Below are positions 1 through 64,000 of a DNA stretch of 64,000 bases, piece by piece. Source of the stretch: Candidatus Saccharicenans subterraneus. GTDB taxonomy: Bacteria > Acidobacteriota > Aminicenantia > Aminicenantales > Saccharicenantaceae. The notes beneath the pieces are model-generated. The model ran no database searches. It saw nothing but the letters and a program-made list of their open reading frames with translations, and had not been told where the DNA came from. The first letter of the stretch is position 1; every line of letters begins with the position of its first letter. A program made the translations under genes and the position numbers. The stretch covers positions 1-64,000 of the forward strand of contig QUAH01000009.1 in NCBI GenBank assembly GCA_003426165.1, in the 5' to 3' direction.

Positions 1-153
1 AAGTTGAGGATGGAACGAAAACTCCCCAGACTGGTGGCCTCGTTCCCGGTTATCCAGCTGGAAAAGCTCACCGACCTCTACCCAAAACTCTTCCCCCAAC
101 CTGGATACCATGTCTTAACCAACGACCGATTTTATCTCAGGCTTTTAAGCTGA
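1..153 (+). CDS. 3' end of an unidentified gene (partial)
   Basis: The frame is open from the first base to the TGA at 151-153, about 50 codons, so this would be the tail of a gene starting outside the window. The encoded end is basic, then Leu/Pro-rich, finishing YLRLLS, with a PGYHVLTND stretch before it. I do not recognise the family. Its base composition is closer to the GC-rich backbone than to the AT-rich genes that follow, so it may be the last resident gene before the island. It is also short enough to be chance. Confidence 0.4.
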   Translation, partial: KLRMERKLPRLVASFPVIQLEKLTDLYPKLFPQPGYHVLTNDRFYLRLLS

Positions 154-567
154 GGACTTCAAATCCCGGTTTATCAGCTAAAGATCAGAATTCAGCTATT
201 TTATTATGGTTTTATCCTTAGAGTGACCTAAGATCTTCATTCTCTTTATCTTCCAAGACTACGCCACATCCGCGTGCTTCTTAAATGAGGCTAGTTTCTG
301 TTGTGTACCTTAGGTTAGGAAGAACAAAATCTTTGATGTCTGTGAGCCTGGTGACCTGATAGATCCGATCAGCCGCATACCAACCGTTAAGAGGTCATCA
401 TGGCTTACCCTATTATGGGACAATTCAATCCCCAAACCGATGCCACGAATTTCAGTCGGACCTCTATGGTGTTCTATTCTTTGACTCCCTGACATTACAT
501 TAATAGGTTACAAACATCTGCATTGCCTGATTTATGCAATAGGAGTTTGGACTTTTGAGGACTTCAA
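151..567. repeat. 12-bp direct repeat pair, about 405 bp apart
   Basis: TGAGGACTTCAA occurs at 151-162 and again at 556-567. The flanks are also alike: CTTTT lies shortly before each copy and TCC shortly after, with small gaps, so this looks like a longer imperfect duplication. The first copy includes the stop codon of the partial gene at 1-153. It could be a scar of insertion or local duplication. Confidence 0.45.
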
Positions 568-760
568 TCCATAGTACTCTGCGCACAACGGCTTCCATTC
601 CTGCTCAAAGAGGAATTGTGCCCGACTGGGGCACTTGGCATAGAGAGAAGACCGGACGCGTTCCCTATTGACGCCAAGGCCGATATAGAAGTCAAAGAAG
701 TAATAGTCGTTTTCCTTGTTCTTAACGGGAATTTATCGATGACGGGATATATAGTATATG
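154..760. other. 607-bp stretch without an intact gene
   Basis: No intact gene is convincing here. The stretch holds the second repeat copy at 556-567 and a minus-strand coding fragment at 532-732. A minus-strand frame at 310-495 (61 codons) has no family hallmarks. It forms the left part of the AT-rich island. Confidence 0.5.
532..732 (-). pseudogene. start-less coding fragment, possibly a decayed mobile-element gene
   Basis: On the minus strand a frame of about 66 codons runs between two stops and has no ATG. Its product looks like a real protein end, rich in aromatic and charged residues (DYYFFDFYIGLG, then FLFEQEWKPLC), and finishes at a TAA (532-534 on the plus strand). I cannot name the family; a transposase remnant is a guess from its position at the island edge. 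A search of the translated fragment against insertion-sequence proteins would settle it. Confidence 0.3.
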
Positions 761-1552
761 TTAAATCTTCTTAATTTTGGGTGGATAAAATACTCCCAAA
801 ACAGTAAATATATCTCTAAATCTAAATAAATTCCCTACAAAAAATAGAACGTCATTATTTTCAATATTGGCAATTGACATCCATCGATTTTCAATCTTGG
901 ATAATAATGTTTGTTCATCTTGATAATTGCGTCTCCAATCACGGAAGGCTTGGTTAATTTCCCAATCAATTATTGCAAGTTCATGGCCAGGACAATTAAT
1001 TTCATCTTCGCATTTAAATTCATAATAAAATTTATATGGAATTTCTTCTATCGGCCTTTTTGCCTTATCGAATAAACTAGGCGATTTATAGCATTCGTCA
1101 TTTCTTTGTTTTGATCTTCTTTTTTCATAAGAAAATCTAATTCCCCTTGGCTTAATAATTCCTAAGGAAGTATTATTAATTTTTTCTTCTTTTAAGAGTT
1201 GGCAGAGAGTTTTTATGCTAATATCCTTAAGATATTGTTTTCTTCTTTCCCATTTATCTTCTGTATCAATATGTTCAATTATTTTAATTGAATCCGGATC
1301 TTGATATATTCGATAACTTTCTGGTCGGTGATCGTGTGGGTCTTTCGCACATTTAGCTTCGATTAAAGTATATTTTTTAAACATTTTATCTCTGGGAAGA
1401 TCTCGGTAATTGATAGGATAAATCCTAATTAGGCTAACAGCATCTATATCGACTCCTGCACAACACACAGTTTCGCCATAAGAAATACTTGGCGTAGGAT
1501 AGGCCTTTACAGTAATGAAGATTCGTTTTGGTTGGAAATCTAGTCTTCTCAA
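761..1552 (-). CDS. dual-OB-domain-like protein, partner of DUF488
   Basis: This 263-residue soluble protein resembles an uncharacterised family, remembered as dual OB domain proteins, that is often encoded beside DUF488 proteins. Visible hallmarks are KRIFITVKAYP at 9-19, GETVCCAG at 26-33, IRIYPI at 42-47 and RPESYR at 76-81. Its biochemical role is unknown to me; two OB folds would suggest nucleic-acid or nucleotide binding. The start is a TTG whose bases overlap the TGA of the upstream DUF488 gene (TTGA), and no ATG lies close, so translation is probably coupled. It is the last gene of a three-gene minus-strand run, with AT-rich codon use. Confidence 0.65.
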   Translation of the reverse strand: MRRLDFQPKRIFITVKAYPTPSISYGETVCCAGVDIDAVSLIRIYPINYRDLPRDKMFKKYTLIEAKCAKDPHDHRPESYRIYQDPDSIKIIEHIDTEDKWERRKQYLKDISIKTLCQLLKEEKINNTSLGIIKPRGIRFSYEKRRSKQRNDECYKSPSLFDKAKRPIEEIPYKFYYEFKCEDEINCPGHELAIIDWEINQAFRDWRRNYQDEQTLLSKIENRWMSIANIENNDVLFFVGNLFRFRDIFTVLGVFYPPKIKKI

Positions 1553-1992
1553 ATGTGTATTACGTCTATTTTTCTTCCATTATATAGTTTAATTTTTTCT
1601 GCAATTATTGAGCGATGGCAGTATTTAGCTGACCGCTCGAAACACATTAGGCAAGAAACCTTATCAAATAAATATTCATAAAGTTTTTCTATTGATTCGG
1701 GATTGTCTTCTATATGCTTTAAGTATCTTAAGAAAAAATTATGATAATTATTATCCCGCTTTAATTGATGCCTTATAGTTGATGGACTCCCTAATTCTTT
1801 CATATGAATATATTCAATATTATGCATTTCAAGGATTTTTCTCAGCTGAGATTTTGAAAAACCATTTTTCCTAGAAAGTGGTAATTCTCTTACATCTATT
1901 AATCTGGATATATTTAAAGTAGTTAAATATTGAATAAATTCAACCATGTCACGGCCTTCATAGCCAATTGTAAATAACTTTATCTTTCTCAT
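1549..1992 (-). CDS. DUF488 family protein
   Basis: The 147 residues show the DUF488 signature in order: TIGYEGR at 8-14, LIDVRELPLSRKNGFSK at 31-47, and LMCFE...YCHR..IA at about 115-131, where two Cys and a His are conserved. The enzymatic role of DUF488 is not established; the Cys/His cluster and Arg-rich front suggest nucleotide or nucleic-acid chemistry. The gene sits 27 bp after the DUF3800-like gene and overlaps the dual-OB gene by 4 bp. I see no Shine-Dalgarno before its ATG. Instead TATAAT (minus strand, 2000-2005) lies a few bases upstream, so a separate, nearly leaderless transcript is possible. Confidence 0.85.
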   Translation of the reverse strand: MRKIKLFTIGYEGRDMVEFIQYLTTLNISRLIDVRELPLSRKNGFSKSQLRKILEMHNIEYIHMKELGSPSTIRHQLKRDNNYHNFFLRYLKHIEDNPESIEKLYEYLFDKVSCLMCFERSAKYCHRSIIAEKIKLYNGRKIDVIHI

Positions 1993-2019
1993 GATTATTA
2001 TTATACAAGATTGTTTAAT

Positions 2020-2916
2020 TTAATTAAAAATTCTATTTTTTATTATATACCACATGCTATTATAAAAAGCTGGATCTTCTTTTTTGGGAGGAGCTATGGC
2101 GATGCCATAATTTAGATTATTTGGAGCACCATGTAATTTGCTTTTTATATTTCTGATAAATTCGTTGCCAATTCTCGCATCTTTACTCGAAAGGCCACCT
2201 TTCAATATATCCTTAAATGCGCCAGCGATTATATCTGTTATTTGAAGAACAGAACATTCATTCGTGCTAGAAAAAAATAGTGAATCGCTAAAGCCTAAGT
2301 CTTTTAAAGGCCCACATTTATATCTAACTCCATAGTTTGCAGATTTCCCATAATAGAATCCAGTCCTATATTCTTCTTCATATATTTCTTTATTACCTCT
2401 TTGTGGCCAATCAACGACGACTTCGGCCAAATATAAATTATTTTGCTTTATATAAAGACCGAATTTCATTAAGCAATTAGAAAAGGCGAATTGGATGACC
2501 TTATCTTTAGTTTTCTTTAAAGCATCTTTGTGTTTTGCGTGACATTTTATTATGGAAATAATAAACTTGAATGGAATGTTTTGTAAAATATCTGAAATCT
2601 GAGTCAGCCACGAGATGCGCTTTTTATGGAGTATATTATATAAATTAGTTTGATTATTTTCTTCATAATATCTTTTTAGATCACCAAAGCACCATTTAAG
2701 TGGCAAGTTGGGCATATTATTAAATGGACTTCTTATTTGTTCTTTTATACGCGATATTTCATTAAAGAGATTAACTAAAGATAAGTTATCAATAATTATT
2801 CCCGCAAAAACTATGCCATCTGGAATGTTAGATTTATTTATTGCCCATTCTGAATAATCAAGATACAAACTTGTCTTAACCGGATTATTATTTGAGAGAG
2901 AAGGCTCTTTTTTCAT
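2020..2916 (-). CDS. DUF3800-like protein
   Basis: The 298 residues open with LYLDYSE (17-23), which corresponds to the YxDESG acidic start of DUF3800 proteins, and near residue 225 carry VLQITDIIAGA, close to the family LQxADxxAGA motif. DUF3800 has been proposed to have an RNase H-like fold, so a metal-dependent nuclease is a reasonable but unproven guess. It leads the run DUF3800-DUF488-dual OB. The ATG at 2916 has only AGAGGG at short distance upstream. Codon use is AT-rich. The assignment rests on two short motifs. Confidence 0.6.
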   Translation of the reverse strand: MKKEPSLSNNNPVKTSLYLDYSEWAINKSNIPDGIVFAGIIIDNLSLVNLFNEISRIKEQIRSPFNNMPNLPLKWCFGDLKRYYEENNQTNLYNILHKKRISWLTQISDILQNIPFKFIISIIKCHAKHKDALKKTKDKVIQFAFSNCLMKFGLYIKQNNLYLAEVVVDWPQRGNKEIYEEEYRTGFYYGKSANYGVRYKCGPLKDLGFSDSLFFSSTNECSVLQITDIIAGAFKDILKGGLSSKDARIGNEFIRNIKSKLHGAPNNLNYGIAIAPPKKEDPAFYNSMWYIIKNRIFN

Positions 2917-2929
2917 CCCTCTATATTAA

Positions 2930-3005
2930 TTAAGAGGCGGAACACCACGATGAGCGTATATTACACATCTGGGGCGCGAGACTGAGCCCGGGCCTGCTAG
3001 CCTCA
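2930..3005. other. GC-rich patch between two AT-rich genes
   Basis: Between the DUF3800-like and TIR genes lies a short patch (GGGGCGCGAGACTGAGCCCG and following) whose composition matches the chromosome rather than the island. It has no frame of note. It could mark the junction of two separate insertions. Confidence 0.35.
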
Positions 3006-3461
3006 TTATTTGCCCTCCGTAGATAATAAAAATATTCCGACAAGAAGAAGTGCAAGAGTTAATATGTCACTGATAGTTTTTTCTTTTAGTTTTTTACCCA
3101 AATATTCAAATAATATTTTTATTGCATCCTCAGGTTTTTTTCTATCAAGCTGTAAATATTCTAAACCTTCAAGAAAAGCGGGTGGCCTAATTCCCTGTTC
3201 TACTATAGGGATAATTGGTATTTTACAACCTTTTGCGAAACCTATTTCCTGATTTATCCAATCTGATCCAGTGCCATTTCTCGTTATAAGAACGATAAGA
3301 TAACTGCTTGATTTAATATTTTTTTCAATTTTTTGGGGTAGGGGCTGTCCCAGTTGATAATCTTCAGATGCTATGTATACCTCACATTTTGATTTTATAA
3401 ACTCCTTAATTTTATTCGCCAATTCTAAATCTTTATGACTGTGGCTTAAAAAAACTTTCAT
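3006..3461 (-). CDS. TIR-domain protein with C-terminal membrane anchor
   Basis: The 151-residue protein is a TIR domain (about 1-125) followed by one hydrophobic helix at about 131-147. The TIR start is MKVFLSHSHKDLELA, the second strand segment is VYIASEDYQLGQ, and WxxxE is present as Trp68-Glu72, where Glu72 is the expected catalytic residue of NAD-cleaving TIR domains. Bacterial TIR proteins of this kind act as effectors of anti-phage systems by depleting NAD+ or making signal nucleotides; here that is inference. The ATG is preceded by AAGGAGG. It follows the membrane-protein gene by 193 bp, and the two may work together at the membrane. No recognisable sensor domain is fused to it. Confidence 0.85.
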   Translation of the reverse strand: MKVFLSHSHKDLELANKIKEFIKSKCEVYIASEDYQLGQPLPQKIEKNIKSSSYLIVLITRNGTGSDWINQEIGFAKGCKIPIIPIVEQGIRPPAFLEGLEYLQLDRKKPEDAIKILFEYLGKKLKEKTISDILTLALLLVGIFLLSTEGK

Positions 3462-3654
3462 TTTCCCTCCTTATTGAGGATTTCTAATTAGCCATATGAA
3501 AATTTCCCAGATGAGGATGTTCTTCATCTCCAGCCTCCATCCAGGCGCTTATTTTATATAAAAATCTTAAAAAATAACTAAGTTCTATATCTAAGAATCA
3601 TTGATTTATAAAAATGCACTTGACCTAAAATAGATATACCATATCAAGGTCATT

Positions 3655-4533
3655 TCAGAACCCAAATGGAGGGAATTTACGAGAAAATGAAAAAATGTAA
3701 ATCATAAGTAGTGCTAACCCCAGAACAAAATATATAAAAGAAACTATAAACATATTTTTGGATTGTTTGAATCTTGTTCTTTTTTCTATCCTATCAATTA
3801 TAATTAAAATATTTCCACTAGTATCTTCTCCATATTTTGCGTTTGACACTTTTAGAGATGGTTTTTTGCGAAACTTTATAGCTAAATAGCAAGCAAATAT
3901 TGAAAATATAATCAATAATATTCCCAAAAATATTAACTCTTTTCCTCGATGATTTATTTGTTTGGTCACTTGCATATTTACTGCTGATTGTCCAATAATT
4001 GCCCCTGATAGGGTGAGTTCAGTATCTGTTCCGCCCTCGATTATCACTTGTATAAGAGCCCCATCATTATGCTCTAATATTTTCCAACTAACCGGTATTT
4101 TCCCTTTTTCTAAATATTCTTCAGAGATTTTAAATTTAATAATATCGCGTGAACATTTTTGAATGCTCGCTTCGAGAATGCGAGTAGTTGGAATTGTCTG
4201 AATAACTATATCTTCAATTATGTCACTAGATAAGATAGGTAAGTTCCCTTTATTCCAAATAGCAATTTGGACGGCGGTAACATCTTTTAATATCTTATAT
4301 CCTTTATAACTCACTTCAAGTGGGGTCAATTTATTTGCCTGAACGATTGGTGTTTTTATAGGATAACACGAGTATGTGAGTTCTCGTTTTTTTATTCCCA
4401 TTAAGTAAAGGAAGATGCTCACAACTATTGCAAGAATGCCCACAATTAAACTAATAAAGCTCACAATAGGATTTGAAAAGAAATATTTTTTTCTGGATTC
4501 TATTTCAGGCTCAATTGTCTCTTCCTTTTCCAT
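3655..4533 (-). CDS. three-helix membrane protein of unknown function
   Basis: The 292-residue protein has an acidic start, a transmembrane helix at about 24-46, a soluble beta-rich region of about 150 residues, and two more helices near 200-220 and 262-284. The soluble region includes YKGYKILKDVTAVQIAIWNKG and an ILEASI segment. I know similar uncharacterised membrane proteins but no function. Between a nuclease gene and a TIR effector it could be a sensor or membrane partner, which is inference from position. AAGGAAC precedes the ATG. The spacer to the TIR gene (3462-3654) carries inverted repeats such as AGATGA...TCATCT but no gene. Confidence 0.75.
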   Translation of the reverse strand: MEKEETIEPEIESRKKYFFSNPIVSFISLIVGILAIVVSIFLYLMGIKKRELTYSCYPIKTPIVQANKLTPLEVSYKGYKILKDVTAVQIAIWNKGNLPILSSDIIEDIVIQTIPTTRILEASIQKCSRDIIKFKISEEYLEKGKIPVSWKILEHNDGALIQVIIEGGTDTELTLSGAIIGQSAVNMQVTKQINHRGKELIFLGILLIIFSIFACYLAIKFRKKPSLKVSNAKYGEDTSGNILIIIDRIEKRTRFKQSKNMFIVSFIYFVLGLALLMIYIFSFSRKFPPFGF

Positions 4534-4606
4534 TTTAACTGTTCCTTGTATTTATCCAGATTGTCACCATAATAAAGTATGTTTTCCATATAACTTATTT
4601 AGAGGG

Positions 4607-5401
4607 CTAATTTTCAGATGTTTCCGAAGATGCTTTTAATTCATTTACTTTTAATTGATCTGGGGATGTTTTTTCTTTCAGTTCTTTTTGATGCCATCTT
4701 CTTCTGCGTCTTTTTCTTTTTAGATTAAGATCAGCAAGATCTGCTAAAATATTTTTATCTAAAACATTTTTTAATTCTCGTGCAATTTCATCAATTTGGA
4801 CACGGACCTTTTCCCCCCTGTTTAATTCTCTGGCTACGGTTCTTAAGACTGAATCTGTAAATACTGCACGAAGCAATGAATTAGGATTGAGCAAGTTTAT
4901 CTTCTCCCAATGCTTATCAAGACTTCCTTTTATGAAATTATTTCGATGTAAAAGAGAAAATTTTGAAACCACCTCGTCTGGATTAGCCTCAAAGCTGGAT
5001 AATAAATCTGTCTTGAATACCACTGAACTTTCTATTCCCTCATCAGAAACTTGCATATGATATAAATGCCACTCACATCCATTAGTAAGGATTGCCCATT
5101 CTGTACCGTTTCTCATCGCATAGTTTTCTGCTTGCTGAATATGTTTTGATGAAAGCTTCACACCAGGTTGCTTTACTTCAATTAAAATTTGGACCTTTCC
5201 GTCTATTTTGATCGCAATATCACAATATTTATCTTTAATCTGGAATTCTTTGCTTATTTCTTTGAAAACATCATATTTCAATGCATCCTTAAGAAACTCG
5301 ACAATGTACATAACAACGTCTGCTTCTTTTTTATTGGTTTCTTGTGCAACCTTAAATATCTGCGCATAAGTGGAGAGCTTTTTCTTAAGTTCTTTGTCCA
5401 T
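4607..5401 (-). CDS. orphan type I restriction R-subunit-like nuclease (HSDR_N / PD-(D/E)XK)
   Basis: The 264-residue protein carries a PD-(D/E)XK nuclease core: Asp61 in DIAIK and Glu75-Val-Lys77 in ILIEVKQPG, followed by QAENYA and WAILTNGCEWHLY, all typical of the N-terminal nuclease domain of type I restriction R subunits and of stand-alone relatives. There is no helicase domain, no methylase and no specificity subunit nearby. The C-terminal 130 residues are helical and end with a basic patch (KRKRRRRRW). The ATG at 5401 is preferred over a TTG one codon earlier because GGAGGAATTG is correctly spaced for it. It is first in the island's gene order. Confidence 0.75.
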   Translation of the reverse strand: MDKELKKKLSTYAQIFKVAQETNKKEADVVMYIVEFLKDALKYDVFKEISKEFQIKDKYCDIAIKIDGKVQILIEVKQPGVKLSSKHIQQAENYAMRNGTEWAILTNGCEWHLYHMQVSDEGIESSVVFKTDLLSSFEANPDEVVSKFSLLHRNNFIKGSLDKHWEKINLLNPNSLLRAVFTDSVLRTVARELNRGEKVRVQIDEIARELKNVLDKNILADLADLNLKRKRRRRRWHQKELKEKTSPDQLKVNELKASSETSEN

Positions 5402-5762
5402 CAATTCCTCCTTTATTTTTTCGGTTCTTCAATGAACCTATTTAGGACCAGAATCACCCTTCTCCTTATCAGACAGGAATTATCGCCGTCTTCGTGATCT
5501 TTGATATAAATAATAATCTGTAAGTACTTTGACCTATCACAAGTTTGGCCATCACTAATTAGCTTGTATTATTTATAATGCATTAATCACTTTTTAAAAG
5601 TCAACTAGTTTATCTTAATTGTTATCATAGGGTTACAAAATGATAGCGTATTAGTTTTAGATTGGAATATCTTCTCCTGATACGCCAGGGATTGGGGACT
5701 CCTCGGGGGATGTCAAATTGAAAAGAAAATCGGGCTGTGTTATCCTGAAAAAGGAGATTTTG
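5402..5762. other. intergenic stretch at the right end of the AT-rich island
   Basis: No gene is supported here. A hairpin GGTTC-TTCAAT-GAACC (5423-5438) lies just upstream of the nuclease ribosome site on the minus strand. Composition stays AT-rich to about 5650 and then becomes GC-rich, which I take as the island boundary. Promoters for the divergent genes on both sides should lie here, but none is clear. Confidence 0.5.
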
Positions 5763-5996
5763 ATGACCGAAGAAAGAATCAAAGAAATTCTCCTTAAAAG
5801 CAATGAAACTTTCCGGAAAATTCACCAGGAACACCAGCAGTGCGAGCAGTCGCTGGACCGGCTGCGTTCCAAGTCGTTCCTGACCGAGGAAGAACGCCTC
5901 GAGGAGACCAGGCTCAAGAAGAAAAAATTGCGACTCAAGGATGAAATGTACCGGATGATCCTGGAATACGGAAAGCGGACTGGTGGTAATGAGTAA
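5763..5996 (+). CDS. DUF465 (YdcH-like) small helical protein
   Basis: A 77-residue, highly charged, helical protein with the DUF465 pattern: a central F/L-T-x-EE-R-L element (SFLTEEERLEETRLKKKKLRLKDEM) followed by a basic helix that ends soon after. The family is widespread and its function is not known. The ATG at 5763 is chosen because AAGGAG precedes it at good distance; an upstream TTG at 5718 has no such site. The stop overlaps the start of the next gene by 8 bp, indicating coupling. Confidence 0.75.
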   Translation: MTEERIKEILLKSNETFRKIHQEHQQCEQSLDRLRSKSFLTEEERLEETRLKKKKLRLKDEMYRMILEYGKRTGGNE

Positions 5997-7014
5997 GAAA
6001 GCCGAGCGGCAGCTGAGGGTGGCCCTGATCGGCACCGATTCCCTGCGGGCCCAGGAAATAAAGAACCTGCTTGGCGGCCGGAAACTGCCCATCAAATCGA
6101 TGGAGTTCTACGACCCGGAAGTGGCCGAGGAGTACAGCAAGCTGACCGAGTTCCGGGACGAACCTAAGGTCATCCATCATCCCTATCCCGAGCTGCTGGA
6201 GGGGTTGGACCTGGTTTTCCTGGCGGCTGACCGGGAAACCAACCGCAAGTTCGGAGAGCTGGCCCGGGAAAAGGGCTTCAAGGCCATCGACCTGGAAGAG
6301 AGCTTTGTCGACCGGCCGGAGGTGCCGCTGGTGGTGGCCGGGGTTAATGACCGTGTCCTGGCCGACCGGGAACTCAGCCTGGTGTCCAATCCCCACCCGG
6401 TGACCATTTTTTTGAGCCGGGTGCTGGCCGCCATCAGGAGTTCGTACCGGATAAAGAAGGCACTGTCGGTGGTGCTGCAGCCGGTTTCGGCCTATGCCAG
6501 CGCCGGCATAGAAGAGCTGGCCGAGCAGAGCTATGCCCTGCTTTCCAGTAGCAGCCTGAGCCACAAGGTTTTCGGGGAGCAGATAGCCTTCAATTTCCTC
6601 CCCGGGCTGGAGAAGGCCGACCGGGATGGATTCACGGCCAGCGAAAGCCAGATTATCCAGGAAGTCAGAAAGGTCATGAACCCGGACTTTGACTTCAGCC
6701 TGTCCCTGGTTCAGGCCCCGGTTTTTCACGTCTATTCTCTGGCCGTTTACCTGGAACTGGCTGAAGACGTGGGGCTGGAGGAGCTTCAGAAAACCTTCGG
6801 GAACAAGGATATTTTCCACTTTCAACCGGCGGGCTCGGCCCGACCGTTGTCCAATGTCAGGGTAGCCGGCCAGGAAAAGATCTTTGTCGGCCACCTGAAA
6901 AAGGACAGGTCCCTTCCCGGGAGTTACTGGCTGTGGGTGGCGGCCGACAACCTGACGGTCGGCTCAGCCCTCAACGCCCTGGAGATTGCCCGAAAACTAT
7001 TCGAACTGGATTGA
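5989..7014 (+). CDS. aspartate-semialdehyde dehydrogenase-like protein lacking the catalytic Cys (USG-1 type)
   Basis: The 341-residue protein has the two-domain layout of aspartate-semialdehyde dehydrogenases: an N-terminal NAD-binding segment (RVALIGTDSLRAQEIKNLL) and a C-terminal domain ending in an NVRVAGQEKIFVGH stretch that matches the family RVPV...GH region. At the catalytic site the expected SNPNCTTI reads SNPHPVTI, so the nucleophilic Cys is a Pro and the enzyme reaction cannot proceed as usual. It therefore resembles USG-1 homologues, whose role is unknown. The ATG at 5989 is taken; a GTG two codons earlier is possible. It overlaps the DUF465 gene and precedes yicC by 24 bp. Confidence 0.75.
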   Translation: MSKKAERQLRVALIGTDSLRAQEIKNLLGGRKLPIKSMEFYDPEVAEEYSKLTEFRDEPKVIHHPYPELLEGLDLVFLAADRETNRKFGELAREKGFKAIDLEESFVDRPEVPLVVAGVNDRVLADRELSLVSNPHPVTIFLSRVLAAIRSSYRIKKALSVVLQPVSAYASAGIEELAEQSYALLSSSSLSHKVFGEQIAFNFLPGLEKADRDGFTASESQIIQEVRKVMNPDFDFSLSLVQAPVFHVYSLAVYLELAEDVGLEELQKTFGNKDIFHFQPAGSARPLSNVRVAGQEKIFVGHLKKDRSLPGSYWLWVAADNLTVGSALNALEIARKLFELD

Positions 7015-7038
7015 ATTCACCGACAGGGAGAGTCGTTC

Positions 7039-7914
7039 ATGATACGCAGTATGACCGGTTTTGCCGAAAGGAACTTCACCGGGCCCGGGCTCAGGGTCAA
7101 GATATTCATCAAGACCCTGAATCACCGGTTTTTTGACTGGGTTTACAAGGGCGATAGCCTCGGCCAGCTGGAAAACCAGCTCCGGGCCGCCTGCCAGAAA
7201 AAAATAGTGCGGGGGCGGGTGGAGGTCGTGCTGGAAATCAATTATCTCTCGGCCGAGAGCTGGGAGTTCTCGGTCAACCGGCCCCTGCTGGAGAAAATCG
7301 TGGCCGAGATGAAGAGCCTGTCCAGGAAGGTGGGCCTGCCCATAGACCTGTCCCTGGAGCAGTTGCTCCGGGTGCCCCAACTGGTCAAGATCAACCAGAA
7401 GGAGTTGAGCCGGGAAGATAAGCGCTTTATCCTGGAAGCCTTCGAGAAGACGGTTGATGATATCGTCAGCCAGCGGGAAAGGGAGGGCCGGGAGATAGCC
7501 CGACATCTTAACGGGCACCTGGCCAGGATCAAGAAATCGCTGGCCGAGATCGAAAGGATTTTCAGCCGCCAGCCGGACCGGTTGAAGACCAAGCTGGCCA
7601 AGAAACTCAAGGACCTCAACCACAATAACCTGTCGGAAGAGAGGCTGTCGGAAGAGGTGGCCTACCTGATGCAGCGCTTCGACCTGGCCGAAGAAATCAA
7701 CCGGCTGAAGAGCCACCTGGGCGGTTTCTGCCAGCTGATCAGGCCGGAGGTGAACGAGCCCGTGGGCAAGAACCTGGATTTCCTGGCCCAGGAACTGTCG
7801 CGCGAGGCCAACACCCTGAACTCCAAGGCCCAGGACCTGGGCATCATCAAGCGCTGCCTGAAAATCAAGAACGAAATCGAGAGCATCCGGCAGCAGGTGC
7901 AGAACCTGGAATAG
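7039..7914 (+). CDS. yicC: YicC family endoribonuclease-like protein
   Basis: The 291 residues start MIRSMTGFAERNF and end with IESIRQQVQNLE, both classic for YicC. Internal landmarks are LNHRFFDW near 30, the RVEVVLEIN strand near 63, and the C-terminal block FLAQELSREANTLNSKAQD. YicC proteins are reported as endoribonucleases linked to small-RNA turnover and stationary-phase growth. The gene precedes gmk, the usual bacterial neighbour. A GGGAG lies upstream of the ATG. Confidence 0.93.
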   Translation: MIRSMTGFAERNFTGPGLRVKIFIKTLNHRFFDWVYKGDSLGQLENQLRAACQKKIVRGRVEVVLEINYLSAESWEFSVNRPLLEKIVAEMKSLSRKVGLPIDLSLEQLLRVPQLVKINQKELSREDKRFILEAFEKTVDDIVSQREREGREIARHLNGHLARIKKSLAEIERIFSRQPDRLKTKLAKKLKDLNHNNLSEERLSEEVAYLMQRFDLAEEINRLKSHLGGFCQLIRPEVNEPVGKNLDFLAQELSREANTLNSKAQDLGIIKRCLKIKNEIESIRQQVQNLE

Positions 7915-7960
7915 GGCCGCGGAAATAGATAAAATCGGCTGAAGAAGGGAGGCCTGAAGG

Positions 7961-8566
7961 ATGATATACGTGATTTCCGGACCGTCGGGTTGCGGCAAAT
8001 CGACCCTGATCAAGAACCTGATGGCCTGCCTGCCGGGTCTGCAGTTTTCCGTTTCTCACACCACCAGGCCCAGGAGGCCGGACGAGGTCGAAGGACGGGA
8101 CTATTATTTCATCGGCCGGGAAAAGTTTGAGGAAATGAGGGAAGGCGGTGCTTTCCTGGAATGGGCCGAAGTCCACGGTTACCTTTACGGGACTTCCCTG
8201 GCCGAGGTGAATGAGAAGAGCCGGCAGGGCGACCTGATCCTGGACATCGATGTCCAGGGTGCCCACCAGGTTAAGAAAAAGCTGGACGAGGCCAGGTTCG
8301 TGTTCGTGGTGCCCCCTTCTTACCCGGAGCTGGAGAAAAGGCTGAAGCAGAGGCAGACCGATACGCCCGAGGCCGTGGCCATTCGGCTGAAGAATGCCCG
8401 ACGGGAAATCCTGGAATCGAGCATTTTCGACTACTTGGTGATAAACGGCGACCTCAACCAGGCCCTGGAAGAATTGAAGGCCATCGTCCTGGCCCACCGC
8501 TGCCTGTTCCAGCGGCGGCAGAAGGAATTCCGGGAAATATTGAAGAGCTTTAAGTCCTGGCCCTGA
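7961..8566 (+). CDS. gmk: guanylate kinase
   Basis: Phosphorylates GMP to GDP with ATP in the cytoplasm. The 201 residues carry the P-loop GPSGCGKST at 7-15, the GMP-binding TTRPRRPDEVEGRDYYF segment near 35-51, and the FLEWAEVHGYLYGT region, all at normal positions for the usual length of about 200. It follows yicC by 46 bp and is followed by coaBC after 18 bp. The small rpoZ gene that commonly lies between gmk and coaBC is missing. Confidence 0.96.
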   Translation: MIYVISGPSGCGKSTLIKNLMACLPGLQFSVSHTTRPRRPDEVEGRDYYFIGREKFEEMREGGAFLEWAEVHGYLYGTSLAEVNEKSRQGDLILDIDVQGAHQVKKKLDEARFVFVVPPSYPELEKRLKQRQTDTPEAVAIRLKNARREILESSIFDYLVINGDLNQALEELKAIVLAHRCLFQRRQKEFREILKSFKSWP

Positions 8567-8584
8567 CCGGGGAAAGGTGGAGCG

Positions 8585-9784
8585 ATGAAAAAAGTAGCCC
8601 TTGGCGTCAGTTCCTCCATAAGCATCTACAAGGCCTGCGAGGTAATCCGGCTGTTCCAGTCGGAGGGTCTCGGGGTCCGGGTGATCATGACCGAGAAGGC
8701 CACCCGCTTCATCCAGCCCTACCTGTTCACCTCGCTGACCGGCGAGAGAACCATCGTCGAACTTTTTGACGACCAGCAGCGACCGATCGAACACATCTCT
8801 CTGGTGGACGAAATATCGCTGCTGCTCATCGCCCCGGCCACGGCCAACATCATCGGCAAGCTGGCCTCCGGTGTGGCCGACGATTTCCTTTCAACTTTCT
8901 ACCTGGCGGTCAAGTGCCCGGTGCTGGTGGCCCCGGCCATGAATGAAGCCATGTTTCTCCATCCTCAAACTCAGGAAAACATCCGGAAATTGAAAGCCCA
9001 CGGCGTGGAATTTGTCGAACCCGACACCGGCTACCTGGCCTGCGGCAAGAAAGGCCCGGGCCGGCTGGCTTCGCCCGAGACCATCGTTCACCACGGTCTC
9101 AGGCTCATCAAGAGCCGCGAGCCCTTTCGCGATAAAGTCTTCCTGGTGACGGCCGGTCCCACCCGGGAATTCCTGGACCCGGTTCGTTTTGTCAGCAATC
9201 CCTCCTCGGGCAAAATGGGCTACGAGCTGGCCCGTGAAGCCTGGCAGCTGGGGGCCGAAGTCATCCTGGTTTCCGGGCCGACCGGTCTGGAAGCCCCGGC
9301 CGGTGTCTACCTGGAAAGGGTGAACACGGCCGAGGAGATGAGGGAGGCGGTCCGCAAGCATTATTCCCGGGCCGACGTGGTGCTGATGGCCGCGGCCGTG
9401 GCCGATTTCCGGTTCAAGAAAACGTTGCCCGAAAAAGCCAGGAAAGCCGAAATTGGACAGTCCCTTCAAATCGAACCCACCCCCGATATCCTGGAGGAGC
9501 TGGAGCGGCAGAAGCAACGGCAGTTGCTGGTCGGATTTGCCGCTGAAACCGGCCGGCTGGGGGAGAGGGCGGCTGAAAAAATGAAGAAGAAAAAGGTCGA
9601 CCTGATGGTCGGCAACGATGTGTCCGGGCCCGGGGTCGGTTTTGCCAGCGACGAAAACGAGGTGGTGCTGTTCTGGCCGGACGGCCGTTCCAGGAAAATT
9701 CCCCGGATGAGCAAGAGAAAAATTAGCCAGGAAATAATGGCCGAGATAGAGGTTCTCTTAAATGAACGAAAAGGAAAAGATTGA
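8585..9784 (+). CDS. coaBC: bifunctional phosphopantothenoylcysteine decarboxylase / synthetase
   Basis: Catalyses two steps of coenzyme A synthesis. The N-terminal flavin-dependent CoaC half (about 1-180) shows [16 protein letters not shown], the EHISLV histidine, PAMNEAMF and [11 protein letters not shown] with the catalytic Cys. The C-terminal CoaB half starts at [25 protein letters not shown] and continues to [15 protein letters not shown]. The 399-residue length is normal. AAAGGTGGAG precedes the ATG. Its 3' end overlaps the glycosylase gene by 23 bp. With coaD at 18.4 kb, two CoA steps are encoded in this window, in separate operons. Confidence 0.96.
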
Positions 9785-10502
9785 TAGTCGGCAAGAGTTG
9801 AAGGCCCGGCTGGAGTTCTTCCGCGACCTGGGAGTTGAGTTCCTGGTGAGCCCTAGAAAGAAGGCCGGGAAGAGCCAGACGGCTGCGGTCGAGAGCCCGC
9901 TGCTGATAGCCGGAGGCTTTTCTGGTGGGCCGGCCACTGCCGACAGTGAAGAGTGGGAGCGGCTGATCCGCAAGATCATGTCCTGCCAGGCCTGCCCCCT
10001 TTTTAAGGGCAGGACCCAGGCCGTGCCCGGTGAGGGGAACCGGCAGGCCAAATTAATGTTTGTGGGCGAGGCCCCGGGCCGGGATGAAGACCTGCAGGGC
10101 AGGCCGTTTGTCGGCCGGGCCGGGCAGCTCCTGACCAAGATTATCCAGGCCATGGGTTTCAGCCGGGACCAGGTCTACATTGCCAATGTCATCAAATGCC
10201 GGCCACCTGAAAACCGCACGCCGCGGCCGGACGAGGTCAAAGCCTGCTCGCCCTACCTCCTCCGGCAGATAGAGCTGATCAAGCCCAGGGTCATAGTGGC
10301 CCTGGGGAAGGTGGCCACCGATTTCCTTCTTCAGAGCCCGAAAAGCATGTCCGAGCTGCGCGGGAACTTCGGCGAGTTCCAGGGCATCCCGGTCATGCCG
10401 ACCTTCCATCCTTCTTACCTCGTCCGGAATGAGGGAAACAAAGAGATCAAGAAAATGGTCTGGGAAGACATGAAGAAAGTCCTCAAGCTGCTTGAATCCT
10501 GA
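9762..10502 (+). CDS. family 4 uracil-DNA glycosylase (4Fe-4S)
   Basis: Removes uracil from DNA. The 246-residue protein has a low-complexity N-terminal 70 residues, then the family 4 core: CQACPLF with two iron-sulfur cysteines, GEAPGRDEDLQGRPFVGRAGQLL (uracil pocket), VIKCRPPENRTP and ACSPYL supplying the other two cysteines, and HPSYL near the end. Family 4 enzymes are frequent in thermophiles but not limited to them. The gene starts inside coaBC and its TGA shares one base with the priA ATG, so all three are likely co-translated. Confidence 0.93.
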   Translation: MNEKEKIDSRQELKARLEFFRDLGVEFLVSPRKKAGKSQTAAVESPLLIAGGFSGGPATADSEEWERLIRKIMSCQACPLFKGRTQAVPGEGNRQAKLMFVGEAPGRDEDLQGRPFVGRAGQLLTKIIQAMGFSRDQVYIANVIKCRPPENRTPRPDEVKACSPYLLRQIELIKPRVIVALGKVATDFLLQSPKSMSELRGNFGEFQGIPVMPTFHPSYLVRNEGNKEIKKMVWEDMKKVLKLLES

Positions 10503-12646
10503 TGTCCACTTATTGCGAGGTCCTTTTCCCGTTGCCGGTCTTTCAGACCTTTCTTTACCGTCTGCCGCCGGAGCTGGCCGGGAAGGTGCGGGTCGGTTCA
10601 AAAGTTGTTGCTCCCCTGGGCTCAAGGAAGCTCCCCGGCTACGTGCTGGAAGTAAAAGAACTGGCCCGGGAACCCGAGTTCAAGGTCAGAGAGATTATCT
10701 CCTGCCCTCCGGATTCTGTCACCCTGCCGGAGGTTATACTCAAATTGGCTTTGGAACTCTCCGAACGAAGCCTGACCGCCCCCGGTCTGTTGCTGGAGAT
10801 GGCCGAACCCCCGGCCGCCAGGGAAAAGCCCAGGCTCAGGTTGACCATCACTGAAAAGGGATTAAGGGAGCTGGTTTCCGGCCGGCTCAAGGGCCGCCGG
10901 GGACAGATATTGAGCCTGCTGGCCGAGCGCCAGTTAAGCCCGGTTTACATCAAGAGAAAACTGAAGCTCCGGGAGGTCAATTCCTACCTGAGAAGCCTGG
11001 GGCAGGAGGGCCTGCTGGAAATCAGGGAAAAGGTTACCAGGAAGAAGCCGACCCGGCCGGTTGGTGCCGATAATTCCCGCCAGCTGGTGCTGCCGGTCAG
11101 GCCGGAAGGTCTGCCAGAGGCAGGCCAGCCCCTGCTTGAAGGGCTGGAGTCCGGTCGGGGAGGGGCCTATTTGCTAACCGGTAGCCTGGACAGGAGGCTG
11201 CGCTTCCTCGAGAAAATCATGGATTACGCGGCCGGGCATTACGGGTTTGTCATTTTTCTGGTACCTGACATCCAGCGGCTGGAAAAATTGAGGCCGCTGG
11301 AAAAGGCCTTCGGCGGCCGGGCAGCTTTCTGGCACAGCCAGCTTCCGGATAAGGTCAGGAACAATGCCTGGAACCAGTTGGTCTCCGGCCGGTCCAGGAT
11401 TGTCTTCGGAACCAGGTCGGCTCTGTTTCTACCGGTACGGCCCGTATCATTGCTGGTCATCGATGAAGAGCATGACGACCTTTATTACCAGGCTGACGGG
11501 CCTTCGTTCGATGCCCGGGAAGCAGCCGAGGTCAGGTCCGGCTTGGAAAAGAGCCTGCTGATTTTCAGTTCAGCCTGCCCGAGGGTCAGCCAGTACCACC
11601 GTCACCGCCAGTCGGGGACCTTGATCGACCTGGGTGAACCTGAAGCACAACCCCGGGTCAGTTTTTACCAGAAGGATATAGCCAGGCTGTTGAAAAAGGA
11701 ACTGCGGGAAGAAATCTCGCCGTGCCTTGAGGCCGGCGGCCGCATTTTTTTCCTGGTCAACCGAAAGGGTTATGCCGGGTACCTGTTCTGCCCGGGCTGC
11801 GGTTATGTGGCCCGCTGTTCCAGTTGCCGGATTGCCCTTAACCTGCAGAAAAAAGACGGAGAGCTTAGCTGCAGTTATTGCGGGCTGGAAATGCCGGCTC
11901 CTGAAGAATGCCCGGTCTGTCGCCAGAAACTCCGGCCCGGGCGCATCCGCGGCAGCCAGTATTTGAAAGAGCAATTGCAGGTTACCTTCCCCGGCCAGCC
12001 GGTGGAGGTCCTGGAAGAGGGTGGGGGAGAAAAAGCTGCGGAAAAAAGCCTGAAGAGAATTGTTTCGGGGAAAAGCCGGCTGGTGGTCGGCACCGAATAT
12101 GCCCTGCGCCGGCTACCGTTGAATCATTTCTCGTTTCTGGTTCTGGTCAACCCCGAGACCAGCCTGAACCGGCCTGATTTCACGGCCTCAGAAAAGACGG
12201 TGGCTCTGGCCCGGGCCAGCCTGGAGTTGCTCAGGTCGGGAGAAGATTCCATGGCGGCAACGGTAACTGCCGGACCTCCGTCCGAAGTGCTGGTCCAGGC
12301 CCTGTCCGGTGATTATCCTGGTTTCTTCGAGAGGGAAATCGATTACCGCCGACTGCTTAACTATCCGCCGTTCAGTTTCCTGGTCGAGGTCGGACTGGAC
12401 AGCCGGTCGCTGCGGGGGGCTGGCCGTTCCTCCCGGCTGCTGCTGGAACATCTCGGCAGGGATTTCCCCGGCCTGGAACTGCTGGGACCGAAAGTTTCGA
12501 GAAAAGCCTGGCGGAAGGAGCAGCGGGAAGTGAGGTTGATGGTCAGGCTGTCTCAGGAAACCGAGGTGGAAGAACTTCTCTCTTACCTGAAGAAATTCCG
12601 GATGGAAAAACCATCCACCCGCCTCTGGGTTCGAGTCTGGCGATAA
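10502..12646 (+). CDS. priA: PriA-like primosomal protein with a degenerate helicase motor
   Basis: PriA restarts stalled replication forks. The 714-residue length, the N-terminal 3'-DNA-binding domain (CEVLFPLPVFQTFLYRLP, GSKVVAPLGSRKLPGYVLEV) and all eight zinc cysteines (CPGC, CSSC, CSYC, CPVC) are present, as are GTRSALF and DEEHDDLYYQ. But the expected GxTGSGKT P-loop reads TGSLDRRLR, the GTQ/KGhDF block reads GTEYALRRLPLNHF, and the expected QVAGRAGR arginine-finger motif reads ARASLELLRSGE. ATP hydrolysis is therefore doubtful; the protein may act as a DNA-binding scaffold, as proposed for helicase-dead PriA of actinobacteria. Convergent with the pil lipoprotein gene, 26 bp apart. Confidence 0.9.
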   Translation: MSTYCEVLFPLPVFQTFLYRLPPELAGKVRVGSKVVAPLGSRKLPGYVLEVKELAREPEFKVREIISCPPDSVTLPEVILKLALELSERSLTAPGLLLEMAEPPAAREKPRLRLTITEKGLRELVSGRLKGRRGQILSLLAERQLSPVYIKRKLKLREVNSYLRSLGQEGLLEIREKVTRKKPTRPVGADNSRQLVLPVRPEGLPEAGQPLLEGLESGRGGAYLLTGSLDRRLRFLEKIMDYAAGHYGFVIFLVPDIQRLEKLRPLEKAFGGRAAFWHSQLPDKVRNNAWNQLVSGRSRIVFGTRSALFLPVRPVSLLVIDEEHDDLYYQADGPSFDAREAAEVRSGLEKSLLIFSSACPRVSQYHRHRQSGTLIDLGEPEAQPRVSFYQKDIARLLKKELREEISPCLEAGGRIFFLVNRKGYAGYLFCPGCGYVARCSSCRIALNLQKKDGELSCSYCGLEMPAPEECPVCRQKLRPGRIRGSQYLKEQLQVTFPGQPVEVLEEGGGEKAAEKSLKRIVSGKSRLVVGTEYALRRLPLNHFSFLVLVNPETSLNRPDFTASEKTVALARASLELLRSGEDSMAATVTAGPPSEVLVQALSGDYPGFFEREIDYRRLLNYPPFSFLVEVGLDSRSLRGAGRSSRLLLEHLGRDFPGLELLGPKVSRKAWRKEQREVRLMVRLSQETEVEELLSYLKKFRMEKPSTRLWVRVWR

Positions 12647-12672
12647 GTTCGGCCGGGACTGCTTATTCTCTT

Positions 12673-13260
12673 CTACTGCTGGTCAATATAATCGGCGAAG
12701 CGAACAGTGATCTGGCCGGTCTGCTTCACCTGCCGGTTTCTCAGGTCATGGCCGATCAGTTCAATCCTGGCGGTACATTCCAGCATGCCGGTCGGATTGC
12801 CAACCAGGGCGGCCAGAGGAGGCTGAGTCTTGGCTACATCCCTGACGATCAGCAAGGGAATGCTGACCGAAGAACCCACCGGCACCAGGGTGGACATGGT
12901 GCCCTCAAAATGATAGGGGACATCTGTCCCTTCGCCGGTGGCCCCGTCACTGCGGGTGTAGGTCACGATATAGTTAGTGATCATGACATCACTGTACTGG
13001 GAAATGCCCATGACCGGGTTGGGGTCCAGTGTGGCCGCCCGCACGGTCAGGTTCACAAAATCGGAATAGACCACGCCGTTGGTGATGACATCCGAAAAGA
13101 CCACGGTGGAATCGTTGCCCTGGGTGTCCTTGCCGATTATGCTTTCTATGATCAGAAAGCTCCCAGAGTTGGTTCCCCTTTCCACCGGGTTGCAGGAAAA
13201 TAGAACCAGGGCCAGCACCAGGACCGATATTATCTTAAGGCCGGAGATGATTTTCTTCAT
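12673..13260 (-). CDS. lipoprotein encoded behind pilQ
   Basis: The 195-residue product begins with a basic N-terminus, a hydrophobic helix and a lipobox VLFSC near residue 23, so it should be lipidated and carried to the periplasmic face. The rest is beta-rich with no family I recognise; it includes VIIGKDTQ-like and TYTRSDGA segments and ends with RFADYIDQQ. It starts 19 bp after pilQ, the last of the pilus genes. A role as pilotin or accessory for the PilQ secretin is an inference from position only. Confidence 0.75.
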   Translation of the reverse strand: MKKIISGLKIISVLVLALVLFSCNPVERGTNSGSFLIIESIIGKDTQGNDSTVVFSDVITNGVVYSDFVNLTVRAATLDPNPVMGISQYSDVMITNYIVTYTRSDGATGEGTDVPYHFEGTMSTLVPVGSSVSIPLLIVRDVAKTQPPLAALVGNPTGMLECTARIELIGHDLRNRQVKQTGQITVRFADYIDQQ

Positions 13261-13279
13261 GGCTTCCTTCTCCTCTCGC

Positions 13280-15568
13280 TTATTTGATTATCCTTGGAGT
13301 TATAAATATCAACAGTTCCCTGTTCTGCTTGGTCCGGGCAAAGGACCTGAACAGAGTTCCCAGGACAGGGATACTGTGCAGGTAGGGAACGCGTTCTCTG
13401 GTGATTGAATCTTCTGTCCGGTAGATTCCACCGATGACCGTGGTACCGCCGTCGGGGACCATGACCGTGGTCTTGGCGCTCTGGGTGGTGATGGGCGGGA
13501 TGCCGTTGACCAGGTTGGCGAAATCGGCTGCGTTGTTCTGAATTTCGATGTTCATGATGATGGTGCCCTCGGCCGTGATCTGGGGAGTGGCCCGCAGTTC
13601 CAGGGCGGCGTTGACGTACCTGGTGGTCACGGTGAAGTTGGCCACGGTCTGGACGGGAATCTGGCGGCCCTGAACGATTTCGGCGGCCTGGTTGTTCTGG
13701 GTGGTCACCTTGGGAGAAGATATGATGCGGCCGTTACCCGAAGTTTCCAGGGCGGACAGGGCCACATCCAGCCTGAAGGTATCGAGCACGTTGGCAAAGG
13801 AGAAGCCCACGGCGGTGTTGAAGGCCGGGGCCGGCAGGTTGATGGCATAGCCACCCAGCGGACCGCCGATACCCTTGGTCACTATGCCCTGGGGAATCAT
13901 GGCTCCATCGGCCAGAATCTTGTTGGGGAAGGAAATGGCGGTCTGGTTGCCGTAGAAGGGGTCGATCACGCCCTTGTAGCCCCACTGGATGCCCAGGTTC
14001 CGGATGAAGGTGGAGGTGGCCTCAACGATTCTGGCTTCTATTGAAACCTGGGGAGTGGGTGTATCCAGGACAGAGATTAACTTGTCCAGCAGCTCCATCC
14101 TGTCCCTGACCTCGCTGATGATCAGGGTGTTGGTCCGTTCATCGATTACGATTTCTCCGCTCTTGGACAACCGGCTCTTGAGCAGGCTCTGCACGTCCCT
14201 GGCCTTAGAATAGGACAGGGTCACGGTCTTGACCTGGATGGGGCCGGCCAGTTCCTTGCTTTCTTTAAGCCTTCTTAAATCCTCATCTTCCCGGGACAGA
14301 GTGCTCATGGGGGCGATGCGCAGCACGTTGCCTTCAATGACCTTGCCCATCCTGTTCTGGCGCAGGACAATTTCCAGGGCCTGGTCCCAGGGAACTTCCT
14401 GGAGGTTACATGTAACATTGCCCCTGACCTCGGGGTCGAAAATCACGTTCAGGCCGGCAAAGTCGGCCAGGAAGAGCACCACGTCGCGCAGGTCGGCATC
14501 CTTGAATTTCAGGCTGATCAGCTCTCCCGAATATTTATCTTCAGCGGCCTGGATGACCCGGGGTTTGAACTGGTCTTTTTCCTGGGCCTGGGGTTTGGCC
14601 GCCTTGGGCTCTGGTTCTGCCTTGCTTTCAGCAGGTGCCGGTTCAGTTTTTACCGGCTGTATTTCGGTCTTTTCCTCAACTTTTATGGCCGGCTTCTTGT
14701 TGCTTTGGTCTTCCGGAGCGGGCATGGCGTTGGCCAGGGCGGTCTTGACCGGCTCGGTCTTCTTAACCGGTTCGGCCGGCTTCTCAGCCACTACCACCGC
14801 CTCGGGCGAATAGAAGGAAATCTGGAGGCCGCGGGGCGTGGAGTCGAGAGAATACCAGCCGGCATCCTTCAGGTCAAAGACCAGCCTGGTGATGGGGCAG
14901 GGGTCGCCAGCCTTGAACTGGGCCACCCTGACCTTCTCCACGTTGGCCCGGCCCACCTGGTAGGACTGGCTGGGTCTGGGGAAGCTGGTGTTGAGCAGGT
15001 CCACCACCAGCCGGCTGGGGTTCTCCAGGGCAAAAGTCTGAAGCGGGGCCTCGCCGGTCAGGTTGATCAAGAAGCTGACCTTATCGGCCTCGCTTTTCAC
15101 ATTAAGGTCGGCGAAACTGACCTGATTTTCGGGTCGGATCAGGGCCGTCATGGCCGGGTCGATCTGGTAGGAGGCAGCCCTCAGGAACTCGTTAAATTCC
15201 AGGACGGTCTGGCTGCCTTCAACCAGCAGTCGGAAGGGGACCTTATCTTTTAACTGCATCTGGATTCTCAGGTTTTCTCCGAGCGGTTCCACCCGGATGT
15301 TCCTGACCAGGCGGCTGCCCGGTTCCATGGTGGCCGGCAGCTCAACCGGCCTGGCCTTGACCAGTTCCATCGACAGCACCGGGGGAGTTTCGGAAACGTA
15401 GCTCAACCCCTTAACCTGGATTGGGCTATCAGCTGTAAGGATGACCCTGGTTGAGAGCAAGCCCGGCTTGACCTCAATCTTGCTCAGCACGGCAGCCTGG
15501 ACCAGGAAAGCCGAAACCAGGATAAGATTTATCGTTGCCAGAATAAGCCAACAAACTTTCCTTTTCAT
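13280..15568 (-). CDS. pilQ: type IV pilus secretin PilQ
   Basis: Forms the outer-membrane channel through which the pilus exits. The 762-residue protein has a signal peptide (about 1-25), two AMIN-type beta domains binding peptidoglycan or PilP (about 30-260), a Pro/Glu/Lys-rich linker, an STN/N0 domain (LRDVVLFLADFAGLNVIFDP), the N1 domain, and the secretin barrel with VSIEARIVEA, VPDGGTTVIGGIYR and the closing RELLIFITPRIIK. The ATG at 15568 is chosen because GGAGGAGCG lies at proper distance and a clean signal peptide follows; an upstream in-frame start at 15601 would overlap pilP. Confidence 0.95.
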   Translation of the reverse strand: MKRKVCWLILATINLILVSAFLVQAAVLSKIEVKPGLLSTRVILTADSPIQVKGLSYVSETPPVLSMELVKARPVELPATMEPGSRLVRNIRVEPLGENLRIQMQLKDKVPFRLLVEGSQTVLEFNEFLRAASYQIDPAMTALIRPENQVSFADLNVKSEADKVSFLINLTGEAPLQTFALENPSRLVVDLLNTSFPRPSQSYQVGRANVEKVRVAQFKAGDPCPITRLVFDLKDAGWYSLDSTPRGLQISFYSPEAVVVAEKPAEPVKKTEPVKTALANAMPAPEDQSNKKPAIKVEEKTEIQPVKTEPAPAESKAEPEPKAAKPQAQEKDQFKPRVIQAAEDKYSGELISLKFKDADLRDVVLFLADFAGLNVIFDPEVRGNVTCNLQEVPWDQALEIVLRQNRMGKVIEGNVLRIAPMSTLSREDEDLRRLKESKELAGPIQVKTVTLSYSKARDVQSLLKSRLSKSGEIVIDERTNTLIISEVRDRMELLDKLISVLDTPTPQVSIEARIVEATSTFIRNLGIQWGYKGVIDPFYGNQTAISFPNKILADGAMIPQGIVTKGIGGPLGGYAINLPAPAFNTAVGFSFANVLDTFRLDVALSALETSGNGRIISSPKVTTQNNQAAEIVQGRQIPVQTVANFTVTTRYVNAALELRATPQITAEGTIIMNIEIQNNAADFANLVNGIPPITTQSAKTTVMVPDGGTTVIGGIYRTEDSITRERVPYLHSIPVLGTLFRSFARTKQNRELLIFITPRIIK

Positions 15569-15569
15569 G

Positions 15570-16064
15570 TTAACGCTCCTCCGGATTGATTTCTTTAACA
15601 ACGTCTCTGGGCCTCATCAGGGGGATGCCCCTTTCGTGGGTCTTGCGGAAGACCACCTGCGAGGCGCTGATGGAATAGACATAGCCATCGGCCAGTCTAT
15701 CTCCGATTTTCAGGAAGTAGGGGAATTCCTGGGGTCCAGAAACTATGGCCACGAAACTCTTGGGAGTCTTGACGATGCCCACCAGGGTGGCATTATCTAT
15801 GGTTAACTGCCCTTCGGCCACGGTGGTTTTACCTCCGCCCTTTCCGGGACCGATCAGGTCCTTGAACGGGTCCCGGCGTCCGCCCGGGTTATAGGAGGCG
15901 CGGGGCGGTAGGGTGCTCAGGGCCTGCTGCGGGGAAATTATGGTCTCCTGCTGTTGCTCCTGTTGTTGCCCGGTCTGCTGAACTTCCTGGCCAGAGACCG
16001 GAGTCAGCCAACCGGAAATCCCTGCTATCAATAAGGCCAGTACCAGAATGCTTATCTTTCTCAT
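15570..16064 (-). CDS. pilP: type IV pilus assembly lipoprotein-like PilP
   Basis: Links the inner-membrane PilMNO complex to the PilQ secretin. The 164-residue protein has an N-terminal hydrophobic signal, a Gln-rich spacer (QQTGQQQEQQQE near 30-40), the conserved RRDPF motif near 63-67 and the C-terminal beta domain (LVGIVKTPKSFVAIV, YFLKIGDRL). No lipobox Cys is visible, unlike many PilP proteins, so it may be anchored by the uncleaved helix or be soluble in the periplasm. One base separates it from pilO, one from pilQ. Confidence 0.9.
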   Translation of the reverse strand: MRKISILVLALLIAGISGWLTPVSGQEVQQTGQQQEQQQETIISPQQALSTLPPRASYNPGGRRDPFKDLIGPGKGGGKTTVAEGQLTIDNATLVGIVKTPKSFVAIVSGPQEFPYFLKIGDRLADGYVYSISASQVVFRKTHERGIPLMRPRDVVKEINPEER

Positions 16065-16065
16065 G

Positions 16066-16650
16066 TTATTTCCTCGGCTGTTGCTGCCCGGCCGGGGTCT
16101 TGGCCGGTTGAGGCTGTTCTTCCAGAAAGTAATAGGTGGTGGTTACAAACTTGGCGCCTATGGTCAGAGTCTCGGTCTGGTTGTTCAGGGCGCTGATGCT
16201 GAAGTTGTTGACGTTGAACAGCCTGGCAAAATTGCTCAATTTATCGAAGAAAATCCCCAGGTTGTGATAGGTGCCGGAGACCTCAATGTTGATCGGCCAC
16301 TCGGCGTAAAATTCCTTCTTGATTTCACCCCGGGGCTGAAACTTCAGGACATTGAGCCGTGAATCGTAGGCCAGCTGCTGGATGCGCCTCAGAATTTCGG
16401 CTATTTCTTTCTGCTGGGGGATGATCTGCTCCAGGTCTTTGAGGGTGGCATTCAGCACCACCAGCTCCGCCTCGATTTTGTCCAGTTCTTTCTTCTTTTC
16501 CTTCAAGACCTGGACTTCTTTTTCCAGCTTTTCCCGCTGCTGCCGCAGGTCCTGGATCTGTTCGTTGCGCGGTTTGAAGTAGAAAAAGAAGGCCAGGGCG
16601 AAGATAACTATGGCCAGTATTAGGTATCCATACCAGGGCCAGTTTCTCAT
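16066..16650 (-). CDS. pilO: type IV pilus inner-membrane protein PilO
   Basis: Partner of PilN in the alignment complex that spans the periplasm. The 194 residues show a short cytoplasmic start, one transmembrane helix at about 7-25, a long coiled coil (about 30-80, LRQQREKLEKEVQVLKEKKKEL) and a ferredoxin-like C-terminal domain containing GTYHNLGIFFDKLSNFARL, a PilO hallmark. The C-terminus is Pro/Gln-rich. Order and spacing (3 bp after pilN, 1 bp before pilP) are those of the standard pilMNOPQ operon. Confidence 0.93.
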   Translation of the reverse strand: MRNWPWYGYLILAIVIFALAFFFYFKPRNEQIQDLRQQREKLEKEVQVLKEKKKELDKIEAELVVLNATLKDLEQIIPQQKEIAEILRRIQQLAYDSRLNVLKFQPRGEIKKEFYAEWPINIEVSGTYHNLGIFFDKLSNFARLFNVNNFSISALNNQTETLTIGAKFVTTTYYFLEEQPQPAKTPAGQQQPRK

Positions 16651-16652
16651 GG

Positions 16653-17285
16653 CTATCTCCTTCTCGTGGTCTGGGGAGTGGGTTTGGGCTTGGCCGGTTG
16701 CGGTTGTTCAACCTGGGGCTTCTTCACCGGGACGGTCATGTCAAATTCCAGGTAGACCACCCCTCCCTGGGTTTTCTGGGTTGAGACGATCAGGTTGACC
16801 TGCCCGAAGGTCTCGCTGCGCTGCAGGTTGGTGATGAAATCAGCAATCAAATTGTTAGAAATGGCCTCGCCCTTGATCTTCAGGGTCTGCCCGTCGAAGC
16901 TGGCGTCTTTCAGCCAGACATAGTCAGGTATCCGGCGGTTGATCTCATCCATTATCCTGACGGCAATATCCTGGTTGGCCTTCAGCTGTCTGATCAGGTT
17001 GATCTTCATCTCCAGGTTGGCCTTTTGCAGCTTGACCTCCTCCAGCTTGGCCACCACGTACTGCAGCTGGTTCTTTTCCTGCTGGGCCTGGGCAATCAGC
17101 TGCTTCTCCTTCTGGATCTGCCAGTGCTGGTAAAAGTAGTAGCCGGCCAGGCTGACCAGCAGCAGCAGAAAGATGATGGTGCCGAGGCTGGCTCTCTTCC
17201 TTTCCTTCGCAACCTTAGGTAAACCTGGCTTTTCAGGTTCCCTGGCTTCCTTGGCTTCCGGTTTTAATAAGTTAATCCTGATCAT
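16653..17285 (-). CDS. pilN: type IV pilus inner-membrane protein PilN
   Basis: Binds cytoplasmic PilM through its N-terminus and pairs with PilO in the periplasm. The 210 residues start MIRINLLKPEAKE, the PilM-binding INLLP-type motif, followed by a transmembrane helix (about 33-52), a coiled coil (about 55-100) and a ferredoxin-like fold with VWLKDASFDGQTLKIKGEA. A Pro/Lys/Gln-rich tail ends in basic residues. It lies 3 bp after pilM. Confidence 0.94.
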   Translation of the reverse strand: MIRINLLKPEAKEAREPEKPGLPKVAKERKRASLGTIIFLLLLVSLAGYYFYQHWQIQKEKQLIAQAQQEKNQLQYVVAKLEEVKLQKANLEMKINLIRQLKANQDIAVRIMDEINRRIPDYVWLKDASFDGQTLKIKGEAISNNLIADFITNLQRSETFGQVNLIVSTQKTQGGVVYLEFDMTVPVKKPQVEQPQPAKPKPTPQTTRRR

Positions 17286-17288
17286 GGC

Positions 17289-18365
17289 TCATTTCTCTGC
17301 CTTTCTCGTTGAAAGTCCGACGGCCACCCCGAAGACAGGGGCCATTTCATTAAAATAAATGGATTCGAACTTCTTCTCGTCAAATTTTATCGACCTGAAA
17401 GGATTGAGCAACTCGGTCTTGATCCGGAACTTCAGCTCGAAGGCGCTGACCATGTTGGGAATCAGGGCCAGACCGCCGCTCAGGAAAATCTGTTCGATGC
17501 GGCGTTCCCGTTTTTCCCCGGCTTCATAGAAAGAAAAGGTCTTTTCCATTTCATCCAGCAGGTCCCGGATGTTCATGGTCAGGACGGAGGCAAACTGGTC
17601 GGCGTTAATGTTTTTACCCGGTATCCCTTTCAGGGCGGCCTCGGCTTCTTCGAAAGAGACGTTCAGTTCCTTGCGGATATTCTCGGTGAAGAAGTATCCG
17701 CCCAGGGACAGGTCCCGGAACAGCTGGGGCACGCCGTGCTCAACTATTCCCACGTTGGTGATGTTGGCCCCCATGTTGATCAGGGCCACCGTCTTCTCCT
17801 TGAAGATTTCCGGGTAGTTGATTTCGAAAGCGTTGATCAGGGAGAAGATGTCCACCTCGATGGCCACCAGGTTCTTCCTGGCCACACTCACGGCGTTGCT
17901 GTAGTTGGCGATTTTATCCTTCTTGGCCGCCACCAGCAGGATGTCGACCGTGCCCTCGGCGCCGCGGGGAGACTTGACCACGTGGTAATCAACATTGGTT
18001 TCCTCGTAGTTGTAGGGGATGTTGTGCTTGGCCTCCCAGATGATGGACTCGGCCAGTTCCTGCTGGTCCATGGCCGGCAGGGAGATCTTCTTGATGATGA
18101 CCGAGTTGCCGGAGATGGAGATGGCCACATCGCGGGTGGCAATCTTGGCGTTCTCGAACAGCAGCTTAATGGTTTCGCTGACCGCGGTGGAATCGATGAT
18201 GGTGCCTTCCACGATGGCGTCGTGGGGGAGCGGCTCGTAACCGATCTTCTGAACTTCGTAGTGGGTGGTATCTCCCTTTTCCTTGATTTTTAATTCGACT
18301 GCCTTGACGGAATAGGACCCGATATCGAGTCCGACCACGCTCTTTTCCTTGGCTAAACCCAACAT
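17289..18365 (-). CDS. pilM: type IV pilus actin-like ATPase PilM
   Basis: Cytoplasmic FtsA/actin-fold protein that binds PilN and couples the pilus motor to the membrane complex. The 358 residues show the phosphate-1 loop VVGLDIGSYSVKAVEL at about 10-25, EAKHNIPYNYEE near 130, the phosphate-2 region ALINMGANITNVGIV and the adenosine motif FLSGGLALIPNM. It starts 11 bp after coaD, so the pilus genes share the coaD transcript. Length is normal. Confidence 0.95.
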   Translation of the reverse strand: MLGLAKEKSVVGLDIGSYSVKAVELKIKEKGDTTHYEVQKIGYEPLPHDAIVEGTIIDSTAVSETIKLLFENAKIATRDVAISISGNSVIIKKISLPAMDQQELAESIIWEAKHNIPYNYEETNVDYHVVKSPRGAEGTVDILLVAAKKDKIANYSNAVSVARKNLVAIEVDIFSLINAFEINYPEIFKEKTVALINMGANITNVGIVEHGVPQLFRDLSLGGYFFTENIRKELNVSFEEAEAALKGIPGKNINADQFASVLTMNIRDLLDEMEKTFSFYEAGEKRERRIEQIFLSGGLALIPNMVSAFELKFRIKTELLNPFRSIKFDEKKFESIYFNEMAPVFGVAVGLSTRKAEK

Positions 18366-18376
18366 TTTTACCGCCT

Positions 18377-18889
18377 TTATTTATTGAGATTCTTAAATTT
18401 ATTCTTAAGGGCCTCTTCCACCACCGGCGGAACCAGGTCCTTAATGCAGCCTCCCAGTTGAAAGACTTCCTTGACCAGGTTGGAACTGAGAAATGAGTAC
18501 TTCAGGCTGGGCATCATGAACAGGGTCTCGATTTCACTCCACAGCTTGCGGTTCATCAAAGCCATCTGGAACTCGTACTCGAAGTCGGAGATGGCTCTGA
18601 GTCCCCTGATGACGGCGTCGGCCTGGTTCTGGCGGGCGAATTCCACCAGCAGGCCGCCGAAGGTCTTGACCTCAACGGCGCTGTCGCCGGCGAACGTCTG
18701 CCTTATCAGTTCCACCCGTTCCTCCGCTGAAAACAGGGGCATTTTTTTGGGGTTGTCCAGGACACCCACAATAATTTTGTCGAAAATCTTCTTCCCCCTT
18801 TGAATAATATCGACATGTCCGTTGGTGATAGGGTCAAATGATCCTGGATAGATTGCCTTCTTCCCATTAAGGAGTTCAGTTCCTTGCAT
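18377..18889 (-). CDS. coaD: phosphopantetheine adenylyltransferase
   Basis: Transfers AMP to 4'-phosphopantetheine in CoA synthesis. The 170 residues include [11 protein letters not shown] (the HIGH-like nucleotidyltransferase motif), [19 protein letters not shown], and [10 protein letters not shown], all at family positions. The start at 18889 gives about nine residues more than usual before [11 protein letters not shown]; no later start codon fits. It heads the minus-strand operon with pilMNOPQ. A -10-like element lies so close that the mRNA leader would be only a few bases long. Confidence 0.95.
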
Positions 18890-18901
18890 GCCTGATTATC
18901 A

Positions 18902-18928
18902 ATTATCAAAAATGTTTCTCCGTGTCAA
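18902..18928 (-). promoter_or_regulatory. putative sigma70-type promoter of coaD-pil operon
   Basis: On the minus strand TTGACA (18923-18928) is followed after 15 bp by GATAAT (18902-18907). The -35 is perfect; the spacing is short, and a second GATAAT at 18895-18900 is too far away. Transcription would begin only a few bases before the coaD ATG at 18889. Confidence 0.4.
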
Positions 18929-19022
18929 ATATTTTTTTCTCACAGTTAGTTTTGCCCTTTCCTACCTTATCCTGAGCTTAAAACAATGCCGGAACCGGTC
19001 AATCACCGCTTCTGGCTAATCC

Positions 19023-19046
19023 GGAGGTGATTTTTTATCGGCCTCC
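19023..19046. other. imperfect hairpin in divergent spacer
   Basis: GGAGGTGAT (19023-19031) can pair with ATCGGCCTCC (19037-19046), giving a nine-pair stem with one bulged G, one G-T pair and a T-rich loop. It lies between divergent coaD and pcm. It could be an operator or an RNA element; nothing else distinguishes the two. Confidence 0.3.
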
Positions 19047-19108
19047 TTACCCTTCAGGGGTGATATGATTTTCTGGCTCTTCAACCCGGTCTGCTATAAA
19101 ATAAAAAT

Positions 19109-19849
19109 GTGAGAAGGCCAAATCTTTTCCCGGGACTGCTGTTGCTGGTACTTGGCTCACTATCATGGCTCAGCCCGCAGGGTAAGCCAGATAAGGATGA
19201 AGCCTTTTTCCAGAGGAAAAGGGAACAGATGGTCAGGTACCAGGTCGAGAGCCGGGGCCTTAAGGACGAAAGACTGCTCCAGGCCCTGCTGGCCGTGCCC
19301 CGCCACCTTTTCGTTCCCGAACAATACCGCCGGGAAGCCTACGAGGACTATCCGCTGCCCATAGGGGAAGGCCAGACCATCTCCCAGCCTTACATCGTGG
19401 CCCTGATGACGGCCGTGGCCGAGGTCAAGCCCGGTGACAAGGTGCTGGAAATCGGCACCGGTTCGGGCTACCAGGCAGCCGTTCTGAATCAACTGACTGA
19501 CCGCGTTTTTTCAATAGAAATCAGGGAGACACTGGCCGGGCGTGCGGCCAGTGTTCTGCAATCATTAAATTATACCGGGGTCAGGGTGCGCTGGGCGGAC
19601 GGCTATTTCGGCTGGCCGGAAGAGGCTCCTTTTGATGCCATTCTGGTGACCTGTGCTGCCAATCATATTCCGCCCCCGCTTTTCCAACAATTAGCCGAGG
19701 GGGGCAGGCTGGTGATACCGGTGGGCAGCACCGTCTTCTTCCAGACGCTGACCCTGGTTAGGAAATCGGGAGGCAAGCCGGTGGTCAAGCAGTTACTCGA
19801 CGTCCGGTTTGTCCCGATGGTGGGCGAGATAGAAAAAGAGAAACGCTAG
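19109..19849 (+). CDS. pcm: protein-L-isoaspartate O-methyltransferase with signal peptide
   Basis: Methylates isoaspartyl residues for repair of aged proteins. The 246-residue protein has the family core: SRGLKDERLLQALLAVPRHLFVP, EGQTISQPYIVALM, the SAM-binding VLEIGTGSGYQAAVL and VTCAANHIPPPL. Before it sits a 20-residue hydrophobic segment (LFPGLLLLVLGSLSWLSP) that looks like a signal peptide, so this copy is probably exported. The GTG at 19109 is the only start that keeps it. TATAAA at 19095-19100 is so close that the message would be nearly leaderless. Its last 57 bp overlap the convergent membrane-protein gene. Confidence 0.9.
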   Translation: MRRPNLFPGLLLLVLGSLSWLSPQGKPDKDEAFFQRKREQMVRYQVESRGLKDERLLQALLAVPRHLFVPEQYRREAYEDYPLPIGEGQTISQPYIVALMTAVAEVKPGDKVLEIGTGSGYQAAVLNQLTDRVFSIEIRETLAGRAASVLQSLNYTGVRVRWADGYFGWPEEAPFDAILVTCAANHIPPPLFQQLAEGGRLVIPVGSTVFFQTLTLVRKSGGKPVVKQLLDVRFVPMVGEIEKEKR

Positions 19850-22225
19850 CAGGTAGCAACCGGCCGAAACGAAAAATACCGACCTGTATCCTGAGATCTG
19901 GGCCTGGACCAGGCCCCAGACCGAGGCCAGCAGACTGAAGAAAGCATTGGCCGCAAAGGCAAAAGGTATCATCAACGGCGACCGGGACTGGAAATGGCCC
20001 AGGCCGGCCGGGAAAGGAATTCCCAGGCAGAAACCGAGCGGAAATACCAGCAGCAAGCAGAGGAGCAGCCTCCAGGCCAGGCCGAGCCCGAGAAAAATAC
20101 CTCCGAAGAGTTCCAGGAGGGCAGTTACCAGCAGAATGACCAGGAGGCAGAGAAGTGGCCAGTAAACCAATCCGGCCTGGCCGGTTTTCCGGCGCAGGCT
20201 GGCCAGGCTCAGGCTGCCGGCTCCCGAAGCGCCTAACAGGAAAAACAGGACCGCGCTGAGAGAGTAGGTTGGATGTCCGATTAGCAATATGAATTTATGG
20301 AAAAGGGTGATTTCCACCAGCATGTAACCGGCGCCGAGGCTGGCGAAATAGAAAAAGGCCAGGCTCTTGCCGGCCACCTGCGGCAGCAGGCGGCGAGCCG
20401 ACCTCAGAAGCGGAAGGACAATGACGAGCAGGCCTAAGGCCAGCGATTGAATCAGCAGAAAGACCAGCAGGTACTTGCCGAGGAACAGGGGATAGGCTTT
20501 CCGGTTGAAAAATTTCCTGATATCCGGCCAGCGCTTCCACTCCATAAAATCGCGAAAGAAAGGCCGGTTGTCATCCGGCGGCCTGATGTCGAAAATATAA
20601 TTGCTGTAGAGGGCCTGTCGTTTTTCATGGTCAAAAAGCCACCCGGCCAGTTCTTCCCAGGCGCGACGGTCGGTCTGAATAGAAGGCCTCGAATCTACCC
20701 TGATTTCCTGGCCGGGAATTATCAGGTCGTATAAGCGGTGGTCAGCAAATTTCTTCAGCCGGCTGATGTCCTCCTGGGTAAATGCCTGCTTTTTTATAAG
20801 GTAGGTTATGGTTTCAGGAGTTCTCAGAAAGACGATATGTCTTTCGGGCCTGAGGCCGCGCCTTTCCAGTCCTTCCACCCAAAGGGCCAGGAAGCGCAAT
20901 TCCTGGCGGGGCGGCGGCAAAAAGTAGAAAAGAGCCGTGACCAGGCCACGCGGGCTCAGGAGCTCGTAGATCAGATCGACGGCTTCGGCCGTCATCAAGT
21001 AATCTTCTCCGGGCCCGAAAAATCCCGTGCTGTAACTTCCAGGAAGGTCCGGCAGGGGATAAACTAACAGGTCAAATTCTGCTTTCCTTTTTCTTTCCTG
21101 GTTTAACCCGGCCCGGGGCTCGACTGTTATGAGCTGGACGGAGGTAGCGGACTGCCCGGTTCGCCTCAGCTGTCCGATCCGATCTCTGTGAACCTCACCG
21201 AGCAGCTGGCTTTCTATAAAAATAGTAATAAGCGAAGCTTCTGCTTTCAGGCTTAAGAGCAGTTCCAGGTCGCCGGCAGGATTAAGCAACAGGAATCGGC
21301 CACCCCGGTTGAATTCAAAAGCCGCCCAGAGCGGCAGGTAATCCAGGAAGGCCGGTTGACCTTTATCATTCAGGGCATAAATTCTTTCGGCGTCCAGGGA
21401 AAGCCCGGTCTGCTCCGGAAGCGGGCCGTTGTAATTCAGGCTGAGGCCCGGGGCATAGCGGACGGCCGGCGACTCGAAGAGATCGAGCCGCGTTTTTTCG
21501 TCCCAGCGGGTGGCGGTCAGGGCGACCCCCTTTTGCTTCAGGAAAAAAGCAAGTGATTTGTAGTCGGAAATTCTGAAACTTAGTTCTTTTCCGCAAAGAG
21601 CCAGCGCCGATATGATCAGCACGGTTCCCAGGATTTGCTTTACTTTTCCGGAGCGGGCGAGGCTGGCCCAGGGTATAAAAAGCCAGGAGGCTGCCAGCGG
21701 GAGAAGAACCAGCAGCCAGATGGCGCCTCGGTCCCCGGCCAGCCTGAAACTCAGGGCAGAAAAAATTATTCCGGCTGCGGCCCCCGTCAGGTCAGCAAAA
21801 TAAACTCTGTGAACGACCCCGGCCAGCCTGGTCAGGGCCAGGGAAATGATCAAACCACCCAGTAGAAAAGGTAGACTCAGGATAAGATAGTGAATGGGCA
21901 GGATAAACAACCTGGCCTGATCCCAGAGGAGTTCCAGGGGGTTGAAGGGCAGCCGGTTCACCAGGAAGAAAACCAGCGGAACCACCAGGCCCGAAACGAG
22001 GGCCAGGAGGGCCAGGGCTTCCGCTCTTTCCAGGAATTTTCTGAGATGCCCGGAAAACAGAAACAGTGAGCCGGCCCCGAACCCCAGAAAGGCCAGGCTG
22101 ACCACCAGGAAAGCATAGTGGTAGCCCTGGGAAATGGAAAAGAACCTGGTCAGGATGAGCTCCAGGGCCAGAATCTGGGCCGAAACCAGGGCCACACCCG
22201 CCAGGGTTCTTGGTTTTTCGGGCAT
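19793..22225 (-). CDS. large membrane protein with degenerate spermidine-synthase-like domain
   Basis: The 810-residue protein has about six or seven helices in the first 230 residues (starting LAGVALVSAQILALELILTRFFS), a soluble middle of about 350 residues, and about six more helices up to the end. This layout is that of membrane-bound spermidine-synthase-like proteins. In the middle domain the SAM-binding Gly-rich motif is not recognisable (LLLNPAGDLELLL stands in its place), so methyl or aminopropyl transfer is doubtful. Function and substrate are unknown. Its 3' end runs 57 bp into the convergent pcm gene. Confidence 0.75.
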   Translation of the reverse strand: MPEKPRTLAGVALVSAQILALELILTRFFSISQGYHYAFLVVSLAFLGFGAGSLFLFSGHLRKFLERAEALALLALVSGLVVPLVFFLVNRLPFNPLELLWDQARLFILPIHYLILSLPFLLGGLIISLALTRLAGVVHRVYFADLTGAAAGIIFSALSFRLAGDRGAIWLLVLLPLAASWLFIPWASLARSGKVKQILGTVLIISALALCGKELSFRISDYKSLAFFLKQKGVALTATRWDEKTRLDLFESPAVRYAPGLSLNYNGPLPEQTGLSLDAERIYALNDKGQPAFLDYLPLWAAFEFNRGGRFLLLNPAGDLELLLSLKAEASLITIFIESQLLGEVHRDRIGQLRRTGQSATSVQLITVEPRAGLNQERKRKAEFDLLVYPLPDLPGSYSTGFFGPGEDYLMTAEAVDLIYELLSPRGLVTALFYFLPPPRQELRFLALWVEGLERRGLRPERHIVFLRTPETITYLIKKQAFTQEDISRLKKFADHRLYDLIIPGQEIRVDSRPSIQTDRRAWEELAGWLFDHEKRQALYSNYIFDIRPPDDNRPFFRDFMEWKRWPDIRKFFNRKAYPLFLGKYLLVFLLIQSLALGLLVIVLPLLRSARRLLPQVAGKSLAFFYFASLGAGYMLVEITLFHKFILLIGHPTYSLSAVLFFLLGASGAGSLSLASLRRKTGQAGLVYWPLLCLLVILLVTALLELFGGIFLGLGLAWRLLLCLLLVFPLGFCLGIPFPAGLGHFQSRSPLMIPFAFAANAFFSLLASVWGLVQAQISGYRSVFFVSAGCYLLAFLFFYLAHHRDKPDVE

Positions 22226-22554
22226 GATTTAATTCAAGGTTATGATATTCAAGGAGTCCAGTCAATTAAAACGGCTCTGGTTTCCAGTAACCTTACAAGG
22301 AGAAGCCTGGGCCGCCCGGCTAATCGCCCGTTAAATATTTATGATGCAGGGGAAGGAGGCGGGAACAAGCCGGCGGTTGGCCGGAAATTCCAGTTTCCGG
22401 TTCCCCGCTGACCTATTCACCCAGTCCCCGGCATCATTTTCACGGCCGGATGGTGAAAAATTTTTTCTGACCCGGCTTCCGGCTTTCCAGGTTAATTGAA
22501 ATAAGTTCTCTCTTGTGATAATTTCTTGTTGATAGTTGGTAGAAAAAAGCGTCG
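22226..22554. other. divergent intergenic stretch of 329 bp
   Basis: No gene is seen. The stretch should carry promoters for the divergent membrane-protein and phosphohexomutase genes. One candidate lies at 22496-22522. The middle is GC-rich with short inverted repeats such as GCCGGAAATTCCAGTTTCCGG (complementary GGAAA/TTTCC pieces) and no open frame of note. Confidence 0.4.
22496..22522 (+). promoter_or_regulatory. possible promoter of the phosphohexomutase gene
   Basis: TTGAAA (22496-22501) and GATAAT (22517-22522) are separated by 15 bp, a short spacing, 32 bp before the ATG at 22555. The match is plausible but not strong. Confidence 0.3.
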
Positions 22555-23952
22555 ATGATCAGGTTTGGCACTTCTGGCTGGCGGGCGGTGATGGGGGAAG
22601 AATTTACCTTCTCCAATGTCCGCCGGGTGGTTCAGGCCATCGTTAATTTTCTCCGGACCCAGTACCCGGGGCAGGAACTGTCGCTGGCCATCGGTTATGA
22701 TACCCGCTTCCTGTCAGAAAGGTTTGCCGAAGAGGCGGCTGCGCTTCTGTCCAGAAACAGGATCCAGGTCTACCTGGCCGACCGCGATTGCCCGTCGCAG
22801 GCCCTGGCTTACCGGATCATCCGTGGTCGACATGCCGGCGGTATAAATTTTACCGCCTCCTTCAATCCGCCTGAGTTCAATGGCTTGAAGTTCAACGTGG
22901 CCAGCGGGGCCCCGGCCCTTCCGGAGATTACCGACCAGATTGAAAAAGAAGTGGAGAAGATCAGCCCGGAGACGGTGGCTCCGCATTATTACCCGGACCG
23001 GTCTTATATTCACCGGGTTGACCTGCAGAAGGACTACCTGGAATTCCTGCAGAACAAGATTGACTTTGCGGCCATCAAGAAATCGGAAATCAGGATCGGC
23101 ATCGACCTGCTGTTCGGCACCAGCCGGGAATACCTGGATGAAATCCTGGAAGAGAACGGCGTTCCGATCGAGGTCATTCACGGCTACATAGATCCTTACT
23201 TCGGGGGAATTTCCCCTTCCTGCACCGAGACCAACCTGGCCGAGCTGAAGCGGCTGGTCAGGGAAAGGGACTGTGCCCTCGGTCTGGCCACCGATGCCGA
23301 CGGAGACCGCTTCGGCGTGGTGAACGAGAAAGGCCAGGTGGTCATCCCGAATTATATCCTGGCCCTGATCCTTGAATACCTGCTGGCGGTCAAGGGCTGG
23401 CGCGGGGGAGTGGCCAGGTCGGTGACCACCACCCACCTGATTGACCGGATTGCCAGGCACTACGACGTGCCCCTCTACCGCACCCCGGTCGGTTTCAAGT
23501 ACATGGCCGACCTGTTCCTCCAGAACAAAATCATATTCGGCGGAGAGGAGAGCGCCTGCCTGGCCGTCCGCGACCACCTGCCCGAAAAGGACGGAATCTT
23601 CGCCGGCCTGCTGGTGGCCGAGATGGTGGCCGTCTGCGGTTTGAGCCTGTCCCAGCTCCTGCAGCAGCTATTCAAGAAATATGGCCTGATGGTCGGGGTC
23701 CAGCAGAACATTAAACTGACCCCGGACAGGGCCAGGAAACTGGAAGCGCTGATAAAAAATCCGCCCGGCCGCCTGGGAAAACGGGTGGTTCAATCGGTAG
23801 AGACCATGGATGGTCTGAAGCTTGATTTTGATGACGACCGCTGGTTGATTCTCAGGTTTTCCGGAACAGAGCCCCTCATCAGGTGCTACGCCGAGGCCGG
23901 AGACGAGAAAGAAGCCCGGGCCCTGCTCCGGGCCGGGCTGGAGCTCCTGTGA
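22555..23952 (+). CDS. phosphoglucomutase/phosphomannomutase family protein
   Basis: Interconverts sugar 1- and 6-phosphates through a phosphoserine. The 465 residues begin IRFGTSGWRAVMGEEF; the active loop reads TASFNPPEFNG (usual TASHNP, with His replaced by Phe but the Ser kept), the metal loop is DADGDR, the sugar-binding loop is FGGEESA, and the phosphate loop is RFSGTEPLIRCYAE. All four domains are present. Whether glucose, mannose or glucosamine phosphate is the substrate cannot be told. The TGA shares a base with the next ATG. Confidence 0.92.
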   Translation: MIRFGTSGWRAVMGEEFTFSNVRRVVQAIVNFLRTQYPGQELSLAIGYDTRFLSERFAEEAAALLSRNRIQVYLADRDCPSQALAYRIIRGRHAGGINFTASFNPPEFNGLKFNVASGAPALPEITDQIEKEVEKISPETVAPHYYPDRSYIHRVDLQKDYLEFLQNKIDFAAIKKSEIRIGIDLLFGTSREYLDEILEENGVPIEVIHGYIDPYFGGISPSCTETNLAELKRLVRERDCALGLATDADGDRFGVVNEKGQVVIPNYILALILEYLLAVKGWRGGVARSVTTTHLIDRIARHYDVPLYRTPVGFKYMADLFLQNKIIFGGEESACLAVRDHLPEKDGIFAGLLVAEMVAVCGLSLSQLLQQLFKKYGLMVGVQQNIKLTPDRARKLEALIKNPPGRLGKRVVQSVETMDGLKLDFDDDRWLILRFSGTEPLIRCYAEAGDEKEARALLRAGLELL

Positions 23953-24263
23953 TGGAAAGGACGAGAACTGGTCGACAGCCGTCAACCAGAAAGAAGTTTT
24001 TCTACCTGCTGGTTACCATCTTCCTGCTGGCCACCCTGTTTACCACCTTTTTCGGGAAAAAGGGCTTTCTCGATATCCAGAAATCCAAGAAAAGGTACCA
24101 GGAACTCCAGGCCCAGATCCAGGATTTGACGGCTCGCAAGGAAAAGCTGGAGGCCGAAATCCGGGAGCTGGAAAAGAACCCGGCCGCCCTGGAGAAAGAA
24201 GCCCGGGAAAAACTCTGGCTGATCAAGCCGGACGAGAAAGTCATCGTCAGGGAAAAAAAGTAA
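23952..24263 (+). CDS. FtsB/DivIC-family septum formation initiator-like protein
   Basis: The 103-residue protein has a basic cytoplasmic start, one transmembrane helix at about 17-35 (FYLLVTIFLLATLFTTFF), a coiled coil at about 45-80 and the family ending in which an ALEKEAREKLWLIKPDEKVIV segment matches FtsB's ExxARexlgmvkpgE. FtsB-type proteins join FtsL and FtsQ in the divisome; both are encoded at 46-58 kb. The start is the ATG formed with the mutase stop (TGATG). Confidence 0.85.
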   Translation: MERTRTGRQPSTRKKFFYLLVTIFLLATLFTTFFGKKGFLDIQKSKKRYQELQAQIQDLTARKEKLEAEIRELEKNPAALEKEAREKLWLIKPDEKVIVREKK

Positions 24264-24301
24264 CCGGCTGCCTCTCTCGAACTATCGAAACCGGGTTATT
24301 T

Positions 24302-26014
24302 TCAGTACACCCAGAAAGGCATCAGGGTCCAGACCCTGGCCCGGGAAAATATTTCCATGGTTTTCCGGGTGCGGGACAGGAACTCGACTGTTGAGCGGAC
24401 CCGGGCCAGTTCCGTTTTTCTGCCCAGGATCAGATCCCACAGGCTGCGCCTGGCCGGCCAGACCACCAGGCGGAGTTCTGTTTCCGGGGGAATTCCGGCC
24501 AGCTCCCGGGCCGCCTCCATGGCCTGGAACAGGCCGCCCAGGTCGTCGACCAGTTTTAAGTCCCTGGCCTGGCGCCCGGTCCAGACCCGGCCCCGGCCCA
24601 GGCGCTCCACTTCTTCCAGGGGCAGGTTGCGGGCGGTGGCCACCCGCTCCAGGAACTGTTCATAGATGTAACCGATTTCTTCCCGCAGGATTTTCCTTTC
24701 TTCGGGAGTGAAGCTGCGGTAGGGGGAAAAGGCGTCGGCATTTTTCCCGATGACCAGCCTGTCGGCAGTAAGCCCCAGTTTTTCCATCAGGCCGGCAAAA
24801 CTGAACTTGCCGGCTATTACCCCGATGGACCCGGTCAGGGTCTGGGGCTGGGCGATGATCCGGTGCCCGCCGAGAGAGAGCCAGTATCCCCCTGAACCGG
24901 CCAGGCCGGACATGGAAATGACCACCGGCTTTTCGGCCCGGGCCTTGACCAGCTCGTGCCAGATGATGTCGGAACCGACGGCCGAACCACCCGGACTGTC
25001 CACCCTGACGATGATGGCCTCGATGGATTTATCCTTGACCGCCGCCCTCAACCAGCGGCTGAAGGTCTCGCTGCCCAGGACCACCTGTTCGGCCGAGCCG
25101 CTGAGAATGGTCCCGCCAGCAAAAATCAGGGCAACTTTCTTCCCCAGGTTCAAGCCCAGCCCCTCGGGCCTGACGCTGGCGTATTTTTCGTTGGTAATGC
25201 GGGTCAGTTCCCGGTATTTTTCCAGGTTGCTTTTCTGGAAAAGCTGGTCTTCGTAGGCCAGCTCGTCCACCAGACCGCTGGCCATGGCCTCTCTTCCTTT
25301 GAAGTAGCCCTTGTCAATCAGCTGCCGCATCTCCTCGGGAGTCTTATTTCTGGCGGCGGCGATTTCTTTCAGGTAATAGTTGAAAATATCTTCATATATT
25401 GAGAGAAGCATTTCCCGGTGAGCTGGAGTGAAACCCGACTCTGTAAACTGGTTGTAGGCGGTCTTGTATTCTTCGATGTGCTCGAACTCGGCCTTTATGC
25501 CCAGGCTGTCCAGCGTTCCCTTGAAAAAGGGGACGTAAGCGGCCAGGCCGTTAATTCCAAGCCAGCCCAGAGGGTGCAGGACGATCCGGTCGCAGGCAGT
25601 GGCCAGGTAGTATTCCTTGTCAGCTTCTGGCGATTCCTCAAAGTAAGCAATGACCGGTTTGCCCGATTCCCGGAAAGCCAGAACCGACTGCCGCAGTTCT
25701 TCCATTTTGGCCCAATCAGCCTCCAGCATGCCGAATTTTATGACCACGGCCTTGATCCTGGGATCCCTGGCCGCTTTGCGCAGGTTCATCCAGGTGTCAT
25801 AGAGAGAAATGGTAGTTTCCGGAAAGAATTCAAGGAAGGGGATGGAAGGGGAATAGTCTTCGAGCTGGCCTTCCAGTTTTATTTCCAGGTACGAATTGCC
25901 GGCCACGGCCGCTTCTTTCGGCCCGATTTTATAAAAGAAATAGGACAGGCCGAGAGCGATAATCAATATAAAAAAGAAGATAATCAGCAGTATCCAGAGA
26001 ACTCGTTTTTTCAT
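24302..26014 (-). CDS. sppA: signal peptide peptidase SppA, long (67K) type
   Basis: Membrane-anchored serine protease that degrades cleaved signal peptides. The 570 residues contain an N-terminal helix (about 4-28) and two tandem S49 domains. The general-base Lys is expected in the first half (EEYKTAYNQFTESGF), the nucleophile Ser in the second (SGLAGSGGYWLSLGG); VDSPGGSAVGSD and GSIGVIAG are also present. The long two-domain form is that of E. coli SppA. The gene is convergent with the FtsB-like gene and divergent from the secreted protein at 26124. Confidence 0.94.
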   Translation of the reverse strand: MKKRVLWILLIIFFFILIIALGLSYFFYKIGPKEAAVAGNSYLEIKLEGQLEDYSPSIPFLEFFPETTISLYDTWMNLRKAARDPRIKAVVIKFGMLEADWAKMEELRQSVLAFRESGKPVIAYFEESPEADKEYYLATACDRIVLHPLGWLGINGLAAYVPFFKGTLDSLGIKAEFEHIEEYKTAYNQFTESGFTPAHREMLLSIYEDIFNYYLKEIAAARNKTPEEMRQLIDKGYFKGREAMASGLVDELAYEDQLFQKSNLEKYRELTRITNEKYASVRPEGLGLNLGKKVALIFAGGTILSGSAEQVVLGSETFSRWLRAAVKDKSIEAIIVRVDSPGGSAVGSDIIWHELVKARAEKPVVISMSGLAGSGGYWLSLGGHRIIAQPQTLTGSIGVIAGKFSFAGLMEKLGLTADRLVIGKNADAFSPYRSFTPEERKILREEIGYIYEQFLERVATARNLPLEEVERLGRGRVWTGRQARDLKLVDDLGGLFQAMEAARELAGIPPETELRLVVWPARRSLWDLILGRKTELARVRSTVEFLSRTRKTMEIFSRARVWTLMPFWVY

Positions 26015-26123
26015 TTGGCCTCCTGCTCGGTTATTTTACTTCAGGAGCCCCAAGAAATAAAAGCTGGCTGATTTGACAAAGCGACCGGGTTGAATCAAAA
26101 TAGCCTGAAATCTGATTGCCCCG

Positions 26124-27917
26124 ATGAAAAAGAAGTCGCCGATTTTCTGGTTGAGCTGCTGCCTTTTGTGGGCGGTGGTCAGCCAGCTGTCGGGAGCTTC
26201 CGACCGCAAGCTATCCGTTTTAATTTCTCCGGCCCGGCTGAGCATGGAGTCCGGATTTCGCCTGCTGGTCGTGGCCGAGGAAGAACCGGTCGCCCGCCGC
26301 CTGGAAATTGTCTTCCGCCGGGAAAACGGAGAGAAACTGAAGCTGGTACTCAAGAAGAGGGGAGGCGGTCCGCCCTTCTGGTCCTGGTGGGAGGGGCAAA
26401 TTCGAGAGCCGGGTCAATACCGGCTGGAAATGCTTCTGGGAGGCCAGACGGTCGAATCGAAGTTGATGACGGTGGATTCCGGTCGGCCAGCTCTACCGGA
26501 AACGAACGTTTTCTGGAAAGCTGAAAAGGACTGGGACCGGACCCACGAGAATCTATTTTCCGCCTGGCTGGAGGCCCTGTTCCTGGAGGCCAGCGAAAAG
26601 GATTCCTGGCCCGACCTGAATTCCGTTCTCAACCGACCGGACCATAACTTTCTGCATAACCATCTCGGCCAGAACGAGGACGGCCAGCTCAAACTTAAGC
26701 CGGACTGTGCCGATAATCCGTTTTTTCTCCGGGCCTACTTTGCCTGGAAGATGCGGCTTCCCTTTGGCTTCCATGAGTGTTCGCGCGGGTCGCTGGCCGC
26801 GCCTCCGGCCCCAGGCCGCTGGTTTCACAACGAGCTCCCGGCAGGCGCCGGGAACGAGATTCAGAAATTTGCCCGGATGATGCGGCAGGTGATGAACGTG
26901 GTGCATTCCGGAACGGGCCGAGTGTCTCTCTCTGAAGACAGCTCCGATTATTACCCCCTGCCACTTCAGCGGGAAGCCCTCAGGCCGGGAACGGTTTATG
27001 CCGACCCCTATGGCCACACCCTGGTCGTTGTCCGCTGGGAACCACAGAGCGAAGCCAGGCCGGGAGTCCTGCTGGCGGTTGACGCCCAGCCCGACGGAAC
27101 GGTCGGGTTAAAACGTTTCTGGAAGGGAAATTTTATCTTTGCCACTTCCGAAGTGGTGGGAGCGCCCGGTTTCAAGGCCTTCAGGCCGATAGTCAGGTCC
27201 TCGGGCCGCTTGAGGCTGCTTAGCAACGGGGAAATCCAGCAAAGCCAGGATTATGGGTACTTCTCTCTCGAACAGCGGGGGCTTGGGCCGGAGCTTTTTT
27301 ATAGTAATATGGAAAGGCTCATCAACCCCCGGCCGCTGGACCCGGAGACAGCCCTGAGGGAATTATTCCAGGCTCTTTACGAGCAGCTTCTGGTCAGGGT
27401 GGAATCGGTGGAGAATGGTGAAAAGTACATGAGGGCTCATCCGGGGCAGGTGATACCGATGCCCTCCGGGGCGGGTGTTTTCCTGGCTGCCGGACCCTGG
27501 GAAGATTTCTCCACCCCCAACCGTGATTTGCGCCTGTTGATGGCGATGGATACCATTGATGAATTTCCAGACAAGGTTATCGCTCACCCGGAAATGTACC
27601 GCCTGAAAGCCTCGGAAAAGCCCGAGGAGGTCCGGGTCAGGTTGAAGAAGCGCTCAGCGGAGCTGGCCCGCAGCCTGCATATCTCCTACCCCCGGTCCGA
27701 CGGCCGGCTTCAGGTCCTGACTCTGGAAGAAATCCTGAAAAGGAAAGAAGCCTTCGAAATGGGCTATAACCCCAACGATTGTCCCGAAATCCGCTGGGGC
27801 GCACCGCCGGGTTCGGAGGAAATGTCCAGCTGCCGGCGCCGGGCCCCGGCCGGACAGCGGGCCAAAATGGAACAGCTCCGGGTCTGGTTCAAAAAACGCC
27901 TTCATCCTCCCACCTGA
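26124..27917 (+). CDS. secreted protein of unknown function with papain-like Cys/His pattern
   Basis: The 597-residue product has a signal peptide (about 1-25), an N-terminal beta domain (about 30-115), and a middle domain with FFLRAYFAWKMRLPFGFHECSRG followed about 80 residues later by GTVYADPYGHTLVVV. A Cys on a helix after a hydrophobic motif, then a His in a beta strand next to GH, recalls NlpC/papain-like peptidases or amidases, but I cannot place it in a named family. It seems related to uncharacterised exported proteins. It is divergent from sppA and followed by an RRM gene after 123 bp. No operon partner is evident. Confidence 0.7.
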   Translation: MKKKSPIFWLSCCLLWAVVSQLSGASDRKLSVLISPARLSMESGFRLLVVAEEEPVARRLEIVFRRENGEKLKLVLKKRGGGPPFWSWWEGQIREPGQYRLEMLLGGQTVESKLMTVDSGRPALPETNVFWKAEKDWDRTHENLFSAWLEALFLEASEKDSWPDLNSVLNRPDHNFLHNHLGQNEDGQLKLKPDCADNPFFLRAYFAWKMRLPFGFHECSRGSLAAPPAPGRWFHNELPAGAGNEIQKFARMMRQVMNVVHSGTGRVSLSEDSSDYYPLPLQREALRPGTVYADPYGHTLVVVRWEPQSEARPGVLLAVDAQPDGTVGLKRFWKGNFIFATSEVVGAPGFKAFRPIVRSSGRLRLLSNGEIQQSQDYGYFSLEQRGLGPELFYSNMERLINPRPLDPETALRELFQALYEQLLVRVESVENGEKYMRAHPGQVIPMPSGAGVFLAAGPWEDFSTPNRDLRLLMAMDTIDEFPDKVIAHPEMYRLKASEKPEEVRVRLKKRSAELARSLHISYPRSDGRLQVLTLEEILKRKEAFEMGYNPNDCPEIRWGAPPGSEEMSSCRRRAPAGQRAKMEQLRVWFKKRLHPPT

Positions 27918-28040
27918 CCCCAGAAAAATTTTTATTGATTTTGGTTTTTTGCTGTGGCATCATTAATTCTGCCTTTTCAGTCGAGTTGTTCCTTCCTTAA
28001 CGGGGGCATCCGATATGGAGAGGTCGAGGAGGTTTTTTTT

Positions 28041-28343
28041 ATGTCTTTAAAGCTTTATGTGGGTAACTTAAACTACAAGACCACCGAGGACAGACTGAAG
28101 GAATTATTTTCTCAGTACGGAGAAGTTACCTCAGTTAACATCCTGCAGGGTCGGGGCTTTGGCTTTGTGGAAATGTCAACCGAAGAAGGCGCCCAGGAAG
28201 CTAAGGACAAGCTCAACGGGACCGAGTTCGACGGCCGCAAAATCATAGTCAATGACGCCAGGCCGAAAGGCGAGAAAAAAAGCGGCGGCGAACGCCGGTT
28301 CGGTTCCGGGCCACAGCAGAGAAGAAATTTCCGTAAATTCTGA
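28041..28343 (+). CDS. RRM-domain RNA-binding protein
   Basis: A 100-residue single RNA recognition motif protein: RNP2 is LYVGNL at about 5-10, RNP1 is GRGFGFVEM at about 37-45, and a basic Gly/Arg-rich tail follows residue 78. Bacterial proteins of this type are often linked to cold or stress response and bind RNA without strong sequence preference. The ATG at 28041 is chosen because GAGGAGG sits eight bases upstream; a longer frame from 27954 lacks the family start. Confidence 0.94.
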   Translation: MSLKLYVGNLNYKTTEDRLKELFSQYGEVTSVNILQGRGFGFVEMSTEEGAQEAKDKLNGTEFDGRKIIVNDARPKGEKKSGGERRFGSGPQQRRNFRKF

Positions 28344-28493
28344 TATATTTCCTGGCCGGAGCGGACTTTAATTACCCCTATGCCCCAGACAAGGGGGAAG
28401 TCTGTTCTTAAAGGTCGAAAATCCTCTGGCCGGTAAACCTTTGGCTCTTGCTCTCCGTAGTTTCTGGTGTAAGCCAGAGATAAGGAGAACAAG

Positions 28494-28898
28494 ATGCTGC
28501 CTGGACTGAAAACCCTGCTGGTAATAGCTGCCATCCTGCTGACCCTGTCTTCCTGCCTGGTGGTGGCGGTCGAAAAAACAGAAGGGGAAGCGGAGGCGGA
28601 GTTGCAGAGAGTCAGGCAGCGGGTTCTTAAATTATCCACCCGTTCTTCTTCATCCCAGCCACACCGTCTGAAAATGCTGGTCTACGACCCGGATGAGGGG
28701 CAACTTCTCAGGATTTCCCTGCCTCTCTGGCTGGTCAAAGAGGGATTGAATCACGAGGCCGAAAGCCAGGTTGGTTCTCATGGCCCGGACTTTGAGTTTG
28801 ATATGAAAGGTTTCAGCCGGGCGGTCCGGGAGATGCCGCCGGGGTTACTGGCCGAGGTCCTGACCGACCGGGAAAAGGTACTTTTATGGCTGGAATAG
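28494..28898 (+). CDS. small lipoprotein with C-terminal shared domain, first gene of sigma operon
   Basis: The 134-residue protein has a signal ending in lipobox LTLSSC (about residue 21), a charged helix, then a domain (about 55-134) of the form KMLVYDPDEGQ...RISLPLWLVKEG and ending exactly at the stop with EKVLLWLE. The same domain ends two proteins downstream (30313-31170 and 31199-31585). It precedes the sigma factor gene by 46 bp, and AAGGAG lies before its ATG with a small hairpin (TCTGG...CCAGA, 28463-28478) just upstream. Function unknown; see findings. Confidence 0.75.
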   Translation: MLPGLKTLLVIAAILLTLSSCLVVAVEKTEGEAEAELQRVRQRVLKLSTRSSSSQPHRLKMLVYDPDEGQLLRISLPLWLVKEGLNHEAESQVGSHGPDFEFDMKGFSRAVREMPPGLLAEVLTDREKVLLWLE

Positions 28899-28944
28899 GA
28901 ATATACTATGGGCGAAAAGACACAGGCCGGGACAGAGTCAGAGG

Positions 28945-29523
28945 ATGGAACAGAAAAATGAACGGACAGCTGAACCGCAGGTCGAATTTCTGGTTGCCCG
29001 GGTTAAAAATGGAGACAGGGAAGCTTTCATGAAACTCGTGGCTGCCTACCAGCAGAAGGTCTTCATCCTGGCCTACTCCATGGTTCGGGACAGGGAAGAT
29101 GCCCTGGACCTGGTCCAGGAAGTTTTCCTCCGGCTGTATGAAAAAATTCAGAGCTATCGGGCCGGGGAAAGCTTCCAGGCCTGGTTGATGCAGATAGCCA
29201 GGAACCTGAGTATAGATTTTCTCCGGCGCAAAAAGACCAGGAAAAAGGACAGCCTGGACGGACTGGACCTGGACCGGGCCGACCTGGCCACCGACCGCGA
29301 AGACCCGGGCTGCTTCCAGACCGGTGAGCTGATTCATCGGGCGGTCCAGGCCCTGCCGGAAAAACAGCGGCTGGTGTTCATCCTTCATCACTTTGATGAC
29401 CTGAAGTACGAGGAAATTGCCGATCGCCTGGGAATAGCCGTGGGCACGGTCAAGTCCCTTCATTTCAAGGCCATCCAGAACCTGCGAAAGACCCTGGCCC
29501 CCAGCCTGGGAGGTGCCCGATGA
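28945..29523 (+). CDS. ECF-type RNA polymerase sigma factor
   Basis: The 192-residue protein has region 2 (about 12-85, with YQQKVFILAYSMVRDREDALDLVQEVFLRLY and FQAWLMQIARNLSIDFLRR) and region 4 (about 128-185, with LPEKQRLVFILHHFDDLKYEEIADRLGIAVGTVKSLHFKAIQNLRK), without regions 1 and 3, as expected for extracytoplasmic-function sigma factors. Its ATGA overlap with the following zinc-finger membrane protein marks that as its anti-sigma factor. It probably directs its own operon, but I could not read a matching promoter upstream of 28494. Confidence 0.93.
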   Translation: MEQKNERTAEPQVEFLVARVKNGDREAFMKLVAAYQQKVFILAYSMVRDREDALDLVQEVFLRLYEKIQSYRAGESFQAWLMQIARNLSIDFLRRKKTRKKDSLDGLDLDRADLATDREDPGCFQTGELIHRAVQALPEKQRLVFILHHFDDLKYEEIADRLGIAVGTVKSLHFKAIQNLRKTLAPSLGGAR

Positions 29524-30311
29524 AGGCCTGCAGGAAATATAAAAAGGAATGGCCGGCTTTCGTCGGCGGCCAGCTTCCTCACGGAAGAACCGAGGAAATG
29601 GCTGCCCACTTAAAAGTCTGCGCGGCCTGCCGGGCCGAGCTGGAAGAGACCAGGAAACTGATGTCGATGGCCGCTGACTTCAAAGAGGAACTGAAAGAGG
29701 TCATGGCCACGGTGGACTGGGAGTCGCTTCCAGTGGAAATAACAGATAAGGTCTGGGCGCAGAAGGAGCGGACAGCTCCGGCTCAAGCTCCTTCCGGCTG
29801 GAGATTCTGGAAATGGCAGCCGGTGGTGGCCGGACTTTTCCTGGGATTGCTGCTGGGCGGGGCCCTGACTTTTCTGGTCCTGAGGCCACAGAAACCCGGT
29901 ACCATGGTGGCCCGCCAGGAAACGGGTATTTCCCTGCCGGCAGACCTGGTGGAGCGGGTTGACCTGGCCCTGGCCCGGAGGGAAACCATAGATTACCTGG
30001 AACGCAGCCAGTATCTCCTGCTCGACCTGCTTCAGAACGGCCAGGCCGGAGAATCGGGGCTCGTCCGCCAGGAAAGGATCCAGCAACTGCTGACCGAAAA
30101 GAAATACCTCAATAACCAGCTCGATGACTGGCGGCTGATGAAGGCCCGGGCCATCTGCGACCAGATTGAGCTTCTTTTCCTGGAGCTCAGCCAGCTCAGC
30201 CCTGAGCTATCGGCCCGGGAACTGGCAAAGGTCCGGGAGATGGTCGAAGAAAAACAGCTGCTGCTTAAAATAAACCTGGTCAAGAAAGAACTCCAGCAAG
30301 GAGAGGTTTAA
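29520..30311 (+). CDS. anti-sigma factor with zinc-finger and one membrane helix
   Basis: The 263-residue protein starts with a putative-zinc-finger (zf-HC2) domain: Cys4, then HLKVCAACRAELEE giving His and two Cys in the HxxxCxxC arrangement. A single transmembrane helix lies at about 98-120 (VVAGLFLGLLLGGALTFLVL). The outer C-terminal part, about 140 residues, is helical, with coiled-coil character (RQERIQQLLTEKKYLNNQLDD). It would hold the sigma factor at the membrane until a periplasmic signal releases it. Start overlaps the sigma gene by 4 bp. Confidence 0.9.
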   Translation: MKACRKYKKEWPAFVGGQLPHGRTEEMAAHLKVCAACRAELEETRKLMSMAADFKEELKEVMATVDWESLPVEITDKVWAQKERTAPAQAPSGWRFWKWQPVVAGLFLGLLLGGALTFLVLRPQKPGTMVARQETGISLPADLVERVDLALARRETIDYLERSQYLLLDLLQNGQAGESGLVRQERIQQLLTEKKYLNNQLDDWRLMKARAICDQIELLFLELSQLSPELSARELAKVREMVEEKQLLLKINLVKKELQQGEV

Positions 30312-30312
30312 G

Positions 30313-31170
30313 GTGAAGAAAAATATAAACCTGATATTAATCATAGCGGTGCTCCTGGCCCTGGGAGCCGGGCAGCCCGCTTCCGGCCAGGCCCGGGGTG
30401 GTGAGGACGAAAGGCTTCTGCAGGAAGCCAAGCTCCTGATCTTTGACAAGAACTGGACCGAGGCCGAGAAGAAATTGACAAGCCTGATCAACAACCACCC
30501 GCAGAGCAGCTATTATTCCCAGGCGCTGTTCTATCTTGGCAAAAGCCAGTCTGAACAAACTGGAAAAGAAAAGGCCGCCCTTGATTCCTTCCAGGCTTTC
30601 CTGAAGCGACCGGATCGTTCCCAGGGACTGGTGGAAGAGGCCGAGATAGCCATAATTGATTTGGCCTTCAGGCTTTTCAACCAGGGCCAGAAAGAGTACG
30701 GCCGCTTGCTCCTGGACCGGCTGTCCAGTCCCAGCCGGGTTATCAGGTACTACGCGGCCATGAAGATGAGTTACCTGAAGGATAAGGACCTGGCCGGCCA
30801 GGCCCTGCCGGTGCTGCGCAAGTTAATAGAAACGGAAAAAGACCAGGAGCTGGTGGACCGGGCCAGGATTGCCGTTCTCAGAATTTCGCCCCAGGCCCTG
30901 AAAGATATTCCCGACCGGCCGGGAAGGGAAGGCCTGCGTCTTCTCAAGATCAGGGTTTATGAAAAGGGAAAGAAGGCCCCCAGCCTGTCAATAAATCTGC
31001 CGCTGGCCCTGGCCGACCTGGCCATTCAGGCCATGTCTGAGGAAGAGAAGGCCAGAATAAAGGAAAAAGGCTACGACCTCAATCGCATTATTTCCGACCT
31101 GGCCACGGCCAAGGAGAAACTGGTCCGGATAGAAGAAGATGGCAACATCATCGAAATCTGGATTGAATAG
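30313..31170 (+). CDS. periplasmic TPR-like protein ending in the shared domain
   Basis: The 285-residue protein has a signal peptide (about 1-25, ending PASGQA), then helical TPR-type repeats (about 35-200; NHPQSSYYSQALFYLGKSQ is typical of YbgF/CpoB-like repeats), then the small domain found also in the first and last proteins of this operon: LKIRVYEKGKK...SINLPLALADLAI and finishing NIIEIWIE at the stop. It starts at a GTG two bases after the anti-sigma gene. A role in sensing envelope state for the sigma/anti-sigma pair is inferred from the operon. Confidence 0.75.
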   Translation: MKKNINLILIIAVLLALGAGQPASGQARGGEDERLLQEAKLLIFDKNWTEAEKKLTSLINNHPQSSYYSQALFYLGKSQSEQTGKEKAALDSFQAFLKRPDRSQGLVEEAEIAIIDLAFRLFNQGQKEYGRLLLDRLSSPSRVIRYYAAMKMSYLKDKDLAGQALPVLRKLIETEKDQELVDRARIAVLRISPQALKDIPDRPGREGLRLLKIRVYEKGKKAPSLSINLPLALADLAIQAMSEEEKARIKEKGYDLNRIISDLATAKEKLVRIEEDGNIIEIWIE

Positions 31171-31198
31171 ATAAAAATCAAAGAAAAGGAGAAACAAC

Positions 31199-31585
31199 AT
31201 GAAAAAAGTAATTGTGATCACGGCCCTGCTTCTGGGGCTGTTGCTCCTGACCTCCAGCCTGTTGCCGGCCGGCGACAGGGATGATTACCAGGTTATTAAG
31301 AAAGCCGTCCAGGAGACCCCGAAGGTCGAGCCGGCTAAAGAAGTTAAATGGTTCAAGGTGCTGGTTACGGATACCAAGACCGGGAAGGAAAGAGTCAAGA
31401 TTACCATGCCCATCGCCCTGGTGGAGATCTTCGCCCGCTGTGCTGATAACAAAGAGGTCAAACTGGGGCGTGACGGCTGCAGCCTGAACCTGCCGGAGTT
31501 GCTGGCCGAGCTGAAGAAAGTCGGGCCGCTGGCCATCATTGAAGTTAACGAGGAGGATGAGACGGTCAAGGTCTGGCTGGAATAG
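31199..31585 (+). CDS. small exported protein made of the shared domain
   Basis: The 128-residue protein has a signal peptide (about 1-24, LLLGLLLLTSSLLPAG), a short charged linker and the shared domain (about 49-128): WFKVLVTDTKTGKERVKITMPIALVEIF and ending EDETVKVWLE. It is the simplest of the three paralogues and the last gene before a strong terminator. From memory the domain resembles the small module found in YvlB/LiaX-like proteins, which also finish in an IWIE-like strand; this is unverified. Confidence 0.72.
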   Translation: MKKVIVITALLLGLLLLTSSLLPAGDRDDYQVIKKAVQETPKVEPAKEVKWFKVLVTDTKTGKERVKITMPIALVEIFARCADNKEVKLGRDGCSLNLPELLAELKKVGPLAIIEVNEEDETVKVWLE

Positions 31586-31610
31586 AATAATTCTTTTGAG
31601 ATTGCCGGTT

Positions 31611-31639
31611 AGGGCTTCCCGCGGGAAGCCCTTTTTTTT
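31611..31639 (+). terminator. rho-independent terminator of the sigma operon
   Basis: GGGCTTCC (31612-31619) pairs exactly with GGAAGCCC (31624-31631) around a CGCG loop, followed by eight T (31632-31639). It lies 26 bp after the last gene of the sigma/anti-sigma operon. Confidence 0.92.
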
Positions 31640-31707
31640 GGCTTTTCGGTTTTCTGAAAAGAAGGGGGCCGTAGGGAATTGGAGGGCGGAAACCGTCCCG
31701 AATTTGA

Positions 31708-31737
31708 TTGACAGAAAAGTCAATTTTCGGGCATAAT
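31708..31737 (+). promoter_or_regulatory. sigma70-type promoter with inverted repeat at -35
   Basis: TTGACA (31708-31713), 18 bp, CATAAT (31732-31737). The -35 lies inside the inverted repeat ATTGAC-AGAAAA-GTCAAT (31707-31724), a possible operator. It stands about 40 bp upstream of the dehydrogenase ATG at 31778. Confidence 0.65.
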
Positions 31738-31777
31738 AGCACCCTCAACTATCAAAAATTCCAGAAGGAGAACCATA

Positions 31778-32893
31778 ATGGCAAAGTATCGGCTGGCAAT
31801 TTTACCCGGAGACGGGATTGGCAAGGAAGTCGTGGAAGCGGCCATGATTGTCCTTAACCGGTTGAACCTGGATGCTGAGTATATCTATGGGGATATAGGC
31901 TGGGAGTTCTGGTGTAAGGAGGGGAATGCTCTTCCCGACCGGACCATCAAGCTCCTGAAAGAAACCGACGCCTGTCTGTTCGGGGCCATAACTTCCAAGC
32001 CCAAGGAAGATGCGGCCAGGGAACTGGCCCCGGAACTCCAGGGAAAAGGCCTGTCCTATGTCAGCCCGATCGTCAAGCTGCGACAGCTATTTGACCTTTA
32101 TATCAACCTCAGGCCCTGCAAGGCTTACCCGGGTAACCCGCTTAATTACAAGGAAGGCATAGACCTGGTGATTTTCAGGGAAAATACCGAGGGCAGCTAT
32201 GCCGGGGTGGAGTTCTTTCCGCTGCCGGACAAGGTCAGGGAAGCTTTCATGCTTCATCCCAAGATGAAGGATTTTAAGGATGTTCCGGCCGAGGAAATAG
32301 CTGTTTCCACCAGGATCATGACCAGGAAGGGCTGCGAACGCATCGTCCGGGCTGCCTTTGAATACGCCCGCAAGTATCAGCGGAAATCGGTTACCCTGGT
32401 GGAAAAGCCCAACGTCCTGCGGGAAACCGGCGGACTGATGCTGAGAGTGGCTCGACAGGTGGCCACCGAGTTTCCGGACATCAAGTTCTACGAGGCCAAC
32501 GTCGATGCCATGTGCATGTGGCTGCTGAAGAACCCCCATGATTACGACGTCCTGGTGGCCGAGAATTTATTCGGAGACATCATTTCTGACCTCGGGGCTC
32601 AGCTGGTCGGGGGACTGGGTTTTGCCTGCGCCGGCAATATCGGCGAGAAGTACGCAGTCTTTGAGCCCACTCACGGCTCGGCTCCCAAGTACACCGGGAT
32701 GTACAAGGTCAACCCCATAGCCACCCTGCTTGCGGCCAAGATGATGCTGGACTGGCTGGGTGAGACGGGTAAGGCAACAATTCTGGAACAGGCCATTGCC
32801 GAGGTGATCAAGGAAGGCAAGGTCAGGACCTATGATATGGGCGGTTCGGCCAAGACCCTGGACGTGGCCCGGGCCGTGGCCGAAAAGCTCTGA
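31778..32893 (+). CDS. isocitrate/isopropylmalate dehydrogenase family, probably isocitrate dehydrogenase
   Basis: Oxidative decarboxylase of the beta-decarboxylating dehydrogenase family, 371 residues. Visible are ILPGDGIGKEVV at 8-19, the substrate loop SPIVKLRQLFDLYINLRP, RENTEGSYAGVE, the catalytic VEKPNVLRET, the metal-binding DVLVAENLFGDIISDLGAQ and the cofactor loop THGSAPKYTG. The Lys-Tyr after SAP matches NADP-using isocitrate dehydrogenases rather than the Asp-Ile of NAD or isopropylmalate enzymes, but overall length is nearer the NAD/IPM group. No leucine or TCA genes are adjacent. AAGGAG precedes the ATG, behind the promoter at 31708-31737. Confidence 0.85.
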   Translation: MAKYRLAILPGDGIGKEVVEAAMIVLNRLNLDAEYIYGDIGWEFWCKEGNALPDRTIKLLKETDACLFGAITSKPKEDAARELAPELQGKGLSYVSPIVKLRQLFDLYINLRPCKAYPGNPLNYKEGIDLVIFRENTEGSYAGVEFFPLPDKVREAFMLHPKMKDFKDVPAEEIAVSTRIMTRKGCERIVRAAFEYARKYQRKSVTLVEKPNVLRETGGLMLRVARQVATEFPDIKFYEANVDAMCMWLLKNPHDYDVLVAENLFGDIISDLGAQLVGGLGFACAGNIGEKYAVFEPTHGSAPKYTGMYKVNPIATLLAAKMMLDWLGETGKATILEQAIAEVIKEGKVRTYDMGGSAKTLDVARAVAEKL

Positions 32894-32946
32894 GGGGCAG
32901 ACTACTTAAAATAAATAATAATTCTTCAGCACGAAACAGGAACGAG

Positions 32947-33636
32947 ATGCTGCTGGCCGTTGATACCACCACCCGCTTCGGCTCGGTGGCTGTAGTCGGG
33001 AAGGGGGAGGTCCTGGCTGAGGTCAACTATGTTTCCCCTTCCTCGCACTCCCGCCAGGTCTTCCGGGCGGTGGACGAGGCGCTCCGGGTGGCCGGCCTGA
33101 AATTTGATGAGCTGGAAGGACTGGCCGTGGCCGCCGGGCCCGGTTCTTTTACCGGTATCAGGATAGGGCTGAGCCTGGTCAAGGCCCTGGCTCTGGCCTC
33201 GGGCCGTCCGCTGGCGGCCGTTTCGGCCCTGGAGGCCCTGGCCCGAAAGCTTCTGGCCCTGGGTGTCGAGTTAATGGTGCCGATGATCGATGCCCGCAAG
33301 GGCGAGGTTTTTGCCGGCGCGTATAGGCCTGACGGAGAAGAGTTGAGGGAGCTCATCCCGGCCGGTGCCTATCGCCCCGCGGATTTTCTGGACCGACTGC
33401 CTTCAACCGGCCCGGCAACTTTTATCGGAACCGGGGCCAGGCTTTACCGCTCCATGATTGAAGACCGGCTTGGACAGCGGGCCATTTTTTCCAATCGGAG
33501 CTTGCACATCGCGGCTGAAGTTGGTCTGATCGGCCAAAAGCTCCTGGCCGGGGGGCAGGGGCTCAGCCCGGCCGCGCTTCAACCGATTTATTATCGACAA
33601 TCCCAGGCCGAGGAGAAAAAAACTGCCAGAGAATAA
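32947..33636 (+). CDS. tsaB: tRNA threonylcarbamoyladenosine synthesis protein TsaB
   Basis: Partner of TsaD and TsaE in forming t6A37 in tRNA. The 229 residues show the actin-like N-terminal loop LLAVDTTTRFGSVAVV, the HSRQVFRAVDEAL helix and the hallmark AGPGSFTGIRIGLSLVKALA near 60-80, then VDAxxGEV-like IDARKGEVFAGAY. It is followed by rimI, a common pairing, after 10 bp. Confidence 0.94.
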   Translation: MLLAVDTTTRFGSVAVVGKGEVLAEVNYVSPSSHSRQVFRAVDEALRVAGLKFDELEGLAVAAGPGSFTGIRIGLSLVKALALASGRPLAAVSALEALARKLLALGVELMVPMIDARKGEVFAGAYRPDGEELRELIPAGAYRPADFLDRLPSTGPATFIGTGARLYRSMIEDRLGQRAIFSNRSLHIAAEVGLIGQKLLAGGQGLSPAALQPIYYRQSQAEEKKTARE

Positions 33637-33646
33637 CGACTCTCCT

Positions 33647-34093
33647 GTGCTCATCAGGAGAATGAGAGAAGAGGACCTGCCGGAAGTCCTGGCCATAGAG
33701 AATCTCTGCTTTCCCAATCCCTGGAGCCGGGAGACTTTTCTGGGGGAGATTCAGAACCGGGCCATCTCCTTTCCCCTGGTGGTGGTTCACCGCGAGCAGA
33801 AAAGAATAGCCGGCTACGTTATTTTCTGGCAGATAGGCGACGAGGCCCAGATAAACAACGTGGCCATCCATCCTGATTTCCAGGGACAGGGCCTGGGCGA
33901 GCTGGCCATGCGCCACGTGCTCGGTCGCCTGAAAGAAAACGGCGTTCATTTTGTATCGCTTGAAGTCCGGGTCAGTAACCACCGGGCCCTTTCTCTTTAC
34001 CGGAAACTCGGTTTTTCCATTCTCGGGGTGAGGAAGGATTATTACAGCCGGCCGGTGGAGGATGCCTACGTCATGGGCCTGGTCCTGGGCTGA
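33647..34093 (+). CDS. rimI: ribosomal protein S18 alanine N-acetyltransferase
   Basis: GNAT acetyltransferase of 148 residues. It starts with GTG (LIRRMREEDLPEVLAIE); NPWSRETF near 25, NNVAIHPDFQGQGLGELAMRHVL (acetyl-CoA loop with QGQGLG) and LEVRVSNHRALSLYRKLGF complete the RimI pattern. Pairing with tsaB supports the assignment. It is convergent with truA, four bases apart. Confidence 0.93.
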   Translation: MLIRRMREEDLPEVLAIENLCFPNPWSRETFLGEIQNRAISFPLVVVHREQKRIAGYVIFWQIGDEAQINNVAIHPDFQGQGLGELAMRHVLGRLKENGVHFVSLEVRVSNHRALSLYRKLGFSILGVRKDYYSRPVEDAYVMGLVLG

Positions 34094-34097
34094 CCGG

Positions 34098-34925
34098 TCA
34101 GTAGTTGACCCGCACCAGGCATAGACCCCGGGCCGGGGCGCTGGGGCTGGACAGGGTTCTCTTTTTTTGCTCGAAAAGAAGGTCAATGTCTTCCGGTTTA
34201 AGTCGTCCCCGCCCGGTCATGATCAGTGTCCCGACGATGGTGCGGACCATGTAACGCAGAAAGCCATTAGCCTCGACCGTGTAGACCAGTTCATCTCCAC
34301 AATTCTCCAGCCTGGAGCTGAAGATTTTTCTGACCGGGTTGGGGTAGTCGCCTGAAGAAAAGGCGGAAAAGTCGGCTTCCCGCTCAAAGAGCCGGGCGGC
34401 CTCGACCATGGCCGGGATGTCCAGGGGATAGGGGTAATGCAGAACATACCGGTAATCGAAAGGACTGATGATGGGCGAAAGCTTTATCCGGTAGCGATAA
34501 ACCTTGGACCGGGCTGACTTCCGGGCATGAAAACCGGGAGGAACCTTTTCCACGTTGAGGATGCGGATGTCGAAGGGAAGCATGGCATTTAAGGCCCGGA
34601 GGAGTTCGGCTTCGCCCAGGCGGCAGTTGGCCCGGAAATTGGCCACCTGGCCCAGGGCATGGACCCCGGCGTCGGTCCGCCCCGCGGCCTGCAGGTTGAT
34701 CTTCTCGCCCAGGATTCTCATCAGGACGTCTTCCAGTTTGCCCTGGATGGTGACCCGGTTCGGCTGTCTCTGCCAGCCGTGGTAATCGGTGCCGTCGTAG
34801 GAAATGGTCAGCTTGAAATTTTCGAGGAGGGGCAGGTCCAGCAGTTGACCTTCTTGGGTTTTTTCAGCCAGATCCGGCTCATCGTCAGCGAGAGCGGGCT
34901 CTTCCAGTTTGATATCGGGATTCAT
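34098..34925 (-). CDS. truA: tRNA pseudouridine(38-40) synthase
   Basis: Makes pseudouridine at positions 38-40 of tRNA. The 275 residues contain the start of the fold (FKLTISYDGTDYHGWQRQPN), the catalytic loop GRTDAGVHALGQVANF with its Asp, and FLRYMVRTIVGTLI, ending with ARGLCLVRVNY. An acidic N-terminal stretch of about 37 residues precedes the fold and is longer than usual. The ATG overlaps the TGA of the SLOG-fold gene upstream (4 bp). Confidence 0.94.
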   Translation of the reverse strand: MNPDIKLEEPALADDEPDLAEKTQEGQLLDLPLLENFKLTISYDGTDYHGWQRQPNRVTIQGKLEDVLMRILGEKINLQAAGRTDAGVHALGQVANFRANCRLGEAELLRALNAMLPFDIRILNVEKVPPGFHARKSARSKVYRYRIKLSPIISPFDYRYVLHYPYPLDIPAMVEAARLFEREADFSAFSSGDYPNPVRKIFSSRLENCGDELVYTVEANGFLRYMVRTIVGTLIMTGRGRLKPEDIDLLFEQKKRTLSSPSAPARGLCLVRVNY

Positions 34926-35437
34926 CTGAGACCTTCCAGGGCCAGGTTGACTGCCTCTTCCGGAGAGCTGGCCGGGATGACCCCCGGTATGGACCAGGTA
35001 TTGAGGCCGATGATTTTCCGGCCGAAAATTCTGGCAAAGGCAATTTCGCTCAGGGTGCCGTATTCTCCGTCTATGGCGATCACCGCCTGGGCATTCAGCA
35101 CCACCATGGAGTTCCGGTTGTAGCCGATCCCGGTGGCCACAGGAATATCTATGTAATCATTGGCTTCTTCCACCTTCTGGCCGGGAAGAATACCCAGGCT
35201 GAGGCCCCCGGCTTCCCGGCAGCCCCGGGCTGCCTCTTCCATTACGCCACCCAGGCCTCCGCAGACCAGCACGGCGCCTTTTTCAGCCAGCAGCCGTCCG
35301 ACCCGGTAGGCGATTTTCAGGGATTCCGGATCAGGTTTGTTTCCGCCTATCACCGCCACTCGTGGCCTGGAACGGAAGACTTGCTCTGCCAATTTTTTCT
35401 CCTTTGCAGGCTTGACATATCCGGCGGCTTGAATCAT
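34922..35437 (-). CDS. TIGR00725-like SLOG/LOG-fold protein
   Basis: The 171-residue protein has the SLOG nucleotide-binding fold: RVAVIGGNKPDPESLKIAYRVGRLLAEKGAVLVCGGLGGVMEEAARG (about 26-72) and a C-terminal IDGEYGTLSEIAFA that replaces the usual PGGxGTxxE of lysine-decarboxylase-like LOG enzymes. This variation is typical for TIGR00725 proteins, some of which bind molybdenum cofactor; the role here is not known. It is co-translated with truA. Confidence 0.85.
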   Translation of the reverse strand: MIQAAGYVKPAKEKKLAEQVFRSRPRVAVIGGNKPDPESLKIAYRVGRLLAEKGAVLVCGGLGGVMEEAARGCREAGGLSLGILPGQKVEEANDYIDIPVATGIGYNRNSMVVLNAQAVIAIDGEYGTLSEIAFARIFGRKIIGLNTWSIPGVIPASSPEEAVNLALEGLR

Positions 35438-35523
35438 GGTCTCCGGCCGCCAGTTGAAAAAATAGCACAGGCTTCCCGGGTTTGCAATTTACGGCCCTAT
35501 TTTTCAACTACCGGCTCCATCGG

Positions 35524-35552
35524 TTGACTAAATTCTTGTGGTATGCTAACAA
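35524..35552 (+). promoter_or_regulatory. putative promoter of mglA
   Basis: TTGACT (35524-35529), 17 bp, TAACAA (35547-35552), followed by T. It stands 27 bp before the mglA ATG, with GGGGAG in between as ribosome site. Confidence 0.5.
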
Positions 35553-35578
35553 TAGCCCTGATGGGGAGACTTCAATAG

Positions 35579-36445
35579 ATGGCCTATGTCAATTACGTCA
35601 CCAAGAACATCGCGATCAAGATTGTCTACTACGGGCCCGGTCTGAGCGGTAAAACCACCAACCTCAGGTACATCTATTTCAAGCTGGAACCGGCTTACCG
35701 GGGCGAGCTGGTCTGCCTGGAAACCGAAACCGAGAGGACTTTTTTCTTTGACCTGCTGCCCATCAGGGCCGGTCTCATCAGAGATTTCAAGGTCCATTTC
35801 CAGCTGCTGACGGTCCCCGGCCAGGTCTTCTACGAGGCCTCGCGCAAGAGCGTGCTTAAGGGAGCCGACGGAATCGTCTTCGTGGCCGATTCCCAGATGC
35901 CGCTGCTCGATGCCAACCAGGAGAGTTTTGACGGCTTGAGAAGGAATTGCCTGGAGCACAACATAGACCTCAACCGCATTCCCCTGGTCTTCCAGTACAA
36001 CAAGAGGGACCTGCCCAACCTGATTCCGGTCGAGACTTTAAACCGCCTGCTGAATCACCGGAATGCCCCGTACATCGAGGCCGAAGCCATTAACGGCCGG
36101 GGAGTCCTGGAGACCCTGAAGGAAATCGCCCGGCTGACCGTGCCCGTCGTCCGGGAGCGGGTGCTGGGAGAAAAGAGACCGAAGGAAGCAGAGATAGAAG
36201 AAGCGGAGAGCCGCGATTTTGCCCCGGCTGAAATCGTTACCTCTCCGGCCCAGGTTGAAACGGCCGCTCCGGCCCTCGCCCGCAAAAGGGTAGGCCGGAA
36301 GCAACCCGAGGTCAGAATTGATTTTGTCCGCCCCGGTGACGAAACTCCGTTTCCCACCACCAAGATAAAAGTCCAGTCGATAGAAGATATCGAACAGGAA
36401 ATAGAGCGGCTGTCAAAAGAGTTTGGCCTGACCGCCAAGAAATGA
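35579..36445 (+). CDS. mglA: MglA-like Ras-family GTPase with C-terminal extension
   Basis: Polarity GTPase that sets the active pole for gliding or type IV pilus motility in other bacteria. The 288 residues contain the P-loop YYGPGLSGKTTNLRYI at about 18-33, VPGQVFYEASRKSVLKGADGIVFVADSQ (switch II region) and the guanine motif QYNKRD. MglA itself is about 195 residues; here about 90 more follow, acidic then Ala/Pro-rich, with a final helix (IEDIEQEIERLSKEFGLTAKK). No mglB lies next to it. The pilMNOPQ genes are 17 kb away. Confidence 0.88.
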   Translation: MAYVNYVTKNIAIKIVYYGPGLSGKTTNLRYIYFKLEPAYRGELVCLETETERTFFFDLLPIRAGLIRDFKVHFQLLTVPGQVFYEASRKSVLKGADGIVFVADSQMPLLDANQESFDGLRRNCLEHNIDLNRIPLVFQYNKRDLPNLIPVETLNRLLNHRNAPYIEAEAINGRGVLETLKEIARLTVPVVRERVLGEKRPKEAEIEEAESRDFAPAEIVTSPAQVETAAPALARKRVGRKQPEVRIDFVRPGDETPFPTTKIKVQSIEDIEQEIERLSKEFGLTAKK

Positions 36446-36492
36446 GCTGCTGAGAATTTTACCGGCCCCTCTTCGTCTTTCCTTCTGGCATC

Positions 36493-38007
36493 ATGCTCAT
36501 CAGAATCATCAGTGCCTCCCTGCATGGAATAGAGGCCTACCAGGTGGAAGTGGAAGTGGATATCTCGCCCGGCCTTCCGGCTTTTATCATCGTTGGGCTG
36601 CCCGATGCCGCGGTCAGGGAGAGCAAGGAACGGGTGCGGGCGGCCCTGCGAAACTGCGGCTTTGACTTTCCAGCCAAGAAAATCATCATCAACCTGGCCC
36701 CGGCCAGCCGCAAGAAGGAAGGTTCGGCTTTCGACCTGCCGATTTCCCTGGGCCTGCTGGCCTACCTGGGAATGGTCCCGGCTGAGAAGCTGACCAGGTT
36801 CATTTTTGTGGGGGAGTTAACCCTGGAAGGGAGCCTGAAGGCGGTCAGGGGAGGGCTGCCATTTTCCCTGCTGGCCAGCCGGAAAAAGCTGGACGGACTG
36901 GTCCTGCCGGGCAGAAACTCCAGGGAAGCCTGCCTGGTCCAGGAAACGAAAGTTTTTGGCGTCAACCACCTGCTGGAAGTTATCCAGCTTCTCGACGGCC
37001 GGGATGAACTCAAGCCAGCCAGCTATAGCCTGGAAGAGCTCATCGGTGAGACCGGAAGCGAACTGGATTTTTCCGAGGTCCGCGGCCAGCAGCAGGCCAA
37101 GCGGGCCCTTGAGGTGGCCGCGGCCGGAGGCCATAACCTGTTAATGATCGGGCCGCCCGGTTCAGGCAAGACCATGCTGGCCCGGAGACTGCCGACCATT
37201 CTGCCGGAAATGACCTTTGAAGAAATAATCGAGGTAACCCAGATTTACAGCGCGGCCGGACTGCTGGGAGAAAGGGCGGCCATCAGCCAGCGCCCGTTCC
37301 GCTCGCCGCATCATACCATCACCGATACCGGGCTGGTCGGTGGCGGCAACTACCCCCGGCCGGGCGAGGTCAGCCTGGCCCACCGGGGAGTGCTGTTCAT
37401 GGACGAGTTCCCGGAGTTCAGTCGCCAGACCCTGGAGAGCCTGCGCCAGCCGCTGGAGGACGGCTGGGTGACCATTTCCAGGGTGGCCGGCAGCCTGTCC
37501 TACCCGTGTGCCTTCATGCTGGTGGCGGCCATGAATCCCTGCGCCGATGTTTTCCTGGGTTCCGGGCCGGAGGTCAACTGCACCGAGCAGGAGCGGAGAA
37601 AATATTATTCGCGGCTGTCGAAGCCGCTGCTGGACAGAATAGACATTCAAATCGAAGTGCCCTCGGTCAAGTACCAGGACATCATCGGCCGACCGCCCGG
37701 GGAGTCTTCAGCCGAGATCAGGAAAAGAGTTTCAGCCGCCAGGAAAATCCAGCTGGAAAGATTCAGGGGAAGAAAAATATTTTCCAATGCCGGCCTGACC
37801 GCCCGCGACCTCAGGCAGTTCTGTTCTCTGGACCAGGAAGCCTCCAGGCTGATGGAAACGGCTATGAAGCGCTTTCGGTTCAGCGCCCGGGCTTACGACC
37901 GCATTCTGAAGGTGGCCAGGACGGTGGCCGACCTGGGTGGGGAGGAGCGCATTTCAGCCGCGGCCGTGGCCGAAGCCATCCAGTACCGGATGCTGGACAG
38001 GTTCTGA
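36493..38007 (+). CDS. yifB: YifB/ComM-like Mg-chelatase-family AAA+ ATPase
   Basis: The 504 residues have an N-terminal Lon-like domain (GLPAFIIVGLPDAAVRESKERVRAAL), a central AAA+ module (Walker A IGPPGSGKTMLARRL, Walker B GVLFMDEFPEF) and a C-terminal magnesium-chelatase domain ending IQYRMLDRF. ComM-type proteins help branch migration during transformation. The usual AMNPCPCG...C-C segment is reduced to AMNPCADVFLGSG and one later Cys, so metal binding there may be lost. The ATG follows mglA by 47 bp. Confidence 0.93.
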   Translation: MLIRIISASLHGIEAYQVEVEVDISPGLPAFIIVGLPDAAVRESKERVRAALRNCGFDFPAKKIIINLAPASRKKEGSAFDLPISLGLLAYLGMVPAEKLTRFIFVGELTLEGSLKAVRGGLPFSLLASRKKLDGLVLPGRNSREACLVQETKVFGVNHLLEVIQLLDGRDELKPASYSLEELIGETGSELDFSEVRGQQQAKRALEVAAAGGHNLLMIGPPGSGKTMLARRLPTILPEMTFEEIIEVTQIYSAAGLLGERAAISQRPFRSPHHTITDTGLVGGGNYPRPGEVSLAHRGVLFMDEFPEFSRQTLESLRQPLEDGWVTISRVAGSLSYPCAFMLVAAMNPCADVFLGSGPEVNCTEQERRKYYSRLSKPLLDRIDIQIEVPSVKYQDIIGRPPGESSAEIRKRVSAARKIQLERFRGRKIFSNAGLTARDLRQFCSLDQEASRLMETAMKRFRFSARAYDRILKVARTVADLGGEERISAAAVAEAIQYRMLDRF

Positions 38008-38240
38008 AGGTAAGTGGACCGACTGGTCGGAGGCAATCGGGCGGGAAATCCGTTAAGTAATTTAAAGGAAAATGAAAGGAAAAAGAGAGGACATGTTTGT
38101 CCCATTTTGATAGGGTGTGGCTGGACCGGTCTCCTGGCTACTTATTCGTTTTGCGGCATGGATGATAAGCTGGATATAAAACAGGGGATCTTATTCCACA
38201 TGAATTAAAAAAGTCTTTGCTCTTCCAACCGGCGGTTGAT

Positions 38241-38259
38241 ACAATTAGGGAAAAATTGT
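38241..38259. promoter_or_regulatory. inverted repeat upstream of the permease gene
   Basis: ACAATT (38241-38246) and AATTGT (38254-38259) are separated by seven bases, directly after TTGAT and 16 bp before the permease ATG. It could be a repressor site overlapping the transcription start. The rest of the 268-bp gap after yifB shows nothing else clear. Confidence 0.35.
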
Positions 38260-38275
38260 CGAGGATGATAGTTTC

Positions 38276-39673
38276 ATGAGCAACAATACGGCCGGCAGCC
38301 GACAGACCGAAAGAAAGCTACCCCGGGTCCTGACCCGGCTGGACGTGGTCTCCATAGTTATCGGCGGGGTCATCGGCTCTGGAATTTTCCTGGTGCCGGC
38401 CAAGATTGCCCTGGAAGTCAAATCGCCGACGGTTATGCTCCTGGTCTGGGTGGTCGGCGGTTTCCTGAGTTTCCTGGGAGCCCTGGCCTTTGCCGAGCTG
38501 GGCGCGGCCATGCCCGAAGCTGGAGGAATGTATGTCTACCTGCGGGAAGCCTACGGACCCCTGCTGTCTTTCCTGTTTGGCTGGACGCTGTTCCTGGTGA
38601 TTGACTCCGGGGCCATTGCCACCCTGGCCGTGGCCTTTTCGGCCAATTACCTGCCTTATTTTTTCAAGATGTCGCCCCTGGCTTCCAAGCTGGTGGCCGT
38701 GCTGTTCATCGGCTTCCTGGCGGCCGTGAATTATATTGGCGTTCGCTGGGGAGCTAACCTGCAGAACCTGCTGACCTTTATCAAAACGGCGGCCATAGTC
38801 GGCATCTGCGCGGCCATTTTCCTGTTCGGAAAAGGAAATCCCGCCAACCTGGTTGAACCACAACCCGGGAAATTTTCGATGAACCTGCTGAGTGCCTTCG
38901 GCGTGGCCCTGGTGGCCACCTTCTGGGCCTACAAGGGCTGGGAATCGGCCACCTACAGCGCCGGCGAGGTCAAGCATCCGGAACGAAACATACCCCTGGG
39001 AATCCTGATCGGTCTGACCGCGGTCATTGCCCTGTATCTCCTGGCCAACCTGGCCTACCTGTATGTCCTGCCGGCTTCGGTTATCGCCCAGACTCCCCGG
39101 GTGGCGGCCGAAGCCATGAGGGTGGCGGTGGGACCGGTGGGGGCCTCCATCATTTCCTTTATAATCCTCTTTTCGATCATGGGTGCGGCCAACCAGAATC
39201 TCCTCTGCTCGCCCCGGGTGTATTTTGCCATGTCTCGGGACGGGCTATTTTTCAGGAACATAGCCCGGGTCCATCCCCGCTACCTGACCCCGCATGTTTC
39301 CATAATTGCCATCAGCCTGTGGAGCGTGGTGCTCAGCCTGTCCGGGACGTTCGAACAGCTTTTCACCTACGTCGTCTTCGGGCAATGGCTGTTTTTCGGG
39401 CTGACCGGGGCGGCCGTTTTCGTTTTGAGAAAAAAGCGCCCGGAGCTGCCCAGGCCTTACAAGACCTGGGGTTATCCGCTGACCCCGGCTCTCTTTGTCC
39501 TGGCCGCTTTCCTGATTTCCCTGAATTCACTGATTAAAGAATTCTGGAATTCGCTGGCCGGCCTGGCCATAATTGCCCTGGGTGTTCCGGCTTACTTCTA
39601 CTGGAAGAGAAAAGAATCTGCCAGCCTGTCCGGCATAGATGCCGAAAACAGGGATACCCGCGCCGGCCGGTAG
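38276..39673 (+). CDS. APC-family amino-acid permease
   Basis: A 465-residue inner-membrane transporter with about twelve helices. The first helix carries VIGGVIGSGIFLVPA, the unwound substrate-binding motif GSGIF of the APC superfamily. LPRVLTRLDVVSIVIGG and LPRPYKTWGYPLTPALFV near the end are typical for LAT-type exchangers and SteT-like permeases. The substrate cannot be told; neighbours give no clue. The C-terminus is charged and cytoplasmic. Confidence 0.9.
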   Translation: MSNNTAGSRQTERKLPRVLTRLDVVSIVIGGVIGSGIFLVPAKIALEVKSPTVMLLVWVVGGFLSFLGALAFAELGAAMPEAGGMYVYLREAYGPLLSFLFGWTLFLVIDSGAIATLAVAFSANYLPYFFKMSPLASKLVAVLFIGFLAAVNYIGVRWGANLQNLLTFIKTAAIVGICAAIFLFGKGNPANLVEPQPGKFSMNLLSAFGVALVATFWAYKGWESATYSAGEVKHPERNIPLGILIGLTAVIALYLLANLAYLYVLPASVIAQTPRVAAEAMRVAVGPVGASIISFIILFSIMGAANQNLLCSPRVYFAMSRDGLFFRNIARVHPRYLTPHVSIIAISLWSVVLSLSGTFEQLFTYVVFGQWLFFGLTGAAVFVLRKKRPELPRPYKTWGYPLTPALFVLAAFLISLNSLIKEFWNSLAGLAIIALGVPAYFYWKRKESASLSGIDAENRDTRAGR

Positions 39674-39701
39674 CCAGGTTTTCAGGGCGGGTTTCTGAGC
39701 G

Positions 39702-41069
39702 ATGAAGCGAGTCCTCCTAATCCAGCCGCCGCTCCAGGATTTTTACACCACGCCCATCCGTCTTTATCCCCTGGGCCTTCTGTCTGTGGCCTCAGTGCTG
39801 AGGACCCTGGGGTTCGAGGTGGAGATCCTGGACTGTTTGAACCCGCTCCGGCGGAAGCCCCTGCCACTCCCCGAAAAGTTCACTTACTTTAGGCCATACC
39901 TAAAGCATCCTCATTTTTTCAAGCGCTTTCAGCACTTTGGCCTGGCGGTGGAGCGGGTGGTAGCCAGGGTGGGGGAACTTCGGCCCGATCTTGTAGCCAT
40001 CAACAGTTCCTTTGCCGCCTATTTCAACACGGTGGCCGAGCTGGTTCTGGCCCTGAAACGTAAATTTGGAATACCGGTCCTGGTGGGTGGCAACCAGGCC
40101 ACCTGCTGCCCGGAGGAAATCAAAGCCAGGGTGCCGGAGATTGACCGGGTGCTGGGCGGTCCGGCCGAAAGCTGTCTTCCATCCTTCTTAATAAAAGAGG
40201 GCCTTTTACCCGTGGAAAGCGGACTGATGGAAAGCCAGCCGCTGGACTGGAAAAAGCTGCGGCCGGCCCACGAGCTGCTGGACCCGGCGCCTTACCGCAT
40301 CGGGAAGAAAAATTACCTGTCGCTCCAGGCCAGCCGGGGCTGCCCCCAGAACTGTTCGTTCTGCAACGTCCACCGGGTTTTTGGACGGAGGACGGAATAC
40401 CGCCCGGTTTCTTCTGTGCTGGAGGAGATGCGCTGGAATTACCGTTACCGCGGAATCCGGCTGTTTAACTTTGAAGACGACAACCTGGCCTTCGACCGCA
40501 ACTGGCTGGTCGAGTTCCTGGAAGCGGTGGCCGCCGACCCCGGGCTTGAAGGGAGCGAGCTGACCTTCATGAACGGCCTGGGTTATGACAACCTGGATGA
40601 AGAACTGCTGGAATTGATGAAGCGGGCCGGTGTCAGGAAACTGGACCTGTCCTGGGTATCCGGCAACCCGGCCGTAAGGCAGCAGCATCACCGTCCGCAG
40701 AAAAAGGATGAGGCTGAATTTTTCGACCTGGTCAGAGAAGCCCGGCGCATGGGGTTTTTCGTCACCGTTTACCTGATCCTGGGACTTCCCGGCCAGACCA
40801 GAGAAGAAATAGTGGCCACCACCGAAGAACTGCTGGAGGCCGGGGTCTTGGTCGGGCCGTCGGTCTTTTACCTGACGCCGGGGAGCGAGCTGCAGCTGAG
40901 CCTGGACCTCCCTCCTGAAATTGCCGGCGATTGGGATATGTACCGGGCCACGGCCTTTGCCGTGGAAACAAAAGAGCTGAAGCGCCGCGACCTGGTGGAG
41001 CTATTCCTTTATATCAGGCAACGCAACCTGGGAAAAAGGGCCCCGGCTCTCAGAATTTCAACCTCCTGA
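39702..41069 (+). CDS. B12-binding-domain radical SAM protein
   Basis: The 455-residue protein starts with a cobalamin-binding Rossmann domain (VLLIQPPLQDFYTTPIRLYPLGLLSVASVLR, about 1-145) followed by the radical SAM core with CPQNCSFC (CX3CX2C) near 218-225 and FEDDNLAF, and ends with a helical tail. Subtype is not clear: substrate and reaction are unknown. No B12 base-binding DxHxxG motif stands out, as in many of these proteins. Its last 20 bp overlap the convergent amidase gene. Confidence 0.88.
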   Translation: MKRVLLIQPPLQDFYTTPIRLYPLGLLSVASVLRTLGFEVEILDCLNPLRRKPLPLPEKFTYFRPYLKHPHFFKRFQHFGLAVERVVARVGELRPDLVAINSSFAAYFNTVAELVLALKRKFGIPVLVGGNQATCCPEEIKARVPEIDRVLGGPAESCLPSFLIKEGLLPVESGLMESQPLDWKKLRPAHELLDPAPYRIGKKNYLSLQASRGCPQNCSFCNVHRVFGRRTEYRPVSSVLEEMRWNYRYRGIRLFNFEDDNLAFDRNWLVEFLEAVAADPGLEGSELTFMNGLGYDNLDEELLELMKRAGVRKLDLSWVSGNPAVRQQHHRPQKKDEAEFFDLVREARRMGFFVTVYLILGLPGQTREEIVATTEELLEAGVLVGPSVFYLTPGSELQLSLDLPPEIAGDWDMYRATAFAVETKELKRRDLVELFLYIRQRNLGKRAPALRISTS

Positions 41070-42138
41070 TTTTTTGGTGGGGCGTTTCCTGCTCTCCGGC
41101 CGGTAGATACTTTTTGGGAATGCGAGCCACGATGGTGTAGTTCGGGTCGACCACCTGGGCGATCCGGGCCTCCCCGACCTGGGAGAGAAGCTGGTAGGCA
41201 TCCATCGTTTCCAGGTGGTAATCGCTCACCAGCCAGTCGACGAGGTCCCGGTGGGCTATCCTGAAAGCGTCTTCCAGAGGGCGATAGCTGCCGAGGCTCA
41301 TGAGGTATTCGTCGCTCTCGATTCTCGGCCAATCGATTTTCTTATTCTTGACGAGGTCCACGTAAAGAACGACTTTCATGGCCGCTTCCACCGCCGTTCC
41401 GATTATTTCCCCTTCGCCCTGTACCAGGTGGCCGTCGCCTAGAAAGAGCAGGGCTCCCTTCACGTTGACGGGTAGATAGATGGTATGTCCCGGCCGGACC
41501 TCGGGCGAGTCCAGGTTCCCGCCGAAGGCCTCGGGCACCACCGTGGTTCTGACTTCGTTATCGGCCGGGGCCACGCCCAGGCAGCCGAGAAATGGTTTAA
41601 TTGGCAGTTCGCAGGAAAAATTACCGTGGCGGGCCCGGAACCGGACCGTTCCTTTATTTTTATCAACCTGGTACCACCAGACCGTTTCCGGCAGGGAAGG
41701 GTTGAGCATGGCGGTATATTTGGTCGGGGTCAGTATTCCGAAGCCGGGGAAATAGCTGCTGATGGCGTGGTCCCTGACCGGTTCCAGGGAAATAAGATGG
41801 ACGGCCAGGGTATCGCCGGGCTCGGCTCCCTCGATGTAAAAAGGTCCGGTCTGGGGATTGTCGTGGCCGGGCGGGATGACCGCGGTCGGTAAGTCATCGG
41901 GCTTTTTGACCCGGCCGTCGTAGCAGTCTTCGGTGTAGGTTTCTATGACGGTACCGGGCCTGACCTTCATCACCGGGCGGCTCTGGCCGAAGGTGTACTT
42001 GAAATCATCGGGGCCGGGTCGGTAGGTTACCTTCTTAACCTGGGGATAAAGGGCCGTGGCCGACATGGTCCAGGTGGCCAGGGCCAGGGTTAAGAAGAAA
42101 ACCAGGGGGCTGAATCTTGGAGTCCGGATATTCTTCAT
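41050..42138 (-). CDS. exported acetamidase/formamidase family protein
   Basis: The 362 residues belong to the FmdA/AmdA family of amidases that release ammonia from formamide or acetamide: GPFYIEGAEPGDTLAVHL, GCLGVAP, GGNLD and GDGHLVQGEGEIIGTAVEA are all present. An N-terminal signal peptide (about 1-29, ending SATA) means the enzyme is exported, unlike the cytoplasmic family members that serve nitrogen supply. Substrate is not known. A perfect palindrome stands 134 bp upstream. Confidence 0.9.
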   Translation of the reverse strand: MKNIRTPRFSPLVFFLTLALATWTMSATALYPQVKKVTYRPGPDDFKYTFGQSRPVMKVRPGTVIETYTEDCYDGRVKKPDDLPTAVIPPGHDNPQTGPFYIEGAEPGDTLAVHLISLEPVRDHAISSYFPGFGILTPTKYTAMLNPSLPETVWWYQVDKNKGTVRFRARHGNFSCELPIKPFLGCLGVAPADNEVRTTVVPEAFGGNLDSPEVRPGHTIYLPVNVKGALLFLGDGHLVQGEGEIIGTAVEAAMKVVLYVDLVKNKKIDWPRIESDEYLMSLGSYRPLEDAFRIAHRDLVDWLVSDYHLETMDAYQLLSQVGEARIAQVVDPNYTIVARIPKKYLPAGEQETPHQKIRRLKF

Positions 42139-42271
42139 GATGCCATCTCCTTACTCTTCTGAATTTACAATATTTGGTTGAAGAAATCATCTGGCTTGCC
42201 GTGAGGTCAGGCTGGCTCTGTCCGCCCGGTCTGCTCTGGAAGCCGAGGCCAGGGCCAGCCACCAACCGGGA

Positions 42272-42295
42272 ATATATGAATGGCCATTCATATAT
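42272..42295. promoter_or_regulatory. perfect 24-bp palindrome, probable operator
   Basis: ATATATGAATGG (42272-42283) is followed at once by its exact reverse complement (42284-42295). The core TGAATGGCCATTCA is of the kind bound by TetR-family repressors. It lies between hutI and the exported amidase gene, upstream of the latter, in a gap of 265 bp (42139-42403) that holds no gene. Confidence 0.7.
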
Positions 42296-42403
42296 CAGCT
42301 GTCAAAAAATCAGGTTGGACAGATCTGGATGGGGAAAATTAAGAAAAAATTAATGAAATAAAGAAGAGCTTAAATAGAGGATAAGGATTGACCCGGCCGC
42401 GAT

Positions 42404-43678
42404 TCAGCGGGTGAGGCGGCTGTCTTCGACCACCACCCGGCCGGCCTTGATGACCGTTTTAACCGGGTTGCGGCCGAGCTCGTAGGCCAGGGAAAGGTAA
42501 GATGGAAGGTCGCAGAGAATGAGGTCAAAATCTTTTCCGGGCTCCAGCGAGCCGCAGCGGTCCTGGCGGTCTATGGCATAGGCGGCATTGATGGTGCAGG
42601 CGTTGATGGCTTCTTCCACCGTAAGCCGCAGGGTGAAGACGCCGAGCTGAAGCACGAAAAGCATCGACAGCAGGTGAGAGCTGCCCGGGTTAAAATCGCT
42701 GGCCAGGGCCACGATGGCTCCCCGGTCGAGCAATTCCCGGGCCGGCGCTCTTTTGTCCATCATCAGGAAGAAAGATACTCCGGGGAGCAGCACGGCCGCG
42801 GTCCGGCTGCGGCTCAGTTTTTCCACGCCGCCGGGAGTAATGTTTATGAGATGTTCGGCCGAACGGGCGCCAAGTTCGACCGCCAGCTCGGTGCCGCCGA
42901 TGGGCACGAACTCGTCGGAGTGAATCTTGAGCTTGAAGCCGAGTTTCAGGGCCGCTTCGGCCAGCTCCCTGGTTTCTTCCAGGGTAAAGACCGTAGGTTC
43001 GCAGAAGATATCAAAGAATTCAGCCAGCCGGCGGCGCCTCACCTCCGGCATGACCCTGTTTATTAATAATTCAAGGTAGGCCCTTCGTTCCGCCCTGTAT
43101 TCGGGTGGAATTTCATGGGCGCCCATGAAGGTTGGCACCAGGCTTACCGGCTGTTCGGCCTCCAGTTCCCGCACCACCTCCAGCTGCTTGATTTCATCTT
43201 CCAGGTTCAGCCCGTATCCGCTCTTGGCTTCGACCGTGGTTGTCCCGTTGAGCAGCATGGTCTGAAGCCGCTTCCGGCAGAGGTCCTTGAGTTCCTCCCG
43301 GCTGGCTTCCCTGGTGGCCCGGACCGTGGTCTGGATGCCCAGGCCCATGGCCGCCAGCTGCTGGTAAGTGTATCCCTGGAGGCGCAGGGAGAATTCCTTC
43401 TCCCGGTTGCCGGCAAACGGCAGGTGAGTGTGGCAGTCGACCAGGCCGGGCAGTCCGACCAGGCCCCGGCCGTCTATGACCCGGGCTCCCTCTTCGAGTT
43501 TGACTTTCTCCCGGAATTCTTTTTCCGGGCCGATAAAAACAATTTTGCCCTGGTAGCCAGCAATCCAGGCCTGTTCCAGCAGTCCGACCTCCCGCATGGC
43601 CGGTCCGGTCCTGGGAGCAGGGCCACCGCAGGTCAGGAGCTGGTCGAGGCCAGCCACCACCAGGTCAGCGCAGGTCAT
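42404..43678 (-). CDS. hutI: imidazolonepropionase
   Basis: Third enzyme of histidine degradation: hydrolyses imidazolone-propionate to formiminoglutamate. The 424 residues carry the metal site [10 protein letters not shown], the substrate-binding [20 protein letters not shown] and [11 protein letters not shown], as in known HutI. No hutH, hutU or formimidoylglutamase gene is in the window. The ATG lies within the end of ftsZ (14-bp overlap), preceded by AGGAAAA, so it is translated from the division operon message. Confidence 0.94.
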
Positions 43679-44888
43679 TGGGCGTTTTCCTCATCGAGCT
43701 CTGTTTGGTTTTCCTGATAAAGGCCGGGGTGTTGAGCTCATTCCAGTCGATTTCGGAAGGAGCCGGGTCCATGATAGCCGGAGCGGCCTGACCGCCCTTG
43801 GGTTCGAACAGGTAAGGCGGGGTATCGCCCTTGACCATGACCGAGGTCTGGGTCTGGGGGTTGCTGGCTGGTCTTCTGATAATTTCCGGGGTGGCGGTCC
43901 TGGGTTTTTTACGGTCGAAGCCGGTGGCAATCACCGTGACCTTGATGGTCTCGCGGACCTCTTCGTCCAGAACCGTTCCGAAGATTATGTTGGCTTCCGG
44001 ATCAGCCAGGCTGGTAATCAGGTCCGAGGCCTTGGATACTTCGTGCAGGGTCATGTCCTTGCCACCGGTGATGTTGATGAGCACGCCCCTGGCGCCCTCT
44101 ATGGAAGTATCTATGAGCAGCGGGCTGCTGATGGCTTTCTGGGCTGCCTCCACCGCCCGGTTTTCGCCGCTGGCGATGCCGGTGCCCATGAAGGCCATGC
44201 CCATGCCCTTCATGATGGACTTGACGTCGGCAAAATCCAGGTTGATCAGGCCGGGCCTGGTGATCAGGTCGGAGATGCCCTGGGCCGCCTGGCGCAGGAC
44301 ATCGTCGGCCATGCGAAAGGCTTCGGGGATGGTGGTGTCCAGGTTGACCGTATCAATCAGCCTCTGGTTGGGAATGGCGATGACCGTATCCACCACGGAT
44401 TTTAGTTCCTGCAGGCCCTCTTCGGCCTTCTTGGCCCTGATCCGGCCTTCGAAGGCGAAGGGCATGGTGACGATGGCGATGACCAGCAGGCCCATCCCGG
44501 AGGCCAGGTTGGCGATGACCGGGGTGGCCCCGGTTCCGGTGCCGCCGCCCAGGCCGGCGGTCAGGAAGACCATGTCGGCCCCTTCCAGGATCTCGGCCAG
44601 GCGCTCGGTGTCTTCTTCGGCCGCCTGCCTCCCGACCTCGGGGTCGCCGCCCGAGCCGAGGCCCTTGGTCAGCTTGGTTCCGATCTGGACCTTGAGGTGG
44701 GCCCGGTTGTTATTCAGGGCCTGGCGGTCGGTGTTGATGGCGATGAATTCCACGCCCTCAATCCCGCTCTCTATCATCCGGTTGACGGCGTTACCGCCGC
44801 CGCCGCCGATGCCTATCACCTTGATCTTTGCTCCCGGGTTTTCTTCAGCCAGGTGAAACTTGATTTTGTTGCCGAAGTCATCGCGCAT
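43665..44888 (-). CDS. ftsZ: cell division protein FtsZ
   Basis: Tubulin-like GTPase that forms the division ring. The 407 residues carry [27 protein letters not shown], the tubulin signature GGGTGTGA, and [12 protein letters not shown] linker of about 60 residues leads to the C-terminal tail [13 protein letters not shown], comparable to the FtsA-binding DIPAFLR peptide, and then a basic end. The ATG at 44888 is selected because AAGGAGG is spaced for it; the longer frame from 44906 would overlap ftsA. Confidence 0.97.
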
Positions 44889-44898
44889 GTTTGCCTCC

Positions 44899-46119
44899 TT
44901 ATTCATTGAACCAGTCTTTAATCCTGGTCCAGAAGCCTTTCTTTTTATCTTTTATGAAACCGCGTTCCTTGATCTGGTTATATCCGTAAAGGATGAGCCC
45001 GACAGCCGTGGCGTAATCGGGCGTGCTGACGCGGTCGATCAGCCCCCCTATGTAATTCGGGTCACCCCGCCTCACCGGCAGGTCAAAGATTTCCTCGGCC
45101 ACCTCTTCCAGGCCGTCCAGCAGGGCGGTGCCCCCGGTCAGGACCAGCCCGGAGTTGAGCGACTTTTCGTAGCCCATTCTCTTGATGTCGGAGTCCACCA
45201 GGCGGAAGATTTCCTCGGCCCGGGGCTGGATGATGTCGGCCAGGATCTGCCTGGACATCACCCGAGATTTCCGGTTCTTGCCGACGGTCGGAACTTCGAT
45301 GGTGTCCTGTTCCTCGGTTACCGGCAGGGCCACGCAGCCGTATTTCTTCTTGATCTTTTCGGCGTCGGGAATGGGAGTGCGCAGCCCGACGGCAATGTCG
45401 TTGGTGAAGTTATCGCCACCCAGCGGGATGGTCGAAGTGTACCAGAGGGCCCCGCGCTCGAAGATGGCCACTTCTGTGGTGCCGGCCCCGATGTCGATCA
45501 GGCCCACGCCCAGCTCCCGCTCGTCGTGGGTCAGGACCGAGTGGCTGGTGGCGATCTGGTTGAGGACTATTTCCTGGATGCCGATTCCGGCCCGGTCCAG
45601 GCAGTTCTTCAGGTTCTGGATGGAGGTGATGGCCGAGGTGACGATATGGACATTGACCTCGAGCTTGATTCCGCTCATGCCCAGCGGGTCCTTGATTCCA
45701 TCCTGCTCGTCCACGATAAATTCCTGGGGAATGATGTGGATTATTTCCCGGTCGGGGGGAATGGACAGGGCCCGGGCCTGGTCGATCACCCGGCGGATGT
45801 CCTCGCGGGAAATCTCCCGGTTCTTTCCGGACACGGCCACCACCCCGCGGCTGTTGAAGCTCTTGATGTGCGAGCCGGAGATGCCCACGTAAGCCGATTC
45901 TATCTCCACGCCGGCCATCAGCTCGGCTTCTTCCTGGGCCCTTTTTATGGCCGAGATGGTCAGGTCCAGGTTAACCACCACTCCCTTCCTGATGCCCTTG
46001 GATTCCGCCACCCCGATGCCGATGATTTCAACCTTCTGCTCTTCGGTGATTTCTCCGATGATGGCCACCGTCTTCTTGGTGCCGATGTCCAGACCTACCA
46101 GATAGTTGTTTCTGGCCAT
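44899..46119 (-). CDS. ftsA: cell division protein FtsA
   Basis: Actin-like protein that tethers FtsZ to the membrane. The 406 residues show [33 protein letters not shown] (1C domain), [14 protein letters not shown] and [12 protein letters not shown]. The C-terminal ending [12 protein letters not shown] is the amphipathic membrane helix. AGGAGG stands before the ATG, whose first base overlaps the ftsQ stop. Confidence 0.97.
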
Positions 46120-46970
46120 TAACTTACCTCCTTTTTCTGCCCCCTGGATTCCCTGGCCGAAAGTTCCAGGGGCTTGACGTAGGCCCGTCCCTGGATCCTC
46201 AGGTCAACATATTCCAGCGGGCCGAACAGCCGGGCCCAGGCTTCTCTGTTCGCCAGGTAGAAGGGCAACTGTTCCTGGAAATTTTCGGCATTGATGATGA
46301 CCCGGACCGGGTCTTCCGCCAGCTCTACTTCCAGCTGCCCATCAGCCTTAAAAATCAGGCGGCGGATGAGCTGCCTGGCTGCGGGTTCCAGGCCGTCGAG
46401 GGCCTGGCCGGCCAGCCTGACCTTGTCCTGGTAGGCCAGGTTGAAATTGGCTTCATCCTCGAGCACTGGAAAGGCCGGGTCAAAAGGTTCGGTTTCGCTT
46501 CTGATGACCTTCCCTTCTTCGTCCACCAGGAAGTACAGGCCCCGGTGAATATAAAACCTGGGTGTCCTGGGATAGACTTCAACCCGGAGAGTAGAGGGCA
46601 GAATCTTTTCGGCCCGGACTTCCTTGACCCCGGGCAGCGAGGTCAGGCTCAGCCGGAGATAGTCCAGGTTGCAGATCAGGATATTGCCGGGGTTCCGGCT
46701 CAGCAGATAATCTTCCACCCGCTGCTTGAGCTCCGGGCTGGATGAAATGACTTCCACCTTCTTGATACTGAGCTCATCACAGGTAATAAGGTAATAATAC
46801 AGCTGGGCCACGCCCAGAAACAGGGCTATCAGGGCGAAGAACAGACCGAGGAAATGTGTCCAGCGCAGCGGCTTTTTCCCGGTCTTGCCCCTGGGGCCCA
46901 CCGCCCGGGCCGAGCGATGGAAAACCACGGCCCCGGCCGCGTTCAGGGGATATCCATTTTCAACGGCCAT
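46119..46970 (-). CDS. ftsQ: cell division protein FtsQ
   Basis: Bitopic divisome protein of 283 residues: cytoplasmic N-terminus of about 36 residues, one helix (about 38-60), POTRA domain (about 64-135; ISIKKVEV-like [10 protein letters not shown] and [28 protein letters not shown]) and the FtsQ beta domain. It overlaps murC by 11 bp. In many bacteria murB and ddl stand between murC and ftsQ; both are missing here. Confidence 0.93.
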
Positions 46971-48360
46971 GGTTTTTTTCTCCCTGCAACAGTCTTATCG
47001 TTTCCGGAATGATCCGGCTGATATTTCCAGCTCCCAGGACCAGGAGCATATCGTTCGGGGCCAGAATTTCCGCCAGTCTCTCTGGGATCCGGTTCAGGAC
47101 CGGCTCAAAGAGGACATTCTTGTGACCGAATTGCCTGATGGCCTCAAACAGGGCCTGGCCGCTGACTCCCTCGATTGGGTCTTCGCCGGCGGCATAGATT
47201 TCGGTCACCAGGAGAATGTCAGCCTGGTTGAAAGCGGTGGCAAAATCGGGGAGCAGCCTGGCCAGCCGGCTGTAGCGGTGGGGCTGGAATACGGCCACCA
47301 GCCTTCTATCCCAGCCGGTCCGGGCCGCCTCCAGGGTGGCCCGGATTTCGGTCGGATGGTGGGCGTAATCCTCGATGACCATGATGTCACCGACCATACC
47401 CTTAAGTTCAAACCGGCGACCGGTTCCGGAGTATTCCTCCAGGGCCTTGAGAATGGTCCGGGCCGGGATGTCCAGGTCCAGGCCCACGGCCGTGGCCGCC
47501 ATGGCATTCAGGATATTGTGCTTGCCGGGGACGTTGAGCTTCAGGCGTCCCAGCCGCTGGCCGAAGGCATAAAGGGTTGACTGGCTGGAGAACTCGGAGA
47601 AGGAAAAATCCCTGGCCTGGATGTCGGCCTGGGAGCTGAAGCCATAGGTGATGATCTTTCTTTCCAGGTCGGGAATGATCGACTGCAGGTTGGGGTCGTC
47701 CAGGCAGAGGATGATGGGGCAGTAAAAAGGAACCTTGTTGGCGAAGCTGACAAAGGTCTTCTTGATTTCGTCCAGGGTCCCGTAGTGGTCCAGGTGCTCG
47801 GCGTCGATGTTGGTCAGGACCGCGATGAAGGGCGAAAGGTAAAGAAAGGAGCGGTCGCTTTCGTCGGCCTCGGCCACGATGAAATCTCCCTCGCCCAGGC
47901 GGGCATTGGCCCCGAGGGTATTTAACCGCCCACCGACAATAACCGTCGGGTCAAAGCCGGCCACCTCCAGCACCATGGCCGTCATGGAGGTGGTGGTGGT
48001 CTTGCCGTGGGCCCCGGCCACGGCGATGCCGTATTTCATCCGCATCAGCTCGGCCAGCATTTCGGCCCTGGGTATGACCGGGATCTTGCGGGCCCGGGCC
48101 TGGAGCACCTCCACGTTGTCTTCGCGCACCGCGGAAGAAATAACCACCACATCAGCCTGGCCGACATTTTCGGCCGCATGACCGCGATGGATTGTGGCTC
48201 CAAGCCTGGCCAGCCTCTGGGTGGCTTCGTTTTCCTGAAGGTCCGAGCCGGAGACCTGGTAGCCGAGGTTGAGCAGAACTTCGGCAATCCCGCACATACC
48301 GGTGCCGCCGATGCCCACCATGTGAATGCGGTTCAACTTGCGGTAACCTTTCTTAACCAC
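46960..48360 (-). CDS. murC: UDP-N-acetylmuramate-L-alanine ligase
   Basis: Adds L-Ala to UDP-MurNAc. The 466 residues show the N-terminal [18 protein letters not shown], the ATP loop [33 protein letters not shown], and the C-terminal [10 protein letters not shown] and FQPHRYSR. Domain order and length are normal. It overlaps murG by 8 bp upstream and ftsQ by 11 bp downstream. Confidence 0.96.
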
Positions 48361-49453
48361 GGTCGCCTCCTGCGGGGGACTTTATCTTCTCCAGACAGAG
48401 ACCGGCGATTTTTTCGGCCACGCCCTGCGGCCGCAACTTTTCCAGGTTGTCTTCCATCCGGTCAAGAACTTCTTTATGGTTCAGGTAGTATTTTATTTTT
48501 TCAGCCAGCAGTCCGGGCTCGAAATCCTTTTCCAGGATGACCTCGGCCCCGCCGGCTTTTTCCAGCTCCCGGGCGTTGAATTCTTGGTGGTTATCGGCCG
48601 CGGCGGCAAAGGGCACCAGCAGGGCTGGTTTCCGGCCGGCCACCAGCTCGGCGCAGGTGGTGGCCCCGGCCCGGCAGATGACCAGGTCGGCCCTGGCTAG
48701 GTACTCGGCCATGGGTGAGAAAAAGGCAGCCACCACGGCCCGGGAAAAGCCGTGCTCCTGGTAGGCCCGGCTGACCCGGTCGAAGTCTCTTTCTCCGGTC
48801 TGGTGGTAAATGACCAGGGAATCCCTGAATTCCTCAAGCTCGCCGAGGGACTCAATCAGCCGGTCGTTCAGGAATTTCGAGCCCTGGCTACCGCCAAAAA
48901 TCAGCAGGGTCAGGGTCTGTTCTCTTCGTTTTTTTGGAATTTCATAGAATTCTGGACGGACCGGGTTGCCCACCAGCACGGCCTTGTCCCCGAAATAGGC
49001 GAGCGAGCTGGCGAAGGAAACCACCACCAGGTCGACGAAGCGGCCGAGCTTGCGGTTGGTGAACCCGGGCAGGGCATTCTGCTCCAGGATGACCGTTGGC
49101 TTTCTCATCAGGGCGGCCAGCAGCAAAATCGGCCCGGAGCTGAAGCCGCCCACCCCGATTACCAGGGCGGGACGGAACCGCAACAGTATATAGAATGACT
49201 TGAGAAAAGCCAGAGGGAGAAGGACCAGGCCCCGCAGCTTCTTCAACCCCCGGCCCTTGAGTCCTTCCACGGGCAGGGTCAGGAAGCGGTTGACCTCGGC
49301 TGACATGATCTTTTTTTCCACGGCCCTGGAACTGCCGACGTAGACCAGCCGGAGGTCGGGTCGCAGGCGGAGCAGGGTGCGGCCCAGGACCAGGGCCGGG
49401 TAGAGGTGCCCGCCCGTGCCACCTCCGCTGATGATCACAGTCGCCTGCTTCAT
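48353..49453 (-). CDS. murG: UDP-GlcNAc:lipid I N-acetylglucosaminyltransferase
   Basis: Makes lipid II from lipid I on the inner membrane face. The 366 residues carry the first glycine loop [13 protein letters not shown], the second [14 protein letters not shown]-type loop, [11 protein letters not shown], the third [11 protein letters not shown] loop, and [11 protein letters not shown] with the nucleotide-sugar Glu. Start overlaps ftsW by 4 bp. Confidence 0.96.
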
Positions 49454-50562
49454 GGGGTCGAACTAACCTCCAGCTTTCTTTGAGAAATATTCAGCAACAG
49501 GCCCACTGCCAGCAGGTTGCAGACCAGGGCCGAACGACCGAAGGAAATGAAGGGCAGGGGAATGCCGGTGACCGGTCCCAGCCCCAGGACGACACTGATG
49601 TTGAGAAGGGCCTGGATGATTATGCTCAGGGTCAGCCCGTAGGCGATCAGCCTGTAATTAGCATTAAGAGTCTGGCCAGCTATTTTCAGGCCGCGGAACA
49701 GGAAGAGAAGGAACAGGCCCACGGTGCCCATGGTGCCCAGCAACCCGACCTCCTCGCCGATGATGGCGAAGATAAAATCGGTGTGGGCGCAGGGGAGGAA
49801 GTAGAGTTTCTGAGTGGAAGAGCCGATGCTCACTCCCAGCAGCCCGCCGGCCCCGACCGCCAGCCGGGATTGCCTGACCTGAAAGGCCTTGCCCAGCGGG
49901 TCCTGCTCGGGCGATAAAAATCCGTGCAGCCGGTTTACCCGGTAATCGGCCGAGAACAGGAAGATGATGAATATGACCAGGAGTACCAGGGCTGGCGGAG
50001 CGAAGTATTTAAGCTTAACTCCACCCAGGTAGAGCATCAGGGCCGAAATAAGGAAAATAAAAACGGCCGTGCTGTAATCGGGCTCCAGCAGGATGACCAG
50101 GACGAAGGCCAGCACCACGCCCACCGGAACCATCAGGGTTTTCCAGTGGTTGATGGTGTCGGCTTTCCGGTAGCAGAAGTTGGCCAGGAACAGGATCAGA
50201 ACGACCTTGGCCAGCTCCGAAGGCTGGAAACGGACCCCCATGAACTGGACCCAGCGGTGAGCGTTGGCCGAGGGGGGCATGACCAGGCAGAGCACCAGGA
50301 GCAGGAAGGTAAAGGCGGTGGCCAGGTAGATCAACCTGGTCATGGTGAAAAACGGTTCCCGGATTGAAGCCACGATCACCATCAGAACCAGGCCGAAGAC
50401 CGCGGCCATGATCTGGTTGGTCAGGAAGTAGAAGCTCTGGCGGTATTTTTCACCGGCCAGGATGGCCGAGGAGCTGAAGACCATGATGATGCCCAGGATG
50501 AGTAGCAGAAGAGTGTTGACCAGCAGGACCTTGTCGAAGGCGAATCTCTTGAAGACTTCCAT
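49450..50562 (-). CDS. ftsW: FtsW, septal peptidoglycan glycosyltransferase of the SEDS family
   Basis: The 370-residue membrane protein has about ten helices. Family landmarks are AHRWVQFMGVRFQPSELAKVVLILFLA (with the Trp-Asp-equivalent region), LLEPDYSTAV (the catalytic Asp loop, as E/QPDxG in others) and the near-terminal GLGPVTGIPLPFISFGRSAL. It would work with the FtsI transpeptidase encoded seven genes upstream. One base overlaps murD. Confidence 0.95.
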   Translation of the reverse strand: MEVFKRFAFDKVLLVNTLLLLILGIIMVFSSSAILAGEKYRQSFYFLTNQIMAAVFGLVLMVIVASIREPFFTMTRLIYLATAFTFLLLVLCLVMPPSANAHRWVQFMGVRFQPSELAKVVLILFLANFCYRKADTINHWKTLMVPVGVVLAFVLVILLEPDYSTAVFIFLISALMLYLGGVKLKYFAPPALVLLVIFIIFLFSADYRVNRLHGFLSPEQDPLGKAFQVRQSRLAVGAGGLLGVSIGSSTQKLYFLPCAHTDFIFAIIGEEVGLLGTMGTVGLFLLFLFRGLKIAGQTLNANYRLIAYGLTLSIIIQALLNISVVLGLGPVTGIPLPFISFGRSALVCNLLAVGLLLNISQRKLEVSSTP

Positions 50563-51932
50563 CAGCTCTTCTTCCTCCTGGCAATTTTTCTGGCCAGGTA
50601 ATTGACTTCTTTCTTGAACAGCCGGCCCCGTTCCTCGAAGTTCCTGAACATGTCCCAGGAGGTACAGGCCGGTGCCAGCAGCACCACGTCTCCCGGCCGG
50701 GCCGACTGGTAGGCTCTGGCCACCAGCTCCCGGAAGGTGCTGACCTCTTCCAGCGGGAAGGCCCCTTCCAGAGCTTTCCTTATTTTCTCTTTGGCTTCTC
50801 CAATCAGCAGGATTTTTCTGACCCTGTTTTTTAGCGCGCGACGCAGGGGGGAGAAATCTCCCCCCTTGTCGCGCCCCCCGAGGATTAGTACGATTGGGCG
50901 TGAGTAGGACTGAACAGCTTTAACAGTAGCGGCAACAGTGGTAGCTTTGGAGTCGTTCACGAACAGGACCCGGTTTATGGTGCGCACTTCTTCCAGTCGG
51001 TGTTCTAACCCCCTGAAGTCTCTGGCGGTCTGCCTAATGGCCGGCAGACTCGCCCCGGCCAGGCGGGAGGTGACCACAGCAGCCATGATGTTTTCCAGGT
51101 TGTGAACCCCTCTCAGCTTGATGTCCCTGGTTTTTATTACCGGAAGTTCTTCCTCAAGCTTCAACCAGACCGTTGAGTCCTTGAGGTAGCAACCCCGGGG
51201 TACCTTATGCTTTCGGCTGAAAGCATAGAGATCTGATTTTTGATCGCGGCCCCAGCTCCGGAGGATGGCGTCGTCGCGGTTGAGGACGGCCAGGTCTCCG
51301 GGCCGCTGGTGGTCGAAAAGTTTCTTCTTGGCCCGGATATAGTTTTCATAGGTCTTATGCCAGTCCAGGTGATTGGGTGAAATATTCAGGAAGACCGCAA
51401 TATCGGTGCGGAATTTTTCGGTGAACTCCAGCTGGAAGCTGGAAATTTCGGTTACGATGATGTGGTCAGGACGGCTCTTTTTCACGAAAGAGATCAGCGG
51501 GGTCCCGATGTTTCCGGTCAGGTGGACTTTGAGGCCACTGTTTTTTAGCATCCTGTAAATCAGGGTGGTGGTGGTCGACTTGCCGTTGGAGCCGGTGATG
51601 CCGACCAGCCGGCAATTCAGGAAGTGGTAGGCCAGCTCAATCTCGGAAATTACTTTTACCCCCTTCTCCCGGGCTTCCAGAATTTCCGGGAGCGGCGGCA
51701 CGCCCGGGCTGACCACGATCAGGTCGGCCGCCAGAAAGAGTTCCAGCCGATGCCGGCCGCAGTCGAATTCCACGCCCCGTTTCCGGTAGTCGGCGACCCG
51801 CTCCAGTTCGCTTTCTGGCTTGCGGTCGCTGACCGTCAGCTGCCCGACTTCCTGTTCCAGCAGAAAATCGCAGACGGCCTGGCCGGTCCGGGCGAAACCC
51901 ACGACCACGACCTTTTTTCCTCTCAGTTCCAT
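50562..51932 (-). CDS. murD: UDP-N-acetylmuramoylalanine-D-glutamate ligase
   Basis: Adds D-Glu. The 456 residues show VVVGFARTGQAVCDFL, the ATP loop ITGSNGKSTTTTLI, NISPNHLDWHKTYENY, RGLEHRLEEV, VNDSKATTVAAT and LLAPACTSWDMFRNFEERG, the standard MurD series. A two-base gap separates it from mraY. Confidence 0.96.
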   Translation of the reverse strand: MELRGKKVVVVGFARTGQAVCDFLLEQEVGQLTVSDRKPESELERVADYRKRGVEFDCGRHRLELFLAADLIVVSPGVPPLPEILEAREKGVKVISEIELAYHFLNCRLVGITGSNGKSTTTTLIYRMLKNSGLKVHLTGNIGTPLISFVKKSRPDHIIVTEISSFQLEFTEKFRTDIAVFLNISPNHLDWHKTYENYIRAKKKLFDHQRPGDLAVLNRDDAILRSWGRDQKSDLYAFSRKHKVPRGCYLKDSTVWLKLEEELPVIKTRDIKLRGVHNLENIMAAVVTSRLAGASLPAIRQTARDFRGLEHRLEEVRTINRVLFVNDSKATTVAATVKAVQSYSRPIVLILGGRDKGGDFSPLRRALKNRVRKILLIGEAKEKIRKALEGAFPLEEVSTFRELVARAYQSARPGDVVLLAPACTSWDMFRNFEERGRLFKKEVNYLARKIARRKKS

Positions 51933-51934
51933 CT

Positions 51935-53023
51935 TTACCTCAACTTCAACGTGGTCAAGCTGAACAGGGCGAAGATTATGCCTATGATCCAGAAACGGAT
52001 GACCACCTTTTCTTCCGGCCAGCCGACCAGCTCAAAATGATGGTGCAGGGGAGCCATCCTGAAGATTCTCTTGCCGCCCGAAAGTTTGAAATAAGAAACC
52101 TGGAGCATGACCGACAGGGCTTCCAGGATGAAGACCCCGGCCACCGCAAACAGCAGGAATTCCTGCTTGATCAGGATGGCAATCAGCCCCAGGGTACCTC
52201 CCAGTGACAGGGCACCCACGTCGCCCATGAAGATTTCGGCCGGGTGGCAGTTAAACCACAGGAAACCAAGGCAGGCTCCGGACAGGGCTCCGACGAACAC
52301 GGTCAACTCAGCGGCCAGTGGAACGCGCAGTATGCTGAGATACTGGGACCAGACGGCGTGACCGGCGACATAGGTCAGGGCCGTCAGGGCCACGGAAGCG
52401 ATCAGGGTTAAGCCTATGGCCAGCCCATCCAGGCCGTCGGCCAGGTTGACCGAGTTGGAAGAACCCACCAGTATGAACAGGATCCAGGGCAGGTAAAACC
52501 AGCCCAGGTAAGGTGTCCATTCCTTGAAAAACGGGAAGGTCAGGTTCAGGCTGAACTGGCCCCTGAACCCGATCAGGACCAGGGTCAGGGCCAGAGCCCC
52601 GGACACCAGAAATTGCAGGATAAGTTTCTGCCGCGGAGTCAGGCCCAGGGAGCGCCGCCAGCGGTATTTTATGAAATCATCGGCAAAGCCGATTCCCCCG
52701 AAGAACAGCATCCCGCCCATGGCCAGCCAGACGTAGATGTTTTCCAGGTTGCCCCAGAGCAGGGTGGAAACCAGGGTGGCCCCGATGATCATCACCCCGC
52801 CCATGGAAGGAGTGCCCTTCTTGTTAAGATGGCTGGACGGTCCTTCCTGCCTTATTTCCTGCCCGATTTGATGTTTTTTCAGGAGCCTGATGAAAATTGG
52901 TGTCAGCATGAACATCAAGACCAGGGCGGTGATCCCACTCAGGGCGGTTCTGACAGTGATGTAACGGAAGACGTTGAAAAAGAAGTAATACTCCCTGAGC
53001 GGAACGAGCAACCAGTACAGCAC
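51935..53023 (-). CDS. mraY: phospho-N-acetylmuramoyl-pentapeptide transferase
   Basis: Transfers the muropeptide to undecaprenyl phosphate giving lipid I. The 362 residues form about ten helices and show SHLNKKGTPSMGGVMII, GFADDFIKYRWRRSLGLTPRQKL with the Asp pair, NSVNLADGLDGLAIGL, GDVGALSLGG and MAPLHHHFELVGWPEEKVVIRFW. All catalytic positions are present. Confidence 0.97.
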   Translation of the reverse strand: MLYWLLVPLREYYFFFNVFRYITVRTALSGITALVLMFMLTPIFIRLLKKHQIGQEIRQEGPSSHLNKKGTPSMGGVMIIGATLVSTLLWGNLENIYVWLAMGGMLFFGGIGFADDFIKYRWRRSLGLTPRQKLILQFLVSGALALTLVLIGFRGQFSLNLTFPFFKEWTPYLGWFYLPWILFILVGSSNSVNLADGLDGLAIGLTLIASVALTALTYVAGHAVWSQYLSILRVPLAAELTVFVGALSGACLGFLWFNCHPAEIFMGDVGALSLGGTLGLIAILIKQEFLLFAVAGVFILEALSVMLQVSYFKLSGGKRIFRMAPLHHHFELVGWPEEKVVIRFWIIGIIFALFSLTTLKLR

Positions 53024-53024
53024 T

Positions 53025-54413
53025 TCAGGCCTCCATCTCTTTTTTCAGAAAATTCACGATTCGGTCCAGGGCCAGACCGTGGGATCCCTTGACCAGGACC
53101 AGGTCCCCGGCCTTTAAAAACTTGAGCAGCCAGCCGGCCGTTTCCAGGGCTTCATCGAAAGAATGGACGGACCCGGGGTCGAAACCGCGCTCGACCGCTC
53201 CTTCGGCCAGTTGCCTGGCTCTCGGGCCGACCGTAACCAGGACGTTCCATCCGTTGTCCGGAAGACTGCGCCCGGCCTGGCGGTGAAAATCGATTTCCTG
53301 CGGGCCGAGTTCCAGCATGTCTCCCAGGACGGCAATTTTCCTGGGAGCCGGAATGTGCCCCAGGCTCTCCAGAACAGATTTCAGGGCCACCGGGTTGGAA
53401 TTATAGGAATCGTCGTAGACTCTTATTCCGTTTTTCAGTTCCAGGAGCTGGCCCCGGTGTTCTACTGCCGGCAGGTCGCGCAGGGCCGGGAGGATCTCTC
53501 CGAGCTTTAGTCCGAAGGAGTGGGCCACGGCACAGGCAGCCAGGAGGTTTGAGACCAGGGCCCGGTTGAGGAAAGGTACCCGGAGAGAAGACCGCTCTTT
53601 CCCCAGGACCAGGTCAAAGCGGATGCCTTCCAGTCCGAGGTGTTCGATGTTTTCGGCCCTGACCGGGAAATCCTGTCCAGAACCGTAATAGAGCACCCGG
53701 CCACCGCTCCAGCTTTCACCCATTTTTCTGAGAAGCGGGTCATCGCCGTTCAGCACGGCCAGGGCCCCCGGCCTGGCCCCGTCCAGGATTTCTTTCTTGG
53801 CCTGGGCGATGTCTTCCAGGTCCCGGAAGAATTCCAGGTGAACCGGGGCGATGGCGGTAATAACCGCCACGTCTGGCGGGGCGATTTCAGTGAGCTTTCT
53901 GATTTCTCCCCGCTGGCTCATTCCCATTTCCAGGACGGCGATGTCCTGAGAGCCGTCAATGGAAAGTATGGAGATGGGCAGGCCGATCTGGTTGTTGAAA
54001 TTGCCGGGCGATTTCAACACCCGGAATTTTTCCTGGAGCAGGCGGGCGGTAAATTCCTTGGTTGAGGTCTTGCCCAGGCTGCCGGTGATGCCCACGATTT
54101 TGACCGGGTGAAGTTCAAGCCAGCGGGCAGCCAGAGTTTGCAAGGCCTTAAGGGTGTCATCGACTCTTATCAGGCCGAAGTCCGGGGGCAGGCCGCTCAC
54201 TTCCTCGGAGATGCAGGCAGCCACGGCCCCTTTCTCGTAGGCGTCGCGGACGAACTGGTGACCATCTCTCCTGTCTTTGAGAGCAAAGAACAAGGCTCCC
54301 GGGGCGGCCTGCCTGGAGTCAAAAGTATAGGACAGGATGAGAGTCTCGCTCCGGCCCTGTAGCAGTCGGCCGCCGACCAGCCGCGCCACCTGTCCCAGAA
54401 ACAAACCGGCCAT
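53025..54413 (-). CDS. murF: UDP-N-acetylmuramoyl-tripeptide-D-Ala-D-Ala ligase
   Basis: Adds D-Ala-D-Ala to the stem peptide. The 462 residues show TFDSRQAAPGALFFALK, the ATP loop ITGSLGKTSTKEF, SPGNFNNQIGLP, YDDSYNSNPVAL and VLGDMLELG, with the C-terminal VKGSHGLALDRIV. The ATG at 54413 follows the murE stop by one base and has GGAGAAG upstream; an in-frame TTG at 54437 inside murE is the alternative. Confidence 0.96.
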   Translation of the reverse strand: MAGLFLGQVARLVGGRLLQGRSETLILSYTFDSRQAAPGALFFALKDRRDGHQFVRDAYEKGAVAACISEEVSGLPPDFGLIRVDDTLKALQTLAARWLELHPVKIVGITGSLGKTSTKEFTARLLQEKFRVLKSPGNFNNQIGLPISILSIDGSQDIAVLEMGMSQRGEIRKLTEIAPPDVAVITAIAPVHLEFFRDLEDIAQAKKEILDGARPGALAVLNGDDPLLRKMGESWSGGRVLYYGSGQDFPVRAENIEHLGLEGIRFDLVLGKERSSLRVPFLNRALVSNLLAACAVAHSFGLKLGEILPALRDLPAVEHRGQLLELKNGIRVYDDSYNSNPVALKSVLESLGHIPAPRKIAVLGDMLELGPQEIDFHRQAGRSLPDNGWNVLVTVGPRARQLAEGAVERGFDPGSVHSFDEALETAGWLLKFLKAGDLVLVKGSHGLALDRIVNFLKKEMEA

Positions 54414-54414
54414 C

Positions 54415-55881
54415 CTATTTCTTCTCCAGACTGTCAATTATTTCCCGGGCGGTTTCCACGTCGCTGAAGGGAACCGTCCTGTCCTTGAATTCCTGATAGT
54501 TTTCATGACCCTTGCCGGCCACCACCACCCAGTCGCCCTTCCTGGCCATGACCAGGGCGGCCTCGATGGCCCGACGCCGGTCGACAATTTTTTCGTAGTT
54601 GTGGTTGCCCAGCCGGCGGAATCCCTCTTCAATCTCCGCGATTATCTGTTCCGGCTCCTCGGACCGGGGGTTGTCGGAAGTGATGATGGTCCAGTCAGCC
54701 AGCCTGGCAGCCACCTCTCCCATCCGGGGACGTTTCAGGCGGTCGCGGTCGCCGCCGCAGCCGAAGACCAGGATGACCTTCCTGGGATTAAGGCTTCGTA
54801 CGGCCTGGAGCAGGTTTTCCAGGGCCCCGTCGGTATGGGCGTAGTCGACGATAACCTTGATTCCCAGGCCGTTGGGAACGTTTTCAAAGCGGCCGGGAAT
54901 CCTCTTGACCGAGGAAATTCCCTTTAAGATGTCCGGGACCGGAATGGAGAGGACCAGGGCGGCCGAAATGGCTGCCAGGAAATTGTAAAGATTATGTTTG
55001 CCGATCAGGCTGGAGGTGAAGGTCAGCTGACCGAGGGGCGTGGAGACGGTGGCCGTCATTCCCTCCTGGTTGATGGTGAACTTCTCGGCCCTGACCACGG
55101 CTTCGGGCTTGAAGCCGAAGCTTATCGTCTGCATCGGCAGTTCTGACAGCAGCCTTTCTCCCCAGGGGTCGTCGATGTTGACAATGGAAGCCTGGCGTTT
55201 ATGGTTCAGGAAGAATAATTTTTTCTTGGCTTCGAAATATTTTTCCATGGTCTGGTGGTAGTCGAGATGCTCGCCGCTCAGGTTGGTAAAAACGGCCACG
55301 TCGAAACCGATTCCCCAGACCCGCTTGAGTTCAAGGGAATGAGAAGAGACTTCCATCAGGCAATGGCTGACGCCCTCTTCCACCATCTGCCGCAAGAACT
55401 TTTGGATGTCCGGCGCTTCTGGCGTGGTTCTCTCGGCCGAGAACTGCCGGCCGGCCCAGCGGTATTCCACCGTGCCGACCACTCCGGGCCTGAAGCCGGC
55501 GGCATTCAGGATTTCTTCCAGGATGTAGGTGATGGTCGTTTTGCCCTTGGTGCCGGTGATGCCCACCACCTTCAGCCGGGAAGAAGGATGTTCGTAGAAG
55601 TTGGCGGCCAGCAGGGCCATGGCCTCGCGGGCCTCCAGCACCTGGACCCATGCCCGGTCAATTTCAGCCGGGCGAGGCCGTTCGGAAACTATGACCGCCG
55701 CCCCCCGGGCCAGGGCTTCCGGCAGGAAATCGTGTCCATCCGTCTTCTGACCTTTCAGGGCAACGAAGATGTTCCCGGGTTCAACCAGTTTAGAAGAATA
55801 GGCTATGCCCGTGATCTCCGGGTCGGTGGCTGCCGCCAGGCTGACCACCCGAACATCTTTCAGCACTTCCGATAACTTCAT
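54415..55881 (-). CDS. murE: UDP-MurNAc-L-Ala-D-Glu: meso-diaminopimelate ligase
   Basis: Adds the third residue of the stem peptide. The 488 residues show YSSKLVEPGNIFVALKG, the ATP loop ITGTKGKTTITYIL, TTPEAPDI, MEVSSHSLELKRV, NLSGEHLDYHQTMEKYF and TSDNPRSEEP. The DNPR motif indicates meso-diaminopimelate rather than lysine, so the wall should be of the Gram-negative kind. The gene sits one base after ftsI. Confidence 0.96.
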   Translation of the reverse strand: MKLSEVLKDVRVVSLAAATDPEITGIAYSSKLVEPGNIFVALKGQKTDGHDFLPEALARGAAVIVSERPRPAEIDRAWVQVLEAREAMALLAANFYEHPSSRLKVVGITGTKGKTTITYILEEILNAAGFRPGVVGTVEYRWAGRQFSAERTTPEAPDIQKFLRQMVEEGVSHCLMEVSSHSLELKRVWGIGFDVAVFTNLSGEHLDYHQTMEKYFEAKKKLFFLNHKRQASIVNIDDPWGERLLSELPMQTISFGFKPEAVVRAEKFTINQEGMTATVSTPLGQLTFTSSLIGKHNLYNFLAAISAALVLSIPVPDILKGISSVKRIPGRFENVPNGLGIKVIVDYAHTDGALENLLQAVRSLNPRKVILVFGCGGDRDRLKRPRMGEVAARLADWTIITSDNPRSEEPEQIIAEIEEGFRRLGNHNYEKIVDRRRAIEAALVMARKGDWVVVAGKGHENYQEFKDRTVPFSDVETAREIIDSLEKK

Positions 55882-55882
55882 C

Positions 55883-57670
55883 TCAGTCGGTCACTCCTGC
55901 TGTGGAGTTTTCTTTCCTGGCCAGGATCAGGCCTTCGGGTAATTTCTGCGGGGGTTGGTTGAGGTAAAGCAGAACTTTTCTGGCCACTTCCCTGAAGACG
56001 GGAGCGGCCACCTGCCCTCCGTAATGAAACAGGCCCCGCGGTTCGTCAATGACCACGACCATTGAAATCAGGGGTTGGTCAGCTGGTACAAAACCGGCGA
56101 AGGAGGCCACGTGCCTTTTACTGGAATAGGCCCTGAGTTCCGGGTCGTATTTCTGGGCGGTCCCGGTCTTGCCGGCCATCAGGTAACCGGGAAGGCCAGC
56201 CTCCCGGCCGGTGCCGGTTTCTACCACCGGCTCCAGGACCAGGTCGACCAGTTGCCGCACGGTTTCAGGCTTCAGGACGGACTGGCTGCCGGCCGGTGGC
56301 TCCACGGCGGCGGTGATTATTCCGGACAGGGGAGAGGGCTGTTCCAGCCGGACCCTGGGTTTTACCAGGTAACCGCCGGTGGCAAAGACATTAAGTGTTC
56401 TCAACACCTGGATGGGCGTGGCTGAAATCTCGTAACCGATGGCCACCCGCAGGGATGATTTCCGCCATTTTTCCAGCGGGTGAAAGATGCCGGACTCCTC
56501 TCCGGGGAGGTCTATTCCGGTTTTTTCGCCGAAGCGGAAAGCCCTGAACATCCGGTAAATATTTTCAGCGCCGATGCGTTCGGCGATCTTTATGGTTCCC
56601 ACGTTTGAAGACTGGATGAAGACTTCGGGAAAGCTCAGCACGCCCATCCGGACGTGGTCCCGGACGATGGTTCCCCCGAAAACCAGGTAACCCTGGCTGC
56701 AGTCGTAATAGCTGTTCCAGTCAATCCCGGCCAGTTCCCGGGCGGCTGCCGCGGTAACCATCTTGACCGTCGAGCCCGGTTCATAGGTATGCTGAATGGC
56801 CCGGTTGGGCATGACGTTTTCCGGCGGCGGAAAGTAGTTCGGGTCGTAGGCCGGATAGCTGGCCATGGCCAGGATTTCCCCGGTCCGGGGCACCGAGACG
56901 ATGATGGTTCCCCAGTTGGCCTGGTGCTTTTCCACAGCCCGCTGCAGTTCCTTTTCGGCTATGTACTGGATGGTGGAATCTATCGTCAGGTAGAGGTCCT
57001 GGCCGGGCCTGGTTTCCTTGATGGTCTCGATAAAGAATTCCCGCGCGCGGGCATCCTTCATGATCAGCTGCTGGCCCTCTTCTCCCCTCAGCAGGGAGTT
57101 GTAATAGTACTCAACCCCGGCCAGTCCGAAGTCGTCCACGTTGACCCCGCCCAGGACATGGGCGGCTAGCGGACCCTGGGGATAGAACCTTCTGTTCTCC
57201 TCCAGCAGGTAGATGCCGGGCAGCTTTAGGCTGCGGATCTTTTCCGCCAGCTCGGGCGGAATTTTTCTTTTGATCCAGGTAAAACGTTTGCGCTTTTCTA
57301 TGGAACTGACGATTTTCCTTATTTCCTGGTCCTTCAGGTCCAGCAGGTTTTTCAGCCGGTGGACGCTCTGCAGCTGCTGTTCCAGGCTTTCGCCTTTAAC
57401 CGGCGAGAAGAACACCGAGGCCGCCGGCAGGCTGCGGGCCAGGATTTTCCCGTTGCGGTCGAAAATCGTGCCCCGGGTGGGCAGGACGGTGATCAGGTCC
57501 TGGCTCTGTTCCAGCACCTCGGCCTTTAATTTCTTGTGTTCCAGGACCTGAAGTTCCAGCAGCCGGACAGCGATGACCGCAAACCAGAAGAGAATGGCCA
57601 CCAGGGCGAACTTGACCTTCTGGCGGTGGCTGGTGGAAAACGGCGACCGGTCCTGGAGAATAAGCCTCAT
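55883..57670 (-). CDS. ftsI: FtsI-type septal transpeptidase (class B PBP)
   Basis: The 595 residues have a short cytoplasmic part, one helix (about 21-40), the pedestal domain (TRGTIFDRNGKILARS) and the transpeptidase domain with the three active-site motifs: STVK in EPGSTVKMVTA, SSN in IQSSNVGTIK, and KTGT in MAGKTGTAQKY. No PASTA domains follow, unlike in Firmicutes. It overlaps ftsL by 4 bp. Works with FtsW. Confidence 0.96.
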   Translation of the reverse strand: MRLILQDRSPFSTSHRQKVKFALVAILFWFAVIAVRLLELQVLEHKKLKAEVLEQSQDLITVLPTRGTIFDRNGKILARSLPAASVFFSPVKGESLEQQLQSVHRLKNLLDLKDQEIRKIVSSIEKRKRFTWIKRKIPPELAEKIRSLKLPGIYLLEENRRFYPQGPLAAHVLGGVNVDDFGLAGVEYYYNSLLRGEEGQQLIMKDARAREFFIETIKETRPGQDLYLTIDSTIQYIAEKELQRAVEKHQANWGTIIVSVPRTGEILAMASYPAYDPNYFPPPENVMPNRAIQHTYEPGSTVKMVTAAAARELAGIDWNSYYDCSQGYLVFGGTIVRDHVRMGVLSFPEVFIQSSNVGTIKIAERIGAENIYRMFRAFRFGEKTGIDLPGEESGIFHPLEKWRKSSLRVAIGYEISATPIQVLRTLNVFATGGYLVKPRVRLEQPSPLSGIITAAVEPPAGSQSVLKPETVRQLVDLVLEPVVETGTGREAGLPGYLMAGKTGTAQKYDPELRAYSSKRHVASFAGFVPADQPLISMVVVIDEPRGLFHYGGQVAAPVFREVARKVLLYLNQPPQKLPEGLILARKENSTAGVTD

Positions 57671-57969
57671 TTCACCACCTGCTTTTCGAAGATGACCTGG
57701 TCGGGTTTGGGGTCCTGGAGCTGGAGCTCATTCCGGGCCACCCGGTCAATCCTTTCCAGCGACAGCAGGGCCTCCTTCCTGGTCTCCAGTTTCTTGATTT
57801 CCTCTTTCAGTTTTTCAACCTTCATCTCCAGCTCGTGAATCCGGTAGCCGAGCCGGACCGATTCACTCTGGTACCAGATGTAAAAGGTCAGGTTGCCCAG
57901 GAACAGCACCACCAGCCCGGCCCCCAGGGCCAGCTGTTTCCAGCTATATTTTTTCCTGACCATGCTCAT
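57667..57969 (-). CDS. ftsL: FtsL-like divisome protein
   Basis: A 100-residue bitopic protein: basic start, helix at about 11-30 (LALGAGLVVLFLGNLTFYIWY), then a leucine-zipper coiled coil (about 36-75, HELEMKVEKLKEEIKKLETRKEALL) and the ERIDRVARNELQL segment typical of FtsL. Sequence conservation in this family is weak; position between rsmH and ftsI supports the name. It overlaps both neighbours by 4 bp. The FtsB-like partner is at 23952-24263. Confidence 0.9.
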   Translation of the reverse strand: MSMVRKKYSWKQLALGAGLVVLFLGNLTFYIWYQSESVRLGYRIHELEMKVEKLKEEIKKLETRKEALLSLERIDRVARNELQLQDPKPDQVIFEKQVVK

Positions 57970-58868
57970 ATCCGCTCCGCGGCCCGCAGCTTGGCCGAAT
58001 GGCTGCGGGAATTGGCTTCTATTTCTTCCGGTGACGGCCGGACCGGCTTGCGGGTCAGAATCTTGACCAGCGGCTGGCCCTTCTCTTCTGAAGCCAGTGC
58101 CTGGAAAGCCTTTTTGACCAACCGGTCCTCAAGGGAATGGAAGGAAATCACCACCAGCCTGGTTCCGGGCCGGCACTTCCTGGCCAGCCGGTCGAGAAAA
58201 CCATCGAGGTCCTTGAGTTCCTGGTTGACCTCTATCCGCAGGGCCTGGAAGACCCTGGCCGCCGGATGCAGATGGTTCTTCTGTGGAACCCAGCGGTAGA
58301 CTTCTTCCACCAGCCTCTTCAGGTCGGTGGTATTTTTTAAGAGCCCCAGCTTGCGCTGGCTGGCAATCTTGCGGGCCAGCAGCCGAGTGTGGTGAAGTTC
58401 TCCGTACTTCTTGAAAATCTCGGCCAGGCGGGCCTCGGGATAGGTCATCAGGACCTTTTCGGCCGTGGTCTTCTGTCTCGTGTCCATTCTCATATCAAGC
58501 GGACCTTCCAGGTTGAAGCTGAAACCGCGCTCCGGGTTGTCGAGCTGAAAGGAAGAAATTCCCAGGTCGGCCAGAACGCCCTTAACTTCCTCAAATGGAA
58601 CTATTTCCTTAAAGTCCAGCATCTGCCTGAAATCCAGCTGGAACAGCTTGACCCGGTCCCGGTATTCGGCCAGCCTTCTGGCCGCAGCCTTGAGCGACAG
58701 TTCATCCAGGTCAAACCCGATTATTCTGGCTCCGGGATTTCTCCTCAAAATCTCCAGAGCATGTCCCCCCAGGCCTATGGTGCAATCTATATAGAGCCCC
58801 GGGCGCGAGGCCTGCAAATAGGCCAGCGTTTCTTCAACCAGCACTGGCCTGTGCCCGTAATCTTTCAT
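57966..58868 (-). CDS. rsmH: 16S rRNA (cytosine(1402)-N4)-methyltransferase
   Basis: Methylates C1402 in the ribosomal P site. The 300 residues start YGHRPVLVEETLAYL and show IDCTIGLGGHALEIL, IGFDLDELSLKAA, DLGISSFQLDNPERGFSF, DMRMD and VVISFHSLEDRLVKKAF, ending with AKLRAAERI. The full set of RsmH motifs is present. ATGA overlap with mraZ. Confidence 0.97.
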   Translation of the reverse strand: MKDYGHRPVLVEETLAYLQASRPGLYIDCTIGLGGHALEILRRNPGARIIGFDLDELSLKAAARRLAEYRDRVKLFQLDFRQMLDFKEIVPFEEVKGVLADLGISSFQLDNPERGFSFNLEGPLDMRMDTRQKTTAEKVLMTYPEARLAEIFKKYGELHHTRLLARKIASQRKLGLLKNTTDLKRLVEEVYRWVPQKNHLHPAARVFQALRIEVNQELKDLDGFLDRLARKCRPGTRLVVISFHSLEDRLVKKAFQALASEEKGQPLVKILTRKPVRPSPEEIEANSRSHSAKLRAAERI

Positions 58869-59347
58869 TCAGTCTTTCCTCGGGGGACAAGACGGGCAAT
58901 ATTTTCGAAATCCTCCTCGCTCAGGGGCCGTTTTTCGATTATCGATTCCAGGACTTCCTTGTTCCAGATTTCCAGGTGGTTGTTGAGCCCGATCACCTCC
59001 ACTTCGGTGTTGAGCCTGGCCTTTTCACGGAGTGTCTGGCTGATCAACACTCTTCCCTTGGCATCGATCTGATGATGACTGCCTTTCAGGTTAACCCGCA
59101 GCAGGAAGCGCCTGACGTCGGGACGGAGGGTCAGGGCCCCCTCGTTGGCGATGCTGGTCATCTGTTCCCAGACCGCCAGCGGATAGAGCTGCACCGCTTC
59201 GTCTGTCAGAGAAGTTATGAAGACATCTTTGCCGTAAGACTGCTCGATGATGTCACGAAATTTTTCGGGAATTTTCAGCCGGCCGCTGCGGTCAAGGCGA
59301 GCCGAGTAGCTTCCGATCAGCAAGTTGTTGGCGGCTTCTTTTCCCAT
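58865..59347 (-). CDS. mraZ: transcriptional regulator MraZ
   Basis: DNA-binding regulator with two AbrB-like halves that represses the dcw operon in other bacteria. The 160 residues show GSYSARLDRSGRLKIPEKFRD in the first half and LKGSHHQIDAKGRVLISQTLREKA in the second, which both contain the DxxGRhxIP-type motif. It is the first gene of the cluster. Its start codon lies inside the MraZ-type repeat array, and the only ribosome-site candidate (ACGGGAC) is one of those repeats. Confidence 0.95.
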   Translation of the reverse strand: MGKEAANNLLIGSYSARLDRSGRLKIPEKFRDIIEQSYGKDVFITSLTDEAVQLYPLAVWEQMTSIANEGALTLRPDVRRFLLRVNLKGSHHQIDAKGRVLISQTLREKARLNTEVEVIGLNNHLEIWNKEVLESIIEKRPLSEEDFENIARLVPRGKTE

Positions 59348-59366
59348 TTTGTCCCGTTTTATCCCA
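59342..59366 (-). promoter_or_regulatory. MraZ box: three TGGGN-type repeats over the mraZ start
   Basis: On the minus strand TGGGA, CGGGA and TGGGA stand at 59366-59362, 59356-59352 and 59346-59342, each separated by exactly five bases (TAAAA, CAAAA), the spacing described for MraZ operators. The last repeat provides the ATG GGA of mraZ itself. A further TGGGA lies at 59418-59414 upstream of the promoter, out of this phase. This predicts autoregulation. Confidence 0.8.
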
Positions 59367-59376
59367 TTTTGAGTTA

Positions 59377-59405
59377 AATATAAGAAAGAAAATTGTAAAA
59401 GTCAA
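59377..59405 (-). promoter_or_regulatory. sigma70-type promoter of the dcw cluster
   Basis: On the minus strand TTGACT (59405-59400), 17 bp of AT-rich spacer, TATATT (59382-59377). Transcription would start near 59370, about 23 bases before the mraZ ATG and directly upstream of the MraZ box. All genes from mraZ to hutI are so tightly packed that this may be the main promoter. Confidence 0.75.
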
Positions 59406-59477
59406 GAAAAAAATCCCATCAAAATAAAATATTTTTAAGCGCTTATAACAGAGAGAAAAAGGGAGGGGCCGGACCGG

Positions 59478-60194
59478 TCAGTCTTCGGTCGGCGAAGGGG
59501 CGTATTCTTTAAGCAGATGCCGGGCCTTTTCCAGGTCCTTCTGAAGCACCATGATTATGGTTTCACCGAGCCCGTCCATGGTGAAAGGATAGATGGAGTG
59601 GACGATCTGACCCTTGAGAAGGCAGTAAATGCCGTTGGTGCCCAGAAAGCTCTTTATGACTTCTGCCTCGGCCAGGCTCCAGACCCGGGTCAGCTCGACC
59701 AGCGTTTCTTCCTGTTCAGAGCCCTTTTCAGAAGAAGGTGTAATCTGTCCTGGTTCAACCCGGTCCTGCTCCGGGGGATGTTTTTCCCGCCACGCGAAAT
59801 AATCATCAAGTATCTGTCTGTGGTCAAAAGCAAGCGGAAAATTAATTTCTTCTCGGGTGAAGACCCCGGCTTTCCCGGCATCGTCGGCGGCCTCCGGCAT
59901 TCCTTCGGCCCGGGCGATGAACACGGTTGATATGGTATGACGCCTCGGATCTCGCCGCGGGTCCGAGTAGGTGTGGAACTGCTTGATGAGTTCAACCTGG
60001 AGCGAGGTTTCTTCCCTGGCCTCGCGGATGGCAGCCTGTTCCAGGGTCTCGCCGTAATCCACAAAGCCACCGGGAAGGGCCCAGCCGTGGGGTGGATTCT
60101 TTCTTTCGATCAGCACTATACCGGTTCGCCCATCGGGCAGCCTGATTTCTATGATCAGATCGACAGCCGGGACGGGATGCTTTCTTTCGCTCAT
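59478..60194 (-). CDS. Nudix hydrolase fused to a DUF2007 domain
   Basis: The 238-residue protein has an N-terminal Nudix domain (about 8-135) with the box [24 protein letters not shown], matching GX5EX7REUXEEXGU except for the last positions, and the ADP-ribose or NADH-type front WALPGGF. After a charged linker comes a C-terminal domain (about 165-232, [25 protein letters not shown] and [16 protein letters not shown]) typical of DUF2007, a small ferredoxin-like domain thought to take part in signalling. Substrate is unknown. It is 43 bp downstream of the FBPase gene. Confidence 0.88.
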
Positions 60195-60237
60195 GGTGAA
60201 TGCTTCCCGGCTAAAATACTGCCGGCAGGCGAAAAAG

Positions 60238-61338
60238 TCAATCCGAAATGATGAACTTCTTTTCCAGCTGCTTCAGCTTTTCCACCACTCCGCCATACTC
60301 CAGCTCGGAGTAGGGCAGCATGGACGGCCCGCAGAATCCCTGGCGTCTGATTTCTGAGGCTTTCATGGCAATCTGAGCCCTTATGGCTTCCCAGTATGGG
60401 TGGTCGAAGACATCAGCCGGCTCCGACAGGCGGCCTTCTTTCATGGAGAAGGCAGCCCCGGTCACCACCGGCGGGCCGTCGAAATAAGAAACGGTGGCAT
60501 TCAGCCGGCAGGGCATCAGCGGCCCGATGTGGCTGCCGCGCATGAATCCGGCCACGTAATGACCGATGTTGAACGGGGCCAGGACTTCGCCCGTGGCCGG
60601 GAACTCTCCCTGGACCCGGACCAGGGCCACCGGGTCGTCCTTGCCGGTGTACTTGCCGGCGATGTTATGCAGGCGCTGGGTGGAGATGGCCACGGCCTGG
60701 TTGCCGGTGCTGCGTGACCAGATGCTCTCGATAACATATTTTTCGGTGTCCCGGAGCAGGGCGGCAATGTCGTAAAGTTCTTCCGGGGCCACCAGCTCAA
60801 TTACCTTGTTTTTTTCGGTGTAGCTGACGTCGATGATGCGAAACCTGTAACCCTGGCTCATCTTCGGACTGAGGATCAGGCCGGAACAGTACATCGGGTC
60901 GGCGAAGGCCAGGTAAAAGGGCAGGTTGTAAGCGCCGGGGTCGGTCTTGTCGGCGGCAAAAAAGATGAAAGGCTCGTTTTCCCTTTCCTCGATCTCCATT
61001 TCGGCCACGGCTGGCCCCAGTCCCTTGACGTTTCCCGAGAAGGCGTCCTTGAGCAGGTCCTGGCCGGCTCCATACAGCCCGGTCTTTTTGGCCACAGCCG
61101 TGCCGGCCAGGAAAGCTTCCCAGGCCAGCTGGTGTATCTTCTCGTTGCCGGTTCCGCCGGTGTGAGTGCAGAGAATGGCGATGTCGTCCCCGGTGGAACT
61201 TATGTAGTAATCAATCAGCAGGTCCTTGCTCCTGGCGGCCACGAAATTCCTGACCTCCTGGAGAAGGGCCAGACTGGGCTTGATATGGCCGCCGATACTG
61301 CCGATATCGGCTTTTAAGACACTGATGGTGATTTTCAT
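60238..61338 (-). CDS. fructose-1,6-bisphosphate aldolase/phosphatase (class V FBPase)
   Basis: Bifunctional gluconeogenic enzyme that condenses triose phosphates and dephosphorylates the product; known from archaea and deep-branching, often thermophilic or anaerobic bacteria. The 366 residues start [18 protein letters not shown] with the metal ligands Asp11 and His18, then STGDDIA with an Asp pair near 51-52, [14 protein letters not shown], and [10 protein letters not shown]. The ATG at 61338 is chosen because GGGGAGG precedes it; upstream frame extension to 61434 is not family-like. A promoter lies at 61370-61398. Confidence 0.93.
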
Positions 61339-61369
61339 GATTGCCTCCCCAAAATGATTCCCGCTTATA

Positions 61370-61398
61370 AATTTATTCGGATGGATATTGGAAGTCAA
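61370..61398 (-). promoter_or_regulatory. sigma70-type promoter of the FBP aldolase/phosphatase gene
   Basis: On the minus strand TTGACT (61398-61393), 17 bp, TAAATT (61375-61370), about 32 bp before the ATG. The remaining part of the 255-bp gap to the M23 gene shows nothing clear. Confidence 0.6.
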
Positions 61399-61593
61399 AT
61401 CCCAATCTGGCCGGGCGGCGCGGTGGAGGGTCAATCAGGAACGACCGCAGTGTTCCGTGGCCAATCACTCCGGGGGTGTTCTGCCCGGATGGTAACCAGT
61501 GGCCTGGTTATTTGTTTCTTGTTCGGCGAGCTGGCTGTAATAAAGCCATTGGGGGTCTCGGCCGCCAGAAAAAATTTTCGGCTGGCTTGAAAC

Positions 61594-62844
61594 TTAAAAG
61601 TAGGTCGCCGGGAAAAGAAGGAGCATCTGCAGGACCCGGACCTTCTGCTCGAAATCTGGCTGGTAGCGTGGGGGCAGGGGTTCGGCTGGCTGGAATTTCC
61701 AGCTCAGGGGGTTGACGTACTTGCCGTGGTAGAGCAGCCGGTAATCAAGATGGGGACCGGTTGACTCCCCGCTCGAGCCAACGTAACCGATAACCTGCCC
61801 GCCTTCCACCCGGGCCCCGGTTTTAATACCGGCGGCCAGGGACTTCAGGTGCAGGTACATGGTTTCGTAGGCATTTTTGTGGCGAATCCTGACCATCCGG
61901 CCGGCGGCTCCATTCCAGCCGGCGAAGGTCACCACCCCGTCAGCCGTGGCCTGGACGGGAGTGCCGATGGGGGCGGCATAGTCTATTCCATAATGCGGCC
62001 GGTAAATCTTGCGGATGGGGTGGAGGCGGCTGGAACTGAAGCGGGAAGTAATCCGGGCGTAACGCAGGGGAGATTTCAGGAATTCCTTTCTGAGCGAACC
62101 GCCCCCGGCTTCAAAATAGTCGGCCTTTCCACTATCGGGAAAAGTGTAGCGGTAGGCTTCGAAGACCTGGTTCTTGTTCACGAAGCGGGCGGCCAGGATC
62201 GGGCCGTAACCGCTGAACTGGCCGTTGATATATTTTTTTTCGACCAGCAGCCGGAAGCTGTCGTCCTGGCGCAGGTCGACGTAGAAATCAATTACCCAGC
62301 CAAAAATCTCGGCCATCATCAGGGCCAGAAGATCCTGCTCGCCGGCCTGGTTGACGGCGGCAATCAGGGAGTCCTTGATAATTCCCTCCACCAGGACCAG
62401 TTGCCTGGTCACCGGGTGGGACTTGATGCTGGCCGAGGGCGGAGATTTGGTGAGGTCAACTTCCAGGTAGCGTTCGGGATCGAGGTCGAGCTGAAAAGCG
62501 GTATAGGACTCGCCCTGCCTGAGCAGCCTCAGCTTCTGACCGGCGGGAATCCTGGCCAGGTCGTAGACCTTCATGGTGGCTTCCCTGATTTCAATCACCC
62601 TGGAGGCCGAAAAACCGGCGGGAGCCAGGAGCTCGGTTATGGTCTTCCCGGCTGGAATGGTGAATTCCTCGGTTATGATTGGCGGAGCTTCGGGCTCTGT
62701 GCTGGCTTCGGGAACTTCGGGCCTGGCTGCCTGTTGGTCGGAGCTTCTGTTGATCAGCAGGAGGATGGTGAAGATGGCCAGAAGCAGTAGAATGATGGCC
62801 ACCGCCAGTGCTTTTTTCCGGTTGATCCTGGCTCTGGCTCTCAT
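61594..62844 (-). CDS. M23-family peptidoglycan endopeptidase-like protein
   Basis: The 416-residue protein has a basic start, a membrane helix or signal (about 12-32), an N-terminal region containing a LysM-like or OapA-type segment (TIPAGKTITELLAPAGFS), and a C-terminal LytM/M23 domain with the zinc ligands in PHYGIDYAAPIGTPV (H and D), LHLKS and GPHLDYRL (H). All ligands are present, so it should be active on cell-wall cross-links, as for MepM-like enzymes. The ATG at 62844 is taken; a TTG one codon upstream is the alternative. A two-gene spacing of 13 bp links it to pssA. Confidence 0.9.
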   Translation of the reverse strand: MRARARINRKKALAVAIILLLLAIFTILLLINRSSDQQAARPEVPEASTEPEAPPIITEEFTIPAGKTITELLAPAGFSASRVIEIREATMKVYDLARIPAGQKLRLLRQGESYTAFQLDLDPERYLEVDLTKSPPSASIKSHPVTRQLVLVEGIIKDSLIAAVNQAGEQDLLALMMAEIFGWVIDFYVDLRQDDSFRLLVEKKYINGQFSGYGPILAARFVNKNQVFEAYRYTFPDSGKADYFEAGGGSLRKEFLKSPLRYARITSRFSSSRLHPIRKIYRPHYGIDYAAPIGTPVQATADGVVTFAGWNGAAGRMVRIRHKNAYETMYLHLKSLAAGIKTGARVEGGQVIGYVGSSGESTGPHLDYRLLYHGKYVNPLSWKFQPAEPLPPRYQPDFEQKVRVLQMLLLFPATYF

Positions 62845-62857
62845 CAACTCAGCTGGA

Positions 62858-63640
62858 CTATTCCTTGAGGTCGGGGGATTTGTCGGGCTCGTGTTTTTCC
62901 GTCGCTATTCTGGTAACAGGCTTTCTTCTTAGCTTGAGCACCAGGAAATCCACCGGGCCATAGAGAACGTTAAGGGTGGTGAATAGCAACAGGAAGTATT
63001 TCGGACGAAAAAGCAGACCGGTCAGGACCACGGCCAGCAACAGGCCAGTCTTCATATCCACCGGCCGGTTGATGATAAAGGAGACAAAATTCCGGTAGCG
63101 CAGGGTGCTGATCATCAACAGACTGATTATTACCACCACGGCCGACAGGTAGAGGGCATTCAGGTCTTGATAGTTTGGCTCGGGGTGAAAAATAACCAGC
63201 GAGGCCAGGAAGATGGCTGCCGAGGGTACGGTCAGGCCCTGGTAAAAGCGCCGGTCTGGCAGGCTCTTGGTTCTGACGTTATAACGGGCCAGCCGCAACA
63301 GGCCGCCCACGATGAACAGAAAGCTGAAAAATATGCCGGCCGGTCCCAGAACTTTAAGACCCCAGAAGTACATCAGAAGAGAAGCGGCCGCGGCGAAAGA
63401 AATAGCATCGGCCAGAGAATCCAGCTGGATACCGAAATCAGAACTGGTCCTGGTGGCCCTGGCCACCAGGCCGTCCAGGCCGTCCAGCATGGCCGCGATT
63501 ATGATCCAGAGAGCCGCCCAGCGGTAGCGCCCGTAAAAGGTTGAAGTCAGGCTGAGAAAACCGAAGAAGACGTTGGTCAGGGTAAAAACACTGGGCAGAA
63601 AGTAGAGCCGGGGAACCGGTTGCTTAATTCTGACTTTCAT
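62858..63640 (-). CDS. pssA: CDP-diacylglycerol-serine O-phosphatidyltransferase
   Basis: Makes phosphatidylserine. The 260-residue membrane protein has about seven helices and the CDP-alcohol phosphotransferase motif DGLDGLVARATRTSSDFGIQLDSLADAISF (DGX2ARX8GX3DX3D), preceded by PSVFTLTNVFFGFLS. The gene overlaps the psd stop by 17 bp, so serine lipid synthesis and decarboxylation are coupled. The C-terminal 25 residues are charged. Confidence 0.95.
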   Translation of the reverse strand: MKVRIKQPVPRLYFLPSVFTLTNVFFGFLSLTSTFYGRYRWAALWIIIAAMLDGLDGLVARATRTSSDFGIQLDSLADAISFAAAASLLMYFWGLKVLGPAGIFFSFLFIVGGLLRLARYNVRTKSLPDRRFYQGLTVPSAAIFLASLVIFHPEPNYQDLNALYLSAVVVIISLLMISTLRYRNFVSFIINRPVDMKTGLLLAVVLTGLLFRPKYFLLLFTTLNVLYGPVDFLVLKLRRKPVTRIATEKHEPDKSPDLKE

Positions 63641-64000
63641 CTCTCCACTCTCCGATGATCGACAGGCCTCCTTTAACCTTCTGGTTCAGCCCGACTCTGA
63701 GCTCAACTTGTCCGGGCAGGTACAGGTCAACTCTCGAGCCGAAATACATCAGGCCGATTTTCTGACCGGCGGCCACCCTGTCTCCGGGCTTAACATAACA
63801 TTTTATCCGCCTGGCGGCAACCCCGACCATCTGCTTTAAGAAGATACGGCCTTTTTCTCCCCGGAGCAGCAGGCTGTTGGATTCATTCTGGCTGCTGGCT
63901 TCTTCCCGGTAGGCCGGGAAAAACTTGCCGGGCTGGTAATCAACTCTTATAACCTCGGCCGCCAGGGGAGAGCGGGTGAAATGAACGTCGAGCAGGGAGA
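63624..64000 (-). CDS. psd: phosphatidylserine decarboxylase (partial, runs off the window)
   Basis: Converts phosphatidylserine to phosphatidylethanolamine through a pyruvoyl group. The frame stays open to base 64000, giving about 125 codons of the C-terminal part: LDVHFTRSPLAAEV, YQPGKFFPAYREEASSQNESN, and near the end MYFGSRVDLYLP, where Gly-Ser is the self-cleavage site that forms pyruvoyl from Ser. The family is the short soluble-like type II form. The ATG inside the frame at 63830 is not the true start. Confidence 0.93.
   Translation of the reverse strand, partial: SLLDVHFTRSPLAAEVIRVDYQPGKFFPAYREEASSQNESNSLLLRGEKGRIFLKQMVGVAARRIKCYVKPGDRVAAGQKIGLMYFGSRVDLYLPGQVELRVGLNQKVKGGLSIIGEWRDESQN

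Follow-up and report, generated by a model that had tools for sequence, protein, structure and literature searches.

The DUF488 gene and the dual-OB (DuOB) gene located near the start of the window, by which we mean the whole stretch of 64,000 nucleotides analyzed in this study, almost certainly constitute a real functional unit, and judging from their sequences the locus is a copy of PDC-M19, an already catalogued candidate phage-defense pair. The DUF3800 gene directly upstream is most likely a chance neighbor in a rapidly changing part of the genome. The pair itself is a widespread unit that stays together from archaeal plasmids to actinophages despite changes in gene order, and its biochemistry is worth testing; the failure of the link to DUF3800 removes a misleading clue to its function.

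Gene organization and conservation of the pair

All three ORFs are intact and encoded on the minus strand. The DUF3800 gene (2020..2916, 298 aa) has its stop at 2020 and is separated by a gap of 27 nt (1993..2019) that is devoid of a terminator-like site from the DUF488 gene (1549..1992, 147 aa, ATG at 1992), which corresponds to PDC-M19A of PADLOC. The dual-OB gene (761..1552, 263 aa, TTG start), the counterpart of PDC-M19B, is nearest to the window start, where position 1 is the first base of the contig, and shares with the DUF488 gene the stop-start overlap TTGA (1549..1552), in which the DUF488 stop codon TGA overlaps the dual-OB start codon TTG. The three ORFs, the 27-bp spacing and the overlap were all present as an initial annotation of this DNA had described them. 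Promoter scanning detected 13 sites with 25 expected by chance, and three terminator-like sites were found with 2.6 expected, which argues neither for nor against separate transcription.

The same annotation regarded DUF488 and dual-OB proteins as frequent neighbors, and the wider comparison bears this out, as 31 of 35 other loci distributed over bacteria, archaea, plasmids and phages have a DUF488 gene (A2 profile) next to the dual-OB gene. Of these 35 loci with a dual-OB match, 14 are from genomes of the same phylum, 19 from plasmids, one from a phage and one from a viral contig, including two closely similar Rhizobium plasmids (L034 and L063) and four loci with flanks shortened by contig ends (L016, L017, L023 and L064). 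The four loci without a DUF488 neighbor were L055 (pSOG2), L058 (Natronococcus), L062 (truncated DuOB) and L067, the latter being a pseudogene remnant in which no DuOB ORF was found either. Kept outside the count were L001-L014 and L039-L043 (the window locus itself or shorter versions of counted loci), L038 (genome of L018), L052 (phage type of L028), the plasmid matches H11 and H14-H17 and the phage matches H26-H31.

Among the 32 pairs, window included, 16 were arranged in tandem with DUF488 first, 14 were convergent and two were in tandem with DuOB first. Since adjacency is kept despite this changing orientation, we consider it strong evidence of joint function that does not need an operon. 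The nearest relatives of the window pair are L018 (57% and 58% identity) and L019; a 4-nt overlap of tandem genes was observed in the window, L018, L019 and L024, and the dual-OB gene of L018 and L019 also has a TTG start. A genome of the same family that carries the pair is a Candidatus Aminicenantes MAG (phylum Acidobacteriota), which gives the placement of the organism.

Mobile elements are well represented among the carriers. The dual-OB protein was detected on 24 plasmid records, 11 of them typed as conjugative, and several plasmid copies of the pair are located among metal-resistance or plasmid-maintenance genes. In a Nymphadora-type Gordonia phage (L028:4989-6427) the two genes are convergent (gp43 and gp42, both annotated as hypothetical), adjoin the immunity repressor gene and lie near the integrase. 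A viral contig (L053:2071-3860) has a DUF488 fusion and a dual-OB gene flanked by genes whose translations were read as terminase-like and portal-like. The viral_contigs collection contained no relatives of the dual-OB, DUF488 or DUF3800 proteins of the window, and searching it with DuOB queries from two other loci yielded one locus each. Sequence search of the PDB returned no meaningful match.

Predicted properties of the two proteins

The DUF488 protein matched Pfam PF04343 (1.5e-28, 100.3 bits, cut-off 22.2), was just above the cut-off of DUF488-N3a (28.8 bits vs 27) and was recognized by the PDC-M19A models PDLC04505 (2.7e-41) and PDLC04504 (6.6e-28) of PADLOC-DB. Residues C117, E119, C125, H126 and R127 were invariant across the 11 aligned DUF488 sequences (alignment A2), and we take the residues of this C...E...CHR pattern to be catalytic. 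The DUF488 fold belongs to the rhodanese/phosphatase superfamily. Burroughs and Aravind are said to have treated a RapZ-C-DUF488-DUF4326 clade in 2023, for part of which nucleic-acid end processing in conflict systems was reportedly predicted. A plasmid of Saccharolobus shibatae (L032:3936-5861) encodes a ParB_N-HTH_ParB-DUF488 fusion directly upstream of its dual-OB gene. A DUF488 protein is also named on Methanoperedens plasmids in PMC9674854.

The dual-OB protein matched the PDC-M19B model PDLC04508 (1.4e-60), and no Pfam model, DuOB (PF22557) included, was found for it at E<=1. Its orthologue in the same-order genome L019 scores 31.7 bits against Pfam DuOB, above the cut-off of 27, and the L018 orthologue reaches 17.1 bits. 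The initial annotation had proposed fold prediction for this protein, and an AlphaFold model based on a four-sequence alignment (mean pLDDT 79.3) displayed OB-type strands and resembles OB proteins that bind single-stranded DNA. The best Foldseek match, over the full length, was baculovirus LEF-3 (E 1.6e-4, TM 0.34), an ssDNA-binding protein. With VIA-align, residues 1-111 resembled telomere end-binding protein alpha (Z 8.1), RecO (Z 7.8) and SSB-like proteins, and residues 110-262 resembled Teb1 OB-C and RMI1-RMI2 (Z 6.8). The model thus suggests two distinct OB-type halves, most of whose matches bind nucleic acid, in agreement with the Pfam name of the orthologue, on whose DuOB match this reading leans because the Z scores (6.6-8.1) are middling and the tool warns that values of 7-8 are common.

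A variable island at the contig start

The GC content ranges from 28 to 44% as far as position 6,000 or so and from 57 to 62% beyond it. DNA in common with seven genomes of the same genus begins at 5,406 in one of them and at 5,705-5,715 in the other six, and is followed by a conserved housekeeping run read from the translations as asd, yicC, gmk and coaBC. Given this sharp GC step, and because synteny breaks down upstream of roughly 5,710 in all seven comparisons, we assign the three genes to a variable, AT-rich island. Its further genes encode a small stand-alone TIR protein (3006-3461; TIR_2 2e-17, ThsB-like models, hydrophobic stretch at the end), a membrane protein (3655-4533) and an HSDR_N protein (4607-5404). 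A ThsA-like partner for the TIR protein was not present among the six island proteins scanned.

Two segments at the borders of the three genes are shared with the same-genus genome G348 (locus L093): a non-coding or decayed segment (128..698, 75% identity, unstranded), which forms the left flank of an apparently exchangeable slot, and an intergenic segment (2905..3015, unstranded; retained over 2909-3011 at 78% identity) that is single copy in each genome. The 2.2 kb between these segments in G348 are occupied by five small unrelated ORFs and not by the trio. An integron-type cassette was considered for the GC-rich spacer 2905-3015 and rejected: of 19 genomes only two contain the element, each as one copy, and the single-strand fold of the window copy is no better than that of shuffled sequences. 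Related open pieces at 532-732 (-) of the window and L093:4814-5062 (-) look like what is left of one decayed gene, on the left of the hotspot in both genomes; apart from a weak DUF6538 match below cut-off they had no Pfam match.

The initial annotation had asked whether the genes lie in a defense island. Inspection of the window (TIR and HSDR_N) and of the two nearest relatives, which are on chromosomal contigs with the L018 pair adjoining type I R-M genes and the L019 pair adjoining an HSDR_N/ATPase protein, speaks for such a setting, whereas a crude comparison over nine loci showed no clear enrichment. At a PADLOC threshold of 1e-12, 109 families were matched by 89 neighbor proteins of nine pair loci vs 47 families by 87 control proteins, these being mostly many models matching one protein. 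The controls, nine further regions of the contigs that carry these pairs, also matched PADLOC families (PDC-M19A once), and in G064 a mere 7 kb or so separates the control stretch from the pair. Pair neighborhoods were therefore not clearly richer in defense genes than control stretches.

Possible roles of the pair

DNA or RNA is the probable target of the pair, for which we suspect an anti-phage or anti-plasmid role. The reading we consider moderately probable is that of a known nucleic-acid-acting conflict pair, with the dual-OB protein as the binder, the DUF488 protein as the enzyme acting on the nucleic acid of invading elements and DUF3800 as separate cargo. The dual-OB protein would bind single-stranded or end-containing nucleic acid and deliver it to the DUF488 protein, a presumed cysteine-dependent enzyme that would alter the nucleic acid or its ends, to the disadvantage of incoming phages or rival elements. 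The DUF3800 gene would have landed upstream as separate cargo that may share transcription with the pair and would not be needed by it. The pairs of Gordonia phages and the viral contig, together with the plasmid records that carry dual-OB, fit a mobile conflict module. For the nucleic-acid processing that the initial annotation had put forward, the predicted OB folds of the dual-OB protein make a role plausible; the inclusion of DUF3800 in a three-gene cassette was not supported.

Much of the same evidence could be read as pointing to a module for plasmid or prophage upkeep (partition, replication or end repair) instead of defense, a reading we regard as less likely. The abundance of dual-OB on plasmids, nearly half of them typed as conjugative, the fusion of DUF488 to ParB_N and HTH_ParB in Saccharolobus and the proximity of the Gordonia phage pair to integrase and immunity genes all agree with upkeep, as does a CTP-binding archaeal fusion of a ParB-type fold with DUF488-HTH described in PMC12704722; the location of several plasmid copies among metal-resistance or plasmid-maintenance genes likewise makes such a role possible. 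Pairs are also found on chromosomes, beside type I R-M genes in L018 and an HSDR_N/ATPase protein in L019, which speaks against it.

The upstream DUF3800 gene

Identification of the 2020-2916 product as a DUF3800 protein, on which the initial annotation had relied, held marginally, with a match to Pfam PF12686 of 3.3e-4 and 21.8 bits vs a cut-off of 21. D20 and D228 align with other members of the family, and for the C-terminal Q..D motif the protein has LQITD, which carries D228. A single-sequence AlphaFold model (pLDDT 32) was uninformative on an RNase H-like fold. Such a fold is predicted for DUF3800, together with a link to Cas12a2, in PMC10910872, and PMC11701678 lists DUF3800 RNA families. 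In window positions 1-10000, Rfam detected no RNA family at the gathering score, DUF3800-type families included; three matches below that score were discarded as implausible.

The annotation had also described a coupled three-gene cassette that includes DUF3800, and examination of gene neighborhoods elsewhere went against it. No relative of the window DUF3800 was found beside the pair in any of the 35 other loci, the nearest relatives L018 and L019 among them (phmmer and an eight-member profile run on ORFs). When PF12686 was searched over 24 genomes or records that carry the pair, DUF3800 was near the pair in none, and each of the eight DUF3800 sites detected in six of them lay on a different contig or at a distance above 500 kb. 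Within the phylum, 57 DUF3800 sites were present in 51 of 297 genomes, and the only one adjoining a dual-OB match is that of the window. None of the other loci examined had DUF3800 next to DUF488, and a limited literature search retrieved no paper on both families. The single relative of the window DUF3800 detectable in the 297 genomes was a 28%-identical paralogue of its own genome, and plasmid and viral collections contained no relatives at the sensitivity used. DUF3800 somewhere in the genome was more frequent in genomes with DuOB (5 of 11) than in others (46 of 286; Fisher p 0.025 without correction for genome size), an excess that might stem from genome size or from a rich mobilome.

The paralogue (L025, contig 12, 7974-8867) lies among genes that encode a large methylase-like protein, a helicase-like protein of 1747 aa and a DUF4143 ATPase, the last being the only one checked against Pfam. 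From these two loci we infer that this type of DUF3800 may be a general passenger of defense-like islands.

A single three-gene system, in which DUF3800 adds an RNase H-like nuclease to DUF488 and dual-OB in this lineage, is accordingly improbable in our view. It could draw on the shared strand, the 27-nt gap and the absence of a terminator-like site between DUF3800 and DUF488, but same-strand adjacency is weak evidence for it because six genes of mixed type share one strand in this region. Ties of DUF3800 domains to nucleic-acid systems elsewhere, according to PMC10910872, would also suit it. The strongest support for a block of three comes from the slot in G348, where other genes replace the trio between the two shared segments, as would be expected if it had been swapped as a unit; this is one comparison, and successive insertions fit equally. 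The more specific version, marginally less probable again, would have DUF3800 recruited as the nuclease arm of PDC-M19, with the dual-OB protein finding a DNA or RNA end, DUF488 modifying it and DUF3800 cutting, and the trio moving as a 2.2-kb block between conserved hotspot flanks. Against a three-gene system stand the 35 other pair loci, the 57 DUF3800 sites of the phylum and the plasmids and viral contigs, among which the arrangement or a relative was not encountered apart from the window's own site. We therefore regard the position of DUF3800 beside the pair as incidental, a lineage-specific association being less likely.

Comparison with known systems

That the pair represents a toxin-antitoxin system in which the dual-OB protein restrains the DUF488 enzyme is highly improbable: a small two-gene module with overlapping genes carried by plasmids and phages would suit it, but order and orientation are variable, 14 of the 32 pairs being convergent, which makes joint dosage control hard, and the library scans revealed no toxin or antitoxin family above curated cut-offs.

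Measured against known forms of DUF3800, the window protein has DYS where the DES motif of PF12686 is expected, DES being present in four of the seven other aligned members. The form linked to Cas12a2 in PMC10910872 has a TPR domain, whereas the window DUF3800 had no TPR match. Relative to Pfam DuOB, the cut-off is passed by the L019 orthologue, and the window protein itself has no score at E<=1.

The closest correspondence is to the PADLOC candidate system PDC-M19, a name encountered in no paper during a limited literature search. The window DUF488 is a short form covering positions 148-294 of the 294-position PDLC04505 model; it is missing the N-terminal region present in the DUF488 proteins of L015, L017, L024 and L053, which in the alignment amounts to an extra, unassigned stretch of about 140 residues in the first three. 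Both window proteins nevertheless match the two models of PDC-M19 and their genes lie side by side, the DUF3800 gene upstream being a further difference of the window locus.
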